From positions 1,166,001 to 1,230,000 of the forward strand of contig NZ_OW150024.1 of assembly GCF_933509905.1 (NCBI RefSeq): a stretch of 64,000 nucleotides of DNA, given 5' to 3'. The stretch's first letter is position 1; each line of letters opens with the position of its first letter. Both the position numbers and the translations under genes were made by a program. This stretch comes from Trichlorobacter ammonificans. Its GTDB lineage: Bacteria > Desulfobacterota > Desulfuromonadia > Geobacterales > Pseudopelobacteraceae. Of the stretch, positions 1-64,000 are shown in pieces. Under the pieces are notes generated by a model. It worked only from the letters and a program-made list of their open reading frames with translations. It was not told the DNA's origin and ran no database searches.

Positions 1-2349
1 CCCCCTGGCCAGCTCTTCGGCACTGCGTACCGACGCGGAGAGCAGCACGCCGATCTCCCGCGAGGGCGGCACTTCCATTTCTCCCCGGATGGTGCGGATG
101 GCGGAGATCACCTCCATGATCTGCTCCATACGGGCCGCTTCGGGCTCAAACTGCCAGTCGTTGCGGAACCGGGGGTAGGGGGCCAGCATGATGGTGTCGG
201 ACCAGGCACCGCCGGAGCCGCGCAGGGCGCAATGCGTCCCCTTGGGCAGGGCTTGCCAGATCTCCTCGGTGATGAACGGCATGATGGGGTGCAGGAGCCG
301 CAGCAGGTGTTCCAGCACGGTCCAGAGCACGTGCTGAACCGTGCCCCGGCGTTCGCTGCCGCCATGCAGGTCCCGCTTGGCCAGCTCCAGGTACCAGTCG
401 CAGAACTCGCTCCAGGTGAACTGGTAGAGAGTCATGGCTGCCTCGTTGAAGCGATACTCCTCTAGGGCACGGTTGGTCTCGCGGACGGTTTCGTTCAGGC
501 GGTGCAGGATCCATTTGTCCGCGTCGGAGAGCCGCTGCGGCTCCAATGCTCCGGTGTCGGGATCGTACCCCTCCAGGTTCATCAGGGTGAAGCGGGCCGC
601 GTTCCAGACCTTGTTGCAGAAGTTGCGGTAGCCGGAAATCCGCTCTTCCGCCAGCTTGATGTCCCGTCCCTGGGCCGCGAAGGCGGCCAGCGTGAAGCGG
701 AAGGCGTCGGTGCCGTACTGGTCGATCACGGTGAGGGGGTCGATGACGTTCCCCTTGGACTTGGACATCTTCTGACCCTGGGCATCCCGCACCAGGGCAT
801 GGATGTAGACGTCCCTGAACGGCACCTGATCCATGAAGTGCAGCCCCATCATCATCATGCGGGCCACCCAGAAGAAGAGGATGTCGAAGCCGGTCACCAG
901 GCAGGCGGTGGGATAGAAGGTGGCCAACTCCGGCGTTTTTTTCGGCCAGCCCATGGTGGAGAAGGGCCACAGCGCCGAGGAGAACCAGGTGTCCAGCACG
1001 TCGGTTTCCTGGCGGATCTCGTCGCTGTTGCAGTGACTGCAGTGGGTGGGGTCCTCCATGGCCACGGTCACCGTGCCGCAGTGGTCGCAGAACCAGGCGG
1101 GAATACGGTGACCCCACCAGATCTGGCGGGAGATGCACCAGTCGCGGATGTTCTCCATCCAGTCGTAGTAGGTGTTTTCCCACTGCTTGGGCAGGATACG
1201 GGTATGGCCGTCCTTCACCGCCGCCAGGGCACGCTCGGCCAGGGGGCCGACCTTCACATACCATTGCAGCGACAGGTACGGCTCCACCACGGTCTTGCAG
1301 CGGTAGCAGCCCCCCACGGACAGGCCGTGGTCGTCGATCTTCTCCAGCAGCCCGGCGGCCTCCAGGTCTTCCACGATCTTCTTGCGGGCGGCAAAACGCT
1401 CCATCCCTTCGTACTGGTGGCCGGCGGCGTTGATCACGCCGGACTCGTCCATGACGTTGATCTTGTCCAGACCGTGCCGCGCCCCCACTTCAAAGTCGTT
1501 GAAGTCGTGGGCCGGGGTGATCTTGACCACGCCGGTGCCGAACTCGCGGTCCACGTAGTCGTCGGCAACCACCGGGATTTCGCGGTTCACCAGCGGCAGC
1601 AGCACCTTGGCGCCATGCAGGTCAGCGTAGCGCTCGTCCTCGGGATGCACCGCCACCGCCGTATCCCCCAGCATGGTTTCCGGGCGGGTGGTGGCCACGG
1701 TGACGAAACGGTCCGGCTGCCCCACCACCGGGTAACGGATATGCCAGAGATACCCCTTCTTCTCTTCGTGCTCCACCTCGATATCGGAGAGAGCGGTGTG
1801 GCAACGGGGGCACCAGTTGATCAAGCGGTTGTCGCGGTAGATCAAGCCGTCCTCAAACAGCTTCACAAAGACGGTGCGCACCGCTTTGGACAGCCCCTCG
1901 TCCATGGTGAAGCGTTCGCGTCCCCAGTCGCAGGAGGCGCCCAGGCGCTTCAACTGGCCGATGATCTGGCCGCCGGATTCCGCTTTCCACTGCCAGACCC
2001 GCTCGATAAACGCTTCGCGTCCTAGGTCGTGACGGTCCGTACCTTCAGCAACAAGCTGACGCTCCACCACGTTCTGGGTGGCGATACCGGCATGGTCGGT
2101 GCCGGGCATCCAGAGTACGTTGTGCCCCTGCATCCGCTTCCAGCGGCAGAGGATATCCTGGAGGGTGTTGTTGAGGGCATGGCCCATGTGCAGGGCGCCG
2201 GTGACGTTGGGGGGGGGGATGACGATACTGTAGGCCGGCTTCTCCGACTGGCCGGCGGCGCTGAAACAGCCCTTGTTCAGCCACTCCCGGTAGCGGCGTT
2301 GCTCTACATCGTGGGGTTCGTACCCTTTGGCGAGTTCTCTGGTTTCCAT
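1..2349 (-). CDS. valS: Valyl-tRNA synthetase (3' end beyond window)
   Basis: Cytosolic class I aminoacyl-tRNA synthetase that charges tRNA-Val. Translation from the ATG at 2349 runs without a stop to base 1, giving 783 visible codons; the C-terminal part lies outside the window. The HIGH-type motif reads HMGH at residues 54-57 after [10 protein letters not shown], and the KMSKS motif is at about residues 527-531 (QKMSKSKGN). Between them lies the CP1 editing region, with the [17 protein letters not shown] segment near residue 225. A CxxC pair (WCPRC) is also present. The start [12 protein letters not shown] is the usual ValS N-terminus. A good promoter lies about 50 bases upstream. The missing portion should hold the rest of the anticodon-binding domain and the C-terminal coiled coil. 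Confidence 0.97.
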
Positions 2350-2398
2350 TGTGTTCCATCCTGTCCGTGGCGCAGGTAGTCAGCAACAAAGATCGAAC

Positions 2399-2427
2399 AC
2401 TATATCCCGGTATCCACTCCGGGTCAA
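2399..2427 (-). promoter_or_regulatory. Putative sigma-70 promoter of valS
   Basis: On the minus strand TTGACC is followed by a 17-base spacer and TATAGT, close to consensus at both boxes. Transcription would start near 2392, leaving a leader of about 43 bases before the valS ATG. Assigned by eye. Confidence 0.65.
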
Positions 2428-2573
2428 GATGCGCTTCCCCGGCCGTTTGACTGCGATTGACATTGACATTCCGCTTGATAAGGTACAGATAGTGCAGTAG
2501 GAAATTAAGATGTAAATAGTCCTCTATTGGGGCCGGCCGGCGACGGGCCACCCGTTCGTTGTATGAGGGTGCA

Positions 2574-5500
2574 ATGACCATGATCGCGCAGTACATTCTT
2601 TACACCCTGCTGGGGTGCAGTCTCTACTGGCTGATCCGGCGCCCCTGGGCCGTCGATCGGGACGGGGTAGGGGGGAGTGGTGCCGGCCTGTTTCCGCTGC
2701 TCCTCGTGGTGGTACTGCTGGGCGGTCTGGCCGGTTCCCTGTGGAACCGTTCCGTTGTCGACCGTTTCATGCGGGAAGAGCTGCTGCGCCACGCTGCCGG
2801 CGTTGCCGGCACCATTGCTCCCGAACGTATCCAGTCCCTGGCCTTTTCCACCGCCGATCGCACCCATCCCGAATTCCGGCAACTGGCGCAGCAGATGAGC
2901 GCCTACGTCCGTCTCCTGCGCTGCCGCAGCATCTACAGCATGGTTCAGCGGAACAACGTCATACTGTTCGGACCGGAGAGCCTGAGTCCCGACGACCCGC
3001 TGGCATCGGCGCCGGGAACCGTGTATCGACAGCCTCCCGCCGAACTGCTCGAGGTCTTTGCCACCGGCGAAGCCCGCACCATCGGTCCCTTCAGGGATGA
3101 ATACGGGAGCTTCGTCAGTGCCTTTGCGGCGCTGCCGGACCGCCGTACCGGCCGACCCGTGCTGGTGGTGGGGATCGACATCGTTTCCGACGACTGGCAG
3201 CGTGAACTGTTGGAAGCCGCCCGCGGACCGCTGATCTATGCCCAGTTACTGGCGCTGCTGCTCCTGCTCGGCCGCTACCTCCTGGTCCGCCGGGACCGGC
3301 TGCCCCCGGCACGCCGTCATCAGTTGCGCCACCTCGAACTGCTGCTGACGGCCTGCCTCACCATCAGCGCCACTCTCTTCACGTCCCTGCTGGCGCACCA
3401 GTTCGAAGTCCGTTTCCTGCGACAACTGTTCCAGCGTTTTGCCTACGGTCAGGCGCTTGCCGTAGAGGACACGCTACGGCTGGTACGGGAGCAGGTGGCC
3501 GGCCTGGCACGCCTGATGGAGGCGAGCGACGAGGTGACCAGCCGGGAGTTCGCCAGCTATACCCGGCCGCTTCTGAACAGTACCGCCATCGGCTATTTCG
3601 CCTGGGCGCCCCGCGACAGGAATGGTCGCGACCCGCAGCGCGTTTTGGTACACTATCTGGAGTCGCAGACAATCGACCGCAGAGCGCCAGCCGGCAACCT
3701 GGCCCGGCTGGCGCCGTACCGGGCCGCCCTGGAGACTGCCGCCCGAACCGGGCTCTGCGTGGCTACTGACCCCATTGCAACTGAAAGCCTGGAGCGCGGC
3801 CAGCCTGAAGTGGCGGTGGTTATGCCGGTCTTCGCACGGACCCAGGTGCACTCCCACCGGATCGAGGGGTTCATTCTGGCCTCTCTCACGCCGCAAACCG
3901 TGCTGGCCGTGACGCTGCACCGCTCTCTGCTGGGGCAGTTGCCGCTTCATGCTACGTTCTATCAGCTCGATCAGTTCAACGAGCCGTTGCTGCTGGCCGC
4001 GCAGCCGCACCCGGAGTCTGCCGGGGTACCGCTGACGCCGGAGCCGATTCCCGGAAGGGCATTGACGGCCCGCTATCCCCTGTTTATCTACGGTCAGGCA
4101 TACGCCGTGGTCATGGAGCCCTCCCAGGTGTTTCGTGATGCCTATCCGGCCCGTGCCGGTCTGCTGGTGGGAGGGATCGGCCTGCTGATCACCCTGGGGC
4201 TCTGTTTGCTCATCAACCTGGTGATACGGCGGCGGAGCTACCTTGAAGAGCAGGTCCGGCAGCGCACCGCGCAGCTGGCCGAATTTGCCGGACGACTGGA
4301 GCTGAAGAACGTGGAACTGGACGACGCCCTGCTGCGGGCTGAAGCTGCCAGCCGCGCCAAGAGCAGCTTCCTGGCCACCATGAGCCACGAAATCCGCACG
4401 CCGATGAACGGGGTGATCGGCATGACCGGCCTGCTGCTGGACAGCAGCCTCACCACCGAGCAGCGCCGGTATGCCGAGGTCGTGCGTACCAGCAGCGAAT
4501 CCCTGCTGGCCATCATCAACGATATCCTGGATTTTTCCAAGATCGAGGCCGGCTGCATGAGTCTTGAGCTGGTGCCGTTCAGCCTCCGGACCCTGGTGGA
4601 GGAGACCGTCCAGCTGCTGGCGGTGCGTGCGTGGGAAAAGGGGCTGAACCTGGTCTGTACGGTGGCGCCGGAGGTGCCGGAGCTGCTGGAGGGGGACCCG
4701 GGCAGGCTGCGGCAGGTCCTGCTCAATCTGGGAGGGAACGCCGTCAAGTTCACCAAAACGGGAGAAATCCGGATCAGCGTCTCCGCACCGGAGGAGCGGG
4801 AGGGGCTGGTCAGGCTCCACGTTCGGGTGGAAGATACCGGCATCGGCATTCCGCCGGAGGTTGTTTCCCGGCTCTTTACCCCCTTTACCCAGGCGGACAA
4901 CTCCACCACCCGCACCTATGGCGGTACCGGACTGGGACTGGCCATCTGCCGGCAACTGGTGGAGTTGATGGGGGGGGAGATTGGAGCGGAAAGCCAGCCG
5001 GAGCGGGGCTCCACCTTTTGGTTCACCCTGTGGCTGGCGCGGGCAGCGGAGGCGGACTGTCGCGACGGCCGGGAAAACGGGGCGGCCGGTCTTTCCGACA
5101 ATGTACCGGACGCCGCCGCCGATCCCCGCTTGGCCGCGTTCCGGCAGCAGTTCCGTATCCTGGTGGCGGAGGACAATCAGGTCAACCAGCAGGTGGCCCT
5201 GTCAATCCTGCGGCGGCTCGGCTACCGGGCCGACACGGTGGGCAACGGCTACGAGGCCCTGGAGGCGTTGCGCACCGTCAGTTACGACCTGGTGCTGATG
5301 GATTTCCACATGCCGCTGCTGGATGGCGTCGAAACCACCCTGCGGCTGCGCCGTCCCGAGTCCGGTGTGCTCAACCCGGACCTGCCGGTCATCGCCATGA
5401 CCGCCAGTGTTCTGCAGGAAGATCGCGAACGCTGCCTGGGGGTCGGCATGAACGACTACCTGCCCAAGCCGGTTCGCCCCCGGGATCTCGAAGAGGTGTT

Positions 5501-5984
5501 GGCAAAATGGCTTCACGGACCGGACGGAGCATCCCGGCGGTCCGTGAAGCCGTCGGCTGAAGAGGTTGCGGCGGCGACGTCTTCCGCTGTTCCGGCCATT
5601 TCCGATGCTGCTGCCGGCAACGACGGTGCCGTGGCGTTCAACTGCGAGGAATTTCTGGAGCGGATGGGGGGAGAACCGTCGTTCCTGCCGCCCCTGGTGG
5701 AGGTGTTCCTCACCACGGTGCCGCAGCAGGTGCAGGAGTTGGAACAGCTTCTGGCTGCGGGAGAGCACGCTACTGCCCACCGGGTTGCCCACACTATCCG
5801 GGGAGCGGCCGGCAACATGGGGGCGGAACTGCTCCAGCAGGTCGCCGCACAGATGGAACGGGCGGGCAAGAATGGCGATTTCGAGCGGATGAAGCGGCTG
5901 CTGCCGTCACTGCGGCAGCAGCTCGAACGTACGGTACAGGCGATGCAGGAGGTGGTGGAGCGGGCGGAAATCGGGCCCGCCTGA
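2574..5984 (+). CDS. Membrane hybrid histidine kinase (CHASE-type sensor, HisKA, HATPase, REC, HPt)
   Basis: About 1136 residues. The N-terminus has a membrane segment, a second one at about 35-50 ([15 protein letters not shown]), an extracytoplasmic stretch of about 170 residues, two further segments near 225-270, and a second extracytoplasmic region resembling CHASE (GYFAWAPR). A last segment near 535 leads into the kinase. The HisKA motif is [14 protein letters not shown], followed by an HATPase domain ([16 protein letters not shown]). One receiver domain has the phosphoacceptor Asp in [10 protein letters not shown]-terminal HPt domain has its His in [10 protein letters not shown], about 64 residues from the end. 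A full internal phosphorelay is therefore encoded. No cognate regulator gene is adjacent. An ATG at 2580 is an alternative start with better spacing to GAGGG at 2565. The stop codon abuts the stop of the convergent lhgO. Confidence 0.9.
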
Positions 5985-7205
5985 TCAGGGGGCGGCCGAC
6001 GGGGCCAGATGGTGCTCCACCACCCAGGCGGCAAAGGGAAAACTGCAGGTAAAGGCCGGGGACACGGCATTGAGAATATGGATGCTGCTGCCATCCCCCT
6101 CCACCGTGAAGTCCATGACCAGCTCCTTGGTTTCCGTATTCAGGAGTTGCGCCCTGATGCCGGGCCTGCTCCACTGGTTGAACCCGGCAGGGTCGATCTC
6201 CTTCACCATCTTCGTTGCCAGGCCGGTGAAATAGCTCCGGTCGTACTTCTTCAGCTCCCCCAGGGCCAGGGAGCGGAAGCCGAAACTGTCCGCCAGGAAC
6301 AGCCGCGACTCCCAGCCGATGATCTCCAGCAGCTCCCCCAGGCTGAAATGCTCCAGCCCTGTATAGTTCTGCCGCCAGAAGGCCGGAATGGCCGTGGGGC
6401 CGATCTTGACCGTGCCGTCCACGGTCACGGTGTAATGTACCCCTAAAAACGGGTTCTGCAGGTTGGGCACCGGGTAGATGTTGGTGCGCACCGGTTTGTC
6501 CTGCCCGGTGTACTTGAGGTAGATCCCCTTGAACGGGATGATGGTGTACTGCTGCGAAAAACCGTACTCACGGGCGATCCGGTCGGCGTAGAGACCGGCG
6601 GCGTTGATGGTCATGCCGGCTTCGATCACCCTGCCGCCGCTGGTGACCACGGCCCGGTCCCCCTGGCGCCGCAGGTACCCCTGGTTGAACAGGAAACGGA
6701 CCCCGGCAGCTTCCAGGTCCTCCTTCAGGGCGTGGCAGACCTGCACCGGGTCAACGGTGGCGGTGGTCGGTGAGTACAGCGCAATCTGCGTGGTCCGGGC
6801 ATTGGGATCGATCTCCGCCAGTTCCTGTTCGTCGATGATCCGCACCTCCACGCCGTTTCGCTCCCCCCGGCGCTGCAGCTCCCTGATCCCCTCGATCTCG
6901 TGTTCATCGGAGGCAACCACCACCTTGTGACATTCGTTGATGGCCAGCCCCCGCGCTTTGACGTACTCCTTCACCAGCCGGTTGCCGTCCCGGGTGAAGC
7001 GGGCCTTCAGCGAATCGGCGGTGTAGTAGAACCCGGCGTGCAGCACCCCGCTGTTGCGGCCGCTGCCGTGGAAGGCCACGTCCGGCTCCTTCTCGATTAT
7101 CAGGATATCTGCGGCGGGAAAACGGGACTTCAGCTCGCGGGCCAGGGCCAGGCCGATGATACCGGCCCCGATGATCAGGTAATCGGCGCGCAGGGTGGGC
7201 GTCAC
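5985..7205 (-). CDS. lhgO: L-2-hydroxyglutarate oxidase (FAD-dependent)
   Basis: 406 residues, the usual length for LhgO. It oxidises L-2-hydroxyglutarate to 2-oxoglutarate and passes electrons to oxygen or the quinone pool. The FAD-binding Rossmann motif is at the N-terminus ([16 protein letters not shown]), followed by the family signature [16 protein letters not shown] near residues 45-60 and the C-terminal RPGIRAQL segment. The start is a GTG whose bases overlap the TGA of the upstream pabA gene (GTGA), so the two genes are probably translationally coupled. Related FAD-dependent dehydrogenases exist, but the signatures fit LhgO well. Its link with pabA has no obvious pathway logic. Confidence 0.88.
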
Positions 7206-7789
7206 AGCCGTACCGGATGTTGGCGGGAGAGGGTGAGGAAATTGTTCAGCAGTTCCATCCCCCCCTCGGTCAGGATCGATTCCGGGTGGAACTGCACCCC
7301 CCAGACCGGCAGATGCTTGTGACGCATCCCCATGATCTCGCCGTTCTCCACCCAGGCGGTCACCTCCAGGCAGTCCGGCAAGCTGGAGCGCTCCACCACC
7401 AGGGAGTGGTAGCGGGTGGCGTTGAACGGGTTGGGCAGCCCGGAGAACAACTCCTTGCCGTCGTGGTGGATCGGCGAGGTTTTGCCGTGCATGAGCGACA
7501 CGCTGCGCACCACCTTCCCGCCGAAGGCGCTACCTATGGACTGATGCCCCAGGCAGACCCCCAGCAGCGGAATCTTTCCGGCATACTCGCGGATGGCGGC
7601 CACGGAGATACCGGCCTCCTCCGGCGAGCAGGGACCGGGGGAGACCACGATCCGCTCGGGTTTGAGGGCTGCGATATCGGCAACGCCGATCTCGTCGTTG
7701 CGCACCACTTTCACCTCTTCGCCCAACTGGGCCAGGTACTGGACGATGTTGTAGGTAAAGGAGTCGTAATTATCGATCATGAGCAGCAT
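7202..7789 (-). CDS. pabA: Glutamine amidotransferase, aminodeoxychorismate/anthranilate synthase component II
   Basis: 195 residues, full length for a TrpG/PabA class I glutamine amidotransferase. It releases ammonia from glutamine for a chorismate-using partner (PabB or TrpE). The nucleophile is Cys79 in LLGVCLGHQ and the catalytic His/Glu pair is in [20 protein letters not shown] is the classic N-terminus. MHGKTSPI and RYHSLVV favour the PabA side of the family, but TrpG cannot be excluded from sequence alone. No component I gene is in the window, so the subunit is orphaned. It is the first gene of a two-gene unit with lhgO, overlapping by 4 bases. Confidence 0.88.
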
Positions 7790-7895
7790 AACAATACCTA
7801 TGTGTGTGATCTCAGTATGTGATGTTTGTTGGGCTTCAAGAGTCTAGCCGCACTGGCACCCGCTTTTTCCAGCAGTGTGCTGCAGCCGGAAACAG

Positions 7896-7925
7896 AATAT
7901 AGCCTTGTTTGTACGACAAACTCAA
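7896..7925 (-). promoter_or_regulatory. Putative pabA-lhgO promoter with palindrome in the spacer
   Basis: On the minus strand TTGAGT, an 18-base spacer and TATATT form a possible sigma-70 promoter about 100 bases upstream of pabA. The spacer region holds a perfect 6-3-6 palindrome (GTTTGT-CGT-ACAAAC, 7907-7921), a natural position for a repressor or a MerR-like regulator. The remaining stretch 7790-8102 has no credible gene; the frames across it are not gene-like. Confidence 0.35.
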
Positions 7926-8102
7926 CTAAAGCCGACAAAGGACTACCCGGAATCAGTCTTGGCATCTGGATATTTATGTTTCTGTTTCGGCGGATTCTCA
8001 TGCCGGAGTGTACAAACAGAGAGAATGGACGTCCTGAAGTGACGGAGAACCGGACAGCCGGGCGGGGCGGGAAAGTCGGCGATTTTCCGGAGGAAGAGCA
8101 TG

Positions 8103-8837
8103 TTACATGCTGTCCGTCAGTTCCTTCTGTCGGCCCGCGGGCTGCTTGGCGCCGGTCAGGCGCTCGATGAACTGCGATATCCGCTGCTGGTCTTCCTTAA
8201 GGATGTCGATGAAACGGTGGCCGCATTGGAATTTTTCATTATCCTGGGAGCGCTTCTGCCAGATCAGTTCGGCCACGGCGTTGACCGGCGGGTTGCCGTC
8301 CTGCAGGTCCACCACCACCAGCGAGAGGCTGGTGGGTTCCTGGGTCATGTCGAACCGGATGCCGCCGACGCTGATGTTCAACTCGGTTTCCAGCATTTTC
8401 AGGCGGGGCGGGTTGGGCTGGCGCAGATCGGCGGAAATCCGCCGCCACTCCTTGCGGAACGCCTCCAGAGACGATTTCTGCGAGACGTGCAGCAGCGGCA
8501 GGGTGGTGTCGGCCCGGGGTGACTGACGGCGCTGGTAGACGGAAAGGTCACCCACGGGCTTGAGCACGATGGAGTCCGGAGTGGGCGGCTCCTGCAGCTC
8601 CGCCCGCAACTGGATGCCCATCCCCAGGGACTCGGTGGTCAGTTTGAACTGCATGCCGTGCCGAAAGGCCGTGGTGTCGCCGGAGAAGAGACGATAGGGG
8701 GTCTTCAGGGTCAGTCGGTCGTCAAGGCAGGAAAGCACCTGCCCGGTGAACGAATTGTAGACCTCCTGGTCCCGTTCGTCGGATATGTTGATCAGAAAGA
8801 CCTTCTGGCCTCGTCCGAAATACTTGTCGTAATGCAT
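8103..8837 (-). CDS. PilZ domain protein (c-di-GMP receptor)
   Basis: 244 residues. The C-terminal half carries the PilZ c-di-GMP signature: an RxxxR-like motif (QRRQSPR, near residue 105) followed by NISVGGIRF near residue 155, matching the [D/N]xSxxG box. The N-terminal 95 residues (GQKVFLINISD, TLKTPYRLFSGD) resemble the YcgR-N/PilZN-type beta barrel often found ahead of PilZ. No signal peptide or membrane segment is present, so it is cytoplasmic. It lies 25 bases downstream of ettA on the same strand and may share its transcript. The output (motility, pili, exopolysaccharide) cannot be told from sequence. Confidence 0.85.
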   Translation of the reverse strand: MHYDKYFGRGQKVFLINISDERDQEVYNSFTGQVLSCLDDRLTLKTPYRLFSGDTTAFRHGMQFKLTTESLGMGIQLRAELQEPPTPDSIVLKPVGDLSVYQRRQSPRADTTLPLLHVSQKSSLEAFRKEWRRISADLRQPNPPRLKMLETELNISVGGIRFDMTQEPTSLSLVVVDLQDGNPPVNAVAELIWQKRSQDNEKFQCGHRFIDILKEDQQRISQFIERLTGAKQPAGRQKELTDSM

Positions 8838-8862
8838 CAGCAGCTCCGGCGCTGACTCAGTG

Positions 8863-10542
<1,680 letters not shown>

Positions 10543-10571
10543 TCGTGCAATGCCTCCTGAAAATGAAGTGT

Positions 10572-10602
10572 TTTATATGGCATGGTCCGGCAGTGCTGTC
10601 AA
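10572..10602 (-). promoter_or_regulatory. Putative sigma-70 promoter of ettA
   Basis: On the minus strand TTGACA is followed by a 19-base spacer and TATAAA (or CATATA with 17 bases). It lies about 30 bases upstream of the ettA start codon. Confidence 0.55.
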
Positions 10603-10762
10603 TCACTTAGCAGCGCTGCTACGGGTCATCTGTGGGATACCGTTCAAGACCCGCTGCCGGGAGCCCGGAACTGTGGTATACAACGTACGCAGGAACCGGT
10701 CACTGTCGGCGCTGTCCGCAGCGCGACCGACCGGGCGATGGCCATCGAGGAGGAGTCACGCT

Positions 10763-11473
10763 ATGAAAACAACACTGCTCGGACTGATTCTGGCTGCGCT
10801 TATGGCATCCCTGCCGCTTTTGTCCGTGGGCACGGCCCAGGCCCTGGACTGTGGCGGCCCCGGCACGCAGCAGACCGCGGCAGCCTACCGCAGCAGCAGC
10901 GGCGAACGACTGGACGCCTGCTTCGACCGGGCGGCAGAGCGGGTAACCCTGCGGATGCCGGATGGTCGTACCGTTACCCTGCCGCTGGCCCCGTCGGCCT
11001 CGGGCGCCCGTTACGGCAGCGGGCAGGAGGTGTTCTGGGAGCACCAGGGGACCGGTCGCTACTTTAGCGGCGAAACATTGCTTTTTGAAGGGACGGTCGT
11101 TGATACCGCCGACGGCTACCGGAACGGGGTGGTGGTCAAGGAGCTGGTCAGGACCGGGGTCACTGCCGATGGCCGGAAGATCGCCTATCCGGTGACCGAA
11201 AAGCCGGAGGTGACGGCGCTGCTGGTGGAGTTGCCGCCGGGGAGCGAGACCGGCTGGCACAAACATCCGGTGCCGGTCCACGCCTATCTGCTGGGCGGCA
11301 GCCTGAAGGTGGAACTGGCCGGGGGCAGGACGGTGCAGTACAAGGCGGGCGAGGTCATTATCGAGGTGGTGAACACGCTGCATAACGGGCGTACCGTCGG
11401 TATCGAGCCGGCCCGCCTGATTGTGTTCTACCTGGGGGTGCAGGGAACGCCCGCGGTGGTTCGGGTGCCATGA
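10763..11473 (+). CDS. Secreted MliC-like domain fused to a cupin domain
   Basis: 236 residues from the ATG at 10763 (GGAGG-type ribosome site at 10750; longer upstream frames lack one). A signal peptide ends near AQALDC. Residues about 38-112 match the MliC/PliC C-type lysozyme inhibitor fold signature: DGRTVTLPL, then SASGARY, then a conserved FW (VFWEHQGTG). Residues about 118-230 form a single cupin barrel, with metal-ligand candidates in GWHKHPVPVH and a late His in NTLHNGR. The acidic residue of cupin motif 1 is replaced by His. MliC proteins act in the envelope against host-type lysozyme; the cupin could bind a metal or small ligand. The downstream deaminase overlaps or abuts its stop. 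Domain assignments are by motif only. Confidence 0.75.
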   Translation: MKTTLLGLILAALMASLPLLSVGTAQALDCGGPGTQQTAAAYRSSSGERLDACFDRAAERVTLRMPDGRTVTLPLAPSASGARYGSGQEVFWEHQGTGRYFSGETLLFEGTVVDTADGYRNGVVVKELVRTGVTADGRKIAYPVTEKPEVTALLVELPPGSETGWHKHPVPVHAYLLGGSLKVELAGGRTVQYKAGEVIIEVVNTLHNGRTVGIEPARLIVFYLGVQGTPAVVRVP

Positions 11474-11493
11474 TGACAGCAGGGGATGGATAT

Positions 11494-12075
11494 ATGGCCG
11501 GATGTGAAAACGGGCTGGTACGTTCGCTCGAAGTCAGGCTGCCGGACTGGGTGGCGGAGCTGCTGAGCGGAGCGGAGCGCTATCCCGATGACGCAGCCCG
11601 GATGGGGCTGGCGGTGGCGCTGGCCGACCGCAACGTCACGGAAGGGGGCGGCCCCTTTGGCGCGGCGATCTTCGACCATACCAGCGGCCGGCCGGTCGGG
11701 GTCGGCATGAACCTGGTGCTGCCGGCCGGCAATTCGACGCTCCATGCCGAAATGGTGGCGATCATGGCGGCCGAGGCGGCCGTCGGCAGCCACACCCTGG
11801 CGCAGGCAGGGCGGTACGAGCTGTTCACCTCCTGCGCTCCCTGCGCCATGTGCCTGGGGGGGATACTCTGGAGCGGCGTGGAACGGCTGGTCTGCGCCGC
11901 CGACGCGGAGGATGCCCGCCGGATCGGTTTCGATGAGGGACCGGTTTTCGAAGAGTCGTACCGCTACCTGGAGGAGCGTGGGATCGAGGTAGTGCGGGGA
12001 TTCATGCGTGAGGCGGGCAGGGCGGTGCTGGAGCGCTATGCAGCCTTGGGGGGGCGGATTTACAACGGACGCTGA
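11494..12075 (+). CDS. Nucleoside/guanine deaminase-type zinc enzyme
   Basis: 193 residues from ATG 11494, which has AGGGGATGG before it; an ATG at 11470 overlapping the cupin stop is an alternative start. It is a cytidine-deaminase-fold hydrolase. The zinc His and catalytic Glu are in TLHAEMVAI, and the zinc cysteines are in SCAPCAMCLGGILW. The first conserved block is GGGPFGAAIFD. The GPFGA and CAMC patterns and the FDEG segment place it with guanine deaminase/tRNA-deaminase-like proteins, but substrate cannot be fixed. A canonical tRNA adenosine deaminase TadA would be shorter and more basic. It probably forms a two-gene unit with the MliC-cupin gene. Confidence 0.85.
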   Translation: MAGCENGLVRSLEVRLPDWVAELLSGAERYPDDAARMGLAVALADRNVTEGGGPFGAAIFDHTSGRPVGVGMNLVLPAGNSTLHAEMVAIMAAEAAVGSHTLAQAGRYELFTSCAPCAMCLGGILWSGVERLVCAADAEDARRIGFDEGPVFEESYRYLEERGIEVVRGFMREAGRAVLERYAALGGRIYNGR

Positions 12076-12220
12076 GCCCTCATCTGTCGCTCTTTGGGGC
12101 GTCGGCGCTCTTTTTCAGCTGATGACGCCACCGGTTATGCTATACAACGGGAACCCCGTGCGCCTGCGGCTGGCCGCATATCCCGTTTCAGGCGTGCGAA
12201 CAGGCTGGAAAGGATACGAA

Positions 12221-12556
12221 ATGATGATGAAAACGGTAGTAGCAGCACTGATGCTGGCAGTGTCGTTCCCGGCGGCAGCCGTGGCGGAGGCGCAGCTGTT
12301 TGAGCAGCTCGATACGGACAAAAGCGGCACTATCAGCCGCACGGAACTGCTGAAGGGTGACCTGGCGGTGGTGAGCGCCCCGGACGGTACGAAACGGGTG
12401 CAGCGGCGCGATCCGGCCGCCACGGGGCAGAACGTCCTGACCGAGGGGCAGAAACGCCGGTTGTTCGATACCCTCGACCTGGACAAGAACGGGTTCATCA
12501 GCCGCAAGGAATGGCAACGCGCCGCGCCCGGCGGCTTCATACTCTGGAAGTTCTAG
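12221..12556 (+). CDS. Small secreted EF-hand calcium-binding protein
   Basis: 111 residues from the first of three consecutive ATG codons, with GGAAAGGA 6 bases upstream. A signal peptide (LMLAVSFPAAAVAEA) is followed by two EF-hand loops: DTDKSGTISRTE and DLDKNGFISRKE. Both keep Asp, Asp, Ser/Asn, Gly, Ile and the final Glu needed for calcium coordination. The protein is probably periplasmic and binds two Ca2+ ions. It is separated by about 145 bases from the deaminase and by 156 bases from the SpoIIE-type gene, so it is probably transcribed alone. Its partner is unknown. The 12557-12712 gap shows nothing convincing. Confidence 0.8.
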   Translation: MMMKTVVAALMLAVSFPAAAVAEAQLFEQLDTDKSGTISRTELLKGDLAVVSAPDGTKRVQRRDPAATGQNVLTEGQKRRLFDTLDLDKNGFISRKEWQRAAPGGFILWKF

Positions 12557-12712
12557 GAGGCGGAGGAGGTGCTTTGGTTCAGGACGGAGAACGATTCGAA
12601 GAGATCGGCAGTGCCGGCCGGCGCCCCCTGGCCGGCATGACGGCGACGGGATTCCGACGATCCGCTGTCCGGGGCATCGTCACGCTTCACGACAGGCCGG
12701 GGGAGACGAGCG

Positions 12713-14668
12713 GTGCACTGGGCTGATCTGGGCGTCACGGCCCGGCTGATCCTTGCCCTGTCCCTCTGCGGCGGCTTGATCTTCGCCGTGGTGTTCTCCG
12801 TGAATGACCGCTTCACCAGCAGGCTGGTTGAAGAGCAGGTCATGGCCCACTCGCGGGACGTGGTGGCCGCGGCGGTCTACAGCATCGACGACCAGTTGCG
12901 GGCGGTGGCACGGGATCAGGCCACGCTGGCGACCGCCCTTGAGTCGGCCCCCCGGCTGACGACGGCCGACCTGCGCCGCATCCTGCGCTACCACGTTGCC
13001 ACCAACGAAGAGGTGTTCGGCGCCGCCATCGCCTTTGCCCCCGGTTTCTCCCCGAACGGCCGGGAACGTTCGGCCCCCTACTGTTTCAAACGTCTGAACG
13101 GCGAACTGGCCATTATCGACCTGGCGTCCCCTTCCTACAACTACCCGCAACAGCCCTGGTACCGCCTTCCCGCCGAGCGGAAAGCGCCGGTCTGGAGCGA
13201 GCCCTACTTCGACGAAGGGGGCGGCAACGTGGTCATGACCACCTATTCCGTCCCCTTTTACCGGATGCAGGGCGGGGTCCGCCGTTTTGCCGGCATTGCC
13301 ACCTCCGATGTCTCGGTGGACTGGCTCGGCCGTCAGATCGCCTCGCTCAAGCTGAACCGCAACGGCTACGCGGCGCTTTTTTCCCGCAACGGGGTCTACC
13401 TGGCCCATCCGGACCGCTCCCTGGTGATGCGGGAAACCCTTGCCGGCGTCGCCGAAAAGAAGAACAACCCGGTGCTGCGCGAGATCGGTCGGGCCATCAC
13501 CCGTGGCGAGAGCGGCTTTGTCACCGGCAGCAATGTCTTCGACAGGGAAAGCTGGATCTACTACGCGCCGGTGCCGGCCACCGGCTGGTCGCTGGCAGTG
13601 GTGTTCCCGGCGGAGGAGATGCGCAGCGAGGTGACCAGGATCGGCCGGATGATTGCGCTGCTCTGCATTGCCGGCATCGTGGTGCTGGTGTTGGCCATCG
13701 TGCTGGTGGCCCGCAGTGTCAGTCGTCCCCTGGCCGAGATCAGCCTGGCGGTGCAGCGGATCGCCGGCGGCGATCTGGACGGCGACCTGCCGCCGATTCG
13801 CGTCGGCGGGGAGGTGCGGCATCTGGCCGACTCCTTCGGACGGATGCAGCGGGATCTGAAGGAGCATATCCGGCAGTTGACCGAGACCACGGCGGTCAAG
13901 GAGCGGATGGCCGGCGAGCTGTCCGTTGCCCATGACCTGCAGATGGCGATCCTGCCCCATGAGCTGCCGGAGCTTCCGGGCCTGGAGATCGCCGGCTGCT
14001 GCGTGCCGGCACGGGAGGTGGGGGGGGATTTCTACGACGCCCGCTTGCTGGCCGACGGCCGCCTCTTCTTCGTGATCGGCGACGTTTCCGGCAAGGGGGT
14101 TCCCGCCGCCCTCTACATGGCCATGGCGGTCACCCTGGCCCGGGCCGGAGCCGGTGACGACTGCGATCCGGCCGAACTGCTGGGTCGAATCAATCGTGAA
14201 CTGTGCCGGGGCAATGACAGCTGCATGTTCGCCACCATCCTCTGCGGTATCATTGATCCGAACAGCGGCATGGTGCGACTGGCCAACGCCGGCCACACGC
14301 CGCCGGCAATCAGGCGTGCGGACGGGACGTGCGTTTTTCAGCGCCTCAGCCCCGGGCTGGTTGCCGGATATCTGGAGGATTTCACGTATGTCGAGGAGCA
14401 GGTGACGCTGATCGCCGGTGATACCCTGATTCTCTATACGGATGGGGTCACCGAGGCGATGAGCGGGGCAGGGGAGCTGTTCGGGGAAGCACGGCTGCTG
14501 GCCGCGCTTTCCGGCGGAACCGGCGGTGCGGGCGAGCTCCTTCGCAAGGTTGAGGAAGCCGTTGCCGCCTTTGCGGACGCCGCCAGCCAGTCCGACGACC
14601 TGACCATGCTGGCCCTGTTCCGCCGGGACGGCACGGGGAAATCAGGAGGAGCATGTACGTCTTTCTGA
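12713..14668 (+). CDS. Membrane sensor phosphatase: dCache, HAMP, SpoIIE-type PP2C
   Basis: 651 residues from a GTG with GGGGAG about 8 bases upstream. One membrane segment at about 10-30, an extracytoplasmic region to about 310 with Cache features (APGFSPNGRE, PWYRLP, YYAPVPATGWSLAVV), a second membrane segment at about 315-335, HAMP, then a PP2C phosphatase. The phosphatase metal Asp residues are present in GGDFYD, GDVSGKG, YTDGVTEA and QSDDLTM, so it should be active. Such enzymes normally dephosphorylate a STAS-domain anti-sigma antagonist, which would free a sigma factor or other output. No STAS gene lies in the cluster. It overlaps the MFS gene by 16 bases and heads the seven-gene run ending at 23812. 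Confidence 0.92.
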   Translation: MHWADLGVTARLILALSLCGGLIFAVVFSVNDRFTSRLVEEQVMAHSRDVVAAAVYSIDDQLRAVARDQATLATALESAPRLTTADLRRILRYHVATNEEVFGAAIAFAPGFSPNGRERSAPYCFKRLNGELAIIDLASPSYNYPQQPWYRLPAERKAPVWSEPYFDEGGGNVVMTTYSVPFYRMQGGVRRFAGIATSDVSVDWLGRQIASLKLNRNGYAALFSRNGVYLAHPDRSLVMRETLAGVAEKKNNPVLREIGRAITRGESGFVTGSNVFDRESWIYYAPVPATGWSLAVVFPAEEMRSEVTRIGRMIALLCIAGIVVLVLAIVLVARSVSRPLAEISLAVQRIAGGDLDGDLPPIRVGGEVRHLADSFGRMQRDLKEHIRQLTETTAVKERMAGELSVAHDLQMAILPHELPELPGLEIAGCCVPAREVGGDFYDARLLADGRLFFVIGDVSGKGVPAALYMAMAVTLARAGAGDDCDPAELLGRINRELCRGNDSCMFATILCGIIDPNSGMVRLANAGHTPPAIRRADGTCVFQRLSPGLVAGYLEDFTYVEEQVTLIAGDTLILYTDGVTEAMSGAGELFGEARLLAALSGGTGGAGELLRKVEEAVAAFADAASQSDDLTMLALFRRDGTGKSGGACTSF

Positions 14669-15852
14669 GGGATAATCGCAATTTCAGAAATTTCTGGCTG
14701 GGTCAGGTGGCCTCGCAGATCGGCGACCGGGTGCATACCCTGGCGGTGATCTGGCTGGTCTACACCTGGACCCGCTCCGGCACCGCCCTGGGACTGGTGC
14801 TGATCGCCGCCACCCTGCCGTCCGTGCTGGTCTCCCCCTGGGCCGGCTACCTTGCCGACCGTTTTGACCGCAGAAAAATCGCCATTGCCGCCGACCTGAT
14901 CCGCTGCCTGCTGGTGCTGGCCCTGGCCCTGCTGGCCTCCACCGGCACGCTGGAGATGACCGGCCTCGTCATCATGACGGCGCTGATCTCCCTGGCTTCC
15001 GCCTTTTTCAACCCCGCCACCCTGGCCATGCTCCCTGCGATCGTTCCGGCCGCGGACCTGGCGCGGGCCAACGCCATAACCCAGCTCTCCGCCAATGCCA
15101 GCGGTGCCCTGGGCTTTCTGGCCGGCAGCGGCCTGATCGCCCTGATCGGCGTGCCGGCCGCCTTCCTGTGCAACGGCGTCTCCTTCGTCGTCTCCGCCCT
15201 GCTGCTGGCCTCCATCGCCTATGCGCAGGCCGGCGGCGCCGGACACCCCTCCTTTCTCGTCAACCTGCGCGAGGGCTGGACCGTGGTGCGGGGCATTCCC
15301 GTGGTTGCCCGGTTGCTGGCCCCGCTGGTGGTGATCAACTTCCTCTTCTCCTCCCTGTCGGTGCTGATTCCGGTGTTCGGCGAAGGGGTGTTCCGGTCCG
15401 GTTCCGCCGGGGTCGGGCTGCTCCTGGCCGCCTTTACCTGCGGCATGTTCCTGGCGGCACTGGCGCTCAGCAGCTGGCATCCCGCGGCGTCGCTGTCCCG
15501 TCTGATGACCGCAAGCCTGCTGCTGGTGGGGGGAAGCTTTCTGCTGATGGGGCTGTTCGCCGCCATGCCGCTTTTCCTCGGCGCGCTGGCGCTGACCGGT
15601 TTTGCCCTGAACGGAGTGAACATCTGCCTGATCACCCTGTTCCAGCGGATGGTGCCGGGCGAGGTGCGGGGCAAGTTCTTCAGCCTGCTTACGGCGGTCT
15701 CCCTTTCGGCGCAGCCGATCTCCTTCGGCCTGACCGGCTGGCTGTCCGACCTGGTCAGCCCGGCGGTCATCCTGTCGGCCTGCGGCCTGGCCCTGCTGGT
15801 GTGTGCCGCGTTTGTTGCCCGGATCGGTGAGCTTCGTGACCAGTACGTGTGA
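14653..15852 (+). CDS. MFS transporter (MFS_3/EntS-like exporter)
   Basis: 399 residues with about 12 hydrophobic segments. The start FRNFWLGQVASQIGDRV and the loop motif GYLADRFDRRKI (MFS motif A between segments 2 and 3) are typical of the enterobactin-exporter-like MFS branch, which contains drug and siderophore exporters. It overlaps the preceding phosphatase by 16 bases and is followed after 8 bases by the first PaaK-like gene, so co-expression is likely. In context it could export the product of the adenylating and reducing enzymes encoded downstream. The substrate is inferred from context only. Confidence 0.85.
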   Translation: MYVFLRDNRNFRNFWLGQVASQIGDRVHTLAVIWLVYTWTRSGTALGLVLIAATLPSVLVSPWAGYLADRFDRRKIAIAADLIRCLLVLALALLASTGTLEMTGLVIMTALISLASAFFNPATLAMLPAIVPAADLARANAITQLSANASGALGFLAGSGLIALIGVPAAFLCNGVSFVVSALLLASIAYAQAGGAGHPSFLVNLREGWTVVRGIPVVARLLAPLVVINFLFSSLSVLIPVFGEGVFRSGSAGVGLLLAAFTCGMFLAALALSSWHPAASLSRLMTASLLLVGGSFLLMGLFAAMPLFLGALALTGFALNGVNICLITLFQRMVPGEVRGKFFSLLTAVSLSAQPISFGLTGWLSDLVSPAVILSACGLALLVCAAFVARIGELRDQYV

Positions 15853-15860
15853 GGTGTGCC

Positions 15861-17225
15861 ATGCATGATATGACCAGCTTTGCCCTGCAGGTGTCCGGGC
15901 GTGTCCCCGGCTACCGCAGCTTCCTGGCGGCGCAGGGGGCTTCCGCCGACCTGCCGTTCGAGCAGCTGCCGCTCACCACCAAGCAGAACTATCTGCTGGA
16001 CTACCCCATCGAGGAGCTCTGCTGGGACGGTTCCATCGGCGACTGCCATCTGATCGGCGCCAGTTCCGGTTTCAGCAAGTCCGGCTCGGTGTTCTGGCCC
16101 AAGCGGCCGGAGGACGAAAACCGCTACCTGGAGTCGCTGGAGGGGATGCTGGTGCAGCACTACGGCATCGACCGGGAGCGGACCCTGATCCTCTGCTGCA
16201 TGGCCCTGGGTACCTGGTTCGGCGGCATGGCGGTCACCGCGGCCTTACGGGTCATTGCGGCATCCGGCCGGCTGCCGATCACGGTCTGCACGCCGGGGCT
16301 GAACCTGGCAGAGGCGGTGGAGATCTATGCCCGGTTTTATCCCAATTTCAGCAAAATCCTCTGGATCACCAACCCTTCCAACATCGGCCTGATCACGGCG
16401 CTTCTGGCAAAGCGCGGCGTTACGCCGCCGCCGGGCAGTTGCAGCTTTCCGGTGCTGGGGGAGTACTTCAGCGAGGCCTGCCGGGAGACGGTTGCCCGGC
16501 GTTACGGCCACGATCCCGCTGCGCCGTTCGTGCTCTGGACCGGCTACGGCTCGGCGGATACCGGCGATATCGCCGTGGAGACCGCCCCTGCCATCCGGCT
16601 GCGCAAGTTCTTCCACCACCGGCCGGACCTGGGACGGGAGCTGTTCGCCACCGAGGACACGCCGATGCTGCTGGAGGTATCCCCCAAGGTGCATCTTGAA
16701 CTGGTGGACGGCATGATCGTGGTCACCAAGGATCAACTGGTGCCGCTGGTCCGGTACAATACCGGCGATCTGGGAGGGCTGCTGGCAAAAGCCGACCTCG
16801 CCCGGCTGGATGGCCTGCCCGGCGAACTGCTGCACGAGCTGCCGGAGCAGGTGCTCTTCGTGCGGGGCAGGGCCGCCAATGCCGTGATCTTCTACGGCAC
16901 CAACCTGGACGTGCAGGAGATCAACCGCTTTTTCCTCGACCAGCCCCGCGACATGGCCTACTCCGGCCTGTTCACGGTGAAGATGGTGGAGGAGGAGGGC
17001 GTTGCCTGCTTCGACTTCACGGTGCTCGTGGAAGGGGAAGCCAGCGACGACCTTGCCCGACGGTACCGGGAAGCCTTGCTGGGCTATCTGATCGGCAGAA
17101 GTCGCGAGTTCGAGACCAAGTACGCCAGTCTGACCCGTTCCACGGGATGTGAGCTGATCCGGCTGCGGGTACAGGAGCTGGAGGGCGACAAGGGCGCCGT
17201 CAAGCACCGCTATATCCTGGACTGA
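15861..17225 (+). CDS. PaaK-like adenylate-forming protein with altered P-loop
   Basis: 454 residues from ATG 15861 (GAGGTG upstream; a GTG at 15849 overlaps the MFS stop). The fold resembles phenylacetate-CoA ligase-type adenylating enzymes: PLTTKQNYLLDYP near the N-terminus, an ASSGFSKSG segment where the AMP-binding loop should be, LVRYNTGDLGG near residue 300, and a C-terminal basic ending KGAVKHRYILD. The usual SSGTTGKP loop is changed and the zinc-type CxxC/CPCG motifs of its cluster paralogues are absent. It may be active with an unusual acid, or act as a non-catalytic partner. It is the third gene of the run. Confidence 0.75.
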   Translation: MHDMTSFALQVSGRVPGYRSFLAAQGASADLPFEQLPLTTKQNYLLDYPIEELCWDGSIGDCHLIGASSGFSKSGSVFWPKRPEDENRYLESLEGMLVQHYGIDRERTLILCCMALGTWFGGMAVTAALRVIAASGRLPITVCTPGLNLAEAVEIYARFYPNFSKILWITNPSNIGLITALLAKRGVTPPPGSCSFPVLGEYFSEACRETVARRYGHDPAAPFVLWTGYGSADTGDIAVETAPAIRLRKFFHHRPDLGRELFATEDTPMLLEVSPKVHLELVDGMIVVTKDQLVPLVRYNTGDLGGLLAKADLARLDGLPGELLHELPEQVLFVRGRAANAVIFYGTNLDVQEINRFFLDQPRDMAYSGLFTVKMVEEEGVACFDFTVLVEGEASDDLARRYREALLGYLIGRSREFETKYASLTRSTGCELIRLRVQELEGDKGAVKHRYILD

Positions 17226-17243
17226 TCACAGGGAGGAACAGGG

Positions 17244-18527
17244 ATGGAACATCTCACGGAAGAGCTGCAGTGCGCCAGGGGGGCCGAGATCGTGCGGGAG
17301 TCGCTCGCCTCCCGCTTCTATGGAGAGAAATACGCCGGCTGCCCGGTTCCCGGCAGTCGTGAGGCGTGGCAGCAACTGCCGCTCCTGACCCGTGCGGAGA
17401 TTTACGAGCGCTCCTACCCCCATTCCACCGACATGCTGACCCGTCCGCTGGAGGATGCCATCATCATCTCCACCGGCGGCTCCAGCGGCATTGCCCGCTA
17501 CACCACCTACACCCATGCCGAATGGGACGCTTTCGTCACCTGCCAGGCCGCTGCCATGCGCATCCTGGGGATCACCCGCCAGGACCGGGTGGCCAACCTG
17601 TTCATTGCCGGCCATTTCTGGCCCTCCTTCCTGGGGCTGCACGACTGCATCAAGAAACTGGGGGCCGTGCACCTGCCGATCTCGGCCAACATCCCGATGG
17701 AAGAGGTGGTGAAACTCTGCCGTACCTTTGAGCCCACGGTAATGGTCTCCCTGCCCACCCTGTTCGTCTTCATGGCCGACATGGCCAAGCGCGACGGCTT
17801 CAGCTTCCCCGGCCTGCGTATGATCAACTACGCCGGCGAGCATTTAAGCGCCGCTGCCGAGGCCCATGTGGCCGCAGCCCTGGGGGTCTCCCACATCAAG
17901 GCCGGGGCCTACACCAGCGCCGATGTCGGCATCATGGGCTACCAGTGCGACCACTGCGGGCCTGGAACCTACCATGTTCCCACTGCCTTCCAGTTCGTGG
18001 AACTGGTCAACTTCGAGGAGAACCGTGCTGCCCGCATTGGCGAGATGGGTGAGGTGGTGGTCACCAACCTAAGCCGGGTCTCCACGCCGATCATCCGCTA
18101 CCGGGTGGGGGATCTGGCTGCCTGGACCGGCAGCCCCTGTCCCTGCGGCGATCCCAACCCGTGTCTTAAGCTGGGGGGACGGGCCGGACAGGACTTCAAG
18201 CTGGGGGGCGGCTTCATTTCGCTCGACCTGTTCGAGAACGCCATTGCCGCCCATCCGGACTGTTTCAGCCTCAACTTCCAGCTTGAGATCGAAGATGTGG
18301 CAAGCCAGTTCACCGTGGTGCTGCGGATCGAAGCGCCGTCGCAACCGGACCGGGCAACGCTGGCTGCGCTGGAGCGGGACCTGTTTGAAGCGGTGCCGGA
18401 GCTTAAGATTTCAACGGAAAAAGGGTACCTGAAGTCCTTTGTCATTGAGGCGGTCGAACTGGGTTCGCTGCCGCGCAGCCCGATCACCGGTAAGGTGGCG
18501 CGGCTGGTGGATCGGCGGGTGCTCTAG
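17244..18527 (+). CDS. PaaK-like adenylate-forming ligase with zinc-type cysteines
   Basis: 427 residues; the start is supported by GGGAGG 9 bases upstream. AMP-binding loop IISTGGSSGIARY near residue 75, GYQCDHCGPG near residue 235, IIRYRVGDLAAW near residue 285, then SPCPCGDPNPC and a catalytic-type Lys in SPITGKVARLV near the C-terminus. The two cysteine clusters look like the structural zinc site found in many PaaK-family enzymes. The reaction would be ATP-dependent activation of a carboxylic acid to an acyl-adenylate, then possibly a thioester. The protein aligns well by eye with the C-terminal half of the LuxC fusion two genes downstream, suggesting paralogy. LuxE follows after 6 bases. 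Confidence 0.8.
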   Translation: MEHLTEELQCARGAEIVRESLASRFYGEKYAGCPVPGSREAWQQLPLLTRAEIYERSYPHSTDMLTRPLEDAIIISTGGSSGIARYTTYTHAEWDAFVTCQAAAMRILGITRQDRVANLFIAGHFWPSFLGLHDCIKKLGAVHLPISANIPMEEVVKLCRTFEPTVMVSLPTLFVFMADMAKRDGFSFPGLRMINYAGEHLSAAAEAHVAAALGVSHIKAGAYTSADVGIMGYQCDHCGPGTYHVPTAFQFVELVNFEENRAARIGEMGEVVVTNLSRVSTPIIRYRVGDLAAWTGSPCPCGDPNPCLKLGGRAGQDFKLGGGFISLDLFENAIAAHPDCFSLNFQLEIEDVASQFTVVLRIEAPSQPDRATLAALERDLFEAVPELKISTEKGYLKSFVIEAVELGSLPRSPITGKVARLVDRRVL

Positions 18528-18533
18528 GAGGAG

Positions 18534-19655
18534 ATGATGATTGAAGAGGCAACCAACCGGCTTTATCAGCGTGAACAGGCCTTTGACCAGTCGACGGAAG
18601 GCCGGGAGCTGTTCACGCTATCCATGCGGGAGATGGTCGCGTTCCATATCGAACATTCCCCGGTCTACCGGGGTATCTGCGGGCAGTACGGCTTTACGCC
18701 GGAACAGATCCGCACGCATGACGATCTGATCAGCATTCCCCACATCTTCGTCACCGCCTTCAAGCAGCACCGGCTGCTCTCCCTGCCGGAAGAGGAGATC
18801 GCCATGACCTTCACCTCCTCCGGCACCCAGGGGCAGAAAAGCCAGATCAACCTGGACCGGCTCTCCTTCGAGCGCCAGGCCGGTATGCGCAGCCTGCTGG
18901 TGCGCTCCCTGGGGCTGACGGACGAACGGCCGGTCAATTACCTGGTCTTCTCCTATGCCCCGGATATCGCCGATAACCGGGGAGCGGCCCATACCTTCAA
19001 CGTTTACACCTCCTTTGCCCCGGCGGCGGAGAAATATTTCGCGCTGCAGCAGGGGGCAGGGGGAGAGCCGGCCTTTGATCTGGAGCAGGCCATCGCCACC
19101 CTGGCCCGCTTTGCCGAAAGCGGGTTACCGTTGCGGGTGGTGGGCTTTCTGGCTTTCAGCTTCGTCACCCTGCTGGAAATGCAGCGGCGGGGCATGCGCC
19201 TGCAGTTTCCGGCGGAAAGCCTGCTGATCACCGGCGGCGGCTGGAAGTCCCATACCGGCGCGACGGTCAGCTTTGAGCAGTACGCGGAGCTGGTTCACGA
19301 GCTGCTGGGGATCAGGCCGGAGCGGATCAGGGATTTTTACGGCATGGTGGAGCACGGGGTTCCCTACATGAGCTGCGGCCAGCGGCACTACCACGTGCCG
19401 GTCTTTGCCAACGTGGCGGCCCTGGACCCCGGCACGCTGCGGGTCTGTCCCCCGGGGGAGACCGGGCTGCTCAAGCTGCAGACCAGCTACATCAGGAGCG
19501 CACCGGCCATATCGGTGCTTTCCACCGACCTGGGAACCATCGGCCGCGACTGCCCCTGCGGCATTCCGGGGGAGTTTATCAAGCTTCAAGGGCGGGCCGG
19601 AGTGACCAAGCATGCGGGCTGTGCCATTTCGGCTTCGCAACTGATCAAGCTGTGA
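18534..19655 (+). CDS. LuxE-family acyl-protein synthetase
   Basis: 373 residues, the normal LuxE length. LuxE activates a fatty acid with ATP and passes it through an enzyme thioester to the LuxC reductase. The ATP-binding loop is TFTSSGTQGQKSQINLD near residues 90-105, IPHIFVTAFKQH lies before it, and DFYGMVEHGVPY near residue 265 matches the LuxE family. A late CPCG (RDCPCGIPGEF) is present. The start codon sits at AGGAGGAG; the second ATG (18537) gives better spacing. LuxC follows 13 bases downstream, the expected reductase partner, but no luciferase (luxAB) or LuxD transferase genes are in the window. Confidence 0.87.
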   Translation: MMIEEATNRLYQREQAFDQSTEGRELFTLSMREMVAFHIEHSPVYRGICGQYGFTPEQIRTHDDLISIPHIFVTAFKQHRLLSLPEEEIAMTFTSSGTQGQKSQINLDRLSFERQAGMRSLLVRSLGLTDERPVNYLVFSYAPDIADNRGAAHTFNVYTSFAPAAEKYFALQQGAGGEPAFDLEQAIATLARFAESGLPLRVVGFLAFSFVTLLEMQRRGMRLQFPAESLLITGGGWKSHTGATVSFEQYAELVHELLGIRPERIRDFYGMVEHGVPYMSCGQRHYHVPVFANVAALDPGTLRVCPPGETGLLKLQTSYIRSAPAISVLSTDLGTIGRDCPCGIPGEFIKLQGRAGVTKHAGCAISASQLIKL

Positions 19656-19668
19656 CAGGAGAAGGAAT

Positions 19669-22341
19669 ATGGTGAAATGGTACAACTTCGGCAGCTTTGA
19701 GGAGTCAGCCGCAATCACGGCTGAACTGATGCACGCTATCTTCACTACGGCCCGCAGCCGCACGGCACAGATCCGGGAGACGCCGTCGGGCAGCCTGGCC
19801 GCGGTGCTTGACCGGGCGGGCAGGCGGCTGGCCGACCCGGCCGATCCGGTGCGGCAGGAGATCGTGGCGGTGATGCCGGGGCAGCTCGGTTTCTCGCAGG
19901 AGATGGTGGTTGCCGGTCTGGAGGCGATCTGCTGGATCCTGCGCTACGACAACCTGATGCAGCGGCTGGCGGTGGACCTGGACGATCCCCGCTACCTGGA
20001 CGAGTTTGTCTGGCACGAGCGGTTCCGCGGCTTTGTGCGGGCCATGCCCCAGGGGGTGGTCTCCCACGTTTCCGCCGGTAATGTCTTTGTCAGCGCCGTG
20101 GATACCCTGGTGCAGGGGATCATGACCAAGAACGTCAATATCCTGAAGATGTCCTCCTTTGATCCGGTCTTTCCGCTCCTGTTCGCCCGGCTGCTGGAAG
20201 AATGCGATCAGGAGCGGTTGATCTGCCCCTGTCTGGCCCTGCTTCCCTTCAAGGGAGGAGACCGGGAGATCGAGGCGATCGTCAAGGAACAGTCCGACGT
20301 GGTGATCGTCTACGGCGGCAAGGAGGTGGTGGAGATCTACCGGCAAGGACGGGGGCTGCACACCAAGGAGGTGGAGTACGGTCCCAAATACTCCCTGGTG
20401 GTGCTGGACCGCGAGGAGTTACAGAGTTGCGACCGTGAGGAGGTAGCCCTGCAGGTGGCCCGGGACTTCACCATGTGGGAGCAGGCGGCCTGTTCCTCAC
20501 CCCATGCGGTCTTTATTCAGGGCGAGGAAGAGGCGCGGCGCTTTGCCGGCGAGCTGGCAACGGCCCTGGAGCGACTCTGCGGCGAATTCCCCTTTCCGCG
20601 CATCAACCGGGACGAGCAGACCGAGATCACCCGCGTCCGCGAACTGGCCAGGGTGGATCAGGCCCTGGGCACCGCGGAGCTGCTGATTCCGGCGGCAGAT
20701 GACCAGCGCTGGACCGTGATCCTGGAGAAGCATCCCTGTTTCAAGGTTTCCTGCCAGCACCGCACCGCCTTTGTGGTGGCGATCAACAACGACCGGGAGC
20801 TGTACGCCACCCTGGAGGAACAGGGTAAATTCATCCAGTCCGTGGGCATCCTGGCCGACAGCCGACGGCTGTTCGAACTGTCCGACCGCCTGGTGGCCCT
20901 GGGGGCGGACCGGATTACCGAGATCGGGCGGATGCACAAACGCAAGCACGGCACCCCCCACGACGGCACCCGCGGTCTGGCCGAGCTGGTGCGCTGGGTC
21001 TCGGTGGGCCACGAGCGCCGCTTCCACGACCCCTTTGATTTTGCCGATGAGGCCACCCGCCGGGCGCGTACCCTGGGCAGGCTTAACCAGGTACTGGAAA
21101 CGGCCCGCCGCCACTCCCCCTTCTACCGTGAGCGGTTGCCGGTGGGTCCGCTTGCCGACCTTGGCCAGCTGGCCACGCTGCCGATCCTTGAGCCGGACCA
21201 GTTCCGCAGCCACCTGCCCCCCTACGGCGAGGGACTCCTCACCGGGCCGCTGGGCAGCTCCATCTCGTTTTCCAGCGGCGGCACCACCGGCAAGCCCAAG
21301 TTCGTCTACCGCACCCTGGAGGAAACCCGCCGCAATGCGGCCGGCATCGCCAAGGGACTGGGCCTGGGGCTGTTCAACGAGGGGGAGGTGGTGGCCAACC
21401 TGTTCTTCGCCGGCAACATGTGGGCCTCCTTCATCAGCATCAATATGGCACTGGAGCTGATCGGCGCCCATATCCTGCCCATCGGCGGCCATGTGCCGAT
21501 GGAGAACATCATCTCCTTCCTGCGGGCCTTCAAGGTGGACGGCGCGGTCTCCATCCCCTCGGTGTTGGTGGGGATCGCCCAGTACGTGGAGAAAAACAAC
21601 ATCACCGACCTGACCATCCGCAAGATCGGCTACGGTGGCGAGCATATGCCGGAGGCCACCCGGCAGTACGTGGCCTCGGTGCTGAAGACCGAGCTGATCC
21701 GCTCCGCCTCCTACGCCATCAATGACACCGGCACCGTGGGATACCAGTGCCCGGCCTGCACCGGGTCGGTGCACCACCTGAACGAGGAGCTGCACATCCT
21801 GGAGATCGTTGATCCGGAGACCGGCCGACTGCTGCCCCCCGGCGAGATTGGCACCATCATCCTGACCAACGTGGACCGCACCCTGATGCCGGTGATCCGC
21901 TACAACGTTGGTGACCGGGGCCGGATCGTTCCCGGTGACTGCCCCTGCGGCCGCACCAGCCTGCGCTTCGAGCTTTTGGGGCGCTCCGACGAGGTGGTGG
22001 TGATCGGCGCCGACAACGTCTCCATCGATGCCGTTGCCACCTGCGTCGCCCAGGTTGAGGGCTTGAGCCAGAACTTCGTCATCCACGGCCGGCAGCAGGA
22101 AGGGCTGGATCTGCTGCTGATCCGGGTGGAATCACTGGAACCGCTGACGGCAGAGACTAAAGAGCGCCTGTCCCGATGCCTGGTGGAGACCCTGCTGCGG
22201 GAAAAGCCGGTGATTGCGACAAACCTGGCCAGTGGCACCGTGGCGCGGCCGCTGGCGGAGGTGCTGGAACCGGGCGAACTGCCGCGCAATCCCAAAACCG
22301 GCAAGATCAAGCGGGTGGTGGAGGAACGTCATGGCGGCTAG
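19669..22341 (+). CDS. LuxC-type acyl reductase fused to a PaaK-like ligase
   Basis: 890 residues, about twice the length of LuxC. Residues 1-460 are LuxC-like: VVSHVSAGNVFVSAVDTL in the nucleotide-binding part, and the acyl-accepting Cys275 in WEQAACSSPH. Residues about 465-890 form a complete adenylating domain with the AMP loop SFSSGGTTGKPKF, GYQCPACTGS and GDCPCGRTS cysteine pairs, VIRYNVGDRG, and a C-terminal NPKTGKIKRVV Lys motif. LuxC reduces an activated acyl group to an aldehyde with NADPH, so this protein could both activate an acid and reduce it. No frameshift or internal start was seen at the junction. The stop overlaps the next gene by 11 bases. Confidence 0.85.
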   Translation: MVKWYNFGSFEESAAITAELMHAIFTTARSRTAQIRETPSGSLAAVLDRAGRRLADPADPVRQEIVAVMPGQLGFSQEMVVAGLEAICWILRYDNLMQRLAVDLDDPRYLDEFVWHERFRGFVRAMPQGVVSHVSAGNVFVSAVDTLVQGIMTKNVNILKMSSFDPVFPLLFARLLEECDQERLICPCLALLPFKGGDREIEAIVKEQSDVVIVYGGKEVVEIYRQGRGLHTKEVEYGPKYSLVVLDREELQSCDREEVALQVARDFTMWEQAACSSPHAVFIQGEEEARRFAGELATALERLCGEFPFPRINRDEQTEITRVRELARVDQALGTAELLIPAADDQRWTVILEKHPCFKVSCQHRTAFVVAINNDRELYATLEEQGKFIQSVGILADSRRLFELSDRLVALGADRITEIGRMHKRKHGTPHDGTRGLAELVRWVSVGHERRFHDPFDFADEATRRARTLGRLNQVLETARRHSPFYRERLPVGPLADLGQLATLPILEPDQFRSHLPPYGEGLLTGPLGSSISFSSGGTTGKPKFVYRTLEETRRNAAGIAKGLGLGLFNEGEVVANLFFAGNMWASFISINMALELIGAHILPIGGHVPMENIISFLRAFKVDGAVSIPSVLVGIAQYVEKNNITDLTIRKIGYGGEHMPEATRQYVASVLKTELIRSASYAINDTGTVGYQCPACTGSVHHLNEELHILEIVDPETGRLLPPGEIGTIILTNVDRTLMPVIRYNVGDRGRIVPGDCPCGRTSLRFELLGRSDEVVVIGADNVSIDAVATCVAQVEGLSQNFVIHGRQQEGLDLLLIRVESLEPLTAETKERLSRCLVETLLREKPVIATNLASGTVARPLAEVLEPGELPRNPKTGKIKRVVEERHGG

Positions 22342-23812
22342 CGTTGCGTTTCCCTACGGCCCCGTGGCGCGCACCACGGTGGGCTCGCAGCCGCAATCGT
22401 TGCGGCCGGTACAACTCTGGGCGGCGGAGTTTGCCCGCTGTTTCGGCATATCCGGGGATGAGCTGACCAGGATTGAACTGGCGGTGGAAGAGGCGTTCAT
22501 GAGCGTGGCCCAGAGCGCCTTCGAACCGGGGGAGAGCGGCGAGATCACCCTGGTGCTGGAACACCGTCCCGGCAGCTTCGTCATTGCCGTGGAGGACCAC
22601 GGCCTGCCCCTTGACCTGAAACAGCTGGAAGAGAACGAAGGACTTGCCTTAAACCTGCTGCTGCTGCGGCACCTGCTGGACGGCTTCTCCTTCATCAACC
22701 GCGGCAAGGAGGGGAAACGGCTGGAACTGATCAAGCAGCTTCCTGCCGAGAGTGTTGCCACCGGCATGGAGCAGCAGGACACTCCCGAGCAGCAGGCCGC
22801 CGTCTGTCCGGCGGAACAGCCGCTCTTGCGCCTGCTGCGGCCCGACGAGTCCCTGGCCCTGGCCCAGCTTGCCTACCGCAGTTACGGGTATACCTATGTC
22901 AGCGACTTCTACTACCCGGAACGGATTCGGGAGCGGATGGCAGGGGGACTGATGGAGACCTGCGCCGCCGTGCTGCCCGACGGACGTATAATCGCGGCAT
23001 TGAGCCTGTTCTACGACCGTGCCGATGCCTGTGTGGCCGAGTGCGGCGCCGCCATGGTGGACCCCCGCTACCGGGGATTAAGCCTGTTCAAGGAAATGAA
23101 GCTGTTTCTGTTCGACCATGCCCGATGCAAGGGGCTCTACGGCATCTACAGCGAGGCGGTCACCATCCATCCCTACACCCAGCAGGGCAACCTGTCCCTG
23201 GGGGCGCGGGAGACCGGCATCCTGCTTTCCTACGTCTCGGAAAACGTGGCCTTCAAGAAGATCGGCAACGAACTGATGGGGCAGCGCCAGGCCCTGGTCT
23301 ACTTCTACTACCGCCTGAACCGGGAACCGCTGCGCACGGTCTGGCTGCCGGCGCTCTACGCCGGGCTGATCCGGCGGGTCTATGCGGAAAACGGCCTGAA
23401 CCGGCAGGTGGAGGAGGTGGCGGCAACCGACCGGATCGCAGGCGGAGAGACGCGGCTTGCCATCCGGATACGCCGCGACGCCTTCAACGACGCCACCATC
23501 GAACCGCAACGGATCGGCAGCGATGCCTGCGTCATGATCCTGCACCACACCAGGGAGCTGTGCGAGAAGAAGGTGGAGGCGGTCTATCTGGACCTTTCGC
23601 TGGGGAGCCCCGAGGCAGCGGCGCTTGCCGGACAGCTGGCGGAAAAGGGGTACCTGTTTGCCGGGATCATTCCGGAGCTTGAGAACGGCGACCTGCTCAG
23701 GCTGCAGTACCTGAACAACGTGCAGTTCGACCCGGCCAGGGTGACGGTGGTTTCCGACACCGCCAAGGAGCTGCTGGCGTTCATTACCCGCCAGTATGAA
23801 CAGCGTCCCTGA
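22331..23812 (+). CDS. Anti-sigma-kinase-like ATPase domain fused to GNAT acetyltransferase-like domain
   Basis: 493 residues from ATG 22331, overlapping the LuxC-PaaK stop by 11 bases. Residues 1-130 resemble the RsbW/SpoIIAB GHKL kinase fold: RIELAVEEAF in the N-box helix and FVIAVEDHGLPLDL. The N-box Asn that binds Mg-ATP is replaced by Ser58 in EEAFMSVAQ, and GLALNLL sits where the second nucleotide loop is expected. Residues about 160-345 look like a GNAT N-acyltransferase (PRYRGLSLFKEMKLFLF as the acyl-CoA loop region, FKKIGN). The rest is unassigned. The first domain would be the natural partner of the SpoIIE-type phosphatase at the cluster start. It may be a degenerate kinase or a binding-only domain. 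Confidence 0.75.
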   Translation: MAASVAFPYGPVARTTVGSQPQSLRPVQLWAAEFARCFGISGDELTRIELAVEEAFMSVAQSAFEPGESGEITLVLEHRPGSFVIAVEDHGLPLDLKQLEENEGLALNLLLLRHLLDGFSFINRGKEGKRLELIKQLPAESVATGMEQQDTPEQQAAVCPAEQPLLRLLRPDESLALAQLAYRSYGYTYVSDFYYPERIRERMAGGLMETCAAVLPDGRIIAALSLFYDRADACVAECGAAMVDPRYRGLSLFKEMKLFLFDHARCKGLYGIYSEAVTIHPYTQQGNLSLGARETGILLSYVSENVAFKKIGNELMGQRQALVYFYYRLNREPLRTVWLPALYAGLIRRVYAENGLNRQVEEVAATDRIAGGETRLAIRIRRDAFNDATIEPQRIGSDACVMILHHTRELCEKKVEAVYLDLSLGSPEAAALAGQLAEKGYLFAGIIPELENGDLLRLQYLNNVQFDPARVTVVSDTAKELLAFITRQYEQRP

Positions 23813-24092
23813 ACAGGCAGAAAAACTGACACCGGTAAAAAGGTGGCATGCAGGAGTATTGTGTAATATCAGTTGGTTGTTTCGTTTGTCCTCGCGAGCT
23901 GTCCAGAGAGCATACCATCCTGCGGCTGCCACAGCGGCCCCCTTCTTCCGCCGAATGTCATGAGACTGCATGCCTGCAGTCGATATGCCGGATGTGGCAC
24001 GTCACCTGCAAAGCTGACCCACATTGACGAGATAGGTCCGAGCAGACAACGGGACGCCGGGGCGCCATCCGGACGGTCGGGTATCCCTCCAT

Positions 24093-24133
24093 GGTCAGGG
24101 GCTGTTTCTCCTTCCCGGCCCCTGACCCTTTTT
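24093..24133 (+). terminator. Strong intrinsic terminator just upstream of the CHRD gene
   Basis: GGTCAGGGGC (24093-24102) pairs perfectly with GCCCCTGACC (24118-24127) and is followed by CTTTTT. It ends 40 bases before the CHRD start codon and 280 bases after the previous stop. It may terminate the seven-gene operon or act as an attenuator for the CHRD gene. The rest of 23813-24173 holds no gene; it contains another perfect hairpin, GACTGCA-TGCC-TGCAGTC, at 23964-23981. Confidence 0.75.
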
Positions 24134-24173
24134 GCGCAGAGGCAGTGAGATGCCACAGCAAGGGGGCAGAGTA

Positions 24174-24644
24174 ATGAGCAGAGTAACATTGGGACTGGGT
24201 ACGGTAGTGGCCGCCATGCTGCTGGCATCCGCCGGCTTTGGGGCCGAGCAACGCTTCAGTGCGGCTCTGGTGGGAACGGAAGAGGTGCCGGCGGTCGCGA
24301 CGGCAGCCACGGGTGATGTCAGCGTGACGGTGAGCAGTGATGGCGAAACGCTGCACTACCGGCTGCAGGTGGAGAAGCTGGAGAACATCCGGGTTGCCCA
24401 TATTCACCGCGGCATGCAGGGGGCGAACGGACCGCCGGTGGTGTTTCTGTTCAGTGGCCCGAAAAAGCCGGGTATGTTCAGTGGCGTTCTGGCGGAGGGG
24501 ACCATCACGGCGCGGGAACTTTCCGGCGAGTTTGCCGGGAAAACGCTGGACGAACTGCTGCAGCTCATCACTACGGGGAACGCCTATGTGAACGTCCATA
24601 CGGATGCCCACCCCGGTGGCGAGATTCGGGGGCAGCTCAGGTAG
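24174..24644 (+). CDS. Secreted CHRD-domain protein
   Basis: 156 residues from ATG 24174, with AAGGGGG 7 bases upstream. A signal peptide (VVAAMLLASAGFGA) precedes a single CHRD domain: FSAALVGTEEVPAV at the start, VAHIHRGMQGANGPPVVFLF in the middle and the closing NAYVNVHTDAHPGGEIRGQL. CHRD (chordin-like) domains are extracytoplasmic beta folds of unclear role in bacteria, and the conserved His residues suggest metal binding. The gene stands alone between a terminator and the convergent helicase gene. Confidence 0.88.
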   Translation: MSRVTLGLGTVVAAMLLASAGFGAEQRFSAALVGTEEVPAVATAATGDVSVTVSSDGETLHYRLQVEKLENIRVAHIHRGMQGANGPPVVFLFSGPKKPGMFSGVLAEGTITARELSGEFAGKTLDELLQLITTGNAYVNVHTDAHPGGEIRGQLR

Positions 24645-24666
24645 CTGCCGTTATTGCTGACAAGTG

Positions 24667-24699
24667 ACCAGCCCGGTCCGCATGGCGGGCCGGGCTGGT
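24667..24699. terminator. Hairpin between convergent CHRD and helicase genes
   Basis: A 14-pair stem (24667-24680 with 24686-24699, one G-T pair) lies between the two convergent stop codons. No T-tract follows on either strand, so intrinsic termination is uncertain. Confidence 0.45.
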
Positions 24700-24713
24700 G
24701 CGGGAAGGATCGT

Positions 24714-26084
24714 TCAGGGTTCAACCGGCGAACCGCCACCGTCCGCCGGCTTCTTGCGTCGCGGACGGCGGCGCTTTTTCTTTTCTCCTTCCGCAGAGGA
24801 GGGGGCGGCCACAATCGGTTTTTCGGCCGGCTTCTTATGCTGTCCATGCCCGTGTCCTCCCTGGCCGGAGGGACGGCGTCCTTGGCGGGGAGGCCGCGCC
24901 GCGGCGGGAGCCGGGGCAGGGCGGTGCTTGGGGCGGACGTAGTCGTTGACGAACAGATCGTCCTCCGCCCATTCCACCGGAATCTTGTGCCGGATGTACT
25001 CCTCGATGGCCTCGATATGGAAGGCGCCGTCCTCGTCGGCAAAGGAAATGGCGGTTCCCTCGGCACCGGCCCGGGCGGTGCGGCCGATGCGGTGGACGTA
25101 ATCCTCGGCATCCTGCGGGAGGTCGTAGTTGATGACGTGGGTGACATCCTCGATGTGCAGTCCCCGCGAGGCCACGTCGGTGGCGATCAGGATCGGCAGG
25201 TCGCCCCGCTTGAACTGGTCAAGGATGTTCATCCGCTTGCGCTGCTCCACGTCGCCGGAAATGACCCGCGCCGCCAGGTCGTTGGCGTTGAGGCGGTCCT
25301 GCAGCCGCTCCGCCTCCCGCTTGGTGTTGACGAAGATCATGGTCCTGCTCATCCCCTCCCGCCGGAGCAGCCCCAGCAGCAGGGGGAACTTCTCCTTGTT
25401 GGCCACATGGTAGAGGGTCTGGCTGACCCGTTCGGCGGTCATCTTCTCCGGGGTCACCGAGACCTTGCCCGGCAGGTTCATGAATTCGTAGGAAAGCTCC
25501 ATGACCCGCTGGTTGAGGGTGGCGGAGAACATCAGGTTCTGGCGGGCGTCGAAGGGGGGCAGCCGACGCAGGATGAAGCGCAGGTCCGGGATGAAGCCCA
25601 TGTCGAACATCCGGTCCGCCTCGTCGATGACCAGCATCTCGATATGCTTGAGGGTGTAGACCTTCTGTTTCAGGTAGTCGATCAGCCGCCCCGGGGTGCC
25701 GATGACGATGTCGGCGCCGTCCTTGAGGGCGTTTTTCTGCTTCATGTAGTCGATACCGCCGTAGATGGCCTGGATACCGAAACCGCAGTGGGCGCCCAAC
25801 TGGTGGGCATCCTTTTCGATCTGCACCACCAGCTCGCGGGTGGGGGCAAGGACAAGTGCCCGGGGGCCTTTGTCGGCCGGCCGTCCGGAGGTGAGCAACC
25901 GGGTGAAGAGGGTGATCAGGAAGGCAGCGGTCTTGCCGGTGCCGGTCTGGGCCTGGCCGGCCACATCCTTGCCGGAAAGCGAGAGCGGCAGGGTCTGGGC
26001 CTGGATCGGGGTGCAGGTGCTGAAGCCGGTATCCCGGATTCCCTGCAGGACGGCGGCGGGAAGCGGCAGTTCATCGAATGTCAT
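24714..26084 (-). CDS. DEAD-box RNA helicase, RhlB-like
   Basis: 456 residues from ATG 26084 (MTFDELPLP). The longer frame from 26171 is rejected because a good promoter lies inside it. Motifs in order: CTPIQAQTLP (Q motif), AQTGTGKT, PTRELV, VIDEADRMFD (DEAD), SAT, and HRIGRTAR. The C-terminal core (INYDLPQDAEDYVHRIG, IEEYIRHKIPVEW) is closest to RhlB. A long Pro/Arg/Lys-rich tail of about 80 residues (KKKRRRPRRKK) should bind RNA without specificity. The role is unwinding of structured mRNA or ribosomal RNA, possibly with a degradosome. It is monocistronic. Confidence 0.93.
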   Translation of the reverse strand: MTFDELPLPAAVLQGIRDTGFSTCTPIQAQTLPLSLSGKDVAGQAQTGTGKTAAFLITLFTRLLTSGRPADKGPRALVLAPTRELVVQIEKDAHQLGAHCGFGIQAIYGGIDYMKQKNALKDGADIVIGTPGRLIDYLKQKVYTLKHIEMLVIDEADRMFDMGFIPDLRFILRRLPPFDARQNLMFSATLNQRVMELSYEFMNLPGKVSVTPEKMTAERVSQTLYHVANKEKFPLLLGLLRREGMSRTMIFVNTKREAERLQDRLNANDLAARVISGDVEQRKRMNILDQFKRGDLPILIATDVASRGLHIEDVTHVINYDLPQDAEDYVHRIGRTARAGAEGTAISFADEDGAFHIEAIEEYIRHKIPVEWAEDDLFVNDYVRPKHRPAPAPAAARPPRQGRRPSGQGGHGHGQHKKPAEKPIVAAPSSAEGEKKKRRRPRRKKPADGGGSPVEP

Positions 26085-26129
26085 GTTTGGAAGCTCATTT
26101 TCTGTACTATCGGTCTGTTGCTGACTAAT

Positions 26130-26158
26130 TCTATACACCGGCAGCGGACGGAAGGCAA
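26130..26158 (-). promoter_or_regulatory. Putative sigma-70 promoter of the helicase gene
   Basis: On the minus strand TTGCCT, a 17-base spacer and TATAGA, preceded by TG (extended -10). It lies inside the longer possible frame, which supports the helicase start at 26084. Confidence 0.6.
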
Positions 26159-26174
26159 CAACGGGCGTCATCGG

Positions 26175-29100
26175 TTAGGGCGTCTGTCGGCCGGGTTGTC
26201 CTGTTTTGTTACCGGTATCCGTATCCTCTTCCTTTTTTTCCCCCACGCCGATCAATACTTCGCCGGTGTCGGTGAAGAGTCGCACCGGCAGCTCGAATAT
26301 CCGCTGGAAGATCCCCAGGGTTCCCTTGGCCATCGATTTTGCCGGAATGGCGGCCACCTTGGGATCAGCCCAGCTCCCCTTGGCCTCGAAGTAGGCGGAA
26401 ATCAGATTGCTGTCGCCGCCGGTCAGTATCCAGCCCACCACCGGGATGCGGCTGATGATCTTATCCACGGTCTGCAGTGGCTGCACGCCGATCAGCAGAT
26501 CCATCTCCTCCTTGACCACGTTGAGGGTTCCCACCATGGAGATATGCATGGCGTTGCTCTCGATGAAAAAATCCCTGGTGGTGAGAATGCCGTTTTTGAG
26601 GGCAACGCTGGCAGTGATCCGGTTGAACGGCATGCCGTCGCTGGCCATGTCCGGCAGCCGGAAGGAGAGCAACTGGGAGAGGTTGAGGATGGAAAAGACC
26701 TTGGAAAGGGAGTTGAAGCGCCGCAGCACGCCCCGCTCCATGTCGAGTTTCAGGTCACCGTAGGCCGACTGCTTGAGCTGGGCCAGGGTGCTGCCGGTTG
26801 CTTTGAGATTTCCGGCAACGGTGATCCGTCCCCGAATTTCCCGGTCCAGGTCCAGTGCGGCGAAGAGCTCCCCGGATTTGGCCCGGTTGAGCCGCAGGGC
26901 CAGGGCCCAGTCCGGGGAGCGGTCACGGTGAAGAACCAGTTGGCCGTTGGCGGCGAGCGTCCCATCGAAGAGGCCGGCTTCCAGCGAGTGCAGTTGCAGG
27001 ACTCCGCCGTCGCTCTGAACGTTGGCGGCCAGTTTGGTGAAGGTGATGTCGCGGTAGGAGCCCTGTTCCGCGGTGATCCGTCCCGCCAGGAGCAGCGGCG
27101 CCGTTTGCTTTCCCGTTGCTGGTGAACCGGCGGGGCGGGATATGGAGAGCAGTGGCAGCAGCTCCTCGATATCCAGGCGGGGAGCGGCGATGTTCAGGAA
27201 GAGCGACGGCGCCGGTGCGGTGGTGTAGCGTCCGTCCGCATTGATGACCGACTTTTCCATACGGGCTGTGAGCGCCCGGATTCCCAAAGTCTGGTCACGG
27301 AAGACGAGGTGGGTGCTGAACTGGCGGACCGGCGGCAGTTCCATGCCGGCAAGGCCGAAGTCCTTCAGGTTGACCCGTGGCGAGGAGATGAGCAGTTCCG
27401 CCTCCGGCTGGGCCAGGTTGACGATCCGTCCCCGCACGGTGAGGGGCGTGCTGCCGTACTGGACGGCGATGCGCGAGGTCTGGACGCTGTTTCCCTTGAA
27501 GGTGACGGTACCGTTGATCGCCCTGACCGGGTCGAACCCTTCCAGCGGTTTGACCGAGGCATTGGCGAGCCGGATGGTGCCGTTGTACTGCATGTTGCCG
27601 AAATCTTCGGGGTTGCCGTCGCCAAGCAGGTGTACCTGCACGGTTCCCTGGGGCTGATACTGCTGCCAGGCGGTCAGGATCGGCAGTTTCGGTCCCAGGA
27701 AGAAGGCGTTGCTCTGCAGTTCGAAGGAGAGGTGCGGGGGACCGCTGTCATGACGGAAGAGGCCGTTGGCGGAGAGCTGCAACGGCGGCAGCGAGTAGCT
27801 GATGGAAGAAAGCCGGGTTTCATGCTTGCTGAGGATGCTGCTGAAGCTGAGGTTGTTGGCCATGCCGGCCGGCTTCTTCACGGCCGGTGCCAGTTCGTAG
27901 GCTGCCGACGTGAGGTTCCAGGCGCCGGAAAGCTGGTAGGCTCTGATCAGCCCCGCACCGGTCAGGCGCAAGGAGGAAGGGCCGCTGAAGGAAAGGGTGT
28001 CCAGTTGGACGAAGCGGGCCAGCCAGGCTACCTCCGACGGTTTGGGAGTTATGTCCATGGTAAAGGGATAGGCGCAGGGAACGCCATCGGTGGCATATTC
28101 GGTGATGGTGCCGTTCACAGTGAAGGGGGAGTCGCCGAAGTGGCCCCGTCCGTCGGGCAGGTTGAAATTGCGTCCCTTCAGTTCCAGCGTGGTGTGAATA
28201 CGGTTGAAACTGGGCACCTTGGGGCCGTAGCTGATCACGGCATCCTCGGCAGTGCCGTGGATGAAGAGGGTATTGGCGTTGTCTCCCTTGCCGAAGTTCA
28301 CCAGCTGGGAGAAACGGGCATCCAGGGTGCCGTTGATCAGTTTGAACCGTCCCGACTTGATCTTGTTTCTGATGAAGTCGGCCACATCGTCCTCGATGAT
28401 GCCGAAGGGGATGTAGCTGCGGGTGGTGACGTAGTCGAACTGATCACTGCTTCCCCGTGCCCTGAGCAGCGGATCGCCACTTCTGAGCTGGGAGAGGTTC
28501 ACGCTTCCCCGGAAAGCGAAACCGTCCAGGGTGAGCTGCAGCTTGGGCAGGTCCAGCAGGTCCGGGGTCCGTTTCAGATCAAAGACCAAGCGTGCCTGCT
28601 GCGGCGTAACCGGGTAGGGGAACACCGTGGGCCAGAGAAGCCGCGGCTGGTGGAGAAGCAGTTCCCCTTTGGCGGCAAGGTCGTCCCAGGTTCCCTTGAA
28701 GGTCAGTTCAAGGCTGCTCCGCCCGCCCGGCGACGGGAAGGGAATCAGGTGGCCGACGTAGGGCCAGAAGCGGTCGTAGTCCAGCCGGGAGAGTTTCAGG
28801 GTAGTGTTGAGGGTGGTAGTCAGAGGGCTGGCACCGGTCTTGGGCAGGCGAATGCTGCCGCTCAGTGCGATGGTTTCCTCGCCTTTGTCCCCCAGCTGCG
28901 CCTTCAGTTTGACGGTGCTCTTTCTGCCCGGTGCCAGCCGATCGAGGCTCAGATCCAGGGCGGAAAGGGTGATGGCAAGCTCCCGGTCGGGAGTTGCCGC
29001 AGCATCGCGCCAGATGAGCGTACCGCCCTGCAGCTTCAGACCGTGCAGGCGCAGGGCAGGTTTTTCCTGCTCTGGTGTGGGGGGTGGTTTGAGCAGGTCG

Positions 29101-29504
29101 TCGATGGAGAGCTTTCCCTCCCGGTCACGGGAAAGTCTGATGACCGGTTGCCGGATATCGATCTCGTTCAGGGATATCCGTTTGCGCAGAAGCGGCAGCA
29201 GCGACAGGCGGAACGATACTTCCCGGGCGGTAAGGAACGGCTCTGCCGGAGTGGCGCCCCTGCCGGGCGATTCGCCGATGGCCAGGTCCCGAAAGGTGAA
29301 GACCGGTCCCAGAGTCCAGGATATCTGGCTCTCCCCCATGCTGACCGGACGGTTGAGCTCCCGGCGCAGCAGATCGGTCAACTGCGCCTGGTAGCTGTTC
29401 AGGTCGATCAGGCGGGGCAACATAAGATTGAGGGCGGCAAAGGCGGCAAGTGCCAGGGCGCAGAGCAGCAGGATCAGCTTCAGGATGGGCAGGGAGGGGC
29501 GCAT
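26175..29504 (-). CDS. AsmA-family giant envelope protein (YhdP-like)
   Basis: 1109 residues. One N-terminal membrane segment (LILLLCALALAAFAALNLML) is followed by the AsmA N-terminal block (LIDLNSYQAQLTDLLRREL, SFRLSLLPLLRKRI, IRQPVIRL). A long, probably periplasmic repeat-rich beta body comes next, then an AsmA-type C-terminal region (RFNSLSKVFSILNLSQLLSF, IPVVGWILTGGD). Such proteins bridge inner and outer membranes and are thought to carry phospholipids, affecting outer-membrane barrier function. It starts 12 bases after the corC stop on the same strand, so the two are probably cotranscribed. Confidence 0.87.
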   Translation of the reverse strand: MRPSLPILKLILLLCALALAAFAALNLMLPRLIDLNSYQAQLTDLLRRELNRPVSMGESQISWTLGPVFTFRDLAIGESPGRGATPAEPFLTAREVSFRLSLLPLLRKRISLNEIDIRQPVIRLSRDREGKLSIDDLLKPPPTPEQEKPALRLHGLKLQGGTLIWRDAAATPDRELAITLSALDLSLDRLAPGRKSTVKLKAQLGDKGEETIALSGSIRLPKTGASPLTTTLNTTLKLSRLDYDRFWPYVGHLIPFPSPGGRSSLELTFKGTWDDLAAKGELLLHQPRLLWPTVFPYPVTPQQARLVFDLKRTPDLLDLPKLQLTLDGFAFRGSVNLSQLRSGDPLLRARGSSDQFDYVTTRSYIPFGIIEDDVADFIRNKIKSGRFKLINGTLDARFSQLVNFGKGDNANTLFIHGTAEDAVISYGPKVPSFNRIHTTLELKGRNFNLPDGRGHFGDSPFTVNGTITEYATDGVPCAYPFTMDITPKPSEVAWLARFVQLDTLSFSGPSSLRLTGAGLIRAYQLSGAWNLTSAAYELAPAVKKPAGMANNLSFSSILSKHETRLSSISYSLPPLQLSANGLFRHDSGPPHLSFELQSNAFFLGPKLPILTAWQQYQPQGTVQVHLLGDGNPEDFGNMQYNGTIRLANASVKPLEGFDPVRAINGTVTFKGNSVQTSRIAVQYGSTPLTVRGRIVNLAQPEAELLISSPRVNLKDFGLAGMELPPVRQFSTHLVFRDQTLGIRALTARMEKSVINADGRYTTAPAPSLFLNIAAPRLDIEELLPLLSISRPAGSPATGKQTAPLLLAGRITAEQGSYRDITFTKLAANVQSDGGVLQLHSLEAGLFDGTLAANGQLVLHRDRSPDWALALRLNRAKSGELFAALDLDREIRGRITVAGNLKATGSTLAQLKQSAYGDLKLDMERGVLRRFNSLSKVFSILNLSQLLSFRLPDMASDGMPFNRITASVALKNGILTTRDFFIESNAMHISMVGTLNVVKEEMDLLIGVQPLQTVDKIISRIPVVGWILTGGDSNLISAYFEAKGSWADPKVAAIPAKSMAKGTLGIFQRIFELPVRLFTDTGEVLIGVGEKKEEDTDTGNKTGQPGRQTP

Positions 29505-29516
29505 CGTCGTTGGCGG

Positions 29517-30854
29517 TCAGCGCGGGGGCGGCCCGCTGGGCACGGTTTCCCGGTCGTCCGCCAGGGGGATGATCCGCACTTGCAAAACCGCGGTGCGGGT
29601 GACCTGCTCGCAGACCAGCCGGTACCCCATCCAATCCAGGGTCTCACCCTGGTCGGGCAGGCGTCCCAGTTCGTTCAGCACCAGACCGGCCAGGGTGTCG
29701 TAGTTGGGGGAGTCCTCCAGACGGATCTGCAGCGGCTCCTGCAAGTCAAAGACCGATACCAGGCCGTCCACCAGCCAGCTGCCGTCCGGCTGGCGAACGA
29801 TCTTGCCCGGTTCATTGGCGTCGTGCTCGTCCTCGATTTCGCCCACCAGCTCCTCCAGCAGGTCCTCGGTGGTGACCAGGCCGGAAAGGCCGCCGTATTC
29901 GTCCACCACCAGCGCCATATGGTTGCGGGAGCGCTGCATCTCCTTGAGCAGGTCGTTCACCCGTTTGGCTTCCGGTACGAAGACCGGCGGCCGGAGCAGG
30001 GATTCGAGGTTGATCCGCTCGCCCCGCACCAGGGGGCCGATCAGGTCCTTGTCATGCACCACGCCGACGATATCTTCGATGCTGGTGCGGTAGACCGGGT
30101 AGCGCGAATACTGGTTCTCCAGAATGACGGCAAGCAGCTCGTCGCGGTTGAGCGAGACTTCCAGAGCCACCATGCGGGTACGGGGAATCATCACTTCCCG
30201 TACGCAGGTATGGGTGAACTCAAAAACGTTGCGAATGTATTCATGTTCAGCTTCGCTGAAGACACCGCTCTCGTGTCCTTCGGAAACCAGGTGCTGCACC
30301 TCTTCGCGGGTGATGAAGGCGTCCTGTTCGTCCCTGATCCCCAGCAGTTTCAGCACCGACTTACTGGAAAAGGTCAGCAGTGCCACCACCGGTGCGCACA
30401 TGCCGGCCGCAACCCGCATCGGCAGTGCCAGTGACAGGGCGATCCGGTCGGCAAACTGAAGCCCGATGGCCTTGGGGACCAGTTCGCCGATGATCAGGGT
30501 GACAAAGGAGATGACCGCGACCACCAGAAACGCTGCCAGCGGCTCGGCGGCACTGCTCATCAGCGGCCAGGGAGCTGAGGCGATCAGGGGGCGCAATTGC
30601 TCGATGGCAACAATGCCGCCGACGGTGGAGGCGGCTGAGCCGGCCACGGTAACGCCGATCTGGATGACTGCCAGCAGCGGATGGGGATCCTGCTGATACC
30701 GTTCGATGATGACGGCCCGTTCGTCTCCCTCCGCGACCAGCTGGGCGATCCGGCTTTTGCGGCTGGAAATGATGGCGAACTCCGACATGGAGAAGAAGCC
30801 GTTGATGGCGATCAGGAGCAGGATGACGATAAGTTCGGTGACGATTGAGTCCAT
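29517..30854 (-). CDS. CNNM/CorC-type protein (HlyC/CorC family)
   Basis: 445 residues. An N-terminal DUF21/CNNM membrane domain with about four hydrophobic segments (IVILLLIAINGFFSMSEF) is followed by a CBS pair (MIPRTRMVALE, YSRYPVYR, MALVVDEYGG) and a CorC_HlyC C-terminal domain (GETLDWMGYRL). These proteins are linked to Mg2+/Co2+ efflux and divalent-cation homeostasis; the haemolysin name is historical. No ribosome-binding site precedes the ATG and the likely promoter ends only about 9 bases upstream, so the mRNA could be leaderless. asmA lies directly downstream. Confidence 0.9.
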   Translation of the reverse strand: MDSIVTELIVILLLIAINGFFSMSEFAIISSRKSRIAQLVAEGDERAVIIERYQQDPHPLLAVIQIGVTVAGSAASTVGGIVAIEQLRPLIASAPWPLMSSAAEPLAAFLVVAVISFVTLIIGELVPKAIGLQFADRIALSLALPMRVAAGMCAPVVALLTFSSKSVLKLLGIRDEQDAFITREEVQHLVSEGHESGVFSEAEHEYIRNVFEFTHTCVREVMIPRTRMVALEVSLNRDELLAVILENQYSRYPVYRTSIEDIVGVVHDKDLIGPLVRGERINLESLLRPPVFVPEAKRVNDLLKEMQRSRNHMALVVDEYGGLSGLVTTEDLLEELVGEIEDEHDANEPGKIVRQPDGSWLVDGLVSVFDLQEPLQIRLEDSPNYDTLAGLVLNELGRLPDQGETLDWMGYRLVCEQVTRTAVLQVRIIPLADDRETVPSGPPPR

Positions 30855-30862
30855 TACCAGGA

Positions 30863-30892
30863 TATAATCCCTTGAATCGTGCTGTTTGTCAA
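30863..30892 (-). promoter_or_regulatory. Putative corC promoter very close to the start codon
   Basis: On the minus strand a perfect TTGACA, an 18-base spacer and ATTATA. The start codon lies about 9 bases after the -10 box, which would give an mRNA with almost no leader. Confidence 0.45.
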
Positions 30893-30916
30893 TTGCGGGG
30901 GGGCGGCAGCGGCCAC

Positions 30917-30943
30917 AAAAAAGCCCGCCGGATCGGCGGGCTT
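30917..30943 (-). terminator. Intrinsic terminator of the rpsF-rplI operon
   Basis: On the minus strand AAGCCCGCCG, a 3-base loop and CGGCGGGCTT form a perfect 10-pair stem running into a T-tract. It lies 22 bases after the rplI stop. Confidence 0.88.
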
Positions 30944-30965
30944 CGGGACGTCATGGGGCCGGTAG

Positions 30966-31409
30966 TCAGGCGGCGGCGACCGCTACCTTGAGCGCGGCGG
31001 AAACCTCCGGATGAATCTTGACGGTAAGCGTGTAGTCACCCACCTGCTTGATCGGCTCCGGCAGAACAATCTTCTTGCGGTCGATATCGAAGCCTTGCGC
31101 CTTGAGGAACTCGGCAATCTCCATGGTGGTGACGGAACCGAACAGCTTGCCTTCGTCGCCAGCCTTGTGGGACAGGGCAACCGTCACCGCAGCCAGTTTT
31201 TCCGCCAGATTTTTGGCTGATTCCAGCGCCTTGTTCTTCTTGTAGGCCAGTTGGCGCTTGGCATGGTCAAGGGCCTTGGCATTCTTGTCGGTGGCCTCGA
31301 TGGCCAGCCCTTTGGGCAGCAGGTAGTTGCGGGCGTAGCCGGGAGCTACCTTGACGATGTCGCCGATCTGTCCCAGGGTGTCGATGTTTTCCTTCAGAAT
31401 GACCTTCAT
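30966..31409 (-). CDS. rplI: Large ribosomal subunit protein bL9
   Basis: 147 residues, full length. The N-terminal domain signature MKVILKENIDTLGQIGDIV and GYARNYLLPKGLA is bL9, joined by the long helix (AKRQLAYKKNKALESAK) to a C-terminal domain with KLFGSVT and a final KIHPEVSAALKV. It binds 23S rRNA near the L1 stalk and supports translational fidelity. It is the last gene of rpsF-rpsR-DUF2232-rplI, followed by a terminator. Confidence 0.97.
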   Translation of the reverse strand: MKVILKENIDTLGQIGDIVKVAPGYARNYLLPKGLAIEATDKNAKALDHAKRQLAYKKNKALESAKNLAEKLAAVTVALSHKAGDEGKLFGSVTTMEIAEFLKAQGFDIDRKKIVLPEPIKQVGDYTLTVKIHPEVSAALKVAVAAA

Positions 31410-31436
31410 GGTTTGTTTCTCCTTTCAAGCCTGTGC

Positions 31437-32402
31437 TTACAGGTTTTCTTCCGGCGATTTGCGCGGGGTGCGGAAGTCACCCCAGAGGTCGAAAATGCCG
31501 ATGATCGCGACGATCATCGCCAGATAGGGTTGCGTCAGCAGCAGTATGGCCAGAAACGCCTTGAGCAGGCCGCGGTAGTCGCTCCGGTCCATCAGGCTGA
31601 GCAGGACGGCCAGTCCTTGTATGAAGTAGACAACTCCCAGCACTACCAGCAGATTCAGCGCCGGCGTGGTGACCAGCGGGCTGGGAGCCAGCATGGCGAA
31701 GCCGGCGACGATGGCCGGCCAGACCAGCAGTTCGGGAGCCCGGAACTCCTTGAACGGTACCGAGACCAGGGCAAGGGAACGCCGGGCGGCGGCGCGGTGG
31801 AAAAGGCCGGTGGTGATGATGCAGACCGCCAGCAGGTTCAGGGTCGCCAGGGCTGGATAGATGCGCAGCATCACCTGACCGATGGACTCCATGCCGCTTT
31901 TCAGGGTTTCCCTGTCCTGTTCGGCCAGGCCGGGAGCCTCATAAAGCTTCATGGCCTGCTGCAGTCCCTGCTGTATTTCCTTTTCGATGAACTGCTGCGG
32001 GTTGAAGCCGGTGGTCACGCTGATGACGGTTACCAGCAGTGCCATCAGCACCATCGCTGCGAGGGTACTCCAGAGTACGGTACGGGCCGGAGTGAAACCG
32101 CGCAGGGAAAGGTCGGCAACCAGAAATCCCGCAAGCCCGCATTGAGCAAAGTACCAAGCGGCGACCAGCGGGGAGAAGGCCAGTGCGATCAGCGCTCCCC
32201 CGATAATGGTGGCCGCCAGTGCCGCGGCACGGGAACCCTGCAACCGGACCAGGGTAAGCGGGACAGCGGCAAGGAAGGCGGTGAGGAAGCCGATGAACGG
32301 TACCACCAGGCCGGTGGCGAAGAGCAGGGCCGAAAGGGCTGCTCCAAGAAGGGCGGCGACCAGTTGACGGCCGCCGCCCGGTGCTGGCGTGCTTTCGCTC
32401 AT
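31437..32402 (-). CDS. DUF2232 (YybS-like) integral membrane protein
   Basis: 321 residues from ATG 32402; the longer frame would run back into rpsR. About eight hydrophobic segments, for example LVAALLGAALSALLFATGLV near the N-terminus and LLVVLGVVYFIQGLAVLLSL near residue 250. The family has no known activity, but a DUF2232 gene between rpsR and rplI is an arrangement I associate with Geobacter relatives and Firmicutes. The gene begins 13 bases after the rpsR stop and ends 27 bases before rplI, so it belongs to the ribosomal operon. Confidence 0.8.
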   Translation of the reverse strand: MSESTPAPGGGRQLVAALLGAALSALLFATGLVVPFIGFLTAFLAAVPLTLVRLQGSRAAALAATIIGGALIALAFSPLVAAWYFAQCGLAGFLVADLSLRGFTPARTVLWSTLAAMVLMALLVTVISVTTGFNPQQFIEKEIQQGLQQAMKLYEAPGLAEQDRETLKSGMESIGQVMLRIYPALATLNLLAVCIITTGLFHRAAARRSLALVSVPFKEFRAPELLVWPAIVAGFAMLAPSPLVTTPALNLLVVLGVVYFIQGLAVLLSLMDRSDYRGLLKAFLAILLLTQPYLAMIVAIIGIFDLWGDFRTPRKSPEENL

Positions 32403-32415
32403 TGAATAGCCGTGG

Positions 32416-32754
32416 TTACGGCAGGTTGTGACCTGCTGCGATCGGCAGCAGTGCCAGGGTGCGGGCCCGCTTGATCGCTTCGGTAATGTCACGCTGATGG
32501 CGTGCGCAGTTGCCGGAAATACGGCGGGGCACGATCTTGCCGCGCTCGGTCACGAAGTACCGAAGCGTACGGGGATCTTTATAATCGATCACCTGGTCCT
32601 TTTCAGCGCAGAACCGGCATACCTTGCGGCGCTGGAAGGGGCGCTTCTTGCGGGGACCGCCGGGACCGCGATCGGGGCGGGGGCCGCCGGGACGGCCCGC
32701 AGGACGCGGAGCGGAAGAAGACGGATAGGTTGTCGTCGTTGTGGTTTCACTCAT
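32416..32754 (-). CDS. rpsR: Small ribosomal subunit protein bS18 with long N-terminal tail
   Basis: 112 residues from ATG 32754, which lies 9 bases after GGAGG; an ATG at 32763 sits directly against that GGAGG. The core from about residue 38 ([35 protein letters not shown]) is bS18 with CxxC and CxxH zinc-type residues. The first 37 residues are Thr-, Pro-, Gly- and Arg-rich ([20 protein letters not shown]) and are longer than the usual bS18 start. It binds with bS6 to the 30S platform, and rpsF is directly upstream. Confidence 0.96.
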
Positions 32755-32775
32755 TGCAGTCATCCTCCAGGAACG

Positions 32776-33153
32776 TTATTCAGCCGCGGTCTCGGCAGCT
32801 TCTGAAACTTCGGGCGCCTCGGAAACATCGGCAGCCGGCTTGCGCTCGGCCACTTTCTTTTCCGGCTCGTTGGTGATGTTGACGCTCAGGTAGCGCAACA
32901 CCTTTTCGTCGAGCCGCAGGCGTCGTTCCAGTTCGGCCACCAGTTCGGCCCCGCCGTCAAAGCGAAGGTAGAAATAGCGTCCACGGGGGAACTTGCGGAT
33001 CGGGTAGGCCAGCTTGCGGGCCCCCCAGTCGTCCAGCCGGTGCAGAGCGCCGTTGTAGGCGGCGATCACGTCCTGGGCCTTGCCGGTGATGGTTTTGATA
33101 TCATCGTCGGCGAGGTCCGGCTGGAGGATGAAGATGGTTTCGTACTTCCTCAT
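32776..33153 (-). CDS. rpsF: Small ribosomal subunit protein bS6
   Basis: 125 residues from ATG 33153, with GGAGG 10 bases upstream. MRKYETIFILQPDL and LDDWGARKLAYPIRKFPRGRYFYLRF are diagnostic of bS6. The C-terminus carries an Ala/Glu-rich acidic tail (about 30 residues after NITNEPEKK). It forms the 30S platform with bS18. It heads the operon; the leader from the promoter at 33241-33270 contains small hairpins that could serve S6:S18 autoregulation. Confidence 0.97.
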   Translation of the reverse strand: MRKYETIFILQPDLADDDIKTITGKAQDVIAAYNGALHRLDDWGARKLAYPIRKFPRGRYFYLRFDGGAELVAELERRLRLDEKVLRYLSVNITNEPEKKVAERKPAADVSEAPEVSEAAETAAE

Positions 33154-33240
33154 GTTGGGTAATCCTCCTCTCGGATTGGTAGCCCCGGTCGCGCCGGAGC
33201 AAGGAGTGGGCAGCACCAAGGCTGCTTTTCGCGAACAGTT

Positions 33241-33270
33241 CTTATAGCCCATAGTTGGCTGATTATGCAA
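33241..33270 (-). promoter_or_regulatory. Putative promoter of the rpsF operon
   Basis: On the minus strand TTGCAT, an 18-base spacer and TATAAG. Transcription would begin near 33234 and give a leader of about 80 bases. That leader contains hairpins GCAGC-N6-GCTGC and CCGG-N5-CCGG, and AATCC/GGATT flanking part of the ribosome site. Confidence 0.5.
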
Positions 33271-33324
33271 TATTTTTTTTGAATTTTTCCGCAAGGCACG
33301 GGCCGTGCGATTGCAACTCGCATC

Positions 33325-33353
33325 TTGCCACCTGTCCGGCCTGATGTTATTAC
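33325..33353 (+). promoter_or_regulatory. Putative promoter of the lipoprotein gene
   Basis: TTGCCA, a 17-base spacer and TATTAC, about 55 bases upstream of the ATG at 33408; moderate match to sigma-70. Confidence 0.4.
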
Positions 33354-33407
33354 AGGCACAGAGGCTATTACATACATTGCGTTGTTGTGGGCACAAAGGA
33401 GGTATTT

Positions 33408-34019
33408 ATGTTCAGTGCTGCTTTGAAATCGTTCGGATATGTGGCGCTTGGCGCGCTGATGCTGGCGCTGGCAGGCTGTGCGTCGTCGGATATTCTGCTG
33501 AAGCCGGCCTATCAACCGGTGGGAACTGCTGCGGGGAAGGGGGGCGTCGTGGTGCTTGCCGCCCAGCTTGACGAAGGACGTGCCGATGCCCGTGTGCAGT
33601 GGATACTCGGCGAGGTGCGGGATTCGGGGGGCAAGATCAAGGGGAACGTGGTCAGCGACACCTCGCCGCTGGTGCTGGTACGTAACGCCTTGCAGCAGGA
33701 ACTGCTGCGGGCCGGCTACACGGTTCAGGTTGTTGATGCCCTGCCGAAAGGGGTGGCGCGTGGTGTTGTCCTGAACGGGATCGTGATGAAGCTCGACGAG
33801 CTTTCCTCCCTGGTGAAAAGTGAGGCCGATTGCCGGATCAGCTTCGCGGTGGAGGTCTGGAAAGACGGCATCAGGACCAATACCCTTTCCTTTGAATCCC
33901 GAAGCACCGACTTCGCGGTCAAGGATCGCGAAAAGCTGCATTACGAGGTGATGCAGAAGGCGCTCGGCTCGGCCTTTTCCCGCGCCGTGCCGGCACTGGT
34001 TGATCAGCTGGGCAAATAG
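33408..34019 (+). CDS. YajG-like outer-membrane lipoprotein
   Basis: 203 residues from ATG 33408, with a strong AAGGAGG 7 bases upstream. Signal peptide with lipobox LALAGC; the Cys after it would be lipidated, followed by ASSD. The remainder (PLVLVRNALQQELLRAGYTV, LNGIVMKLDE) resembles the YajG/DUF-type lipoproteins of unknown role in the envelope. It stands alone, divergent from rpsF, and is followed after 52 bases by an aminotransferase gene. Family assignment is by pattern and could be off; lipoprotein status is well supported. Confidence 0.72.
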   Translation: MFSAALKSFGYVALGALMLALAGCASSDILLKPAYQPVGTAAGKGGVVVLAAQLDEGRADARVQWILGEVRDSGGKIKGNVVSDTSPLVLVRNALQQELLRAGYTVQVVDALPKGVARGVVLNGIVMKLDELSSLVKSEADCRISFAVEVWKDGIRTNTLSFESRSTDFAVKDREKLHYEVMQKALGSAFSRAVPALVDQLGK

Positions 34020-34071
34020 GGACTTCTGAAAAGGTTGGTTACATATTCCACGTAAGCAAGGAGTAGCAGTA

Positions 34072-35259
34072 ATGGCCATCGCGAACAAGATAGCAGGACA
34101 CCTTTCCCGTTCTTCCTGGATCCGCAAGATGTTCGAGGAGGGAGAACGGCTGCGCCGCGAACACGGTGCCGACCGGGTGTTCGATTTTACCCTGGGTAAT
34201 CCGGAGGTGGAGCCTCCCGCCTCATTCAAGGCGGCTCTGTGCGACCTGGCAACCAATCCGCTGCCGGGAATGCACCGCTACATGAACAATGCCGGTTACC
34301 AGGAGACCCGGGCGGCGGTTGCCGCGCGGGTCTCCCGGGAATCGGGACTGCCGGTGACAGCGGACGAGGTGATCATGACCTGCGGCGCCGGCGGCGCCCT
34401 CAACGTGGTATTGAAGGCGATCCTCAATCCTGGCGAGGAGGTGATTATTCTCGCTCCCTACTTCGTGGAGTACAAGTTCTATATCGACAACCACGGCGGT
34501 GTGCCGGTGGAAGTCTGGACCGACCGGGAAACCTTCCGCCTGGACTTGGCCGCCATTGAGCTGGCGATCACGCCGAAGACCCGCGCCATCATCATCAATA
34601 CCCCCAACAATCCCACCGGCGTGATCTACCGGGCCGACGAGCTGGCCGCTCTGGGGGCGTTGGTGTCCTCGGTCCAGCGGAAAAGCGGCCACCATATCTA
34701 CGTCATATCCGACGAGCCGTACGCTCGGCTGGCCTACGACGGCCAGCCGGTTCCCAGTGTCTTTCCCCTGATCGAAAACAGCGTGGTGGTCAGTTCCCAC
34801 AGCAAGGATCTTGCCCTCCCCGGAGAACGGATCGGCTATCTAGCCGCCAACCCCCGCATGGCAACAGCTCCCCAATTCATCGAGGCGGCGGTTTTCTGCA
34901 ACCGCACCCTGGGGTTCGTCAACGCCCCGGCCCTGTTGCAGCGCTTGGTGGCCGGTCTGCAGGATGAGTCGGTGGATATTGCCGCCTACCAGGAAAAGCG
35001 CGATCTTCTGTACGACAAGCTGACCTCCCTCGGTTTCTCCCTGGTGAAGCCTGACGGTGCTTTTTACCTCTTTCCCAAATCACCCATCGCGGATGACGTG
35101 GAGTTTGTCAAGCTGGCCCAGAAACACCTGATCCTGCTGGTGCCCGGCTCTGGTTTCGGCGCGCCGGGATACTTCCGGATCGTTTACTGCGTTGACCGGG
35201 AGACGATTCTGCGCAGCTTTGCCGCCTGGGAGGCCCTGGCCCGAGAGCTGAAGATGTAG
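34072..35259 (+). CDS. PLP-dependent class I/II aminotransferase
   Basis: 395 residues. The fold-type I aspartate-aminotransferase family is shown by FTLGNPEVEPP, INTPNNPTGVIY, SDEPYARLAYDG, and the PLP-binding Lys in SSHSKDLALPGERIGYLA. The C-terminus has PDGAFYLFP. The enzyme transfers an amino group between an amino acid and a 2-oxo acid; the specific pair cannot be read from sequence. Start ATG 34072 follows AAGGAGTAGCAGTA. No biosynthetic genes are nearby, so no pathway is assigned. Confidence 0.9.
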   Translation: MAIANKIAGHLSRSSWIRKMFEEGERLRREHGADRVFDFTLGNPEVEPPASFKAALCDLATNPLPGMHRYMNNAGYQETRAAVAARVSRESGLPVTADEVIMTCGAGGALNVVLKAILNPGEEVIILAPYFVEYKFYIDNHGGVPVEVWTDRETFRLDLAAIELAITPKTRAIIINTPNNPTGVIYRADELAALGALVSSVQRKSGHHIYVISDEPYARLAYDGQPVPSVFPLIENSVVVSSHSKDLALPGERIGYLAANPRMATAPQFIEAAVFCNRTLGFVNAPALLQRLVAGLQDESVDIAAYQEKRDLLYDKLTSLGFSLVKPDGAFYLFPKSPIADDVEFVKLAQKHLILLVPGSGFGAPGYFRIVYCVDRETILRSFAAWEALARELKM

Positions 35260-35328
35260 TCTTGGGGAGTTTTGCGGAACGTGCCAAGGTTGCTCAAAAA
35301 TAGTCGGATCATATCCGCGAGACACGTC

Positions 35329-35370
35329 CCTCCTTGTGCGGTGTAGCCTTGCCACGCCGCACAAGAGGGG
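35329..35370. terminator. Hairpin between aminotransferase and aguB
   Basis: CTTGTGCGG (35333-35341) pairs with CCGCACAAG (35357-35365), with further pairs outside a bulge. It lies between convergent genes; the T-tract is poor (CTTTC). Confidence 0.5.
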
Positions 35371-35401
35371 CTTTCGGGGAGGGCGGCGATTCAGCAGCCG
35401 G

Positions 35402-36289
35402 TCAGTCGAGAAAACGGCGGCTTAACCCCTGGTAGGCGTCGATGCGCCGGTCCCGCAGAAACGGCCAGATGCGCCGTACCGTTTCCGATCGCCCCAAGTC
35501 GATTTCCGCCAGCAGCAGTTCCTCGCGATCAGTCCCCGCCTGTGCCAGTAGTTCTCCCTGCGGTCCCGCCACGAAGCTGGTTCCCCAGAAGTCGATCCCC
35601 CCGGCCCGTTCATCGGGTGACGGTTCGAAACCGACCCGGTTCACGGCGACGAGCGGCAGGCCGTTGGCAACGGCATGGCCCCGCTGTACCGTGATCCAGG
35701 CGTCCCGCTGCCGCTGTTTTTCGGCATCGTCATCCGCCGGGTCCCAGCCGATGGCGGTGGGGTAGATCAGCAGGTCGGCACCGGCAAGGGCCATCAGCCG
35801 CGCCGCCTCCGGGTACCACTGATCCCAGCAGACCAGTACCCCAAGGGTGCCCACCGACGTGCGGATCGGCGTAAAACCCAGATCGCCGGGAGTGAAGTAG
35901 AATTTTTCGTAAAAGGCGGGGTCGTCGGGGATATGCATCTTGCGGTAGGTGCCGGCGATGCTGCCGTCCCGTTCGAACACCACGGCGGTGTTGTGGTAGA
36001 GGCCGGGGGCCCGGCGCTCGAAGAGCGAGGTGACCAGTACGATCCCCAGGTCGGCGGCCAGGCTGCCGAACAGCTCCGTGGAAGGACCGGGGATCGTTTC
36101 CGCCCGGTCGAACTGGCCGGTTGCCTCGGTCTGGCAGAAGTAGGGGCCGGTATGCAGCTCCTGCAGTACCACCAGCCGGGCACCGGCGGCCGCGGCCTGC
36201 CGTATTCGTTCGCCGGTGGCGGCGGTGACGGTCGCGTAGTCGCCGAAGGCGGTCTGTTGTACCAGGGCGGTGCGCAGGGTTTGACTCAT
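35402..36289 (-). CDS. aguB: N-carbamoylputrescine amidase
   Basis: 295 residues from ATG 36289. Nitrilase-superfamily enzyme that hydrolyses N-carbamoylputrescine to putrescine, CO2 and ammonia. The catalytic triad is visible: Glu in VVLQELHTGPYFCQ, Lys in YRKMHIPDDP and Cys in LVCWDQWYPEAAR. FYEKFYFTPGDLGF and GGIDFWGTSF are family blocks. The start overlaps the aguA stop by 4 bases (ATGA), so the two are translationally coupled and complete the agmatine route to putrescine. Confidence 0.94.
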   Translation of the reverse strand: MSQTLRTALVQQTAFGDYATVTAATGERIRQAAAAGARLVVLQELHTGPYFCQTEATGQFDRAETIPGPSTELFGSLAADLGIVLVTSLFERRAPGLYHNTAVVFERDGSIAGTYRKMHIPDDPAFYEKFYFTPGDLGFTPIRTSVGTLGVLVCWDQWYPEAARLMALAGADLLIYPTAIGWDPADDDAEKQRQRDAWITVQRGHAVANGLPLVAVNRVGFEPSPDERAGGIDFWGTSFVAGPQGELLAQAGTDREELLLAEIDLGRSETVRRIWPFLRDRRIDAYQGLSRRFLD

Positions 36290-37308
36290 GGCAGGGTTCC
36301 TTTCGGCAACTGCATGGTGACGCAGTGCAGTGAGCCGTGCTGTCTGATCAGCACGCGACAGTCGATGCCGATGATCTCCCGTCCCGGAAAGGCCAGGGCG
36401 ATCATGGCCAGGGCCGCGCTGTCCGCCGGGTCGTCGTAGGTGGGGACCAGCACGGCACCGTTTACCACCAGGAAGTTGGCGTAGGTGGCCGGCAGCCGCT
36501 GTCCGTCGTCGTCGTAGCGGGGGGCGGGCCAGGGGAGCGGCAGCAGGCGGTAGGGGCGGCCCTCGGCGGTGCGCAGGGCGACCAGTTCCTGCTCCATCAA
36601 CTTCAGTTCGGCAAAATGTTCGTCCCGCGGGTCCGGGCAGGAAACGTAGGCAATGGTGTCGTCCGGGCAGAGGCGGGCCAGGGTGTCGATATGGGCGTCG
36701 GTGTCGTCTCCGGCCAGCCAGCCGTGCTCCAGCCAGAGCACACGCCGGGCTCCGAGCAACCCTGCCAAGGCTTCCTCGATATCCAGTCGGGTGAGCTGCG
36801 GGTTGCGGTTGGGAGAGAGCAGGCACTGGCTGGTGGTCAGGATGGTGCCCCGGCCGTCGCTTTCCACACTCCCGCCCTCCAGCACCAAGCCGATGGTGTT
36901 GAGGCGGGGAAGAAGAAAGTCGTTCTGCTTGAGCAGCCGGCTAACCTGATTGTCACGGTCTGCCGCGAATTTCAGCCCCCAGCCGTTGAAGCCGAAATCC
37001 AGCATCACCGGTGTGCCGTTGACCAGTACCGTCAGGGGGCCGAAGTCGCGGGTCCAGGTGTCGTTGGTGGGGAACCGGGCGACGGTGAACCGTGACGGCT
37101 CCACGCCGGCATCGGTAAGGATGGCGCCCACGGCATCGGCATCCGGGGTTACCACCAGCACCCGCTCAAAACGGCAGATGGCCCGGACCAGGGCGAGATA
37201 GCACTGTCCGACCTCTTCCAGAAGTTCGGTCCAGTCGGTTGCGGCATGGGGCCAGGCCAGCAGTATGCCGTCCTGCTCCTCCCATTCGGCGGGTAGTCGA
37301 ATCTGCAT
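36286..37308 (-). CDS. aguA: Agmatine deiminase
   Basis: 340 residues from ATG 37308; a TTG at 37329 is a poorer start because AAGGAG lies between the two. The enzyme converts agmatine to N-carbamoylputrescine and ammonia. Signatures: LPAEWEEQDGILLAWP at the start, NDTWTRDFGPL, EGGSVESDGRG, EHGWLAGDDTDAHIDTLAR, and the catalytic Cys about 12 residues from the end in GSLHCVTMQ. It is the first gene of aguA-aguB. The arginine decarboxylase that would supply agmatine is not in the window. Confidence 0.95.
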   Translation of the reverse strand: MQIRLPAEWEEQDGILLAWPHAATDWTELLEEVGQCYLALVRAICRFERVLVVTPDADAVGAILTDAGVEPSRFTVARFPTNDTWTRDFGPLTVLVNGTPVMLDFGFNGWGLKFAADRDNQVSRLLKQNDFLLPRLNTIGLVLEGGSVESDGRGTILTTSQCLLSPNRNPQLTRLDIEEALAGLLGARRVLWLEHGWLAGDDTDAHIDTLARLCPDDTIAYVSCPDPRDEHFAELKLMEQELVALRTAEGRPYRLLPLPWPAPRYDDDGQRLPATYANFLVVNGAVLVPTYDDPADSAALAMIALAFPGREIIGIDCRVLIRQHGSLHCVTMQLPKGTLP

Positions 37309-37342
37309 CGGTTCCGTATCTCCTTGCAAGGGTAGGGGCGTA

Positions 37343-37371
37343 AGTATAGAGACAAAGCATCACCGTCGCAA
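37343..37371 (-). promoter_or_regulatory. Putative sigma-70 promoter of aguA-aguB
   Basis: On the minus strand TTGCGA, a 17-base spacer and TATACT, giving a leader of roughly 28 bases before the aguA ATG. Confidence 0.62.
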
Positions 37372-37382
37372 GCGCTTTGCCC

Positions 37383-37411
37383 TTGCCAACGTCCCCGCTA
37401 TGGTTTAGGTT
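37383..37411 (+). promoter_or_regulatory. Putative promoter of ispE
   Basis: TTGCCA, a 17-base spacer and TAGGTT, about 37 bases upstream of the ispE start and divergent from the aguA promoter. Confidence 0.4.
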
Positions 37412-37448
37412 TCGAAACGATAGTATTCAGAGAAACGAGGAGTCTCCC

Positions 37449-38297
37449 ATGCTGCACAGCGTCACCCTGCAGGCCCCCGCCAAGGTCAACTACCGACTCG
37501 ACGTGGTGGGCAGGCGGCCCGACGGCTACCACGACCTGCGCATGATCATGCAGCAGGTCAACCTCTGTGATGAGATCACCATCAGCCGTTCCGTCACGCC
37601 CGGCATCCGGGTAAGCTGTGGCGCCGCCCATGTGCCCGACGGCGAAGAGAACATCGCCTGGAAGGCGGCCCGCGCCCTGCTGGAGCTGTCCGGAGCGGAT
37701 ACCGGCATTGAGGTGCATATTACCAAGCGTATTCCGGTTGCCGCCGGTCTGGGCGGCGGCAGCAGCGACTGCGCCACCGTGCTGCAGGGATTGAACGACT
37801 TGCTGGAGCTGGGGCTTTCCCGTGAGCGCCTGATGGAAATCGGCGTCAGGCTGGGTGCGGACGTTCCCTTTTTTCTCTTCGGGACGACCGCCCGTGCCGA
37901 GGGGATCGGTGAGCTCCTTACGCCGCTGGCGGCGATACCCTCGCTCTGGGTGGTGCTGGTGAACCCCAATGTGCCGGTTTCAACCGCCTGGGTGTACAGA
38001 AATTTGCAGTTGACACGGAAGGAACCTCTGGCTAAACTTCCTGACTCTTTTGATGATGTTGCCGCACTCTGTGCTGTTCTGTCCAACGACCTCGAGTCGG
38101 TAACCATCCCGGCTTTTCCCGTAATCGGCGAAATTAAGGAGCTCCTCCGTTCACTGGGGGCGGCGGCGGCCATGATGTCCGGCAGCGGTCCCACGGTGTT
38201 CGGCCTTTTTGTCGAGGAAGCCGCGGCGCGAGCGGCGGCCGACGCCATAGGGCACCAGCAGCCCGGCTGGTTTGCGGTAGCAGTCGAAACGCTCTGA
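37449..38297 (+). CDS. ispE: 4-diphosphocytidyl-2-C-methyl-D-erythritol kinase
   Basis: 282 residues from ATG 37449, with ACGAGGAG upstream. A GHMP-superfamily kinase of the MEP isoprenoid pathway: it phosphorylates the 2-hydroxyl of CDP-methylerythritol with ATP. Motifs: [22 protein letters not shown] at the N-terminus, the ATP loop [15 protein letters not shown] near residue 98, ADVPFFL, and the C-terminal [13 protein letters not shown]. It precedes tRNA-Gln and prs. Confidence 0.96.
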
Positions 38298-38322
38298 GCG
38301 GAAGATGTTGATCGGCATCTAC

Positions 38323-38397
38323 AGGGGTGTCGCCAAGCGGTAAGGCACCGGATTTTGATTCCGGCATTCCTAGGTTCGAATCCTGGCACCCCTGCCA
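38323..38397 (+). tRNA. tRNA-Gln (UUG)
   Basis: 75 bases including an encoded CCA. The 7-pair acceptor stem is AGGGGTG with CACCCCT, the anticodon stem is CCGGA/TCCGG with loop TTTTGAT (anticodon TTG), and the T loop is GGTTCGAATCC. It lies between ispE and prs. Confidence 0.96.
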
Positions 38398-38436
38398 ATT
38401 TTATTCATGTATCGGTAGTTTCGAAAGGTCATTGTC

Positions 38437-39381
38437 ATGTACGACAAAATCAGGGTCTTTTCCGGCAACTCCAATCCTGCCCTGGCGCAGAGAATCTGCG
38501 AAGTGCTGGGAGTACCTCTGGGCAATGCCGGCGTCAAAACCTTTTCCGATGGCGAGGTAATGGTGGAGATCCGGGAGAACGTCCGGGGACGGGACGTCTA
38601 CTTGGTGCAGTCCACCTGCGCCCCTACCAACAACAACCTGATGGAGCTGCTGGTGATGATGGATGCCATGAAGCGCGCTTCCGCTGCCACCATCACCGCC
38701 GTCATCCCCTACTACGGCTATGCCCGCCAGGATCGGAAGGCGGCACCCCGTACGCCGATTTCCGCCAAGCTGGTGGCGGACCTGCTCACCACCGCCGGTG
38801 CCGACCGGGTGGTGACCATTGATCTGCACGCCGGCCAGATTCAGGGGTTTTTCGATATTCCGGTGGACAACCTCTATGCGGCGCCGGTGATGCTCTCCTA
38901 CCTGAAGGAGCGGTTTGCCGGGCAGAACGTGGTCATGGTCAGCCCCGACGCCGGCGGCGCCGAGCGGGCACGGGCTTTTGCCAAGCGTCTGGAGTGTCCG
39001 ATGGCGATGATCGACAAGCGGCGTACCGCTCCCAACGTTGCCGAGGTGATGCACCTGATCGGCGATGTCAAGGACAAGATCGCCATCATCCTTGACGACA
39101 TGATCGACACCGCCGGCACCCTGACCCAGGCTGCCGGAGCGCTCAAGCAGAACGGGGCGGCAGCCATTTTCGCCTGCGCCACCCACGGCGTGCTCTCCGG
39201 TCCGGCCATTGACCGGATCAACGGCTCGGTGATCGAGGAAGTCGTGCTGACGGATACGGTTCCGCTCGGCGACAAGGGCGCGCGCACCTCCAAGGTCAAG
39301 GTGCTGTCCGTCGCCTCGTTGCTGGCAGAGGCGATCAGGCGTATTCACGAAGACGAATCGGTCAGTTCGCTGTTCGATTGA
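38437..39381 (+). CDS. prs: Ribose-phosphate pyrophosphokinase
   Basis: 314 residues, class I PRPP synthetase. It makes 5-phosphoribosyl diphosphate from ribose 5-phosphate and ATP. Signatures: [36 protein letters not shown], the cation-binding [20 protein letters not shown], and the PRPP loop [13 protein letters not shown]. It follows tRNA-Gln and heads the tight prs-rplY-pth-ychF run. Confidence 0.97.
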
Positions 39382-39436
39382 CAGGAATCCATATTACAGC
39401 GGAGCCGCGTGCGGCCGACCGCGTCGGGAGGAAGCG

Positions 39437-40018
39437 ATGCAACAGACACAAATGACAGTGGAAATCCGTACCAGCACCGGCAAGGGAATCAGCCGTAAAC
39501 TGCGTGCAGCCGGCCGTATTCCCGGCGTTGTCTATGGACGCGGCATGGAGCCGGTAGCGGTCAGTATCGAACCCAAGGCCCTGGCAGCCGCCGTTGCCGG
39601 GGAAGGCGGCATGAACAACCTGATCACCCTGCAGTGCAACGGTGACCTGAATCAGGCGGTGGTGATCGTTGCCGACCTGCAGCGGGATCCCCTGAAGGGC
39701 ACTGCCGAGCACGTTGACCTGCACCGGGTGAACATGTCCGAGAAGGTGCGGGTGAACGTGCCGATTCTGCTGAAAGGAACGGCAGCCGGGGTTAAGGAGG
39801 GCGGTCTGCTGGACGTGGATACTCACACGCTGCATGTGGAATGTCTTCCGGGCCAGATTCCGGAGCATATTGAGGTCGATGTGACCAACCTCAAGATCGG
39901 CCAGACACTGCATGTGCAGGATCTTGTGCTGCCTGCCGGGGTTAAGTGCCTGGGCAATGCCACCAATCCGATTGTTGGCGTGCTGGGCAAGGCCAAGGAA
40001 GAGGCGGCAGCCGAGTAA
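39437..40018 (+). CDS. rplY: Large ribosomal subunit protein bL25 (Ctc form)
   Basis: 193 residues, the long CTC form with a C-terminal domain. The N-terminal 5S-rRNA-binding part has [20 protein letters not shown] and the middle has [19 protein letters not shown]. The C-terminal half ([21 protein letters not shown]) is the TL5/CTC beta domain. GGGAGGAAGCG precedes the ATG. It is followed by a 15-pair hairpin before pth. Confidence 0.95.
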
Positions 40019-40028
40019 GGCTTCAGCA

Positions 40029-40063
40029 GCGGGCCGCAACGGTGCTGAACCGTTGCGGCCCGC
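40029..40063 (+). other. Perfect 15-pair hairpin between rplY and pth
   Basis: GCGGGCCGCAACGGT (40029-40043), loop GCTGA, then the exact complement 40049-40063. No T-tract follows, and it ends 15 bases before the pth ATG. It may be an mRNA processing or stability element, or a rho-dependent pause. Confidence 0.6.
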
Positions 40064-40078
40064 AAGCGTTCACCTGCC

Positions 40079-40660
40079 ATGGAAACACTTCTCATCGCAG
40101 GGCTGGGCAATCCCGGCCCCAAGTATCACTGGACCCGCCACAACGCGGGTTTTCTGTTTCTGGACCGGATTGCGGCCCTGGAAGGGATATCCCTTGCCCG
40201 CAAGCAATTCGGCGGCCTGACCGGTGTCTGGGAGCGCAAGGACAAGCGGCTGGTGCTGCTGCAACCCCAGACCTTCATGAACCTCTCCGGTCGCTCGGTG
40301 TTGCCGGCGCTGCAGTTCTACAAGCTGAAGCCCGAGCAGTTGATCGTGGTGCATGACGAGGTGGACCTGCCCCTGGGAACGGTCCGCCTGAAGCAGGGGG
40401 GGGGACACGGCGGCCACAACGGCCTGCGCTCCATCATGGAACTGCTGGGCAAGGGCGACTTCCTGCGGCTGCGGATCGGCATCGGCAAGCCGCAGTTCGG
40501 TGAGGTCAGCGATTACGTGCTGGGCACCTTTCCCCCTGCAGAGATGGAGATCGTGGCCCGTGTGCTGGACGGTGCTCTCGACATGCTGGAAACCGCCCTG
40601 GACGCAGGGGTGCCCAAGGCGATGAGCCTCTATAACAACAGGAACTACCGGGAAGGATAA
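40079..40660 (+). CDS. pth: Peptidyl-tRNA hydrolase
   Basis: 193 residues. It recycles peptidyl-tRNA released from stalled ribosomes. Motifs: LLIAGLGNPGPKYHWTRHNAGF containing the catalytic His (RHNAGF), PQTFMNLSGRSV, VHDEVDLPLGTVRLKQGGG, and GHNGLRSI. No clear ribosome-binding site precedes the ATG; instead a strong hairpin lies upstream. ychF follows 6 bases downstream. Confidence 0.96.
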   Translation: METLLIAGLGNPGPKYHWTRHNAGFLFLDRIAALEGISLARKQFGGLTGVWERKDKRLVLLQPQTFMNLSGRSVLPALQFYKLKPEQLIVVHDEVDLPLGTVRLKQGGGHGGHNGLRSIMELLGKGDFLRLRIGIGKPQFGEVSDYVLGTFPPAEMEIVARVLDGALDMLETALDAGVPKAMSLYNNRNYREG

Positions 40661-40666
40661 CGGATC

Positions 40667-41761
40667 ATGGGTTTCAACTGCGGCATCGTCGGCCTGCCCA
40701 ACGTGGGCAAGTCCACCATTTTCAACGCCATCACCTCCGCCGGGGCCGAGTCGGCCAACTATCCCTTCTGCACCATTGACCCCAATGTGGGGATCGTGCA
40801 GGTGCCGGATCCGCGCATCGATCAACTGGCAGGTATCGTTAATCCCCAGAAGTGTCAGTACACCACCATCGAGTTCGTCGATATCGCCGGTCTGGTGAAA
40901 GGGGCCAGCGCCGGTGAAGGGCTGGGGAACCAGTTTTTGGGACATATCCGCTCGGTGGATGCCGTGGTGCATGTGGTGCGCTGCTTCGACGACGCCAATG
41001 TGGTGCATGTGGCCGGCAAAGTTTCTCCTGCCGACGATATCGAGGTGATCAATACCGAACTGGCTCTGGCCGACCTGGATACCCTGGAGAAGAAAGTACT
41101 GCGTGCCGAGAAGCTGGCCCGCAGCGGCGACAAGAAGGCCAAGGAGGAAGTGACCTTCTACGAGCGGGTAAAGGGGCTGCTGGAACAGGGAAAAAAAGTG
41201 CGTGATTGCGCCGAGAACGAGGACGAGCGGCTCTGGCTGCGGGACCTGCATCTGCTCACCGCCAAGCCGGTACTCTACGTGGCCAACGTTGCCGAGGACG
41301 ACTTGGCCGGCAGTCACCCCTTTGTGGCCCAAGTGCGCGACATTGCCGCTGCCGAAGCTGCCGGTGTGGTGGTGATCTGCGGCAAGCTGGAATCGGAAAT
41401 CGCCGAGCTGGAAGGGGAGGAGAAGCAGGCATTCCTGCAGGAGATGGGACTTGAGGAGTCGGGACTGGACCGGCTGATCCGCGCCGGCTACGACCTGCTG
41501 GGGCTGATCACCTACTTTACCGCCGGGGTCAAGGAGGTGCGGGCTTGGACCATTACCAGGGGGACCAAGGCGCCCCAGGCGGCCGGCGTGATCCACTCCG
41601 ACTTTGAAAAAGGGTTCATCCGGGCCGAGGTGATCGGTTTCGACGACTACATCGCCTGCAGCGGCGAGGCCGGTGCGAAGGAAAAGGGTTTGATGCGGCT
41701 GGAGGGGAAGGAGTACGTCGTGAAGGACGGCGATGTGATGCACTTCCGGTTCAACGTGTAG
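40667..41761 (+). CDS. ychF: Redox-regulated ATPase YchF (Obg-like)
   Basis: 364 residues, full length. An OLA1/YchF P-loop NTPase that prefers ATP and associates with ribosomes. Motifs: [18 protein letters not shown] (G1), [20 protein letters not shown] (G3), and a C-terminal TGS-like domain ending [14 protein letters not shown] and [12 protein letters not shown]. It ends the prs-rplY-pth-ychF unit, with a terminator hairpin 22 bases after its stop. Confidence 0.97.
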
Positions 41762-41782
41762 CCGTTTCAGGTGAAGACGCGT

Positions 41783-41811
41783 GGGGAGACGATCGTTCTC
41801 CCCATTGTTTT
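41783..41811 (+). terminator. Terminator after ychF
   Basis: GGGGAGA (41783-41789) pairs with TCTCCCC (41797-41803), followed by ATTGTTTT. Moderate stem with a short T-rich tail. Confidence 0.65.
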
Positions 41812-41842
41812 CAGGTGATTAAGGACAAGATCAATCTTTTTA

Positions 41843-41897
41843 TTGCAAACGAAAAATTCTGAGGTAGAGTGATAACGTTGATTGCATATCACGCAAT
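41843..41897 (+). promoter_or_regulatory. Putative rubrerythrin promoter and operator palindrome
   Basis: TTGCAA (41843), a 16-base spacer and TAGAGT (41865-41870). About 10 bases after the -10 lies the inverted repeat ATTGC-N7-GCAAT (41881-41897), placed to block transcription start, as for a peroxide or redox repressor. The repressor is not identified. Confidence 0.45.
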
Positions 41898-41912
41898 GCC
41901 GAGGAGGAAACG

Positions 41913-42491
41913 ATGGCAGCATCAGTCAAGGGGACCAAAACGGAAAAAAACCTGTTGAAATCCTTTGCCGGCGAGAGCCAGGCCCGTAATCGCTATACCT
42001 ATTTTGCCGCTGTGGCGAAAAAAGAGGGCTACGTCCAGATCGCCGATATCTTTGAAGAGACCGCCCACCAGGAGAAGGAGCATGCCAAGCGTTTCTTCAA
42101 GTTTCTGGAGGGGGGAGATCTGGAGATAACCGCCTGTTTTCCGGCGGGAAAAATCGGTACTACCGCGGAAAACCTGCTGGCCGCGGCCTGCGGCGAACAT
42201 GAGGAGCATACCGAGCTGTACCCGGCCTTTGCCGCAACCGCCAGGGAGGAGGGATTTGTTGAGATCGCTGCGGTCTGGAATGCCATCTCCGTGGCGGAGA
42301 AACAGCATGAGAAGCGGTACCGCGACCTGCTGGCCAACCTTGAGGCGGGCCGGGTCTTTGTCCGCGACCGGGTGGTGGTCTGGCGCTGCCGCAACTGCGG
42401 GTATCTGCACAGTAGCACCGACGCTCCCGAAATCTGCGCGGCCTGCGCCCATCCCAAGGCCCATTTCGAACTGCTGGCGGAAAACTGGTAG
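41913..42491 (+). CDS. Rubrerythrin
   Basis: 192 residues with GAGGAGGA upstream. The N-terminal four-helix diiron domain carries [15 protein letters not shown] and [14 protein letters not shown], with a second ExxH pair in [11 protein letters not shown]-type sequence ([12 protein letters not shown]). The C-terminal rubredoxin-like FeCys4 domain has [10 protein letters not shown] and [11 protein letters not shown]. It reduces hydrogen peroxide in the cytoplasm of anaerobes. It pairs functionally with the desulfoferrodoxin gene 68 bases downstream; both defend against oxygen damage. Confidence 0.94.
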
Positions 42492-42559
42492 CTGAGACCT
42501 TCAGACCGTATCCCGGCACCATGGCCGGATACCCAATCATACCCAAGGAGGAACATCCC

Positions 42560-42940
42560 ATGCCGAAGCGTCTTGAAGTGTACAAGTGTCAACATTGCGG
42601 CAACATCATCGAAGTCATGGTCGGCGGCGGCGCCAGCATTGTCTGCTGCGGCGAGAACATGCAGCTCCAGACGGAAAACACGGTTGACGCCTCGAAAGAG
42701 AAGCATGTACCGGTGATCGAAAAGGGGAACGGCACCATCACGGTCAAGGTGGGGAGCGTTGCCCATCCGATGGAGGAGAAACATTACATCCAGTGGATCG
42801 AACTGATTGCCGACGGCAAGGTCTACCGCCAGTTCCTGGAGCCGGGACAGGCGCCGGAAGCCACCTTCTGCGTCACCGCACAGAACGTTACGGCCCGTGA
42901 GTACTGTAACCTTCACGGCCAGTGGAAATCCGAGGCCTAG
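42560..42940 (+). CDS. dfx: Desulfoferrodoxin (superoxide reductase, two-iron)
   Basis: 126 residues from ATG 42560, with AAGGAGG upstream. The N-terminal desulforedoxin-like FeCys4 centre has [12 protein letters not shown] and VCCGENMQ. The C-terminal superoxide-reducing centre has [22 protein letters not shown] and the Cys/His pair in [11 protein letters not shown]. It reduces superoxide to hydrogen peroxide, which rubrerythrin then removes. It is probably co-expressed with the rubrerythrin gene. Confidence 0.95.
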
Positions 42941-43086
42941 ACGAGCGTCATCTGTTTTCGTTCTGGGCACGTCAGATTCGTGCTGATTTAGTGCGACGTA
43001 CCTGACAGTTCGTCTCCGCATCAGCACTCATCTGCGGCACCCATGCTCGAAAAATCTAACGCTCTTCAACGAAATCATGTTGCAAA

Positions 43087-43117
43087 GGGGGCGTCCCGCG
43101 GGACGCCCCCTTTCTTT
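43087..43117 (+). terminator. Strong terminator after dfx
   Basis: A 24-base perfect palindrome (43087-43110) built from GGGGGCGTCCCG and its complement is followed by TTTCTTT. It lies only 35 bases before lptF, so lptF needs a promoter within that gap. The stretch 42941-43086 holds no gene. Confidence 0.88.
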
Positions 43118-43143
43118 ACACGCATCCCCACATCATGTATCAT
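43115..43143 (+). promoter_or_regulatory. Putative lptF promoter, possibly giving a leaderless mRNA
   Basis: TTTACA, a 17-base spacer and TATCAT. The predicted start site falls near 43150, 2 bases before the lptF ATG, and no ribosome site is present in the gap. Confidence 0.5.
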
Positions 43144-43151
43144 CCCGCACC

Positions 43152-44297
43152 ATGAGACACCGTATCATCAGCCGTTACCTGATCCGCGAGATCGCGGGCA
43201 TCTTTATTCTCGGCCTCGTCATATTCACGCTGGTGCTGCTGATGGGCCGCATGGTCAAGCTGATGGAAATGGTGGTGTCGCACGGCATGCCGTTCTCCGA
43301 GGTGGCACGACTGATCGCCCTGCTGCTTCCTTCCTTCCTGGTCCTGACCATTCCCATGGCCTTTCTGCTGGCGGTACTGCTGGCCTTTGGCCGACTGTCC
43401 AGCGACAACGAAATCACCGTGCTGAAAGCGGGGGGCTTGAGCCTGCATGCGCTGCTGCCGCCGGTGCTGATCGCCGCCGTTCTGGCGGCGGGGCTGACCC
43501 TTTTCGTCAGCCTGGTGGCGGTGCCGTGGGGCAACAGCGGTTTCAAGCGCATGACGGTGGAAATTGCCCGTACCTACGCCGCTACGGCGATCCAGGAGCG
43601 GATATTCCGGGACGATATTCCCGGCATCGTACTCTACGTCGATCATTTTGACGAAGCAACGCGACGGATGGAACGGGTCATGATCCAGGACGGTCGCAAT
43701 CCGGAGCGCCCCCTGACCATTTTTGCCCAAAACGGCGTCGTGGCGCCGGATGATGCCAGCGGTGACCTGCGCATCCTGTTGCGCTCGGGCAGTATCCATA
43801 CCTCTGGTTCCGGCGGGGACTACCGTCTGATCACCTTTGACGAGTATCACCTGAGTGCCGAGGTGGGCCGGAGAAGCGCACCCGCCCGCAGCGAGATCGA
43901 TATGGGAGTTGCCGAGCTGTACCGCTCGGCCCGGAATCCACAGCTGCCGTACCCGCTTCGGACCAGGATGCTGACCGAACTGCACAGCCGCTTTGCCTTT
44001 CCCTGCGCCGTCTTTGTTTTCGCCCTGCTGGCGCTCCCCCTGGGACTGCAGAACCGCCGCTCCGGCAAGACTTCCGGCTTCACGGTCAGCATCCTGATCC
44101 TGTTGCTTTACTACGTTTTGCTCACTTTTCTGCGTACCCTGGCGGAAAAAGGTGCTATTCCCCCCTTCGCGGCTGCCTGGCTGCCCAACCTGCTGTTCGG
44201 CGGTATCGGTTTCGCCCTGCTCCGGCTGGCTGCTGCGGAGCGAAATCTGCGGGATATCCTGACCGGCTGGGTGCCGGGGAAACGGAGGGGGGCCTGA
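43152..44297 (+). CDS. lptF: LPS export permease LptF
   Basis: 381 residues from ATG 43152; frames from 43077 run through a terminator and are rejected. Six-TM YjgP/YjgQ permease: N-terminal HRIISRYLIREIAGIF, a periplasmic beta-jellyroll (about residues 125-270) and C-terminal membrane helices (FPCAVFVFALLALPLGLQNRR). With LptG and the LptB ATPase it extracts lipopolysaccharide from the inner membrane. Its TGA overlaps the lptG ATG (TGATG). Confidence 0.9.
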   Translation: MRHRIISRYLIREIAGIFILGLVIFTLVLLMGRMVKLMEMVVSHGMPFSEVARLIALLLPSFLVLTIPMAFLLAVLLAFGRLSSDNEITVLKAGGLSLHALLPPVLIAAVLAAGLTLFVSLVAVPWGNSGFKRMTVEIARTYAATAIQERIFRDDIPGIVLYVDHFDEATRRMERVMIQDGRNPERPLTIFAQNGVVAPDDASGDLRILLRSGSIHTSGSGGDYRLITFDEYHLSAEVGRRSAPARSEIDMGVAELYRSARNPQLPYPLRTRMLTELHSRFAFPCAVFVFALLALPLGLQNRRSGKTSGFTVSILILLLYYVLLTFLRTLAEKGAIPPFAAAWLPNLLFGGIGFALLRLAAAERNLRDILTGWVPGKRRGA

Positions 44298-45373
44298 TGG
44301 GCATCGTCAGTCGGTACGTTGCACGTACCTGGTGCAGGCTCTTCGTAGTCTGCCAGGGAGGATTCCTGACGGTCTATCTGATTCTGGATTTCATGGAAAA
44401 GCTGGGACGCTTTCTGAAAGCCGGGGCCAGCTTCGGCCAGATCGGAACGTTCTTTCTGTTCAAAATTCCGGAAATGGTGGGACAGACCATGCCCTTTGCC
44501 GTGCTGATGGCGACCTTGCTGGCGCTGGGGCTGCTCTCCCGCAGCAGCGAGCTGACGGCACTGCGCAGTTGTGGCCGCTCCATCCCGCAGATCGTGATGC
44601 CGATCCTGCTTCTGGGGGCGGTCTGTAGTGGTTTCATGCTGTTCAACGCCGAGTTCGTCGTGCCGGATAGCTACCGTCGCATGGAGTATGTCGAGAAGGT
44701 GCTGATCCGCAAGCAGGGGATCAATACCTTCTTCCGGCTCAACAACATCTGGTTCCGTTCGGAGGAGCGCATACTCCAGGCCAGTGTTTTCGATCCCCAG
44801 GCCCGCATGCTGAAAGGGGTTACGGTTTGGGAGCTGTCGCCGGCGATGGAGCCGCTGCGGCGACTCGATGCTGAGCAGGCGGTGCCGGTGGCCGGGGGGT
44901 GGCGACTGGAGCGGGTGACCGACCGTACGTTTTCAAGCGGGGGAGCGGTACGGAAGCTGGCGGTCCTTGCACTTCCCCTTTCCCTCAAGGTGGATGATCT
45001 GCGGGTGCTGGACAACAACGCCGATAACCTAAGCTTCCGCCAGTTGCGCGAATATGCCCACAGTCTTGAAAAAGGAGGCTATGCGGCGGGGCGTTGGCTA
45101 ACCATGATGCACGCCAAGATCGCCGTGCCGTTCAGCGGTGTGGTAATGGTGCTGCTGGGAATCCCCTTTGCGCTCAGGACTGGGCGCTCCGGCGGCGTGG
45201 CCATGGGGGTGGGGGCCGGTGTCGCTATCGGTTTTGCCTATTTCATCATCAATGCCGCCATACAGTCCTATGGCCGCAGCGGCGTACTCCCCCCCGTGGT
45301 CGCCGCCTGGGGGGCCAACCTGATCTTCGTGCTGACCGGCATCTGGCTGTCCATGACGGTCAGGCAGCAGTAG
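44297..45373 (+). CDS. lptG: LPS export permease LptG
   Basis: 358 residues. YjgP/YjgQ-family permease with VSRYVARTWCRLF at the start, ILDFMEKLGRFL, the ELTALRSCGRS coupling-helix-like segment, a periplasmic jellyroll and the C-terminal helices (AWGANLIFVLTGIWLSMTV). It partners LptF in the LPS transport bridge. The 3' end overlaps the convergent hybrid-kinase gene by 14 bases. Confidence 0.9.
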   Translation: MGIVSRYVARTWCRLFVVCQGGFLTVYLILDFMEKLGRFLKAGASFGQIGTFFLFKIPEMVGQTMPFAVLMATLLALGLLSRSSELTALRSCGRSIPQIVMPILLLGAVCSGFMLFNAEFVVPDSYRRMEYVEKVLIRKQGINTFFRLNNIWFRSEERILQASVFDPQARMLKGVTVWELSPAMEPLRRLDAEQAVPVAGGWRLERVTDRTFSSGGAVRKLAVLALPLSLKVDDLRVLDNNADNLSFRQLREYAHSLEKGGYAAGRWLTMMHAKIAVPFSGVVMVLLGIPFALRTGRSGGVAMGVGAGVAIGFAYFIINAAIQSYGRSGVLPPVVAAWGANLIFVLTGIWLSMTVRQQ

Positions 45374-48341
45374 CGCAGACCCGCTTCATCTCTTCATGCA
45401 GCAGGCCCAGATCCAGCGGTTTGGAAACGTAACCGTCGAACCCCGATGCCAGCAGATGCTCCCGGTGCTCGGTCAGGGCATGGGCCGTCAGGGCAATGAT
45501 CGGCGTATGACGCCCCTGTTCCCGCTCCTGTTCCCGGATGATCCGCGTGGCCTCGATTCCGTCCATGACCGGCATCTGCACATCCATCAGGATAACGTCG
45601 AACCTGCCGTCGCGCCACCGTTCCAGGGCGGCGGCACCGTCCGGCACGGGGATGACCTCATGGGAAAAACGCTGTAGCAGGCGGGTCGTCATTTCGCGGT
45701 TGGTTCGGCTGTCGTCGGCAAGCAGAATGCGCAGTGTCCTGCCCTCCCAGGCCGGAATTTTCGCAACCGGCTCTGTCCGTTCCGCCAGGGAAGCGGGCAG
45801 TTCTTCGATACGAAACGGCAGAACGACGTGGAACGCGCTGCCCTCCCCCTCGCGGCTTTCAACCGACAGCTCCCCTTCCATCAGCCCCACCAGCCGCCTG
45901 CAGATGGAGAGTCCCAGACCCGTGCCGCCGAACCGGCGGGTGGTTGAGGCATCGGCCTGGCTGAACGGTGCAAATATCTGCTCCAACAGTTCCGCCCTGA
46001 TGCCGATGCCGGTGTCGATGACGCTGAAACGAAGGCGTACGGCAGCGTATTCATGCGCACAGCTCGCCACCTGCAGCCGTATGGTGCCGGATTCGGTGAA
46101 TTTGATGGCATTGCCCACCAGGTTGAACAGTATCTGTTTCAGGCGCAACTGATCGCCGATCAACTGGTCCGGAAGCGCATGCCCGACGTCGACCGAGAGG
46201 GTGAGCCCCTTTGCGCGTATTCGCGCCTCCTGCGGCCCGATCACGTCGCTGATGCAGCCGCGCAGTCTGAACGGCGTATGCTCCAGCTCGATCTTGCCCG
46301 CTTCGATTTTGGAGATGTCCAGTACGTCGTTGATCAGCGAGATCAGGTTTCGCGCCTCGGTTTCGATATTTTCCAGGTACTGTTCCTGCTCCCCGGTCAG
46401 GCTGGTGAAGCGCAACAACTGGGCGTTGCCGATGACGCCGTTCATGGGGGTGCGAATTTCGTGACTCATGTTGGCGAGAAATTCGCTCTTGGCCGAATTG
46501 GCCGCCTCGGCGGCGGCCTTTGCCGCACGCAGTTCTTCCTCGACCCGTTTGCGCTCGGTGATATCCCTGACAAAGGCGCAGTTGCGAACCGCATCCTCGA
46601 AATGGACGTAGTTGGCCACGATTTCCACCGGAATCAACCGCCCGTCCCTGGCACGCTGCGTCGATTCGAAGGTCAGGGTTCCCTGCTGTTCGAGCTCCCT
46701 GAAATGCCGGGGCCAGAGTTCCGCATTGTATTGGGCATCAATGTCGGGGACCGATAGTTGCAGGATCTCTTCACGATTGTAGCCGAGCAGACGGCAGGCG
46801 GCCGGGTTGACATCGACGATGCGGGCGTCCGGCGCGATCCAGTAGATGGCGTCCGATGCCGCCTCCACGCTGACACGGGTAAGCCGCAGCGCATCCTCAA
46901 GCTGCTTGCGTTCGGTGATATCCGTGGATGAACCGTACAGAACCAGTTCGTCCCCTGTCCGGCCCGCTTCGCAGTGGCATGTTTCGGAGATCCAGCGCAC
47001 GACTCCATCCCTGGTGACCAACCTGAATTCGATCTGCTTCCTGTCGCCCGGCACCAGGCTGAACAGGTGCGCGGCAACCCGCTCCCGGTCGTCCGGATGC
47101 ACCAGGGGAAGCCAGCATCCCAGTGCGTAAATCTCTTCAGCGCGGTATCCCGAGATGCTCTTCACCGCACCGCCGATCCAGGTTATTCTGAACGGCTCCG
47201 TTCTCCTGCGGATGCATTTATGGACAAAATCCGAGGTCAGCCGGGCGATGCGGCGATAGTTCTGTTCGCTGGCTTTCAGCCGTTCTTCCGATTTCAGTCG
47301 CTCGGTAACCTGTTCCTGCAACTCTGCGGTCCGCTCGCGGACCCGTTCCTCCAGTTGACTGGTCAGGTCCCTCAAGGCCGCTTCCGCCTTTTCCCGCTCC
47401 TGCAGTTCCTCCCGCAGCGACGCCGTGCGTTCGTTGACCGTCGTGCGCAGCAGATAGTTCCAGTAGACGACGAGAACCAGCAGAACCATGCAGAGAGAAG
47501 CCAGGGCGGTGCTGATGAAAAGGACGCTTGGACGCCATTTTTGCCCTTCGATGTGAATCCAGCGGTTGATGGCCTGTTTGCGCTCTTTGGCGCTGATGAC
47601 AGCCAGTCCCTTGTTCAGAATCGCCTGCAGTTCCGGCCAGTCCTTGCGGATGCCGATCCCCCAGCGATAGTCGAAATCGGTGGTGCCGGCCAGATGGAGG
47701 TTGGTAATCCCGGACTCCTGGGCGTAGAAGGTGGCGTTGGCCATGTTTTCCACATAGGCATCCACCATCCCCAGCGACACCTTGGCAAGTCCGGTGGCGA
47801 TGTCGGGAACAACGTCGAGGATAATATCGGGGTAGTGGGATTGCAGCATGTCGTGGGCCGTATAGTTGGAAACCACGGCCACCTTTTTCCCCGCAAGTTG
47901 TTTCAGGGTGAGGGATTCAGCGGAACCGCTGCGGGTAAAGATGCCTCCGGGAATAGTCACCAGGGGATCGCTGAAGAGCGCGAACCGCTCCCGGTCGGGG
48001 GTTCTGACCATGGCTCCCAGCAGATCCACTTCGTGGTTTTTGAATCTGGCCAGGGCATCGTCCCAGTTCCGGGGACGGACAATGGTTATCGTTATGCCGA
48101 GTTTTTTTTCGAGAATACGGATGATGTCGGCTGCTGCCCCCTGGTAGGTGCCGTGCGCGTCGAAATACTCGATCGGTTTGAAATCGGGATCGGGAGCCAG
48201 GGTGATGACCGGATGGGCTTTCAGCCACTGCTGTTCGGCAGCGGTGAGTGTCACCGGGGAGGGCTGGTGTTCCGCCAACCCGCTGCTCACAGGGAGCAAC
48301 AGTGCCGTAATCAGCAGGACCAGAGTCTGCAGCAAACGCAT
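45360..48341 (-). CDS. BvgS-like hybrid histidine kinase with periplasmic binding-protein sensor
   Basis: 993 residues. A signal/anchor (LVLLITALLLPVSSGLA) leads into a periplasmic SBP_bac_3 (solute-binding type) domain at about residues 40-265 (ITLAPDPDFKPIEYFD, RFALFSDPLV), a membrane segment at about 275-297, a coiled coil, two PAS domains (about 365-480 and 485-605), HisKA with [15 protein letters not shown], HATPase (DTGIGIR, GGTGLGLSI) and a receiver domain with the phosphoacceptor Asp in VILMDVQMP. It has no HPt domain, unlike classic BvgS. The ligand is probably an amino-acid-like small molecule. It lies next to the LysR/porin/rhodanese locus but on its own transcript. Confidence 0.92.
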   Translation of the reverse strand: MRLLQTLVLLITALLLPVSSGLAEHQPSPVTLTAAEQQWLKAHPVITLAPDPDFKPIEYFDAHGTYQGAAADIIRILEKKLGITITIVRPRNWDDALARFKNHEVDLLGAMVRTPDRERFALFSDPLVTIPGGIFTRSGSAESLTLKQLAGKKVAVVSNYTAHDMLQSHYPDIILDVVPDIATGLAKVSLGMVDAYVENMANATFYAQESGITNLHLAGTTDFDYRWGIGIRKDWPELQAILNKGLAVISAKERKQAINRWIHIEGQKWRPSVLFISTALASLCMVLLVLVVYWNYLLRTTVNERTASLREELQEREKAEAALRDLTSQLEERVRERTAELQEQVTERLKSEERLKASEQNYRRIARLTSDFVHKCIRRRTEPFRITWIGGAVKSISGYRAEEIYALGCWLPLVHPDDRERVAAHLFSLVPGDRKQIEFRLVTRDGVVRWISETCHCEAGRTGDELVLYGSSTDITERKQLEDALRLTRVSVEAASDAIYWIAPDARIVDVNPAACRLLGYNREEILQLSVPDIDAQYNAELWPRHFRELEQQGTLTFESTQRARDGRLIPVEIVANYVHFEDAVRNCAFVRDITERKRVEEELRAAKAAAEAANSAKSEFLANMSHEIRTPMNGVIGNAQLLRFTSLTGEQEQYLENIETEARNLISLINDVLDISKIEAGKIELEHTPFRLRGCISDVIGPQEARIRAKGLTLSVDVGHALPDQLIGDQLRLKQILFNLVGNAIKFTESGTIRLQVASCAHEYAAVRLRFSVIDTGIGIRAELLEQIFAPFSQADASTTRRFGGTGLGLSICRRLVGLMEGELSVESREGEGSAFHVVLPFRIEELPASLAERTEPVAKIPAWEGRTLRILLADDSRTNREMTTRLLQRFSHEVIPVPDGAAALERWRDGRFDVILMDVQMPVMDGIEATRIIREQEREQGRHTPIIALTAHALTEHREHLLASGFDGYVSKPLDLGLLHEEMKRVCATAA

Positions 48342-48514
48342 GGGGTCACCTTCAGGGGGCGTACCACGACCAACATGGTCGCGTCATGCGCTCAGAGTCT
48401 AGCAGAGTTTTGAGAAAATGCTCGCGGAGAAAAGGAAGGCCTGCCTGCTGCGGGCGGGACGTCGGGCTGGAAACGGGCTTCTGAACGAGGAGTGCGTCGG
48501 CTTGCCCGGCCGCC

Positions 48515-49423
48515 TCAGGAGGGGGCTGCGCTGCTTTCGAAGGCGGCCCTGATCTGCTGCACGAAATCCTGCAAGAGCGGTGAGGCGGCGGATGAGCGGC
48601 CCAGCAGCATGGTTCGCTGCTGGATATGCCGGAAACCGGGAATCCGGTGCATCCTGAGAATTCCGCTCCGCACCTGCTGTTCAACCAGTGAGCGTGATGT
48701 GAAGGTGATGCCGTTTCCTTCCGATACGGTGTCGATGATCAGGTGGAGGTCGGCACAGACGACGGTGCGGACGAACTCAGAGCAGCTCCTGCCGATGCTC
48801 TTCATGTTGTGGGCCAGCAACCTGCTTGAGCAGCAGCCTTCCATCCGTACGTACAGGTCGTGGCGGAGCAGGTCGTCGATGGCCGCGTCTTCCTTCAGGC
48901 CGAGGGAGGGGGCGCTTACAAATACCAGTTCGTCGTCCGGCAGGGGAACGCTTTCGAATCCTTCCAGATCGTACTGCTCGAAATGCTCGATGATTCCGGC
49001 CTGATAGCTGCCGGCACGCAGCCCTTCGATCACCTTGTCCGGCAGTTCGAAAAAGAATTTGATGCCCGAGATGGAGGAGTGGGAAAGCATGAACCGCTTC
49101 ATGATCTCCGGCAGGTAGGCGATGCCGAAGGCCGGGGTGCAGCAGAAGCTGACGCCGGGGTTCTGTTTCAGGTCCAATATGCGTTGGGTCAGTTCCCGCT
49201 CCAGATTCAGAATGCGGGTTGCCCTTTCGAGAACGATCCTGCCGGCTTCGGTGGGAGCCAGCACCGGGCTGCTTCGGTCCAGCAGCTGGACGCCGTAATG
49301 TTCCTCAAGAAGTTGTATCCGGCGGGAAACCGTTGACTGGGTGACGAACAGGTTTTCGGCGGCCCGGGAAAAACTGCCCATCGCTACCGTCTCCACAAGG
49401 GTTTTGAAACAGTCCAGCTGCAT
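48515..49423 (-). CDS. LysR-family transcriptional regulator
   Basis: 302 residues. N-terminal winged helix-turn-helix (LDCFKTLVETVAMGSFSRAA, LFVTQSTVSRRIQLLEEHYG) and a C-terminal periplasmic-binding-like effector domain with a Cys pair (MEGCCSSRLLAHN) and further Cys residues, which might sense redox or sulfur. It is divergent from the porin gene, with two inverted repeats in between, one a T-N11-A box. It is therefore the likely regulator of the porin/rhodanese locus. Confidence 0.92.
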   Translation of the reverse strand: MQLDCFKTLVETVAMGSFSRAAENLFVTQSTVSRRIQLLEEHYGVQLLDRSSPVLAPTEAGRIVLERATRILNLERELTQRILDLKQNPGVSFCCTPAFGIAYLPEIMKRFMLSHSSISGIKFFFELPDKVIEGLRAGSYQAGIIEHFEQYDLEGFESVPLPDDELVFVSAPSLGLKEDAAIDDLLRHDLYVRMEGCCSSRLLAHNMKSIGRSCSEFVRTVVCADLHLIIDTVSEGNGITFTSRSLVEQQVRSGILRMHRIPGFRHIQQRTMLLGRSSAASPLLQDFVQQIRAAFESSAAPS

Positions 49424-49446
49424 CTCCCACCTCCCTGCCTCTGCTC

Positions 49447-49491
49447 ATGCGTTTTCCGCATAGTAACATGCAAATATTTCGTTTTCAATAT
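49447..49491. promoter_or_regulatory. Putative LysR operator pair between lysR and porin
   Basis: ATGCG-TTTTC-CGCAT (49447-49461) is a perfect inverted repeat containing a T-N11-A LysR box. A second repeat ATATT-N8-AATAT lies at 49474-49491. The pair fits a recognition plus activation site arrangement for a LysR regulator controlling both directions. Confidence 0.5.
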
Positions 49492-49608
49492 ATATGAAGT
49501 TGTGACTAAATGTTCGAAAAAGTGGCACCCAAAAGCGTGCAGGCACCACCCATGACCCAAAAGCGTAGCCGATCGGGGCTGACGTTTGCAAACACAAAGG
49601 AGGGTTCA

Positions 49609-51135
49609 ATGAAGAAGAAGGCATTGAAACGGGGAGTCGTGGCGCTTGCCGCCGGGATGGTGCTGCCGCTGGCCGCTCACGCTGCTGAAGCGGACCTGCA
49701 GGTCAAGATCGACAAGCTGACCAAGCAGATGGAAGAGCTGAAAGGTCAGGTGCAGCGGATCGAGGACAAGTCCCTGGGCAAGTGGCTGAGCATCGGCGGC
49801 AGCTATCAGTTCAGGATGGACAGCCTGCACGGCAAGACAGCCGCGTATTATGATGTAACCCCAATGTTCTTCGGTGCTCCCGCAGGGACGGTTGTCGAGT
49901 CGTTCAAGCCGAAGAATGAAACGCTCTACACCAATAAGTTTGCCCTTGATCTGAAGGCCAAGGCTACCCAGGACGTGACGGTCAATGTCAAGCTCGGCAT
50001 GTACAAGGTGTTCGGCTCCCAGACTGACAATGCCGTCAATGCAGGGTATTTTGCTGACCGCACCTCCTTGATGGATGGCGTCGTCGGACATGTGCCTTCG
50101 GATAGCAAACTGAATGTCGACCGGGCCTATGCCACCTGGAGCAATATTATGGACCAGCCGGTCTGGTTCTCGGTTGGCCGGCGTCCCTCTACAGACGGGG
50201 CTCCCACCAACCTGAAGAGCAACACGGCCCGTCCCGGCAACGGCGGTACGCCGGCGCTGCTGGTCAACTACGCCTTTGACGGCATGACCCTGGGGTATGC
50301 GCCGGACATTGAAATGCTGCCCGGCTTTTACGCCAAGGTCTGTTATGGCCGCGGCTTTGACTCCGGCTACAGAACAGCATCGAACAGTCTGAAGGACACC
50401 GATATGCTGGGTGTTGCCGTCATTCCGGTGGATACCGATCCGTTGCGGGTCTGGATGCAGTGGAACCGTGGTTTCGACATTTTTGACCAGCCTGAAGCCT
50501 TGAGCGGTAACATGGCCGGTTCCCGTCCGACGGTAAACCTCGGCTCCATTGACTGGTTCGGCATTGGCGCCATGTCAACCCTGAAAAAGGTCGGCCCCGG
50601 CGACCTGAACTTCTTTGTGGATGGCGGCGTCAGCATAACCCACCCCAACAATGCGCGGGCAATGTCCAATCAGTCCCCCTTCGGCCTGGGATACGGCACC
50701 GCTGCCGACATGATGAGTCCGACCGGCCCGGTTAAGAAATCCAATACCGGCTATGCCGTGTTCGCCGGTCTGCGTTACGACCTGCCCAGCAAAACCAAGC
50801 TTGGCTTTGAGTACAACTACGGTTCCGAGCACTGGATTACCTTTGCGCCCGCTGCCGACGACATGTGGACCAGCAAGGTGGGAACCCGTGGTCATGTGTT
50901 TGAGCCCTACGTCATCCAGGAGCTGAACCTGAAGCCGATCTCCTCCTATTTTGCCAAGGCGTTCTTCAAGCTGGGCTACCAGTACTATGACTTCCAGTAC
51001 ACCGGCAGCAACAACTGGGTTGGGGCACCGGTCAAGATTTCCAGCATAACAGCCGCTACTCCGCTGGTCGGCATGATGGGACAGCCGGTGAAAGAGGCAC
51101 ATGATGTCTACGGCACCTTTGAGGTCCATTTCTAA
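49609..51135 (+). CDS. DUF3373-like outer-membrane porin
   Basis: 508 residues from ATG 49609 with AAAGGAGGG upstream. Signal peptide (VVALAAGMVLPLAAHA) followed by a short coiled coil (about residues 27-55, KIDKLTKQMEELKGQVQ), then a long beta-rich body with alternating aromatic residues (FALDLKAKATQDVTVNVKL, YAVFAGLRYDLP) ending in an aromatic FEVHF, typical of an outer-membrane barrel. It resembles DUF3373 proteins of Geobacter and Campylobacterota; selectivity is unknown. It lies divergent from lysR and upstream of a small secreted protein and a rhodanese gene, suggesting uptake for that pathway. Confidence 0.8.
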   Translation: MKKKALKRGVVALAAGMVLPLAAHAAEADLQVKIDKLTKQMEELKGQVQRIEDKSLGKWLSIGGSYQFRMDSLHGKTAAYYDVTPMFFGAPAGTVVESFKPKNETLYTNKFALDLKAKATQDVTVNVKLGMYKVFGSQTDNAVNAGYFADRTSLMDGVVGHVPSDSKLNVDRAYATWSNIMDQPVWFSVGRRPSTDGAPTNLKSNTARPGNGGTPALLVNYAFDGMTLGYAPDIEMLPGFYAKVCYGRGFDSGYRTASNSLKDTDMLGVAVIPVDTDPLRVWMQWNRGFDIFDQPEALSGNMAGSRPTVNLGSIDWFGIGAMSTLKKVGPGDLNFFVDGGVSITHPNNARAMSNQSPFGLGYGTAADMMSPTGPVKKSNTGYAVFAGLRYDLPSKTKLGFEYNYGSEHWITFAPAADDMWTSKVGTRGHVFEPYVIQELNLKPISSYFAKAFFKLGYQYYDFQYTGSNNWVGAPVKISSITAATPLVGMMGQPVKEAHDVYGTFEVHF

Positions 51136-51145
51136 GCACGCCCGC

Positions 51146-51187
51146 GGGGGCATGGCGAATGACAGTTCCCATGCCCCCCTTTCATTT
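51146..51187 (+). terminator. Terminator after the porin gene
   Basis: GGGGGCATGG (51146-51155) pairs with CCATGCCCCC (51169-51178), followed by CTTTCATTT. Confidence 0.75.
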
Positions 51188-51223
51188 GCCCGGAGCGTAT
51201 CAACGTCAGTAAGGAGTGAAGCA

Positions 51224-51547
51224 ATGAAGAAGCTGCTTTCGATGTCGCTGGTTATCTGCATGACCATGGTGATGGTTGCCCTGTTCAGTGGTAATGCCTT
51301 GGCCGAGACCGTCAAAATGGTGGGAACGGTGGTGAGCTTCACGGTGTCCGACGATCAGAAGACCGTAACGGCCGTTGTCAAGGACAACAAAACCGAGAAG
51401 GACGTGATCATTGTCATCACCGATGAAACCACGGTGACCAAGTTCAAGGAGCACGTCATCAAGAACGGTGACGAGATTCGTTCCACCTTCGAGAAAAGCG
51501 GCGACACCAACAAGGCAAAGGTGTTCAAGAAGACCGCCGGCTGCTGA
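51224..51547 (+). CDS. Small secreted protein ending in Gly-Cys
   Basis: 107 residues from ATG 51224 with AAGGAG upstream. Signal peptide (VICMTMVMVALFSGNALA), then a mature domain of about 80 residues (VKMVGTVVSFTVSDDQKTVT, NGDEIRSTFEKSGD) that looks like a small OB/DUF5666-type beta barrel and ends KKTAGC. The single mature Cys is the last residue. The next gene, a triple rhodanese, starts with a related module. Function unknown; a sulfur-carrier role is only a hypothesis. Confidence 0.72.
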   Translation: MKKLLSMSLVICMTMVMVALFSGNALAETVKMVGTVVSFTVSDDQKTVTAVVKDNKTEKDVIIVITDETTVTKFKEHVIKNGDEIRSTFEKSGDTNKAKVFKKTAGC

Positions 51548-51638
51548 TGGGAAATGAGCATCCTGCCCGGCCCCAGGTTTTCCATGGGTGGCGGTGCGGG
51601 AAACAGACAACGTTTAGTACGGTAACCTGAAAGGAGGA

Positions 51639-53036
51639 ATGATCATGCGTCCGATGCACTCAGTCCGTCTGGTACTGGCAAGTTGCGTGGCCGCGGTTTT
51701 GGCGGCTTCCGCGGCGTTTGCGGCACCGGCCCCCGCCAAGCCGTCCATCGCCAAGGTCTGTACCAACTGTCACAAGGCGGAACCCAATGCCATTCGTGGC
51801 TATTTCGACAACGTTGCCTTCAAGGCAAAAACACTGCAGGTCAAGATTGACGATGCCACCGAACTGGTGCGTTTCGACGAGGACGAGATCAAGGTGGTGA
51901 GCGGCGACGGTAAGACCGGCGACGGTGAACTGCTGCGCAAGGTCAAGAAAGGCCACGAGGTCAAGGTCGAGTACACCGAGAAGGATGGTGTGAAAACCGC
52001 GGTCCGTTTTCTGGAGAAGCCGCCGGTCAAGCTTTCCCAGGATATGATCATCTCAACTCCCGAGGTTGAGAAGCTGGTGGCCCAGGGGCCGGAAAAGGGT
52101 AACTACTTCCTGTTCGACTCCCGGCCGCTGCCGCGCTTCCAGGAGGGATCAATCCCGACTGCGGAAAACCTGCCGTTCCCGGCATTCGACAAGATGGTCG
52201 GCAAGCTGCCGGCTGACAAAAACGCCCTGATCATCTTCTACTGCGCCGGCCCCACCTGCAACATGAGCCCCGGTTCGGCCGACAAGGCGAAGAAGCTCGG
52301 CTACACCAACATCAAGGTTTATGTGGACGGCATGCCGGCCTGGCTTGAGCGCAATCCCGGCGTTTTGTCCGTGCAATTCCTGAAGGAGGCCTGGATCGGC
52401 AAGGATATCCCCCATGTACTGCTTGATACCCGTCCGGAAAAAGAGGCGGTCAAGGGCTTCATCAAGGGAGCGGTTGCCTTCCCGGCCAAACAGACCGCCA
52501 AGCTGGTCAAGGGGCTGACCGTCAAGAAAAACGCGCCGATCATGGTGTATGACCAGACGAACGGCAAGGATGCCGCCACGGTTGCCGCCGCCCTGGTCAA
52601 GGCCGGCTTCAAGCGCGTGCTGGTGCTGGCCGGCGGATTCGATGCCTGGAAGGCTGCTTACTTTGAAGTTGCCACCGGCAAGCTTGCCGCCAAGGCCAGC
52701 TATGTGCCCAAGCCCCGCCCCGGTGAGATCGCTCTTGACGAATTCAAGAAGCTTGCCGCTGCCATGCCCGCCGATGTCCAGATCATCGACGTCCGCAATG
52801 CCGACGAAGTCAAGTCGGGCATGATCAAGGGAGCCAAGCAGATCGCAGCCGAAGAGATCAAGGAACGTGTTGCGGAAATTCCGAAAGACAAGAAGCTGAT
52901 TACCCACTGCGCCACCGGCGTTCGTGCCGAAATGGCCTACCATACCCTGAAGGAGCTGGGGTTCAAGGATGTTTCCTTCCTGAACGCCAATATCGAATTC
53001 CAGAAAAACGGCAGTTACACGATTACCAAGGAGTAG
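51639..53036 (+). CDS. Periplasmic haem-motif protein with three rhodanese domains
   Basis: 465 residues. Signal peptide, then one c-type haem site CTNCH at residues 41-45, an OB-like module to about residue 130, and three rhodanese domains at about 135-240, 250-345 and 365-460. Domain 1 has a Cys in IIFYCAGPTCNMSP, domain 2 lacks the catalytic Cys (IMVYDQTNGKD), and domain 3 has ITHCATGVRAEM. Rhodaneses move sulfane sulfur between carriers or act as sulfide/polysulfide-binding proteins. It is followed by a strong terminator and then the psr-like genes. Partnership with the molybdoenzyme is inferred from position. Confidence 0.88.
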   Translation: MIMRPMHSVRLVLASCVAAVLAASAAFAAPAPAKPSIAKVCTNCHKAEPNAIRGYFDNVAFKAKTLQVKIDDATELVRFDEDEIKVVSGDGKTGDGELLRKVKKGHEVKVEYTEKDGVKTAVRFLEKPPVKLSQDMIISTPEVEKLVAQGPEKGNYFLFDSRPLPRFQEGSIPTAENLPFPAFDKMVGKLPADKNALIIFYCAGPTCNMSPGSADKAKKLGYTNIKVYVDGMPAWLERNPGVLSVQFLKEAWIGKDIPHVLLDTRPEKEAVKGFIKGAVAFPAKQTAKLVKGLTVKKNAPIMVYDQTNGKDAATVAAALVKAGFKRVLVLAGGFDAWKAAYFEVATGKLAAKASYVPKPRPGEIALDEFKKLAAAMPADVQIIDVRNADEVKSGMIKGAKQIAAEEIKERVAEIPKDKKLITHCATGVRAEMAYHTLKELGFKDVSFLNANIEFQKNGSYTITKE

Positions 53037-53043
53037 AACCAGA

Positions 53044-53096
53044 ATCTGCCTGCCGCCTTTCGTGGTGTAGGGCGGCAGGCAGATGACGGTTTTTTT
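53044..53096 (+). terminator. Strong terminator after the rhodanese gene
   Basis: A perfect 14-pair stem (53044-53057 with 53071-53084, left arm starting ATCTGCCTGCCGCC) is followed, after 5 bases, by TTTTTTT. It separates the rhodanese unit from the molybdoenzyme operon. Confidence 0.85.
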
Positions 53097-53216
53097 ATTT
53101 ACGAACAACAATTCAGAAATTCATATAAACGGAAAAACAACTGATCCGGGCAGCTGCCCGGCATGACAATATCTGGTGTATGACAAACGCGTATGCACGC
53201 GGGAGGTAGCCACGCA

Positions 53217-55409
53217 ATGAACTTTTCACGCAGGACATTCCTGAAATCGGCCGGGGCGGCCACAGCCGGTATTGCCGCTGTCACCTCGATGCCGAAGAAA
53301 ATGCTTTCCTGGGCCGAGGACACGGCTCAGAAGGATATGAAGCAGGTTCCCACCTTCTGTGAGCTCTGTTTCTGGAACTGTGGCCTGGTGGCCAAGGTGG
53401 AGAACGGCAAGGTGGTCAAGGTCGACGGCAACCCCTTAAGCCTGCGGGGCCGGGGCCGGTTGTGCGGCCGTGGTAACGCTGCCCTGGGGGCGCTGTACGA
53501 TCCCGACCGGCTCAAGTATCCGATGATCAATACCGGCAAGCGGGGAGAACCGGTTTGGAAACGGGCCACCTGGGACGAGGCCCTGACCCTGATCGCCGGC
53601 AAGATGAAGGGAATCAAGGAGAAATACGGGGCAGAGTCCATGGCCCTGATCTATCACGGCACCGGAGCCTCCTTCTGGAAGCACCTGCTGCATGCCTACG
53701 GCAGCACCCTGTCGGCGGCACCCTCCTTTGCCCAGTGCCGGGGACCCCGGGATGTCGGCTTCTACCTTACCTATGGCTCCGATGTAGGGTCTCCCGAGTA
53801 CTACGATTTCAGCAAGAGCAAGTACATCGTGCTGTTCGGCTCCCATTTGGGGGAAAACGCCCACAACAGCCAGGTGCAGGATATCGTGAGCGGTCTGGCC
53901 GACGGCGCCAAAATGACCGTGGTCGATCCGCGTCTCTCCAACATCGCCTCCAAGGCGGACCACTGGCTGCCGATCAAACCGGCCACCGACCTGGCGCTGA
54001 TCCTTGCCTGGATTCGCCTCCTTATCGAGGAGGGGCTCTACGACAAGGAGTACGTGGCGAAATATGCCACCGGCTTTGATGGGCTTCGTGCCGCGGTGCA
54101 GCAGTACACGCCGGAGTGGGCCGAGACCGAGACCACCATTCCCAAGGAGATGATCGTCAAGGTTGCCCGCGAGATGGCAAAACAGGCGCCCCATGTCTGT
54201 GTCGGGGCTGGGCGCTATGCCGCCTGGTACGGTGACGATGTTCAACGCAGCCGCGGTATCGCCATCCTGAACGCGCTGCTCGGAAGCTGGGGCAGGAAAG
54301 GGGGCTACTTCTTCCCTACCGGCGCCAAGGTGCCCGAGTATCCGGGACTGCCGGCCTACCCGGAGCATGAGGAGGTGGCCAAGCTGGATGGGGCGTACCC
54401 CTATGCCGCCCTGCAGACCACCACCTCCATCCGGCAGGCCTCCAGCAGCGGCAAGCCCCGTCCGGTAAAGGCGTGGTTCGTCTACGGCTCCAACCTGATG
54501 AAGACCATGCCGGAAAAGCAGGAAACCATCAAGGCGATCCAGAGTCTCGACCTGCTGGTGACCATCGACACCATGCCGATGGATATCATCAACTATTCCG
54601 ACGTCGTGCTGCCCGAGTGCACCTACCTGGAGCGGCACGACAACATCAACGTGGGCAAGTTCAACGGGGAAGCCGAGATTGCGATCCGTCAGCCGGCGGT
54701 GGAGCCGCTCTGGGAAAGCAAGCCGTCCTGGTGGATGGTGAAGGAGCTGGGCAGCAAACTGGGACTGGCCGAGTACTTCCCCTGGAAGAATGGTGAAGAG
54801 TACATCGCCAAGCGGTGTGAGGCGGGCGGTATCGATTATGCCCAGTTGAAGCGTGACGGTGTCATCATCAAGAAAGGCGGGGCTCCCTACATCACCGCCG
54901 ACAGCCAGCCGGAGTTCGGTACGCCCAGCGGCAAGATCGAGCTGTACTCCGAGCAGCTTGCCGAAAAGGGGTTCGATCCGGTGCCCAAGTACACCAAGCA
55001 TCCCCAGCCGGCAGCCGGCCAGTTCCGGCTGCTCTTCGGCCGGTCGCCGCTGCATACCTTCTCCCGCACCACCAACAACTTCATGCTGACCGACCTGCAG
55101 AAGGAAAACCATCTCTGGCTGAACGCCCGGAAGGGGAAAGAGCTGGGCGTAAAGGATGGCGACTACGTGTTCCTGGAAAATCAGGATGGCGTCCGCTCGC
55201 CGGGCAGGATCAAGGTCAAGCTGACCCAGCGGCTGCGCGACGATGTGGTGTACATGTACCACGGTTTCGGCGTGCATGCCAAAGCCATGACCCGTGCCGA
55301 CAACCGGGGGATCGCCGATGACGACCTGATCACCAAGAGCGCCGTTGACCCGATTATGGGCGGTACGTCCATGCGCGGTAATTTTGTCAAGATTGTGAAG
55401 GGGGCCTGA
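53217..55409 (+). CDS. Twin-arginine-exported molybdopterin oxidoreductase, PsrA/PhsA type
   Basis: 730 residues from ATG 53217 (GGGAGG upstream). Tat signal NFSRRTFLKSAGAA, then the 4Fe-4S site C48, C51, C55, C83 (FCELCFWNCG, RLCGRG), molybdopterin-binding domains (VVDPRLSN, SDVVLPECTYLERHDN, LFGRSPLHTFSRTTNN) and a C-terminal dinucleotide-binding domain. Cys174 in SFAQCRGPRD is the probable Mo ligand, as in polysulfide/thiosulfate reductases. Substrate could be polysulfide, thiosulfate, tetrathionate or selenite. It is followed by NrfD and ferredoxin genes, forming a three-subunit complex. Confidence 0.88.
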   Translation: MNFSRRTFLKSAGAATAGIAAVTSMPKKMLSWAEDTAQKDMKQVPTFCELCFWNCGLVAKVENGKVVKVDGNPLSLRGRGRLCGRGNAALGALYDPDRLKYPMINTGKRGEPVWKRATWDEALTLIAGKMKGIKEKYGAESMALIYHGTGASFWKHLLHAYGSTLSAAPSFAQCRGPRDVGFYLTYGSDVGSPEYYDFSKSKYIVLFGSHLGENAHNSQVQDIVSGLADGAKMTVVDPRLSNIASKADHWLPIKPATDLALILAWIRLLIEEGLYDKEYVAKYATGFDGLRAAVQQYTPEWAETETTIPKEMIVKVAREMAKQAPHVCVGAGRYAAWYGDDVQRSRGIAILNALLGSWGRKGGYFFPTGAKVPEYPGLPAYPEHEEVAKLDGAYPYAALQTTTSIRQASSSGKPRPVKAWFVYGSNLMKTMPEKQETIKAIQSLDLLVTIDTMPMDIINYSDVVLPECTYLERHDNINVGKFNGEAEIAIRQPAVEPLWESKPSWWMVKELGSKLGLAEYFPWKNGEEYIAKRCEAGGIDYAQLKRDGVIIKKGGAPYITADSQPEFGTPSGKIELYSEQLAEKGFDPVPKYTKHPQPAAGQFRLLFGRSPLHTFSRTTNNFMLTDLQKENHLWLNARKGKELGVKDGDYVFLENQDGVRSPGRIKVKLTQRLRDDVVYMYHGFGVHAKAMTRADNRGIADDDLITKSAVDPIMGGTSMRGNFVKIVKGA

Positions 55410-55410
55410 C

Positions 55411-56568
55411 ATGGAAATTTTCGGCGTACTCGTACCTACCAGGGAAAAAATATCTGCAACCATTGCCGATGTGGCAAAAGGCAAGGGGGGGCTGCCGCTC
55501 TACGTTTCACTGTTCGGCATGTTGATCGGCTTCGTTGCCATCGCCTCAATCTTCATCCAGGGGCACGGTCATACCATCAACACTACGAACAACCTCCCCT
55601 GGGGACTGCAGATCACCACCTACATCTACTTCGTGCTGATCAGTACCGGCTGCACCTTTGTCAACTTTTTCGGCCATGTATTCTTTCCGCAGCAGTACAA
55701 GCCCTTTGCCTCCCGGGTCATCTTCCTGGGGATCATGACCGCGGCTGCCGCCTTCTTCTCCCTGGCCACGGAGATGGGGCGGATCGACCGGATGTACAAC
55801 TTCCTGCTGTCGCCCAACCCGACTTCACCCATGTTCTGGATGTCGGTCTGGTACACCGCCTACTTCATCATGATCGTGCTGGAGTACATCAATATCCAGA
55901 CCAACAAGCATTCCAACCGGGTGATGTGGGGGGCCTTCTTCGTGGCGGTCATCACCCACAGTACCCTGGGGAGCCTGCTGGGGGCGGTCAGTTCCCGCGC
56001 GTACTACTACAGCGCCCTGCTGCCGTTCTATTTCCTGTTCATCGCCTTTTTGACCGGCTGCGCCTTGACCGCCATCGTGGCGGCGCTGACCGTGAAGCAG
56101 CAGAAGCTCGACGCCGACTTCCATCTGGAGCCCTTTGTCAAGTTCCTGCGCATCGGCCTGGGGCTGGCCTTCCTGCTGGGCTTCTGGCGTACCGCCATCG
56201 GCCTGGCCGGCCATGTGGACGGTTCCGAAGTGTTTGCCATGACCGCTCTGAACAATATCCTCTTCGGTATGGGCGTTGCCGTGGTGGTGCCCTACATCAT
56301 GCTGAGTCTGAGCCGCAGTGCCTCCTGGCTGGCCTTTACCGGCCTGTTCATCATGGTGACCCAGTTCAAGACCAGAAGCGACCTGGTGCTGGGTGGTTTC
56401 AAGGTGCCGTTGTTCCGGGTGTACGATATGCCGGAAACCATCACCTACACCCCGTCGGTTCATGAGTTCCTCGTGCTGGTGGCATCGGTCTCACTGGTCA
56501 GCACCCTTTACATTTTCTGCGAAAAAACAGGTCTTTTTGAAATTGCTGACAGCAAGGAGGCACATTAA
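55411..56568 (+). CDS. NrfD/PsrC-like membrane quinol-binding subunit
   Basis: 385 residues with 9-10 hydrophobic helices, beginning [20 protein letters not shown] and including [20 protein letters not shown]. This family anchors molybdoenzyme complexes in the membrane and exchanges electrons with quinones. It starts 1 base after the molybdoenzyme stop, and the ferredoxin gene follows by 2 bases. The gene order A-C-B (catalytic, membrane, iron-sulfur) differs from the common psrABC order. Confidence 0.88.
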
Positions 56569-56570
56569 CC

Positions 56571-57287
56571 ATGGAACAGTTCGACGATAAGGATATCCTT
56601 GAGATCATGCGGGAAGACCTGCAGCGCGCCCTGAAAAAGGAGCGCAAGGATCGGCGCTGGGCCATGGCCATTGATCTCAGGAAATGCATCGGCTGCCATG
56701 CCTGCACCACCGGGTGCATGTCCGAGAACCTGACCCCGCCCGAAATCCACTACCGTCCGGTAAAGGAGGAGGAGATCGGCGAATACCCCAACACCTCGGT
56801 GCGTTTTCTGCCCCGGCCCTGCATGCAGTGCGACGCCCCCACCTGCACACCGGTCTGCCCGGTGACCGCCACCTACAAGCGGGACGACGGCATCGTCACC
56901 ATCGACTACAAAAAATGCATCGGCTGTCGCTACTGCCTGGTGGCCTGTCCCTACGCCGCCCGCTCCGCCGACGTCGGCCATTACTACACCGGCGATTTCC
57001 ATGACAAGACCTACGAAGTTGAGAACTCCGGCGAATACGGCAAGACCTTCAAGCGCAAATCCCACTGGCATTCCCCGGTGGGCAACGCCCGCAAGTGCCA
57101 TTTCTGCATCCACCGGGTGGAGAAGGGAGAACTGACCCGGTGCACCACCACCTGCCTGGGACATGCCACTTACTTCGGCGATATCAACGATCCCAAGGCC
57201 CTGATCACCAAGCTGATTTCCCGGCCCAACGTGATCAAGTACAAGGAAGAGCTGGGTACCAAGCCGATGGTGTTCTACATCGTCTGA
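56571..57287 (+). CDS. Four-cluster iron-sulfur subunit (PsrB/DmsB-like)
   Basis: 238 residues with Cys groups for four 4Fe-4S clusters: [40 protein letters not shown] and CHFCIHRV with CTTTC. It transfers electrons between the NrfD subunit and the molybdopterin subunit. No signal peptide is seen, so it would ride with the Tat-exported catalytic subunit. It is the last gene of the psr-like operon; a stem CCCGG-TACG-CCGGG lies 46 bases downstream without a T-tract. Confidence 0.92.
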
Positions 57288-57373
57288 TCCGGGCTGGACA
57301 TATTCCCGAACAATGCTACAGTACAATTCGTTAACCCGGTACGCCGGGAATACTGAAAAGAGGAGATCGCATC

Positions 57374-57580
57374 ATGAAGAAGATCGTAGCCATGCTGGTA
57401 GCCGCCCTGATGACCGCAAGCCTGTCCTTTGCCGCTGAGCCGAAGAAGGAAGCCGCACCTGCTGCTGCTCCCGCTGCGGAGAAGGCCGAGAAGAAGGACG
57501 CTGCCAAGAAGGAGAAGAAGGCCCCCAAAAAGGAAGCCAAACCGGCTGCCAAGGGCAAGAAGGAAATGTCCGGGTGCTGA
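57374..57580 (+). CDS. Small secreted Lys/Ala-rich peptide ending in Gly-Cys
   Basis: 68 residues with AAGAGGAG upstream. Signal peptide (VAMLVAALMTASLSFA), then a low-complexity Lys/Ala/Glu/Pro-rich chain (AEKKDAAKKEKKAPKK) ending EMSGC; the only mature Cys is the last residue. No fold is predicted from sequence. It lies between the psr-like operon and a strong terminator. Its terminal Gly-Cys matches that of the 107-residue secreted protein upstream of the rhodanese gene. Confidence 0.7.
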   Translation: MKKIVAMLVAALMTASLSFAAEPKKEAAPAAAPAAEKAEKKDAAKKEKKAPKKEAKPAAKGKKEMSGC

Positions 57581-57601
57581 TCTGCCGGCACTGAGTATCC
57601 A

Positions 57602-57636
57602 GGGGGGACACAAAGGTTTTGTGTCTCCCCTTTTTT
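57602..57636 (+). terminator. Strong terminator after the Lys/Ala-rich peptide gene
   Basis: A 13-pair stem (57602-57614 with 57618-57630, one G-T pair) is followed by TTTTTT. It closes the rhodanese/psr locus. Confidence 0.9.
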
Positions 57637-57657
57637 ACGCAACGGGGAGGTGGAGTG

Positions 57658-58275
57658 ATGGCGGTTCGGAGGGATTTTGACGCGGCTGCCGCTGCCTGGG
57701 ACGAGAAACCGCATCGGGTCAGGCTGGCCGGGGATATCGCGACGGCCATACAGGCACGCCTGCCGGTGTCCAAAGGATGGCACGCCATGGACCTGGGCTG
57801 TGGTACCGGCCTGCTTACCCTGCAGCTTGCGCCGCTGGTGCGGGATATCGTCGGTGTGGACGGCTCACGGGGGATGTTGGAAAAACTGGACGAAAAGGTA
57901 CGCGCCGCGGGCTGCTCCAACGTCCGTACCCTATACTGTGACCTGGAGCGGGACGAACTGCCGGAAGGAACCTTCGATCTGATCACGGCTGCCATGCTGC
58001 TGCATCATATTCCGGACGTAGCGCAGCTGATCGATGCATTGCGGCGGCGGCTGCAGCCCGGCGGCTGGCTTGCCCTGGCCGACCTGGACCAGGAGGACGG
58101 CAGCTTCCATGAGGATGCCACCGGCGTATTCCATAACGGGTTCAGCCGCGAATGTCTGCTGGCGTTGCTGTCGGACGCGGGGTTCGGCGAGGTGACGGTG
58201 GCGCCTGCTGCCGAGGTGGTCAAGGGGGAGCGGCACTATCCGGTGCTGCTGGCGGTGGGACGACGCTGCAGATGA
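57658..58275 (+). CDS. Class I SAM-dependent methyltransferase
   Basis: 205 residues from ATG 57658 with GGGGAGGTGGAG upstream; a frame from 57619 would start inside the terminator. SAM-binding motif I is AMDLGCGTGLLTLQL and motif II is VGVDGSRGMLEKL; FDLITAAMLLHHIPD is the post-motif of the UbiE/methyltransferase-11 group. Substrate unknown; no pathway neighbours. It may be cotranscribed with the chemoreceptor gene 30 bases downstream. Confidence 0.87.
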   Translation: MAVRRDFDAAAAAWDEKPHRVRLAGDIATAIQARLPVSKGWHAMDLGCGTGLLTLQLAPLVRDIVGVDGSRGMLEKLDEKVRAAGCSNVRTLYCDLERDELPEGTFDLITAAMLLHHIPDVAQLIDALRRRLQPGGWLALADLDQEDGSFHEDATGVFHNGFSRECLLALLSDAGFGEVTVAPAAEVVKGERHYPVLLAVGRRCR

Positions 58276-58305
58276 TGCGGCACGGTAGGGGAGGGGAGAA
58301 CGCCA

Positions 58306-59955
58306 ATGAATATCAGCCTGAAAATGAAGCTGTTCGGCATGACCTCGTTGATGATGCTGTTGATGGCAGTGGTCGGTGGTATCGGTCTTGCCGGCTTCCG
58401 GCAGAGTAACCAGGAGCTGGAGCGGGTCTTCCAGGTGAACATGAAGAATGCCACCCTGCTCTCCAAAATCGACGGCCTGCTGCGCGCCAGCCGCATCCAG
58501 ATGCTGCTGGCCCTGCAGCATGATCCCAGCAACGAATTCAGCAAGCTCCATGACCATGAAACGTCCCTGCATATCGAGCTGACCCGCAAGTATGCCGGTG
58601 AGATTGCCGCACTCTGGAACGACTACTACGGACGAATCGATGCAGCGCAAACCCGGGCCCTGGCCGATGCCTACCAGAAGGACCGCCAGACGTTCCACCA
58701 AGAGGGGATCGAACCGGTTATTGCCGCGGTCGAGGGTGGCGACTTCAAAGAGGCGTACCATATCACCATCAATACCATCAACCCGACCATCCAGAAAGCG
58801 AACCGCTCCCTTGACGCTTTGATGCAGCACGAGGTGAGCCAGGCGGAGCAGGCCCACACGAAAAGCCAGAAAAAGTATTCGCTGCTGCGTACCGCCATTA
58901 TCGGGTCCATTCTGGTGGCGCTGGTGTGCGGTTTCGGTGCCGGGTTCGTCATTGCCAGCTCCATCGGCCGGTCCTCGATAGAGCTGAAAAGTGCCGCGGA
59001 AAAACTGGCAGGCGGCAACCTGACCGTCCGGGCCGACGTGTCGTCGGGGGATGAACTGGGGGTTATCGGGCAGAGTTTCAACAAAATTGCCGACACCCTG
59101 CAGACGGTCATGGAACGGGTCCGCAGCTCATCTGGTGCGCTCACCGCCGCAGCCGCAGAACTGCGCAGCAATGCAGAGCAGATCGCTACCGGTGCCGAGC
59201 ATGTTGCCGCCCAGGCGACATCGGTTGCCACTGCCGGCGAAGAGATGGCAGCCACCTCCAACGAGATTGCCGGCAGTTGCGGTATGGCGGCGGAACGTGC
59301 CGATCAGGCCTGTACGGCAGCGACCAACGGCGTCCGGATTGTCCAGCTGACCGTTGAGGGGATGGCACGTATTGCCGGTAAGGTGCAGGATAGTGCCAAG
59401 ACCGTGGAAAGCCTGGGAGAGCGTTCCGATCAGATCGGGCAGATCATCGGCACCATAGAGGATATTGCCGATCAGACCAACCTGCTGGCGCTCAACGCCG
59501 CCATCGAGGCGGCCAGGGCCGGAGAGCAGGGGCGGGGGTTTGCCGTGGTGGCCGATGAGGTGCGCGCCCTGGCTGAACGCACCACCCGTGCCACCCGGGA
59601 AATCGGCGAGATGATCAAGGCGATCCAGGGTGAGACCCGCAATGCGGTCGCCGCCATGGAGGATGGCGTGCGGGAGGTTGATCAGGGCACGAGCGATGCG
59701 GCCCGTTCCGGCGAAGCTCTGCAGCAGATCCTGGCGCAGGTCAACGATGTTACCCAGCAGATCGGCCAGATCGCGACAGCGGCCGAAGAACAGACTGCCA
59801 CTACCGGTGAGATCAGTGGTAATATGCAGAAAATTACCGAAGTAGTGCAGGATACCGCCGGAGGTGCCCAGAGGACCGCGGCGGCGGCGGCGCGGCTGTC
59901 GGGGCTTGCCCAGGATCTCGAGGCCATTGTCGCACAATTCAGACTGAACCCCTGA
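58306..59955 (+). CDS. Methyl-accepting chemotaxis protein
   Basis: 549 residues. Two membrane segments (about 11-31 and 193-215), a periplasmic four-helix-bundle ligand domain between them, HAMP, and a cytoplasmic signalling domain with the conserved hairpin tip [35 protein letters not shown]-type motif (quoted here as [20 protein letters not shown]). Methylation-region Gln/Glu sites flank the tip. It signals through CheA/CheW encoded elsewhere. The start has GGGGAGGGGAG upstream. The effector is unknown. Confidence 0.94.
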
Positions 59956-60010
59956 GGCGACAGCGAGTCGCCCGGGCAGGCAGCTGATGGAGCTACGGGG
60001 TCACACAACA

Positions 60011-60949
60011 ATGAAACAGGACTCGGTCAGAAAAATACTGTTCATGCTCTTGCTCGTGGCCTGCTTCCTGCCGCAGGTCGGCACTGCCACGGCGCTGATC
60101 GGCGGTATTCTGTTCAGCCTGGTGCTGGGCAACCCCTGGCCCCGCCTGACCGCTGCCTGGAGCAAGAAACTGCTGCAGGTTTCCGTTGTGGGGCTCGGGT
60201 TTGGCCTCAGCCTGGCCACGGTGGTGCAGGTGGGCGCCCATTCCGCTGTCTACACCATTGTGGGGATCGCGGCGACCCTGGCGGCAGGGTGGGCACTCGG
60301 CAGAGTGGTCGGCACGACGCCCGCGCAGTCACTGCTGATTTCCTTCGGTACGGCCATCTGCGGCGGCAGCGCCATTGCGGCCATGGCACCGGTGTTGCGG
60401 GCAGAAGACGATGAAGTTGCCGTATCGCTGGCAACGGTGTTTACCCTGAATGCCGTGGCACTGCTGCTCTTTCCGCTCCTGGGGCATCTCTTGGGCCTCA
60501 GTCAGCAACAGTTCGGCCTGTGGGCAGGGCTGGCCATCCACGATACCAGCAGTGTGGTCGGGGCGGCAGCCGTGTTCGGTACCACTGCTCTGGCGGTGGG
60601 GACCACGGTCAAGCTGACCCGGGCACTCTGGATCATGCCCTGCGTGTTGATGGTGTCGATGGTGAAACGTTCGGAACAGCGGGCGCCGTTTCCCCTCTTT
60701 ATTGTCGGTTTCATGGCCGCAGCAGCGGCCCATACGTTGCTGCCGCCGCTGGAGCCGGTCTGGAGCTCGCTGGCGCTGGCGGCCCGACAAAGTCTGGTGG
60801 CCACCCTGTTCCTGATCGGCGCGGGGTTAAGCCGTGAAGTGCTGGGGCGGGTCGGGGTGCGCCCGCTGCTCCAGGGGCTGCTGCTCTGGATGGCGGTCAG
60901 CGGGCTGACCGCAGTTGCCATTCTTTTCGGCGTCATTGCTCCGCCCTGA
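60011..60949 (+). CDS. YeiH/UPF0324 putative inorganic-ion or sulfate-type permease
   Basis: 312 residues from ATG 60011 (an ATG at 59987 gives 8 more residues; neither has a strong ribosome site). About 10 hydrophobic helices with family blocks VGLGFGLSL, ISFGTAICGGSAIAAMAPV and GLAIHDTSSVVGAA. The UPF0324 family is often placed with sulfate/sulfite or anion transport, but function is not established. It precedes a 29-residue membrane peptide and two multihaem cytochrome genes. Confidence 0.85.
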   Translation: MKQDSVRKILFMLLLVACFLPQVGTATALIGGILFSLVLGNPWPRLTAAWSKKLLQVSVVGLGFGLSLATVVQVGAHSAVYTIVGIAATLAAGWALGRVVGTTPAQSLLISFGTAICGGSAIAAMAPVLRAEDDEVAVSLATVFTLNAVALLLFPLLGHLLGLSQQQFGLWAGLAIHDTSSVVGAAAVFGTTALAVGTTVKLTRALWIMPCVLMVSMVKRSEQRAPFPLFIVGFMAAAAAHTLLPPLEPVWSSLALAARQSLVATLFLIGAGLSREVLGRVGVRPLLQGLLLWMAVSGLTAVAILFGVIAPP

Positions 60950-60976
60950 ATCAATCCAAAATACTGGGGAGGTTTC

Positions 60977-61066
60977 ATGAAGGATATCCTGCTGCTCGTG
61001 ATCGTTCTGGTGGTCTGGATAGCGTTGCAGAAGTTCATTCTGCCCCGCTTCGGCATCCAGACCTGA
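60977..61066 (+). CDS. 29-residue single-pass membrane peptide
   Basis: A complete ORF with a strong GGGGAGG 5 bases before the ATG. The peptide MKDILLLVIVLVVWIALQKF is a single membrane helix followed by ILPRFGIQT. I recall similar tiny MKD...LP.FG peptides in Geobacter-type genomes but cannot verify this. It could be a small subunit or assembly factor for a neighbouring membrane protein. Confidence 0.6.
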   Translation: MKDILLLVIVLVVWIALQKFILPRFGIQT

Positions 61067-61159
61067 CTGTCCAGAAGCTGCGACCTCGGGGACCGGGGCG
61101 CTCAAACGGAACAGAAGCACGATGCTTCTGCTGAAAGCAAAAAATAACGTGGAACCGGT

Positions 61160-63013
61160 TTGTCTCTTCGTCTGATACCCTCAATCATGGTGTTGCTCTG
61201 CCTGTTGCTCTGGCTGGCCGGATGCACTGCTGCTTCCGGTAACCGGGAGCAGTGCCTCTCCTGCCACCGGGGAATCGAGCATGTCTCACCTGCCCATCCC
61301 GGCTGCGTTTCCTGCCACGGCGGCGACCCCGCCGCCCGTGGCAAGGAGGCGGCCCATGCCGGCATGCGGGGGGAGGGGAACCCCTCGGCGCCGGAGAGCT
61401 GGCGGGAGGGGTGCGGCAGTTGCCACCGCTACCAGTTGGAGCGGGTCAGAAGCACCATCATGCAGACCAATGCCGGCATGATCCGCACCATCCAGCGCAC
61501 CTGGGAAGGGGAGGACGGCCGTGACTACGTGGCGTCCGACGGCGAGCTGTTCGGGGGCGACGGCCGGAAGGTGCAGTTGAGTCCGGTGGTGGAACTGGAC
61601 AATCTTTCCGGCGAGCTGTACCGCAAGTTCTGCTCCCGCTGCCATATCGGCATCGCCAACGACGACTCCTACGGCGCAGTGCACTCCTCCGGTTGCGCTG
61701 CCTGCCACTTTCCCCGCAACAACACCGCAACCTACGTCGGAACGGACACAACCGTACGGGGAACGGCCGCCTCATCCGCCAGCCATGCCCTGGAACCGTT
61801 GCCGGACGTCCAGGTTTGCAGCCGCTGTCACAACCGCAGCGGCAGGATCGCCTTCTCCTACCAGGGACTCTACGACGGCAACAACGGCCTGGTGCCCACC
61901 AGGCACGGCGAGGCCGGTCCGGTGATGACCAGCGGTGCCCGCAACCTGGTGCATATCACCCCTGACGTCCATTTTGCGGCCGGCATGGAGTGCATCGACT
62001 GTCATACCTCCCGGGATGTCATGGGGGACGGCTTTGCCTATCCCACCATGTACCAGCAGACCGAGATCCGCTGCGAGGACTGCCACGGCAGTCCGACGGA
62101 GGTGCCGCGTTACCGCGAGATCACCCGGGAGAACGACGAGGTGCTGCGGGAATCCCGTCAGTACAAGCGTCCCATGCAGGCGGGGGACCGGATGATCCAG
62201 ACCTCGAAAGGGCGTAGCTACGCCAACGTCTTTTACCGCGACGGCGTCATCTGGCTGCAGGGAAAACGCAGCGGCAAGCTGCATACCACCAAGGTCATCA
62301 CCGGCACCCCGGCCCACCGGATCGCCGGCCACGAGCGGATGGAGTGCTACAGTTGCCATTCCCGCACCGTGGTGCAGTGCTACGGCTGCCATACCCGCTA
62401 CGACAAGGGGTGGGCGGGGATGGATTTCATCAAGGGGGAGGAAACACCGGGCGCCTTTTCCGAAAGCGAGGATTACCGCATGCTCTCGCCGTTTCCGCTG
62501 GCCCTGAACCAGCGGGGCAAGGTCTCGCCGGTCACCCCCGGCTGCCAGACCTTCATCACGGTGGCCGAAAAGGACGGCTCCTTCTCCCGGTTGGAGTATG
62601 TGGCACGCTACCAGGGAAAACAGCAGTTGCGCTTTGCTCCCTTCTACTCCCACAATACCGGCAAAAAAGCGGTGGGCTGCAGCGAATGCCACGGTAACCC
62701 GGCCTATCTCGGCTTCGGCCAGCACCTGGTCGAGGGGAACAGCATCAAGGCAACACTGCTGTGCGAACGTTCCGACACGAAACCGCTGGACGGTTTCCTG
62801 ACCATGGAGCGCGGCAGGGTGGCGGCCTTTTCCGCCGTTACCCGGGAGAACGCCCGTCCCCTGAACGCTGCCGAGGTGAAGCGGGCCCTGTCGGTGAACC
62901 TCTGCCTGCCGTGCCACACACGGCCTGAGGACCCCATCTATCGGAAAGGACTGGACTATCGTGCACTGGATGATCCTCTGCATCGTCGTCTGCTGTCTGT
63001 CGGCGGTCGCTGA
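61160..63013 (+). CDS. Lipoprotein dodecahaem c-type cytochrome
   Basis: 617 residues from a TTG at 61160 (GTGGAAC upstream; ATG 61187 would keep the lipobox but shorten the signal peptide). The signal ends with lipobox LLLWLAGC, so the mature protein is probably an outer-membrane lipoprotein. Twelve CxxCH haem sites: CLSCH, CVSCH, CGSCH, CSRCH, CAACH, CSRCH, CIDCH, CEDCH, CYSCH, CYGCH, CSECH and CLPCH. Haem spacing is uneven with large loops, as in extracellular electron-transfer cytochromes. The 3' end overlaps the next cytochrome gene by 53 bases. Confidence 0.9.
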   Translation: MSLRLIPSIMVLLCLLLWLAGCTAASGNREQCLSCHRGIEHVSPAHPGCVSCHGGDPAARGKEAAHAGMRGEGNPSAPESWREGCGSCHRYQLERVRSTIMQTNAGMIRTIQRTWEGEDGRDYVASDGELFGGDGRKVQLSPVVELDNLSGELYRKFCSRCHIGIANDDSYGAVHSSGCAACHFPRNNTATYVGTDTTVRGTAASSASHALEPLPDVQVCSRCHNRSGRIAFSYQGLYDGNNGLVPTRHGEAGPVMTSGARNLVHITPDVHFAAGMECIDCHTSRDVMGDGFAYPTMYQQTEIRCEDCHGSPTEVPRYREITRENDEVLRESRQYKRPMQAGDRMIQTSKGRSYANVFYRDGVIWLQGKRSGKLHTTKVITGTPAHRIAGHERMECYSCHSRTVVQCYGCHTRYDKGWAGMDFIKGEETPGAFSESEDYRMLSPFPLALNQRGKVSPVTPGCQTFITVAEKDGSFSRLEYVARYQGKQQLRFAPFYSHNTGKKAVGCSECHGNPAYLGFGQHLVEGNSIKATLLCERSDTKPLDGFLTMERGRVAAFSAVTRENARPLNAAEVKRALSVNLCLPCHTRPEDPIYRKGLDYRALDDPLHRRLLSVGGR

Positions 63014-64000
63014 TACCGCAATCGCCGGAAGCTGCTTCCGCTGCCACGCTGGCAGCGGGCGGACGGTGCACACGGTGTTCGCCTGCACCGTCTGCCATCT
63101 GGCCGATGGCCGGACGCTGGGAGCCCCGGACGAAGCGACCCGGCAGGCGGCCAGCTGCACTGCCTGCCATCCGGGGCGGGAGCGGATCTTCAGCCAGGCC
63201 ATGACCACCCGCCTGGCGGAACAGCGCTTTGTGGAGCGCAGCTACGCCATGGTGGATAGCGGCTTTTTCGGCAAGAACTGCGCCTCCTGCCATGTTTCCA
63301 GTTGTCGCGACTGCCACGGCACGCCGTGGGAGCTGAAAAAACCGTCCGTTGCCGACTGCCAGAACTGCCATCGCGGCTATTACACCGGCTGGGACTACAC
63401 CGGCCGTGCCCCCCGCGAGGACAACATGCGCTACCAGCGGGGGGGGGCGGAGAAAGGGGAGACCTGGCTGAAGATGCTGCCGGATGTCCATTACCAAGCC
63501 GGCATGACCTGCGGCAGTTGCCATGGTATGACCAGCCTCATGGAGGGAAAAAAATCGTCGAAAGGGTGCCGGGACTGCCATCGGCCGGACCCGACGGTGC
63601 TTGAGCACGGCATAGCGGCCCACATGGAGCGGCTGGAGTGTTACGCCTGCCACTCCGCCTGGGCGCCCCAGGAGTACGGCACCTTTTTCCTCAGGTTCCG
63701 CGACCGGTCGCAGAAAGAGGGGTTCGATCTCAAGCCCGGTCCAGATCCCGAGTACCTGCGCAGCGCCTACCTGAAAGCTCAGGATGCGCCGCCCCTGGGG
63801 ATCAACGGGGCAGGCAGGGTCAGTCCGATCAGACCCCAGTTCATCGCCTACTATACCGATATTCAGCAGGCCCGGCTCAGGGGGGGGGACAATCGGTTGC
63901 TGGTCGCCGAGTGGCGGGCCTTCTTCCCCCACACCGTACAGCGGGGGAGCGTCACCTGCGAGGGGTGCCACGACAATCCGCGCCGCTTCCTGCTGGAACC
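62961..64000 (+). CDS. Multihaem c-type cytochrome (3' end beyond window)
   Basis: Frame open from GTG 62961 to the window end, 346 codons visible. GGAAAGGA lies about 10 bases upstream; ATG 62970 is an alternative. N-terminal signal peptide (MILCIVVCCLSAVADTAIAG). Ten CxxCH sites so far: CFRCH, CTVCH, CTACH, CASCH, CRDCH, CQNCH, CGSCH, CRDCH, CYACH and CEGCH. The PHTVQRGSVTCEGCHDNPRR segment near the end resembles octahaem/OTR-type cytochromes. It overlaps the dodecahaem gene, so the two are translationally coupled and probably form one electron-transfer unit. Confidence 0.88.
   Translation, partial: MHWMILCIVVCCLSAVADTAIAGSCFRCHAGSGRTVHTVFACTVCHLADGRTLGAPDEATRQAASCTACHPGRERIFSQAMTTRLAEQRFVERSYAMVDSGFFGKNCASCHVSSCRDCHGTPWELKKPSVADCQNCHRGYYTGWDYTGRAPREDNMRYQRGGAEKGETWLKMLPDVHYQAGMTCGSCHGMTSLMEGKKSSKGCRDCHRPDPTVLEHGIAAHMERLECYACHSAWAPQEYGTFFLRFRDRSQKEGFDLKPGPDPEYLRSAYLKAQDAPPLGINGAGRVSPIRPQFIAYYTDIQQARLRGGDNRLLVAEWRAFFPHTVQRGSVTCEGCHDNPRRFLLE

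Follow-up and report, generated by a model that had tools for sequence, protein, structure and literature searches.

A candidate partner-switch-controlled biosynthesis-and-export operon of LuxC, LuxE and PaaK-like enzymes in Trichlorobacter ammonificans

The 64,000-nucleotide stretch of the Trichlorobacter ammonificans genome analyzed here (the window) harbors seven genes, all on the plus strand, spanning positions 12713–23812, as established by an open reading frame check and Pfam domain assignment. With a probability of roughly one half, they are read as an operon for biosynthesis and export that has spread horizontally, is controlled by a partner switch and follows a leupeptin-like, NRPS-independent logic. 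No description of such an operon was found in the open-access literature among the matches listed (titles and abstract openings). The genes are as follows:

G1, 12713..14668, plus strand: dCache–HAMP–SpoIIE/PP2C membrane sensor phosphatase (651 aa, GTG start)
G2, 14653..15852, plus strand: MFS exporter (399 aa, Pfam MFS_1/MFS_3)
G3, 15849..17225, plus strand: divergent PaaK-fold protein, probably adenylating (458 aa, predicted fold)
G4, 17244..18527, plus strand: PaaK-like adenylating enzyme (427 aa, Pfam AMP-binding)
G5, 18534..19655, plus strand: LuxE-like acyl-protein synthetase (373 aa, Pfam LuxE)
G6, 19669..22341, plus strand: LuxC acyl reductase fused to a PaaK-like domain (890 aa, Pfam)
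G7, 22331..23812, plus strand: RsbW-fold domain (~9–138), GNAT domain (162–335) and C-terminal part (~340–490) (Pfam, predicted model)

The junctions from G1 to G7 are, in order, an overlap of 16 bases, an overlap of 4, gaps of 18, 6 and 13, and an overlap of 11. The preliminary description of the locus as seven co-directional and tightly packed genes was thus confirmed (overlaps of 4–16 bases, gaps of 6–18). The ATG at 22331 was taken as the start of G7, where the open reading frame list has a TTG at 22214. Judging from the packing and the conservation of the genes, G1–G7 would form one transcript. A scan of positions 12000–24700 showed no sigma-70-like site against a shuffle mean of 1.5, a result uninformative for promoters, and seven terminator-like sites against a shuffle mean of 8.4, likewise uninformative. 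A function in anti-phage defence was rejected, as none of the seven proteins had a PADLOC match, and so was a phage origin, as PHROGs gave no match for G5–G7.

Pfam analysis revealed an AMP-binding domain in G4 (44.8 bits), a LuxE domain in G5 (160.7 bits) and, in G6, LuxC at 46–443 (266.2 bits), AMP-binding at 536–732 and AMP-binding_C_2 at 789–887. Among the NCBIfam models, G4 scored 95.8 bits with the DVU_1553 family and 76.1 and 84.6 bits with PaaK models, all under the cut-offs; with the PaaK model TIGR02155 (cut-off 646.3), G4 reached 76.1, G6 108.4 and G3 gave no match. G3 showed no sequence match in Pfam, NCBIfam or PDB, and its predicted fold (pLDDT of 77.9 for the best model and 61–64 for the remaining four) was closest to PaaK 2y4o (E 9.8e-17), followed by other acyl-CoA ligases and GH3 amido synthetases. 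The motifs SSGFSK, YGSAD, RYxTxD and KH were invariant in 10 aligned rows of G3, and the modeled fold indicates that the protein is probably adenylating. The PaaK phenylacetate-CoA ligases and the DVU_1553 family are therefore kin to G4 and the C-terminal domain of G6 by sequence and to G3 by predicted fold, although the window proteins all fall under the curated cut-offs. The adenylating modules were earlier described as three of one family; the modules stand, but the number becomes four of ANL fold if LuxE is counted, and G3 is PaaK-like by predicted fold only.

G5 could be aligned to the LuxE of the bioluminescent LuxC-LuxE reductase (PDB 7xc6), the LuxC part of G6 to chain A of the same structure and its PaaK part to 4r1l/2y27. 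Cys363 of G5 was invariant in 24/24 LuxE rows (the window and 23 of the 27 listed loci, with L021, L026, L027 and L055 excluded) and aligned to the C-terminal cysteine of the 7xc6 LuxE, while the WEQAACSS stretch of G6 aligned with the QQAC stretch of LuxC. The acyl-carrying cysteines of the bioluminescent reductase are thus common to the window homologues; we take the LuxE cysteine to be the acyl acceptor and the LuxC cysteine to be the nucleophile, with the corresponding catalytic roles. Unlike in the bioluminescent system, the window LuxC is fused to PaaK and accompanied by a GNAT and extra ligases. The scores with the curated LuxE and LuxC equivalogs were low (119.7 against a cut-off of 550, and 125.1 against 750), and no luxD or luxAB was found by Pfam beside luxC and luxE among nine scanned proteins, namely those of G1–G7 and of a single neighboring gene to either side. 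The earlier view that the locus does not serve bioluminescence therefore holds.

A closer parallel is offered by leupeptin. In the leup operon of Xenorhabdus, Photorhabdus and Klebsiella, separate AMP-dependent ligases and a reductase lead to an aldehyde without an NRPS, as described in PMC11212599 with reference to Li et al. 2020. The window operon similarly combines discrete ligases with an aldehyde-forming reductase, the domains of G4, LuxE and G6 being recognized by sequence and G3 by predicted fold; it differs from the leup operon in being under partner-switch control. The likeness to the leup pathway is one of shared logic rather than of proven kinship.

The genome scan relied on a pair of short peptide patterns drawn from the LuxC portion, and the distribution given here is thus a lower bound. 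Out of 39 fusion-type loci, the 21 LuxC-PaaK loci flanked by 4 kb or more to either side were counted using profiles built from these same loci, which are not all independent (three are from Paludibacteraceae and two from near-identical Acidobacteria; L016, L018 and L042 duplicate L013, L012 and L014, respectively). LuxE was present in 20/21, GNAT in 18/21, an RsbW-like domain fused to GNAT in 13/21 and MFS in 11/21, and SpoIIE and STAS in 9/21 each, with either of them in 11/21; the counts exclude the STAS and kinase of L015, which sit just beyond the stretch first fetched. GNAT was absent at the threshold from L027, L031 and L052, the last of which also lacks LuxE. In comparison, the nine unfused LuxC loci (L054–L062, of which seven have 4 kb of flank to either side; L026, a fusion cut by the contig end, was excluded) showed LuxE in 5/9 and GNAT, MFS, RsbW-like, SpoIIE and STAS in 0/9. 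A single Armatimonadota ORF of 1314 aa was found to be a LuxE-LuxC-PaaK fusion.

These counts bear on the strongest alternative, that the product is a plain fatty or aromatic aldehyde or alcohol (a volatile, a signal or a membrane or surface component), with LuxE and LuxC carrying out the reduction, the PaaK proteins feeding CoA thioesters and the GNAT being only a regulatory or self-protecting acetyltransferase. The conserved LuxE and LuxC cysteines agree with it, as do the simpler LuxE-LuxC pairs that have no GNAT match (L055, L059–L062 and plasmid loci). However, the GNAT tracks the LuxC-PaaK fusion, and it persists in the absence of the regulatory domain in Clostridium, where L035, L037, L044 and L053 have GNAT-LuxE-LuxC/PaaK and no RsbW-like domain, and on the Streptomyces plasmid L130, where PaaK-MFS-GNAT-LuxE-LuxC/PaaK are consecutive genes and STAS, SpoIIE and RsbW-like matches are all absent across its 18 kb. 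It therefore behaves as a pathway enzyme, and the plain-aldehyde reading appears unlikely, though it deserves serious consideration. By comparison of these loci, the GNAT is regarded as a core member of the cluster, retained where the switch is absent. The preliminary description mentioned neither this nor the lack of a STAS partner at the locus. Since the Streptomyces plasmid carries the enzymes and the exporter without the switch, enzymes plus exporter appear to form the basic unit, to which the switch seems to have been added as a control. In L013, the gene that comes after the cluster is of the molybdopterin aldehyde-oxidase type and would be compatible with an oxidative use.

The switch is represented at the locus by G1 and by the N-terminal domain of G7. 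G1 scored 181.6 bits with Pfam SpoIIE (curated cut-off 25), 66.8 with dCache_1 and 48.1 with HAMP, and contains all of the motifs GGDFYD, GDVSGKG, YTDGVTEA and SDDLTML, whose acidic residues presumably form the metal-binding site; score and motifs together identify it as a SpoIIE/RsbU-type PP2C phosphatase. Its match to the NCBIfam model of the SiaA phosphatase was weak (55.9 bits, cut-off 700). No STAS match was found in the window and the operon has no separate kinase, so that a full partner-switching module, with STAS and kinase encoded alongside the phosphatase, is absent from this locus. STAS and RsbW-like genes are present elsewhere in the genome, and the STAS partner and kinase of the operon would be encoded there. 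The orphan STAS C1:569066 of this genome shares 55.6% identity with the operon STAS of L012. Which STAS is the partner is uncertain, because the L013 operon STAS is equally close to two of them (45.7% to STAS 1909938 and 45.5% to C1:569066). STAS, an RsbW-like kinase gene or domain and SpoIIE occur together in L012, L015, L017, L019, L024, L025, L032, L048, L050 and L153; L013 has STAS without a separate kinase or SpoIIE, and G7 is the sole switch gene in the 17.5 kb of L135.

In the preliminary description, the GHKL half of G7 was cast as a kinase-like partner for the phosphatase; its fold was upheld and the kinase role was not. G7 matched HATPase_c_2 (52.2 bits) and, just below the curated cut-off of 20.7, GNAT (19.1). 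In the predicted model (pLDDT 81.8), the N-terminal domain has the GHKL fold of RsbW (6m37; Z 17.2, rmsd 2.0, 113 aligned) and the GNAT domain gave fold matches with Z up to 13.5; the structure matches were taken up by these two domains, to the exclusion of the C-terminal part (340–490). The N-box asparagine, which serves ATP/Mg binding, is Ser in the window G7, a departure from RsbW/SpoIIAB kinases, and is replaced by Ser, Arg or Tyr in 11/11 fused G7 proteins of its group; a GLG-type loop was not seen in the aligned stretch of these proteins. In the other lux-type group, 7/7 proteins retain the residue, as do 21/29 further G7-type fusions. The split G7 of Pelotomaculum (L023) also retains it, yet falls within the window's group. 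The separate RsbW-like kinases of LuxC clusters had the asparagine in 11/11 aligned cases, as did that of L015, and most relatives of the window's G7 group encode such an asparagine-keeping gene beside STAS. As the N-box asparagine is lost and the relatives encode a separate kinase that keeps it, the GHKL domain of the window G7 is probably no kinase. The same observations weigh against the possibility that G7 is a real anti-sigma-type kinase in a conventional switch acting on operon transcription or on a sigma factor, with the GNAT as a fused second output; the RsbW fold, the asparagine in the other fusions and in the split Pelotomaculum G7, and the SpoIIE phosphatase in the operon speak for it, and it is considered rather improbable.

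The locus resembles the RsbU/RsbV/RsbW and SpoIIAA/AB systems in its SpoIIE-type phosphatase and RsbW-fold domain, and in the STAS and RsbW-like genes of the relatives' loci, but differs from them in carrying its RsbW-like domain on an acyltransferase and in the loss of the N-box asparagine from that domain. The output of the switch is likely to be an enzyme rather than a sigma factor. In SiaABCD of Pseudomonas aeruginosa, as described in PMC8457831, the partner protein SiaC binds and activates the enzyme SiaD, a diguanylate cyclase whose own stalk is the binding site, whereas the target here would be an acyltransferase with an RsbW-like domain. G7-type fusions without a LuxC-PaaK match were found at 29 loci (L064–L092), compared with 4/395 genomes having the LuxC-PaaK fusion (at most two candidates scored per genome); G7 therefore also works without LuxC. 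No G7 was found on plasmids at 1e-8 in 72,556 records.

The exporter bears on a further alternative, modification of proteins or the cell surface, in which the GNAT puts the acyl group activated by LuxE or PaaK on a protein or polymer and the LuxC aldehyde cross-links. LuxE is known for acyl-protein chemistry, and the C-terminal part of G7 (340–490) is an extra domain, both of which would suit this idea. Yet the set includes a small-molecule-type exporter: G2 scored 219.5 bits with an NCBIfam H+ antiporter (cut-off 319.6) and 102 bits with EntS (cut-off 324), and a MatE gene replaces MFS in the Paludibacteraceae L020 and, assigned to the same family by clustering, in Pelotomaculum L023. No polymer or acceptor-protein gene was seen among those recurrent neighbor families that were annotated, and the explanation is judged quite improbable.

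The order MFS-G3-G4-LuxE-LuxC/PaaK-G7 was identical in four other genomes from at least two phyla (L012, L013, L015 and L019), with 55–83% identity for G2–G7, and it was permuted in L135, L032, L020 and L023. The preliminary description had named an order confined to this genome as the mark of a chance neighborhood; although LuxC matches are limited to 4/15 genomes within the genus (counting that of the window), the recurrence in other phyla refutes a chance grouping of unrelated genes for G2–G7 and leaves it next to no likelihood. G2–G7 form a coherent unit across phyla, and the earlier proposal, that a product derived from an acid is synthesized and exported in a regulated manner, fits best.

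In the tree, which was midpoint-rooted and has 22 rows that differ in letter make-up, G3 and G4 were seen in 9/13 rows of the group 'long', a group delimited partly by identity; the contigs of L022, L024 and L025 end before the expected place, and L017 has neither gene despite full flanks. The GC content of the operon (0.62–0.67) hardly differs from that of the flanks (0.61–0.66, 1500-base steps), and a signature of recent transfer in composition was rejected. The case for transfer therefore rests on the tree and the identities, which suggest that the operon spread horizontally.

Starting from the gene set and its conserved order, the domain folds, the two cysteines and the N-box loss, as seen in sequences and models, we infer the substrates, product, order of steps and STAS docking of the preferred biosynthesis-and-export reading as follows. 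G3, G4 and the PaaK domain of G6 would act as discrete adenylating enzymes that activate carboxylic acids, and the GNAT half of G7 would join an activated acyl group to an amine, giving an N-acyl cap or amide. The free acid end would be activated by LuxE and handed as a thioester to the LuxC domain for reduction to the aldehyde, and the MFS protein would export the resulting aldehyde, of acyl-amide or amino-acid type, or a compound that arises from it. A separate RsbW-type kinase would phosphorylate STAS and the Cache-HAMP-SpoIIE phosphatase would remove the phosphate. Unphosphorylated STAS may then dock on G7 at its RsbW-like domain, which has probably ceased to be a kinase in this lineage, and so activate or inactivate the acyltransferase or the complex to which it belongs. 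It is possible, though we hold it only tentatively, that a retired anti-sigma kinase domain, carried on the acyltransferase of the pathway, serves as a direct docking switch for small-molecule synthesis in a family of NRPS-independent pathways across phyla, with an undescribed acyl-amide aldehyde (a signal or protease inhibitor) as the exported product.

To our knowledge, it is mostly sigma factors that partner switches regulate, and enzyme targets such as SiaD are few. A switch domain on a biosynthetic acyltransferase would mean direct post-translational gating of a natural-product pathway, for which the loss of the kinase residue in one lux-type group and its retention in the other is a relevant contrast. 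If the docking-switch reading is true, the HATPase-GNAT fusions without LuxC in the phylum would represent other enzymes under the same direct control. LuxC-PaaK adjoining LuxE and GNAT provides a simple handle for an unexplored class of NRPS-independent clusters, which includes Clostridium and faecal Bacteroidota. The relatives in many unrelated bacteria suggest that a small molecule is made and exported on cue.

The window operon comprises seven genes on the plus strand at 12713-23812, and the tight packing on one strand reported in the preliminary description was borne out, with three junctions overlapping (by 16, 4 and 11 bases) and the other three leaving 18, 6 and 13 bases between genes. 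An ATG at 22331 is the preferred start of G7.

Pfam domain calls in the window operon
G1, plus strand: dCache-HAMP-SpoIIE (phosphatase)
G2, plus strand: MFS (exporter)
G4, plus strand: AMP-binding (PaaK-like)
G5, plus strand: LuxE
G6, plus strand: LuxC, AMP-binding and AMP-binding_C_2 (LuxC-PaaK fusion)
G7, 22331-23812, plus strand: HATPase_c_2 (RsbW-like), with GNAT below threshold

All NCBIfam matches in the operon fell under their curated cut-offs. Two stand-alone PaaK-like genes had been proposed; G4 stands by its AMP-binding match, and G3 is supported by predicted fold but not by sequence, as it showed no match among Pfam, NCBIfam and PDB sequences. The best G3 model (pLDDT 77.9; remaining four, 61-64) retrieved PaaK as the top known structure (E 9.8e-17), followed by other acyl-CoA ligases and GH3 amido synthetases.

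LuxC was matched in 4 of 15 genomes of the genus (the window's own G000, G011, G012 and G013) and in 5 of 57 genomes overall, the fifth being a very weak match in a different genus. One scan of a species-genome collection yielded 48 loci, with L016, L018 and L042 repeating L013, L012 and L014. All seven genes occur in the window's order in the G013 locus (L012), where their identities lie between 42 and 81%; upstream of them are STAS, a stand-alone RsbW-like gene and a gene for an NMT1-type binding protein. The G011 locus (L013) keeps G2-G7 in that order, with STAS upstream and without G1, and the gene set of G012 (L014) is diverged and rearranged, with G6 at 32% identity. The search for the same order beyond this genome, advised earlier, thus succeeded: MFS-G3-G4-LuxE-LuxC/PaaK-G7 is common to four loci, L012, L013, L015 and L019, the last from Bdellovibrionales. 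The place of G1 varies: in L012 it precedes the MFS gene, in L015 it is followed by an HD-domain gene and then the MFS gene, and in L019 it comes after G7. A further genome of the phylum has a locus, L135, in which G7 leads, followed by MFS-G3-G4-LuxE-LuxC/PaaK. The phylum sample, scored for at most two candidates per genome, contained the LuxC-PaaK fusion in at least 4 of 395 genomes (G000, G140, G142 and G405, the last copy ending at a contig edge); the G7 profile matched 150 of the 395, many over one half only. The G142 locus (L153) is a consecutive run of LuxE, LuxC-PaaK, PaaK, G7, STAS, an RsbW-like gene scoring 20 bits, and SpoIIE. A DUF559 gene, absent from the window, separates LuxE and LuxC-PaaK in L013 (10260-10700) and L015 (9445-9822), and a molybdopterin aldehyde-oxidase/xanthine-dehydrogenase type gene (L013, 14964-17252) starts 8 bases past G7.

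A tree built from 37 LuxC-PaaK proteins puts the window's copy in one group (100/100) with 12 more, which come from Geobacteraceae, other genomes of deltaproteobacteria, Comamonas, Bdellovibrionota, Bacteroidota, Pelotomaculum and Acidobacteriota. L042/L014, from the window's own genus, pairs with Bacteroidota (100/100), and window G6 shares 64-66% identity with the proteins of Comamonas and Bdellovibrionales versus 32% with that of L014. This splitting of the genus and the closer distant relatives speak, at sequence level, for horizontal spread; the GC content of the window operon gave no sign of recent import. The operon is real and mobile.

The neighbour profiles were built from the counted loci themselves, and the tallies denote presence, not independent discovery. 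Near 38 fusion loci, many on short contigs, were LuxE (30), GNAT (26), HATPase-GNAT fusion (20), MFS (13), SpoIIE (13), separate HATPase (12), STAS (11), G3 (8) and G4 (8). Restricting the count to the 21 loci flanked by 4 kb or more on each side gave LuxE 20, GNAT 18, HATPase-GNAT fusion 13, MFS 11 (MFS tallies leave out the MatE exporters of Paludibacteraceae and Pelotomaculum), SpoIIE 9, STAS 9 (either one, 11), separate HATPase 7 and G3/G4 6. Within it, L027, L031 and L052 had no GNAT by profile, and L052 also lacked LuxE; L027 encodes LuxE-LuxC-PaaK as one fusion. Among nine unfused LuxC loci (L054-L062), LuxE occurred in five, and the same profiles found GNAT, SpoIIE, STAS and HATPase in none. 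Clostridium loci L035, L037, L044 and L053 carry GNAT without the HATPase half. Streptomyces plasmid NZ_CP108162 has PaaK, MFS, GNAT, LuxE and LuxC-PaaK in an uninterrupted row, and an 18 kb profile search there found no STAS, SpoIIE or RsbW-like gene; actinomycete plasmids L133 and L134 match this set, with weak GNAT (31 and 23 bits). Owing to the tallies, the Clostridium GNATs and the switch-less Streptomyces set, the enzymes and exporter look like a unit to which the partner switch was added.

Three deep-branching loci (L033, 3106-6237; L036, 7146-10340; L049, 2867-5995) encode a ∼1050-residue protein of one family after the LuxC-PaaK fusion; the L033 member, the one scanned, is a TPR-repeat protein. 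Plasmids L129, L131 and L132 carry an unfused LuxE-LuxC pair together with a gene for an SDR or a 3-oxoacyl-ACP reductase and with ABC transporter genes, the transporter genes lying after LuxC in Priestia and Azospirillum and before the pair in Pantoea, which suggests another LuxCE pathway.

LuxE Cys363 is invariant (24 of 24 aligned rows) and aligns with LuxE of 7xc6, as the Cys region of the G6 LuxC part aligns with that structure; we take the catalytic roles of both cysteines from known Lux enzymes. GNAT domains of some relatives weakly matched amino-acid acetyltransferase models (Streptomyces GNAT against the beta-lysine model: 26 bits, cut-off 205), and the window GNAT part matched none in this search. 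Excerpts on the non-NRPS leupeptin pathway describe discrete ligases and an aldehyde-forming reductase (PMC11212599), a set like that of the window operon, and by this analogy we propose that the exported product would be an acyl-amide aldehyde or its follow-up product. No description of the operon was found in the literature searched; it combines known kinds (LuxCE reduction, PaaK activation, GNAT and partner switch).

In the G7 model (pLDDT 81.8), residues 9-138 take an RsbW fold, which superposes on 6m37 with Z 17.2 and rmsd 2.0 over 113 aligned residues, and residues 162-335 make up a GNAT domain, whose matches reach Z 13.5. The predicted strands and helices of residues 340-490 build an additional domain, which may be a second fold of GNAT type. 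The GHKL domain had been read as a kinase-like partner, a role that found no support: the N-box Asn, Ser in the window, is lost in all 11 full-length fused proteins of the window's group (S 6, R 3, Y 2), and most relatives have separate RsbW-like proteins with Asn. A split Pelotomaculum protein of this group, which retains Asn, is a counter-example. Asn is also retained in 7/7 proteins of the other lux-type group and in 21 of 29 phylum-sample fusions. Three of the 29 come from LuxC-PaaK fusion genomes (L084 and L090, Tyr; L082, Asn), L090 and L082 lying inside LuxC-PaaK clusters. Such full-length fusions of ∼500 residues (L064-L092) are common across the phylum, mostly beside unrelated genes within 1.5 kb on each side, a few having a STAS, SpoIIE or MFS gene.

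Separate RsbW-like proteins or domains occur in the window's group at L012, L015, L017, L019, L020-L022, L024, L025 and L032. Asn is kept in all 13 aligned ORFs with this domain outside the GNAT fusion; 11 of these are stand-alone kinases from LuxC clusters, another is one half of the split L023 protein, and L072 belongs to a locus where no LuxC was seen. No separate kinase was found near the operon in the searched loci of the window, L013/L016 or L135. Elsewhere in the window's genome, STAS genes over cut-off lie at C1:569066, 1292589, 1909938 and 1903612 (the last within a 584-residue frame) and those of RsbW type at 1292117 and 1909505. The STAS at 569066 lies next to a Tll0287-HAMP-PAS sensor and shares 55.6% identity with the STAS of the L012 operon; by sequence it is a tentative candidate partner of the window operon, although the STAS of L013 matches the one at 1909938 just as well. 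A binding-protein family, NMT1/THI5-like in its L012 member, lies beside the SpoIIE phosphatase at L012 (16146-17153), L015 (2-1018) and L046 (4406-5533), one of the three in Bacteroidota, and may supply the sensed ligand.

STAS would dock on the G7 pseudokinase domain, as suggested by its RsbW-like fold, by the lost N-box residue and by the example of SiaC, a partner protein that activates an enzyme, SiaD (PMC8457831). A biosynthetic acyltransferase is likely controlled directly through a retired anti-sigma kinase domain, and such direct control, if true, is the point of interest of this operon.
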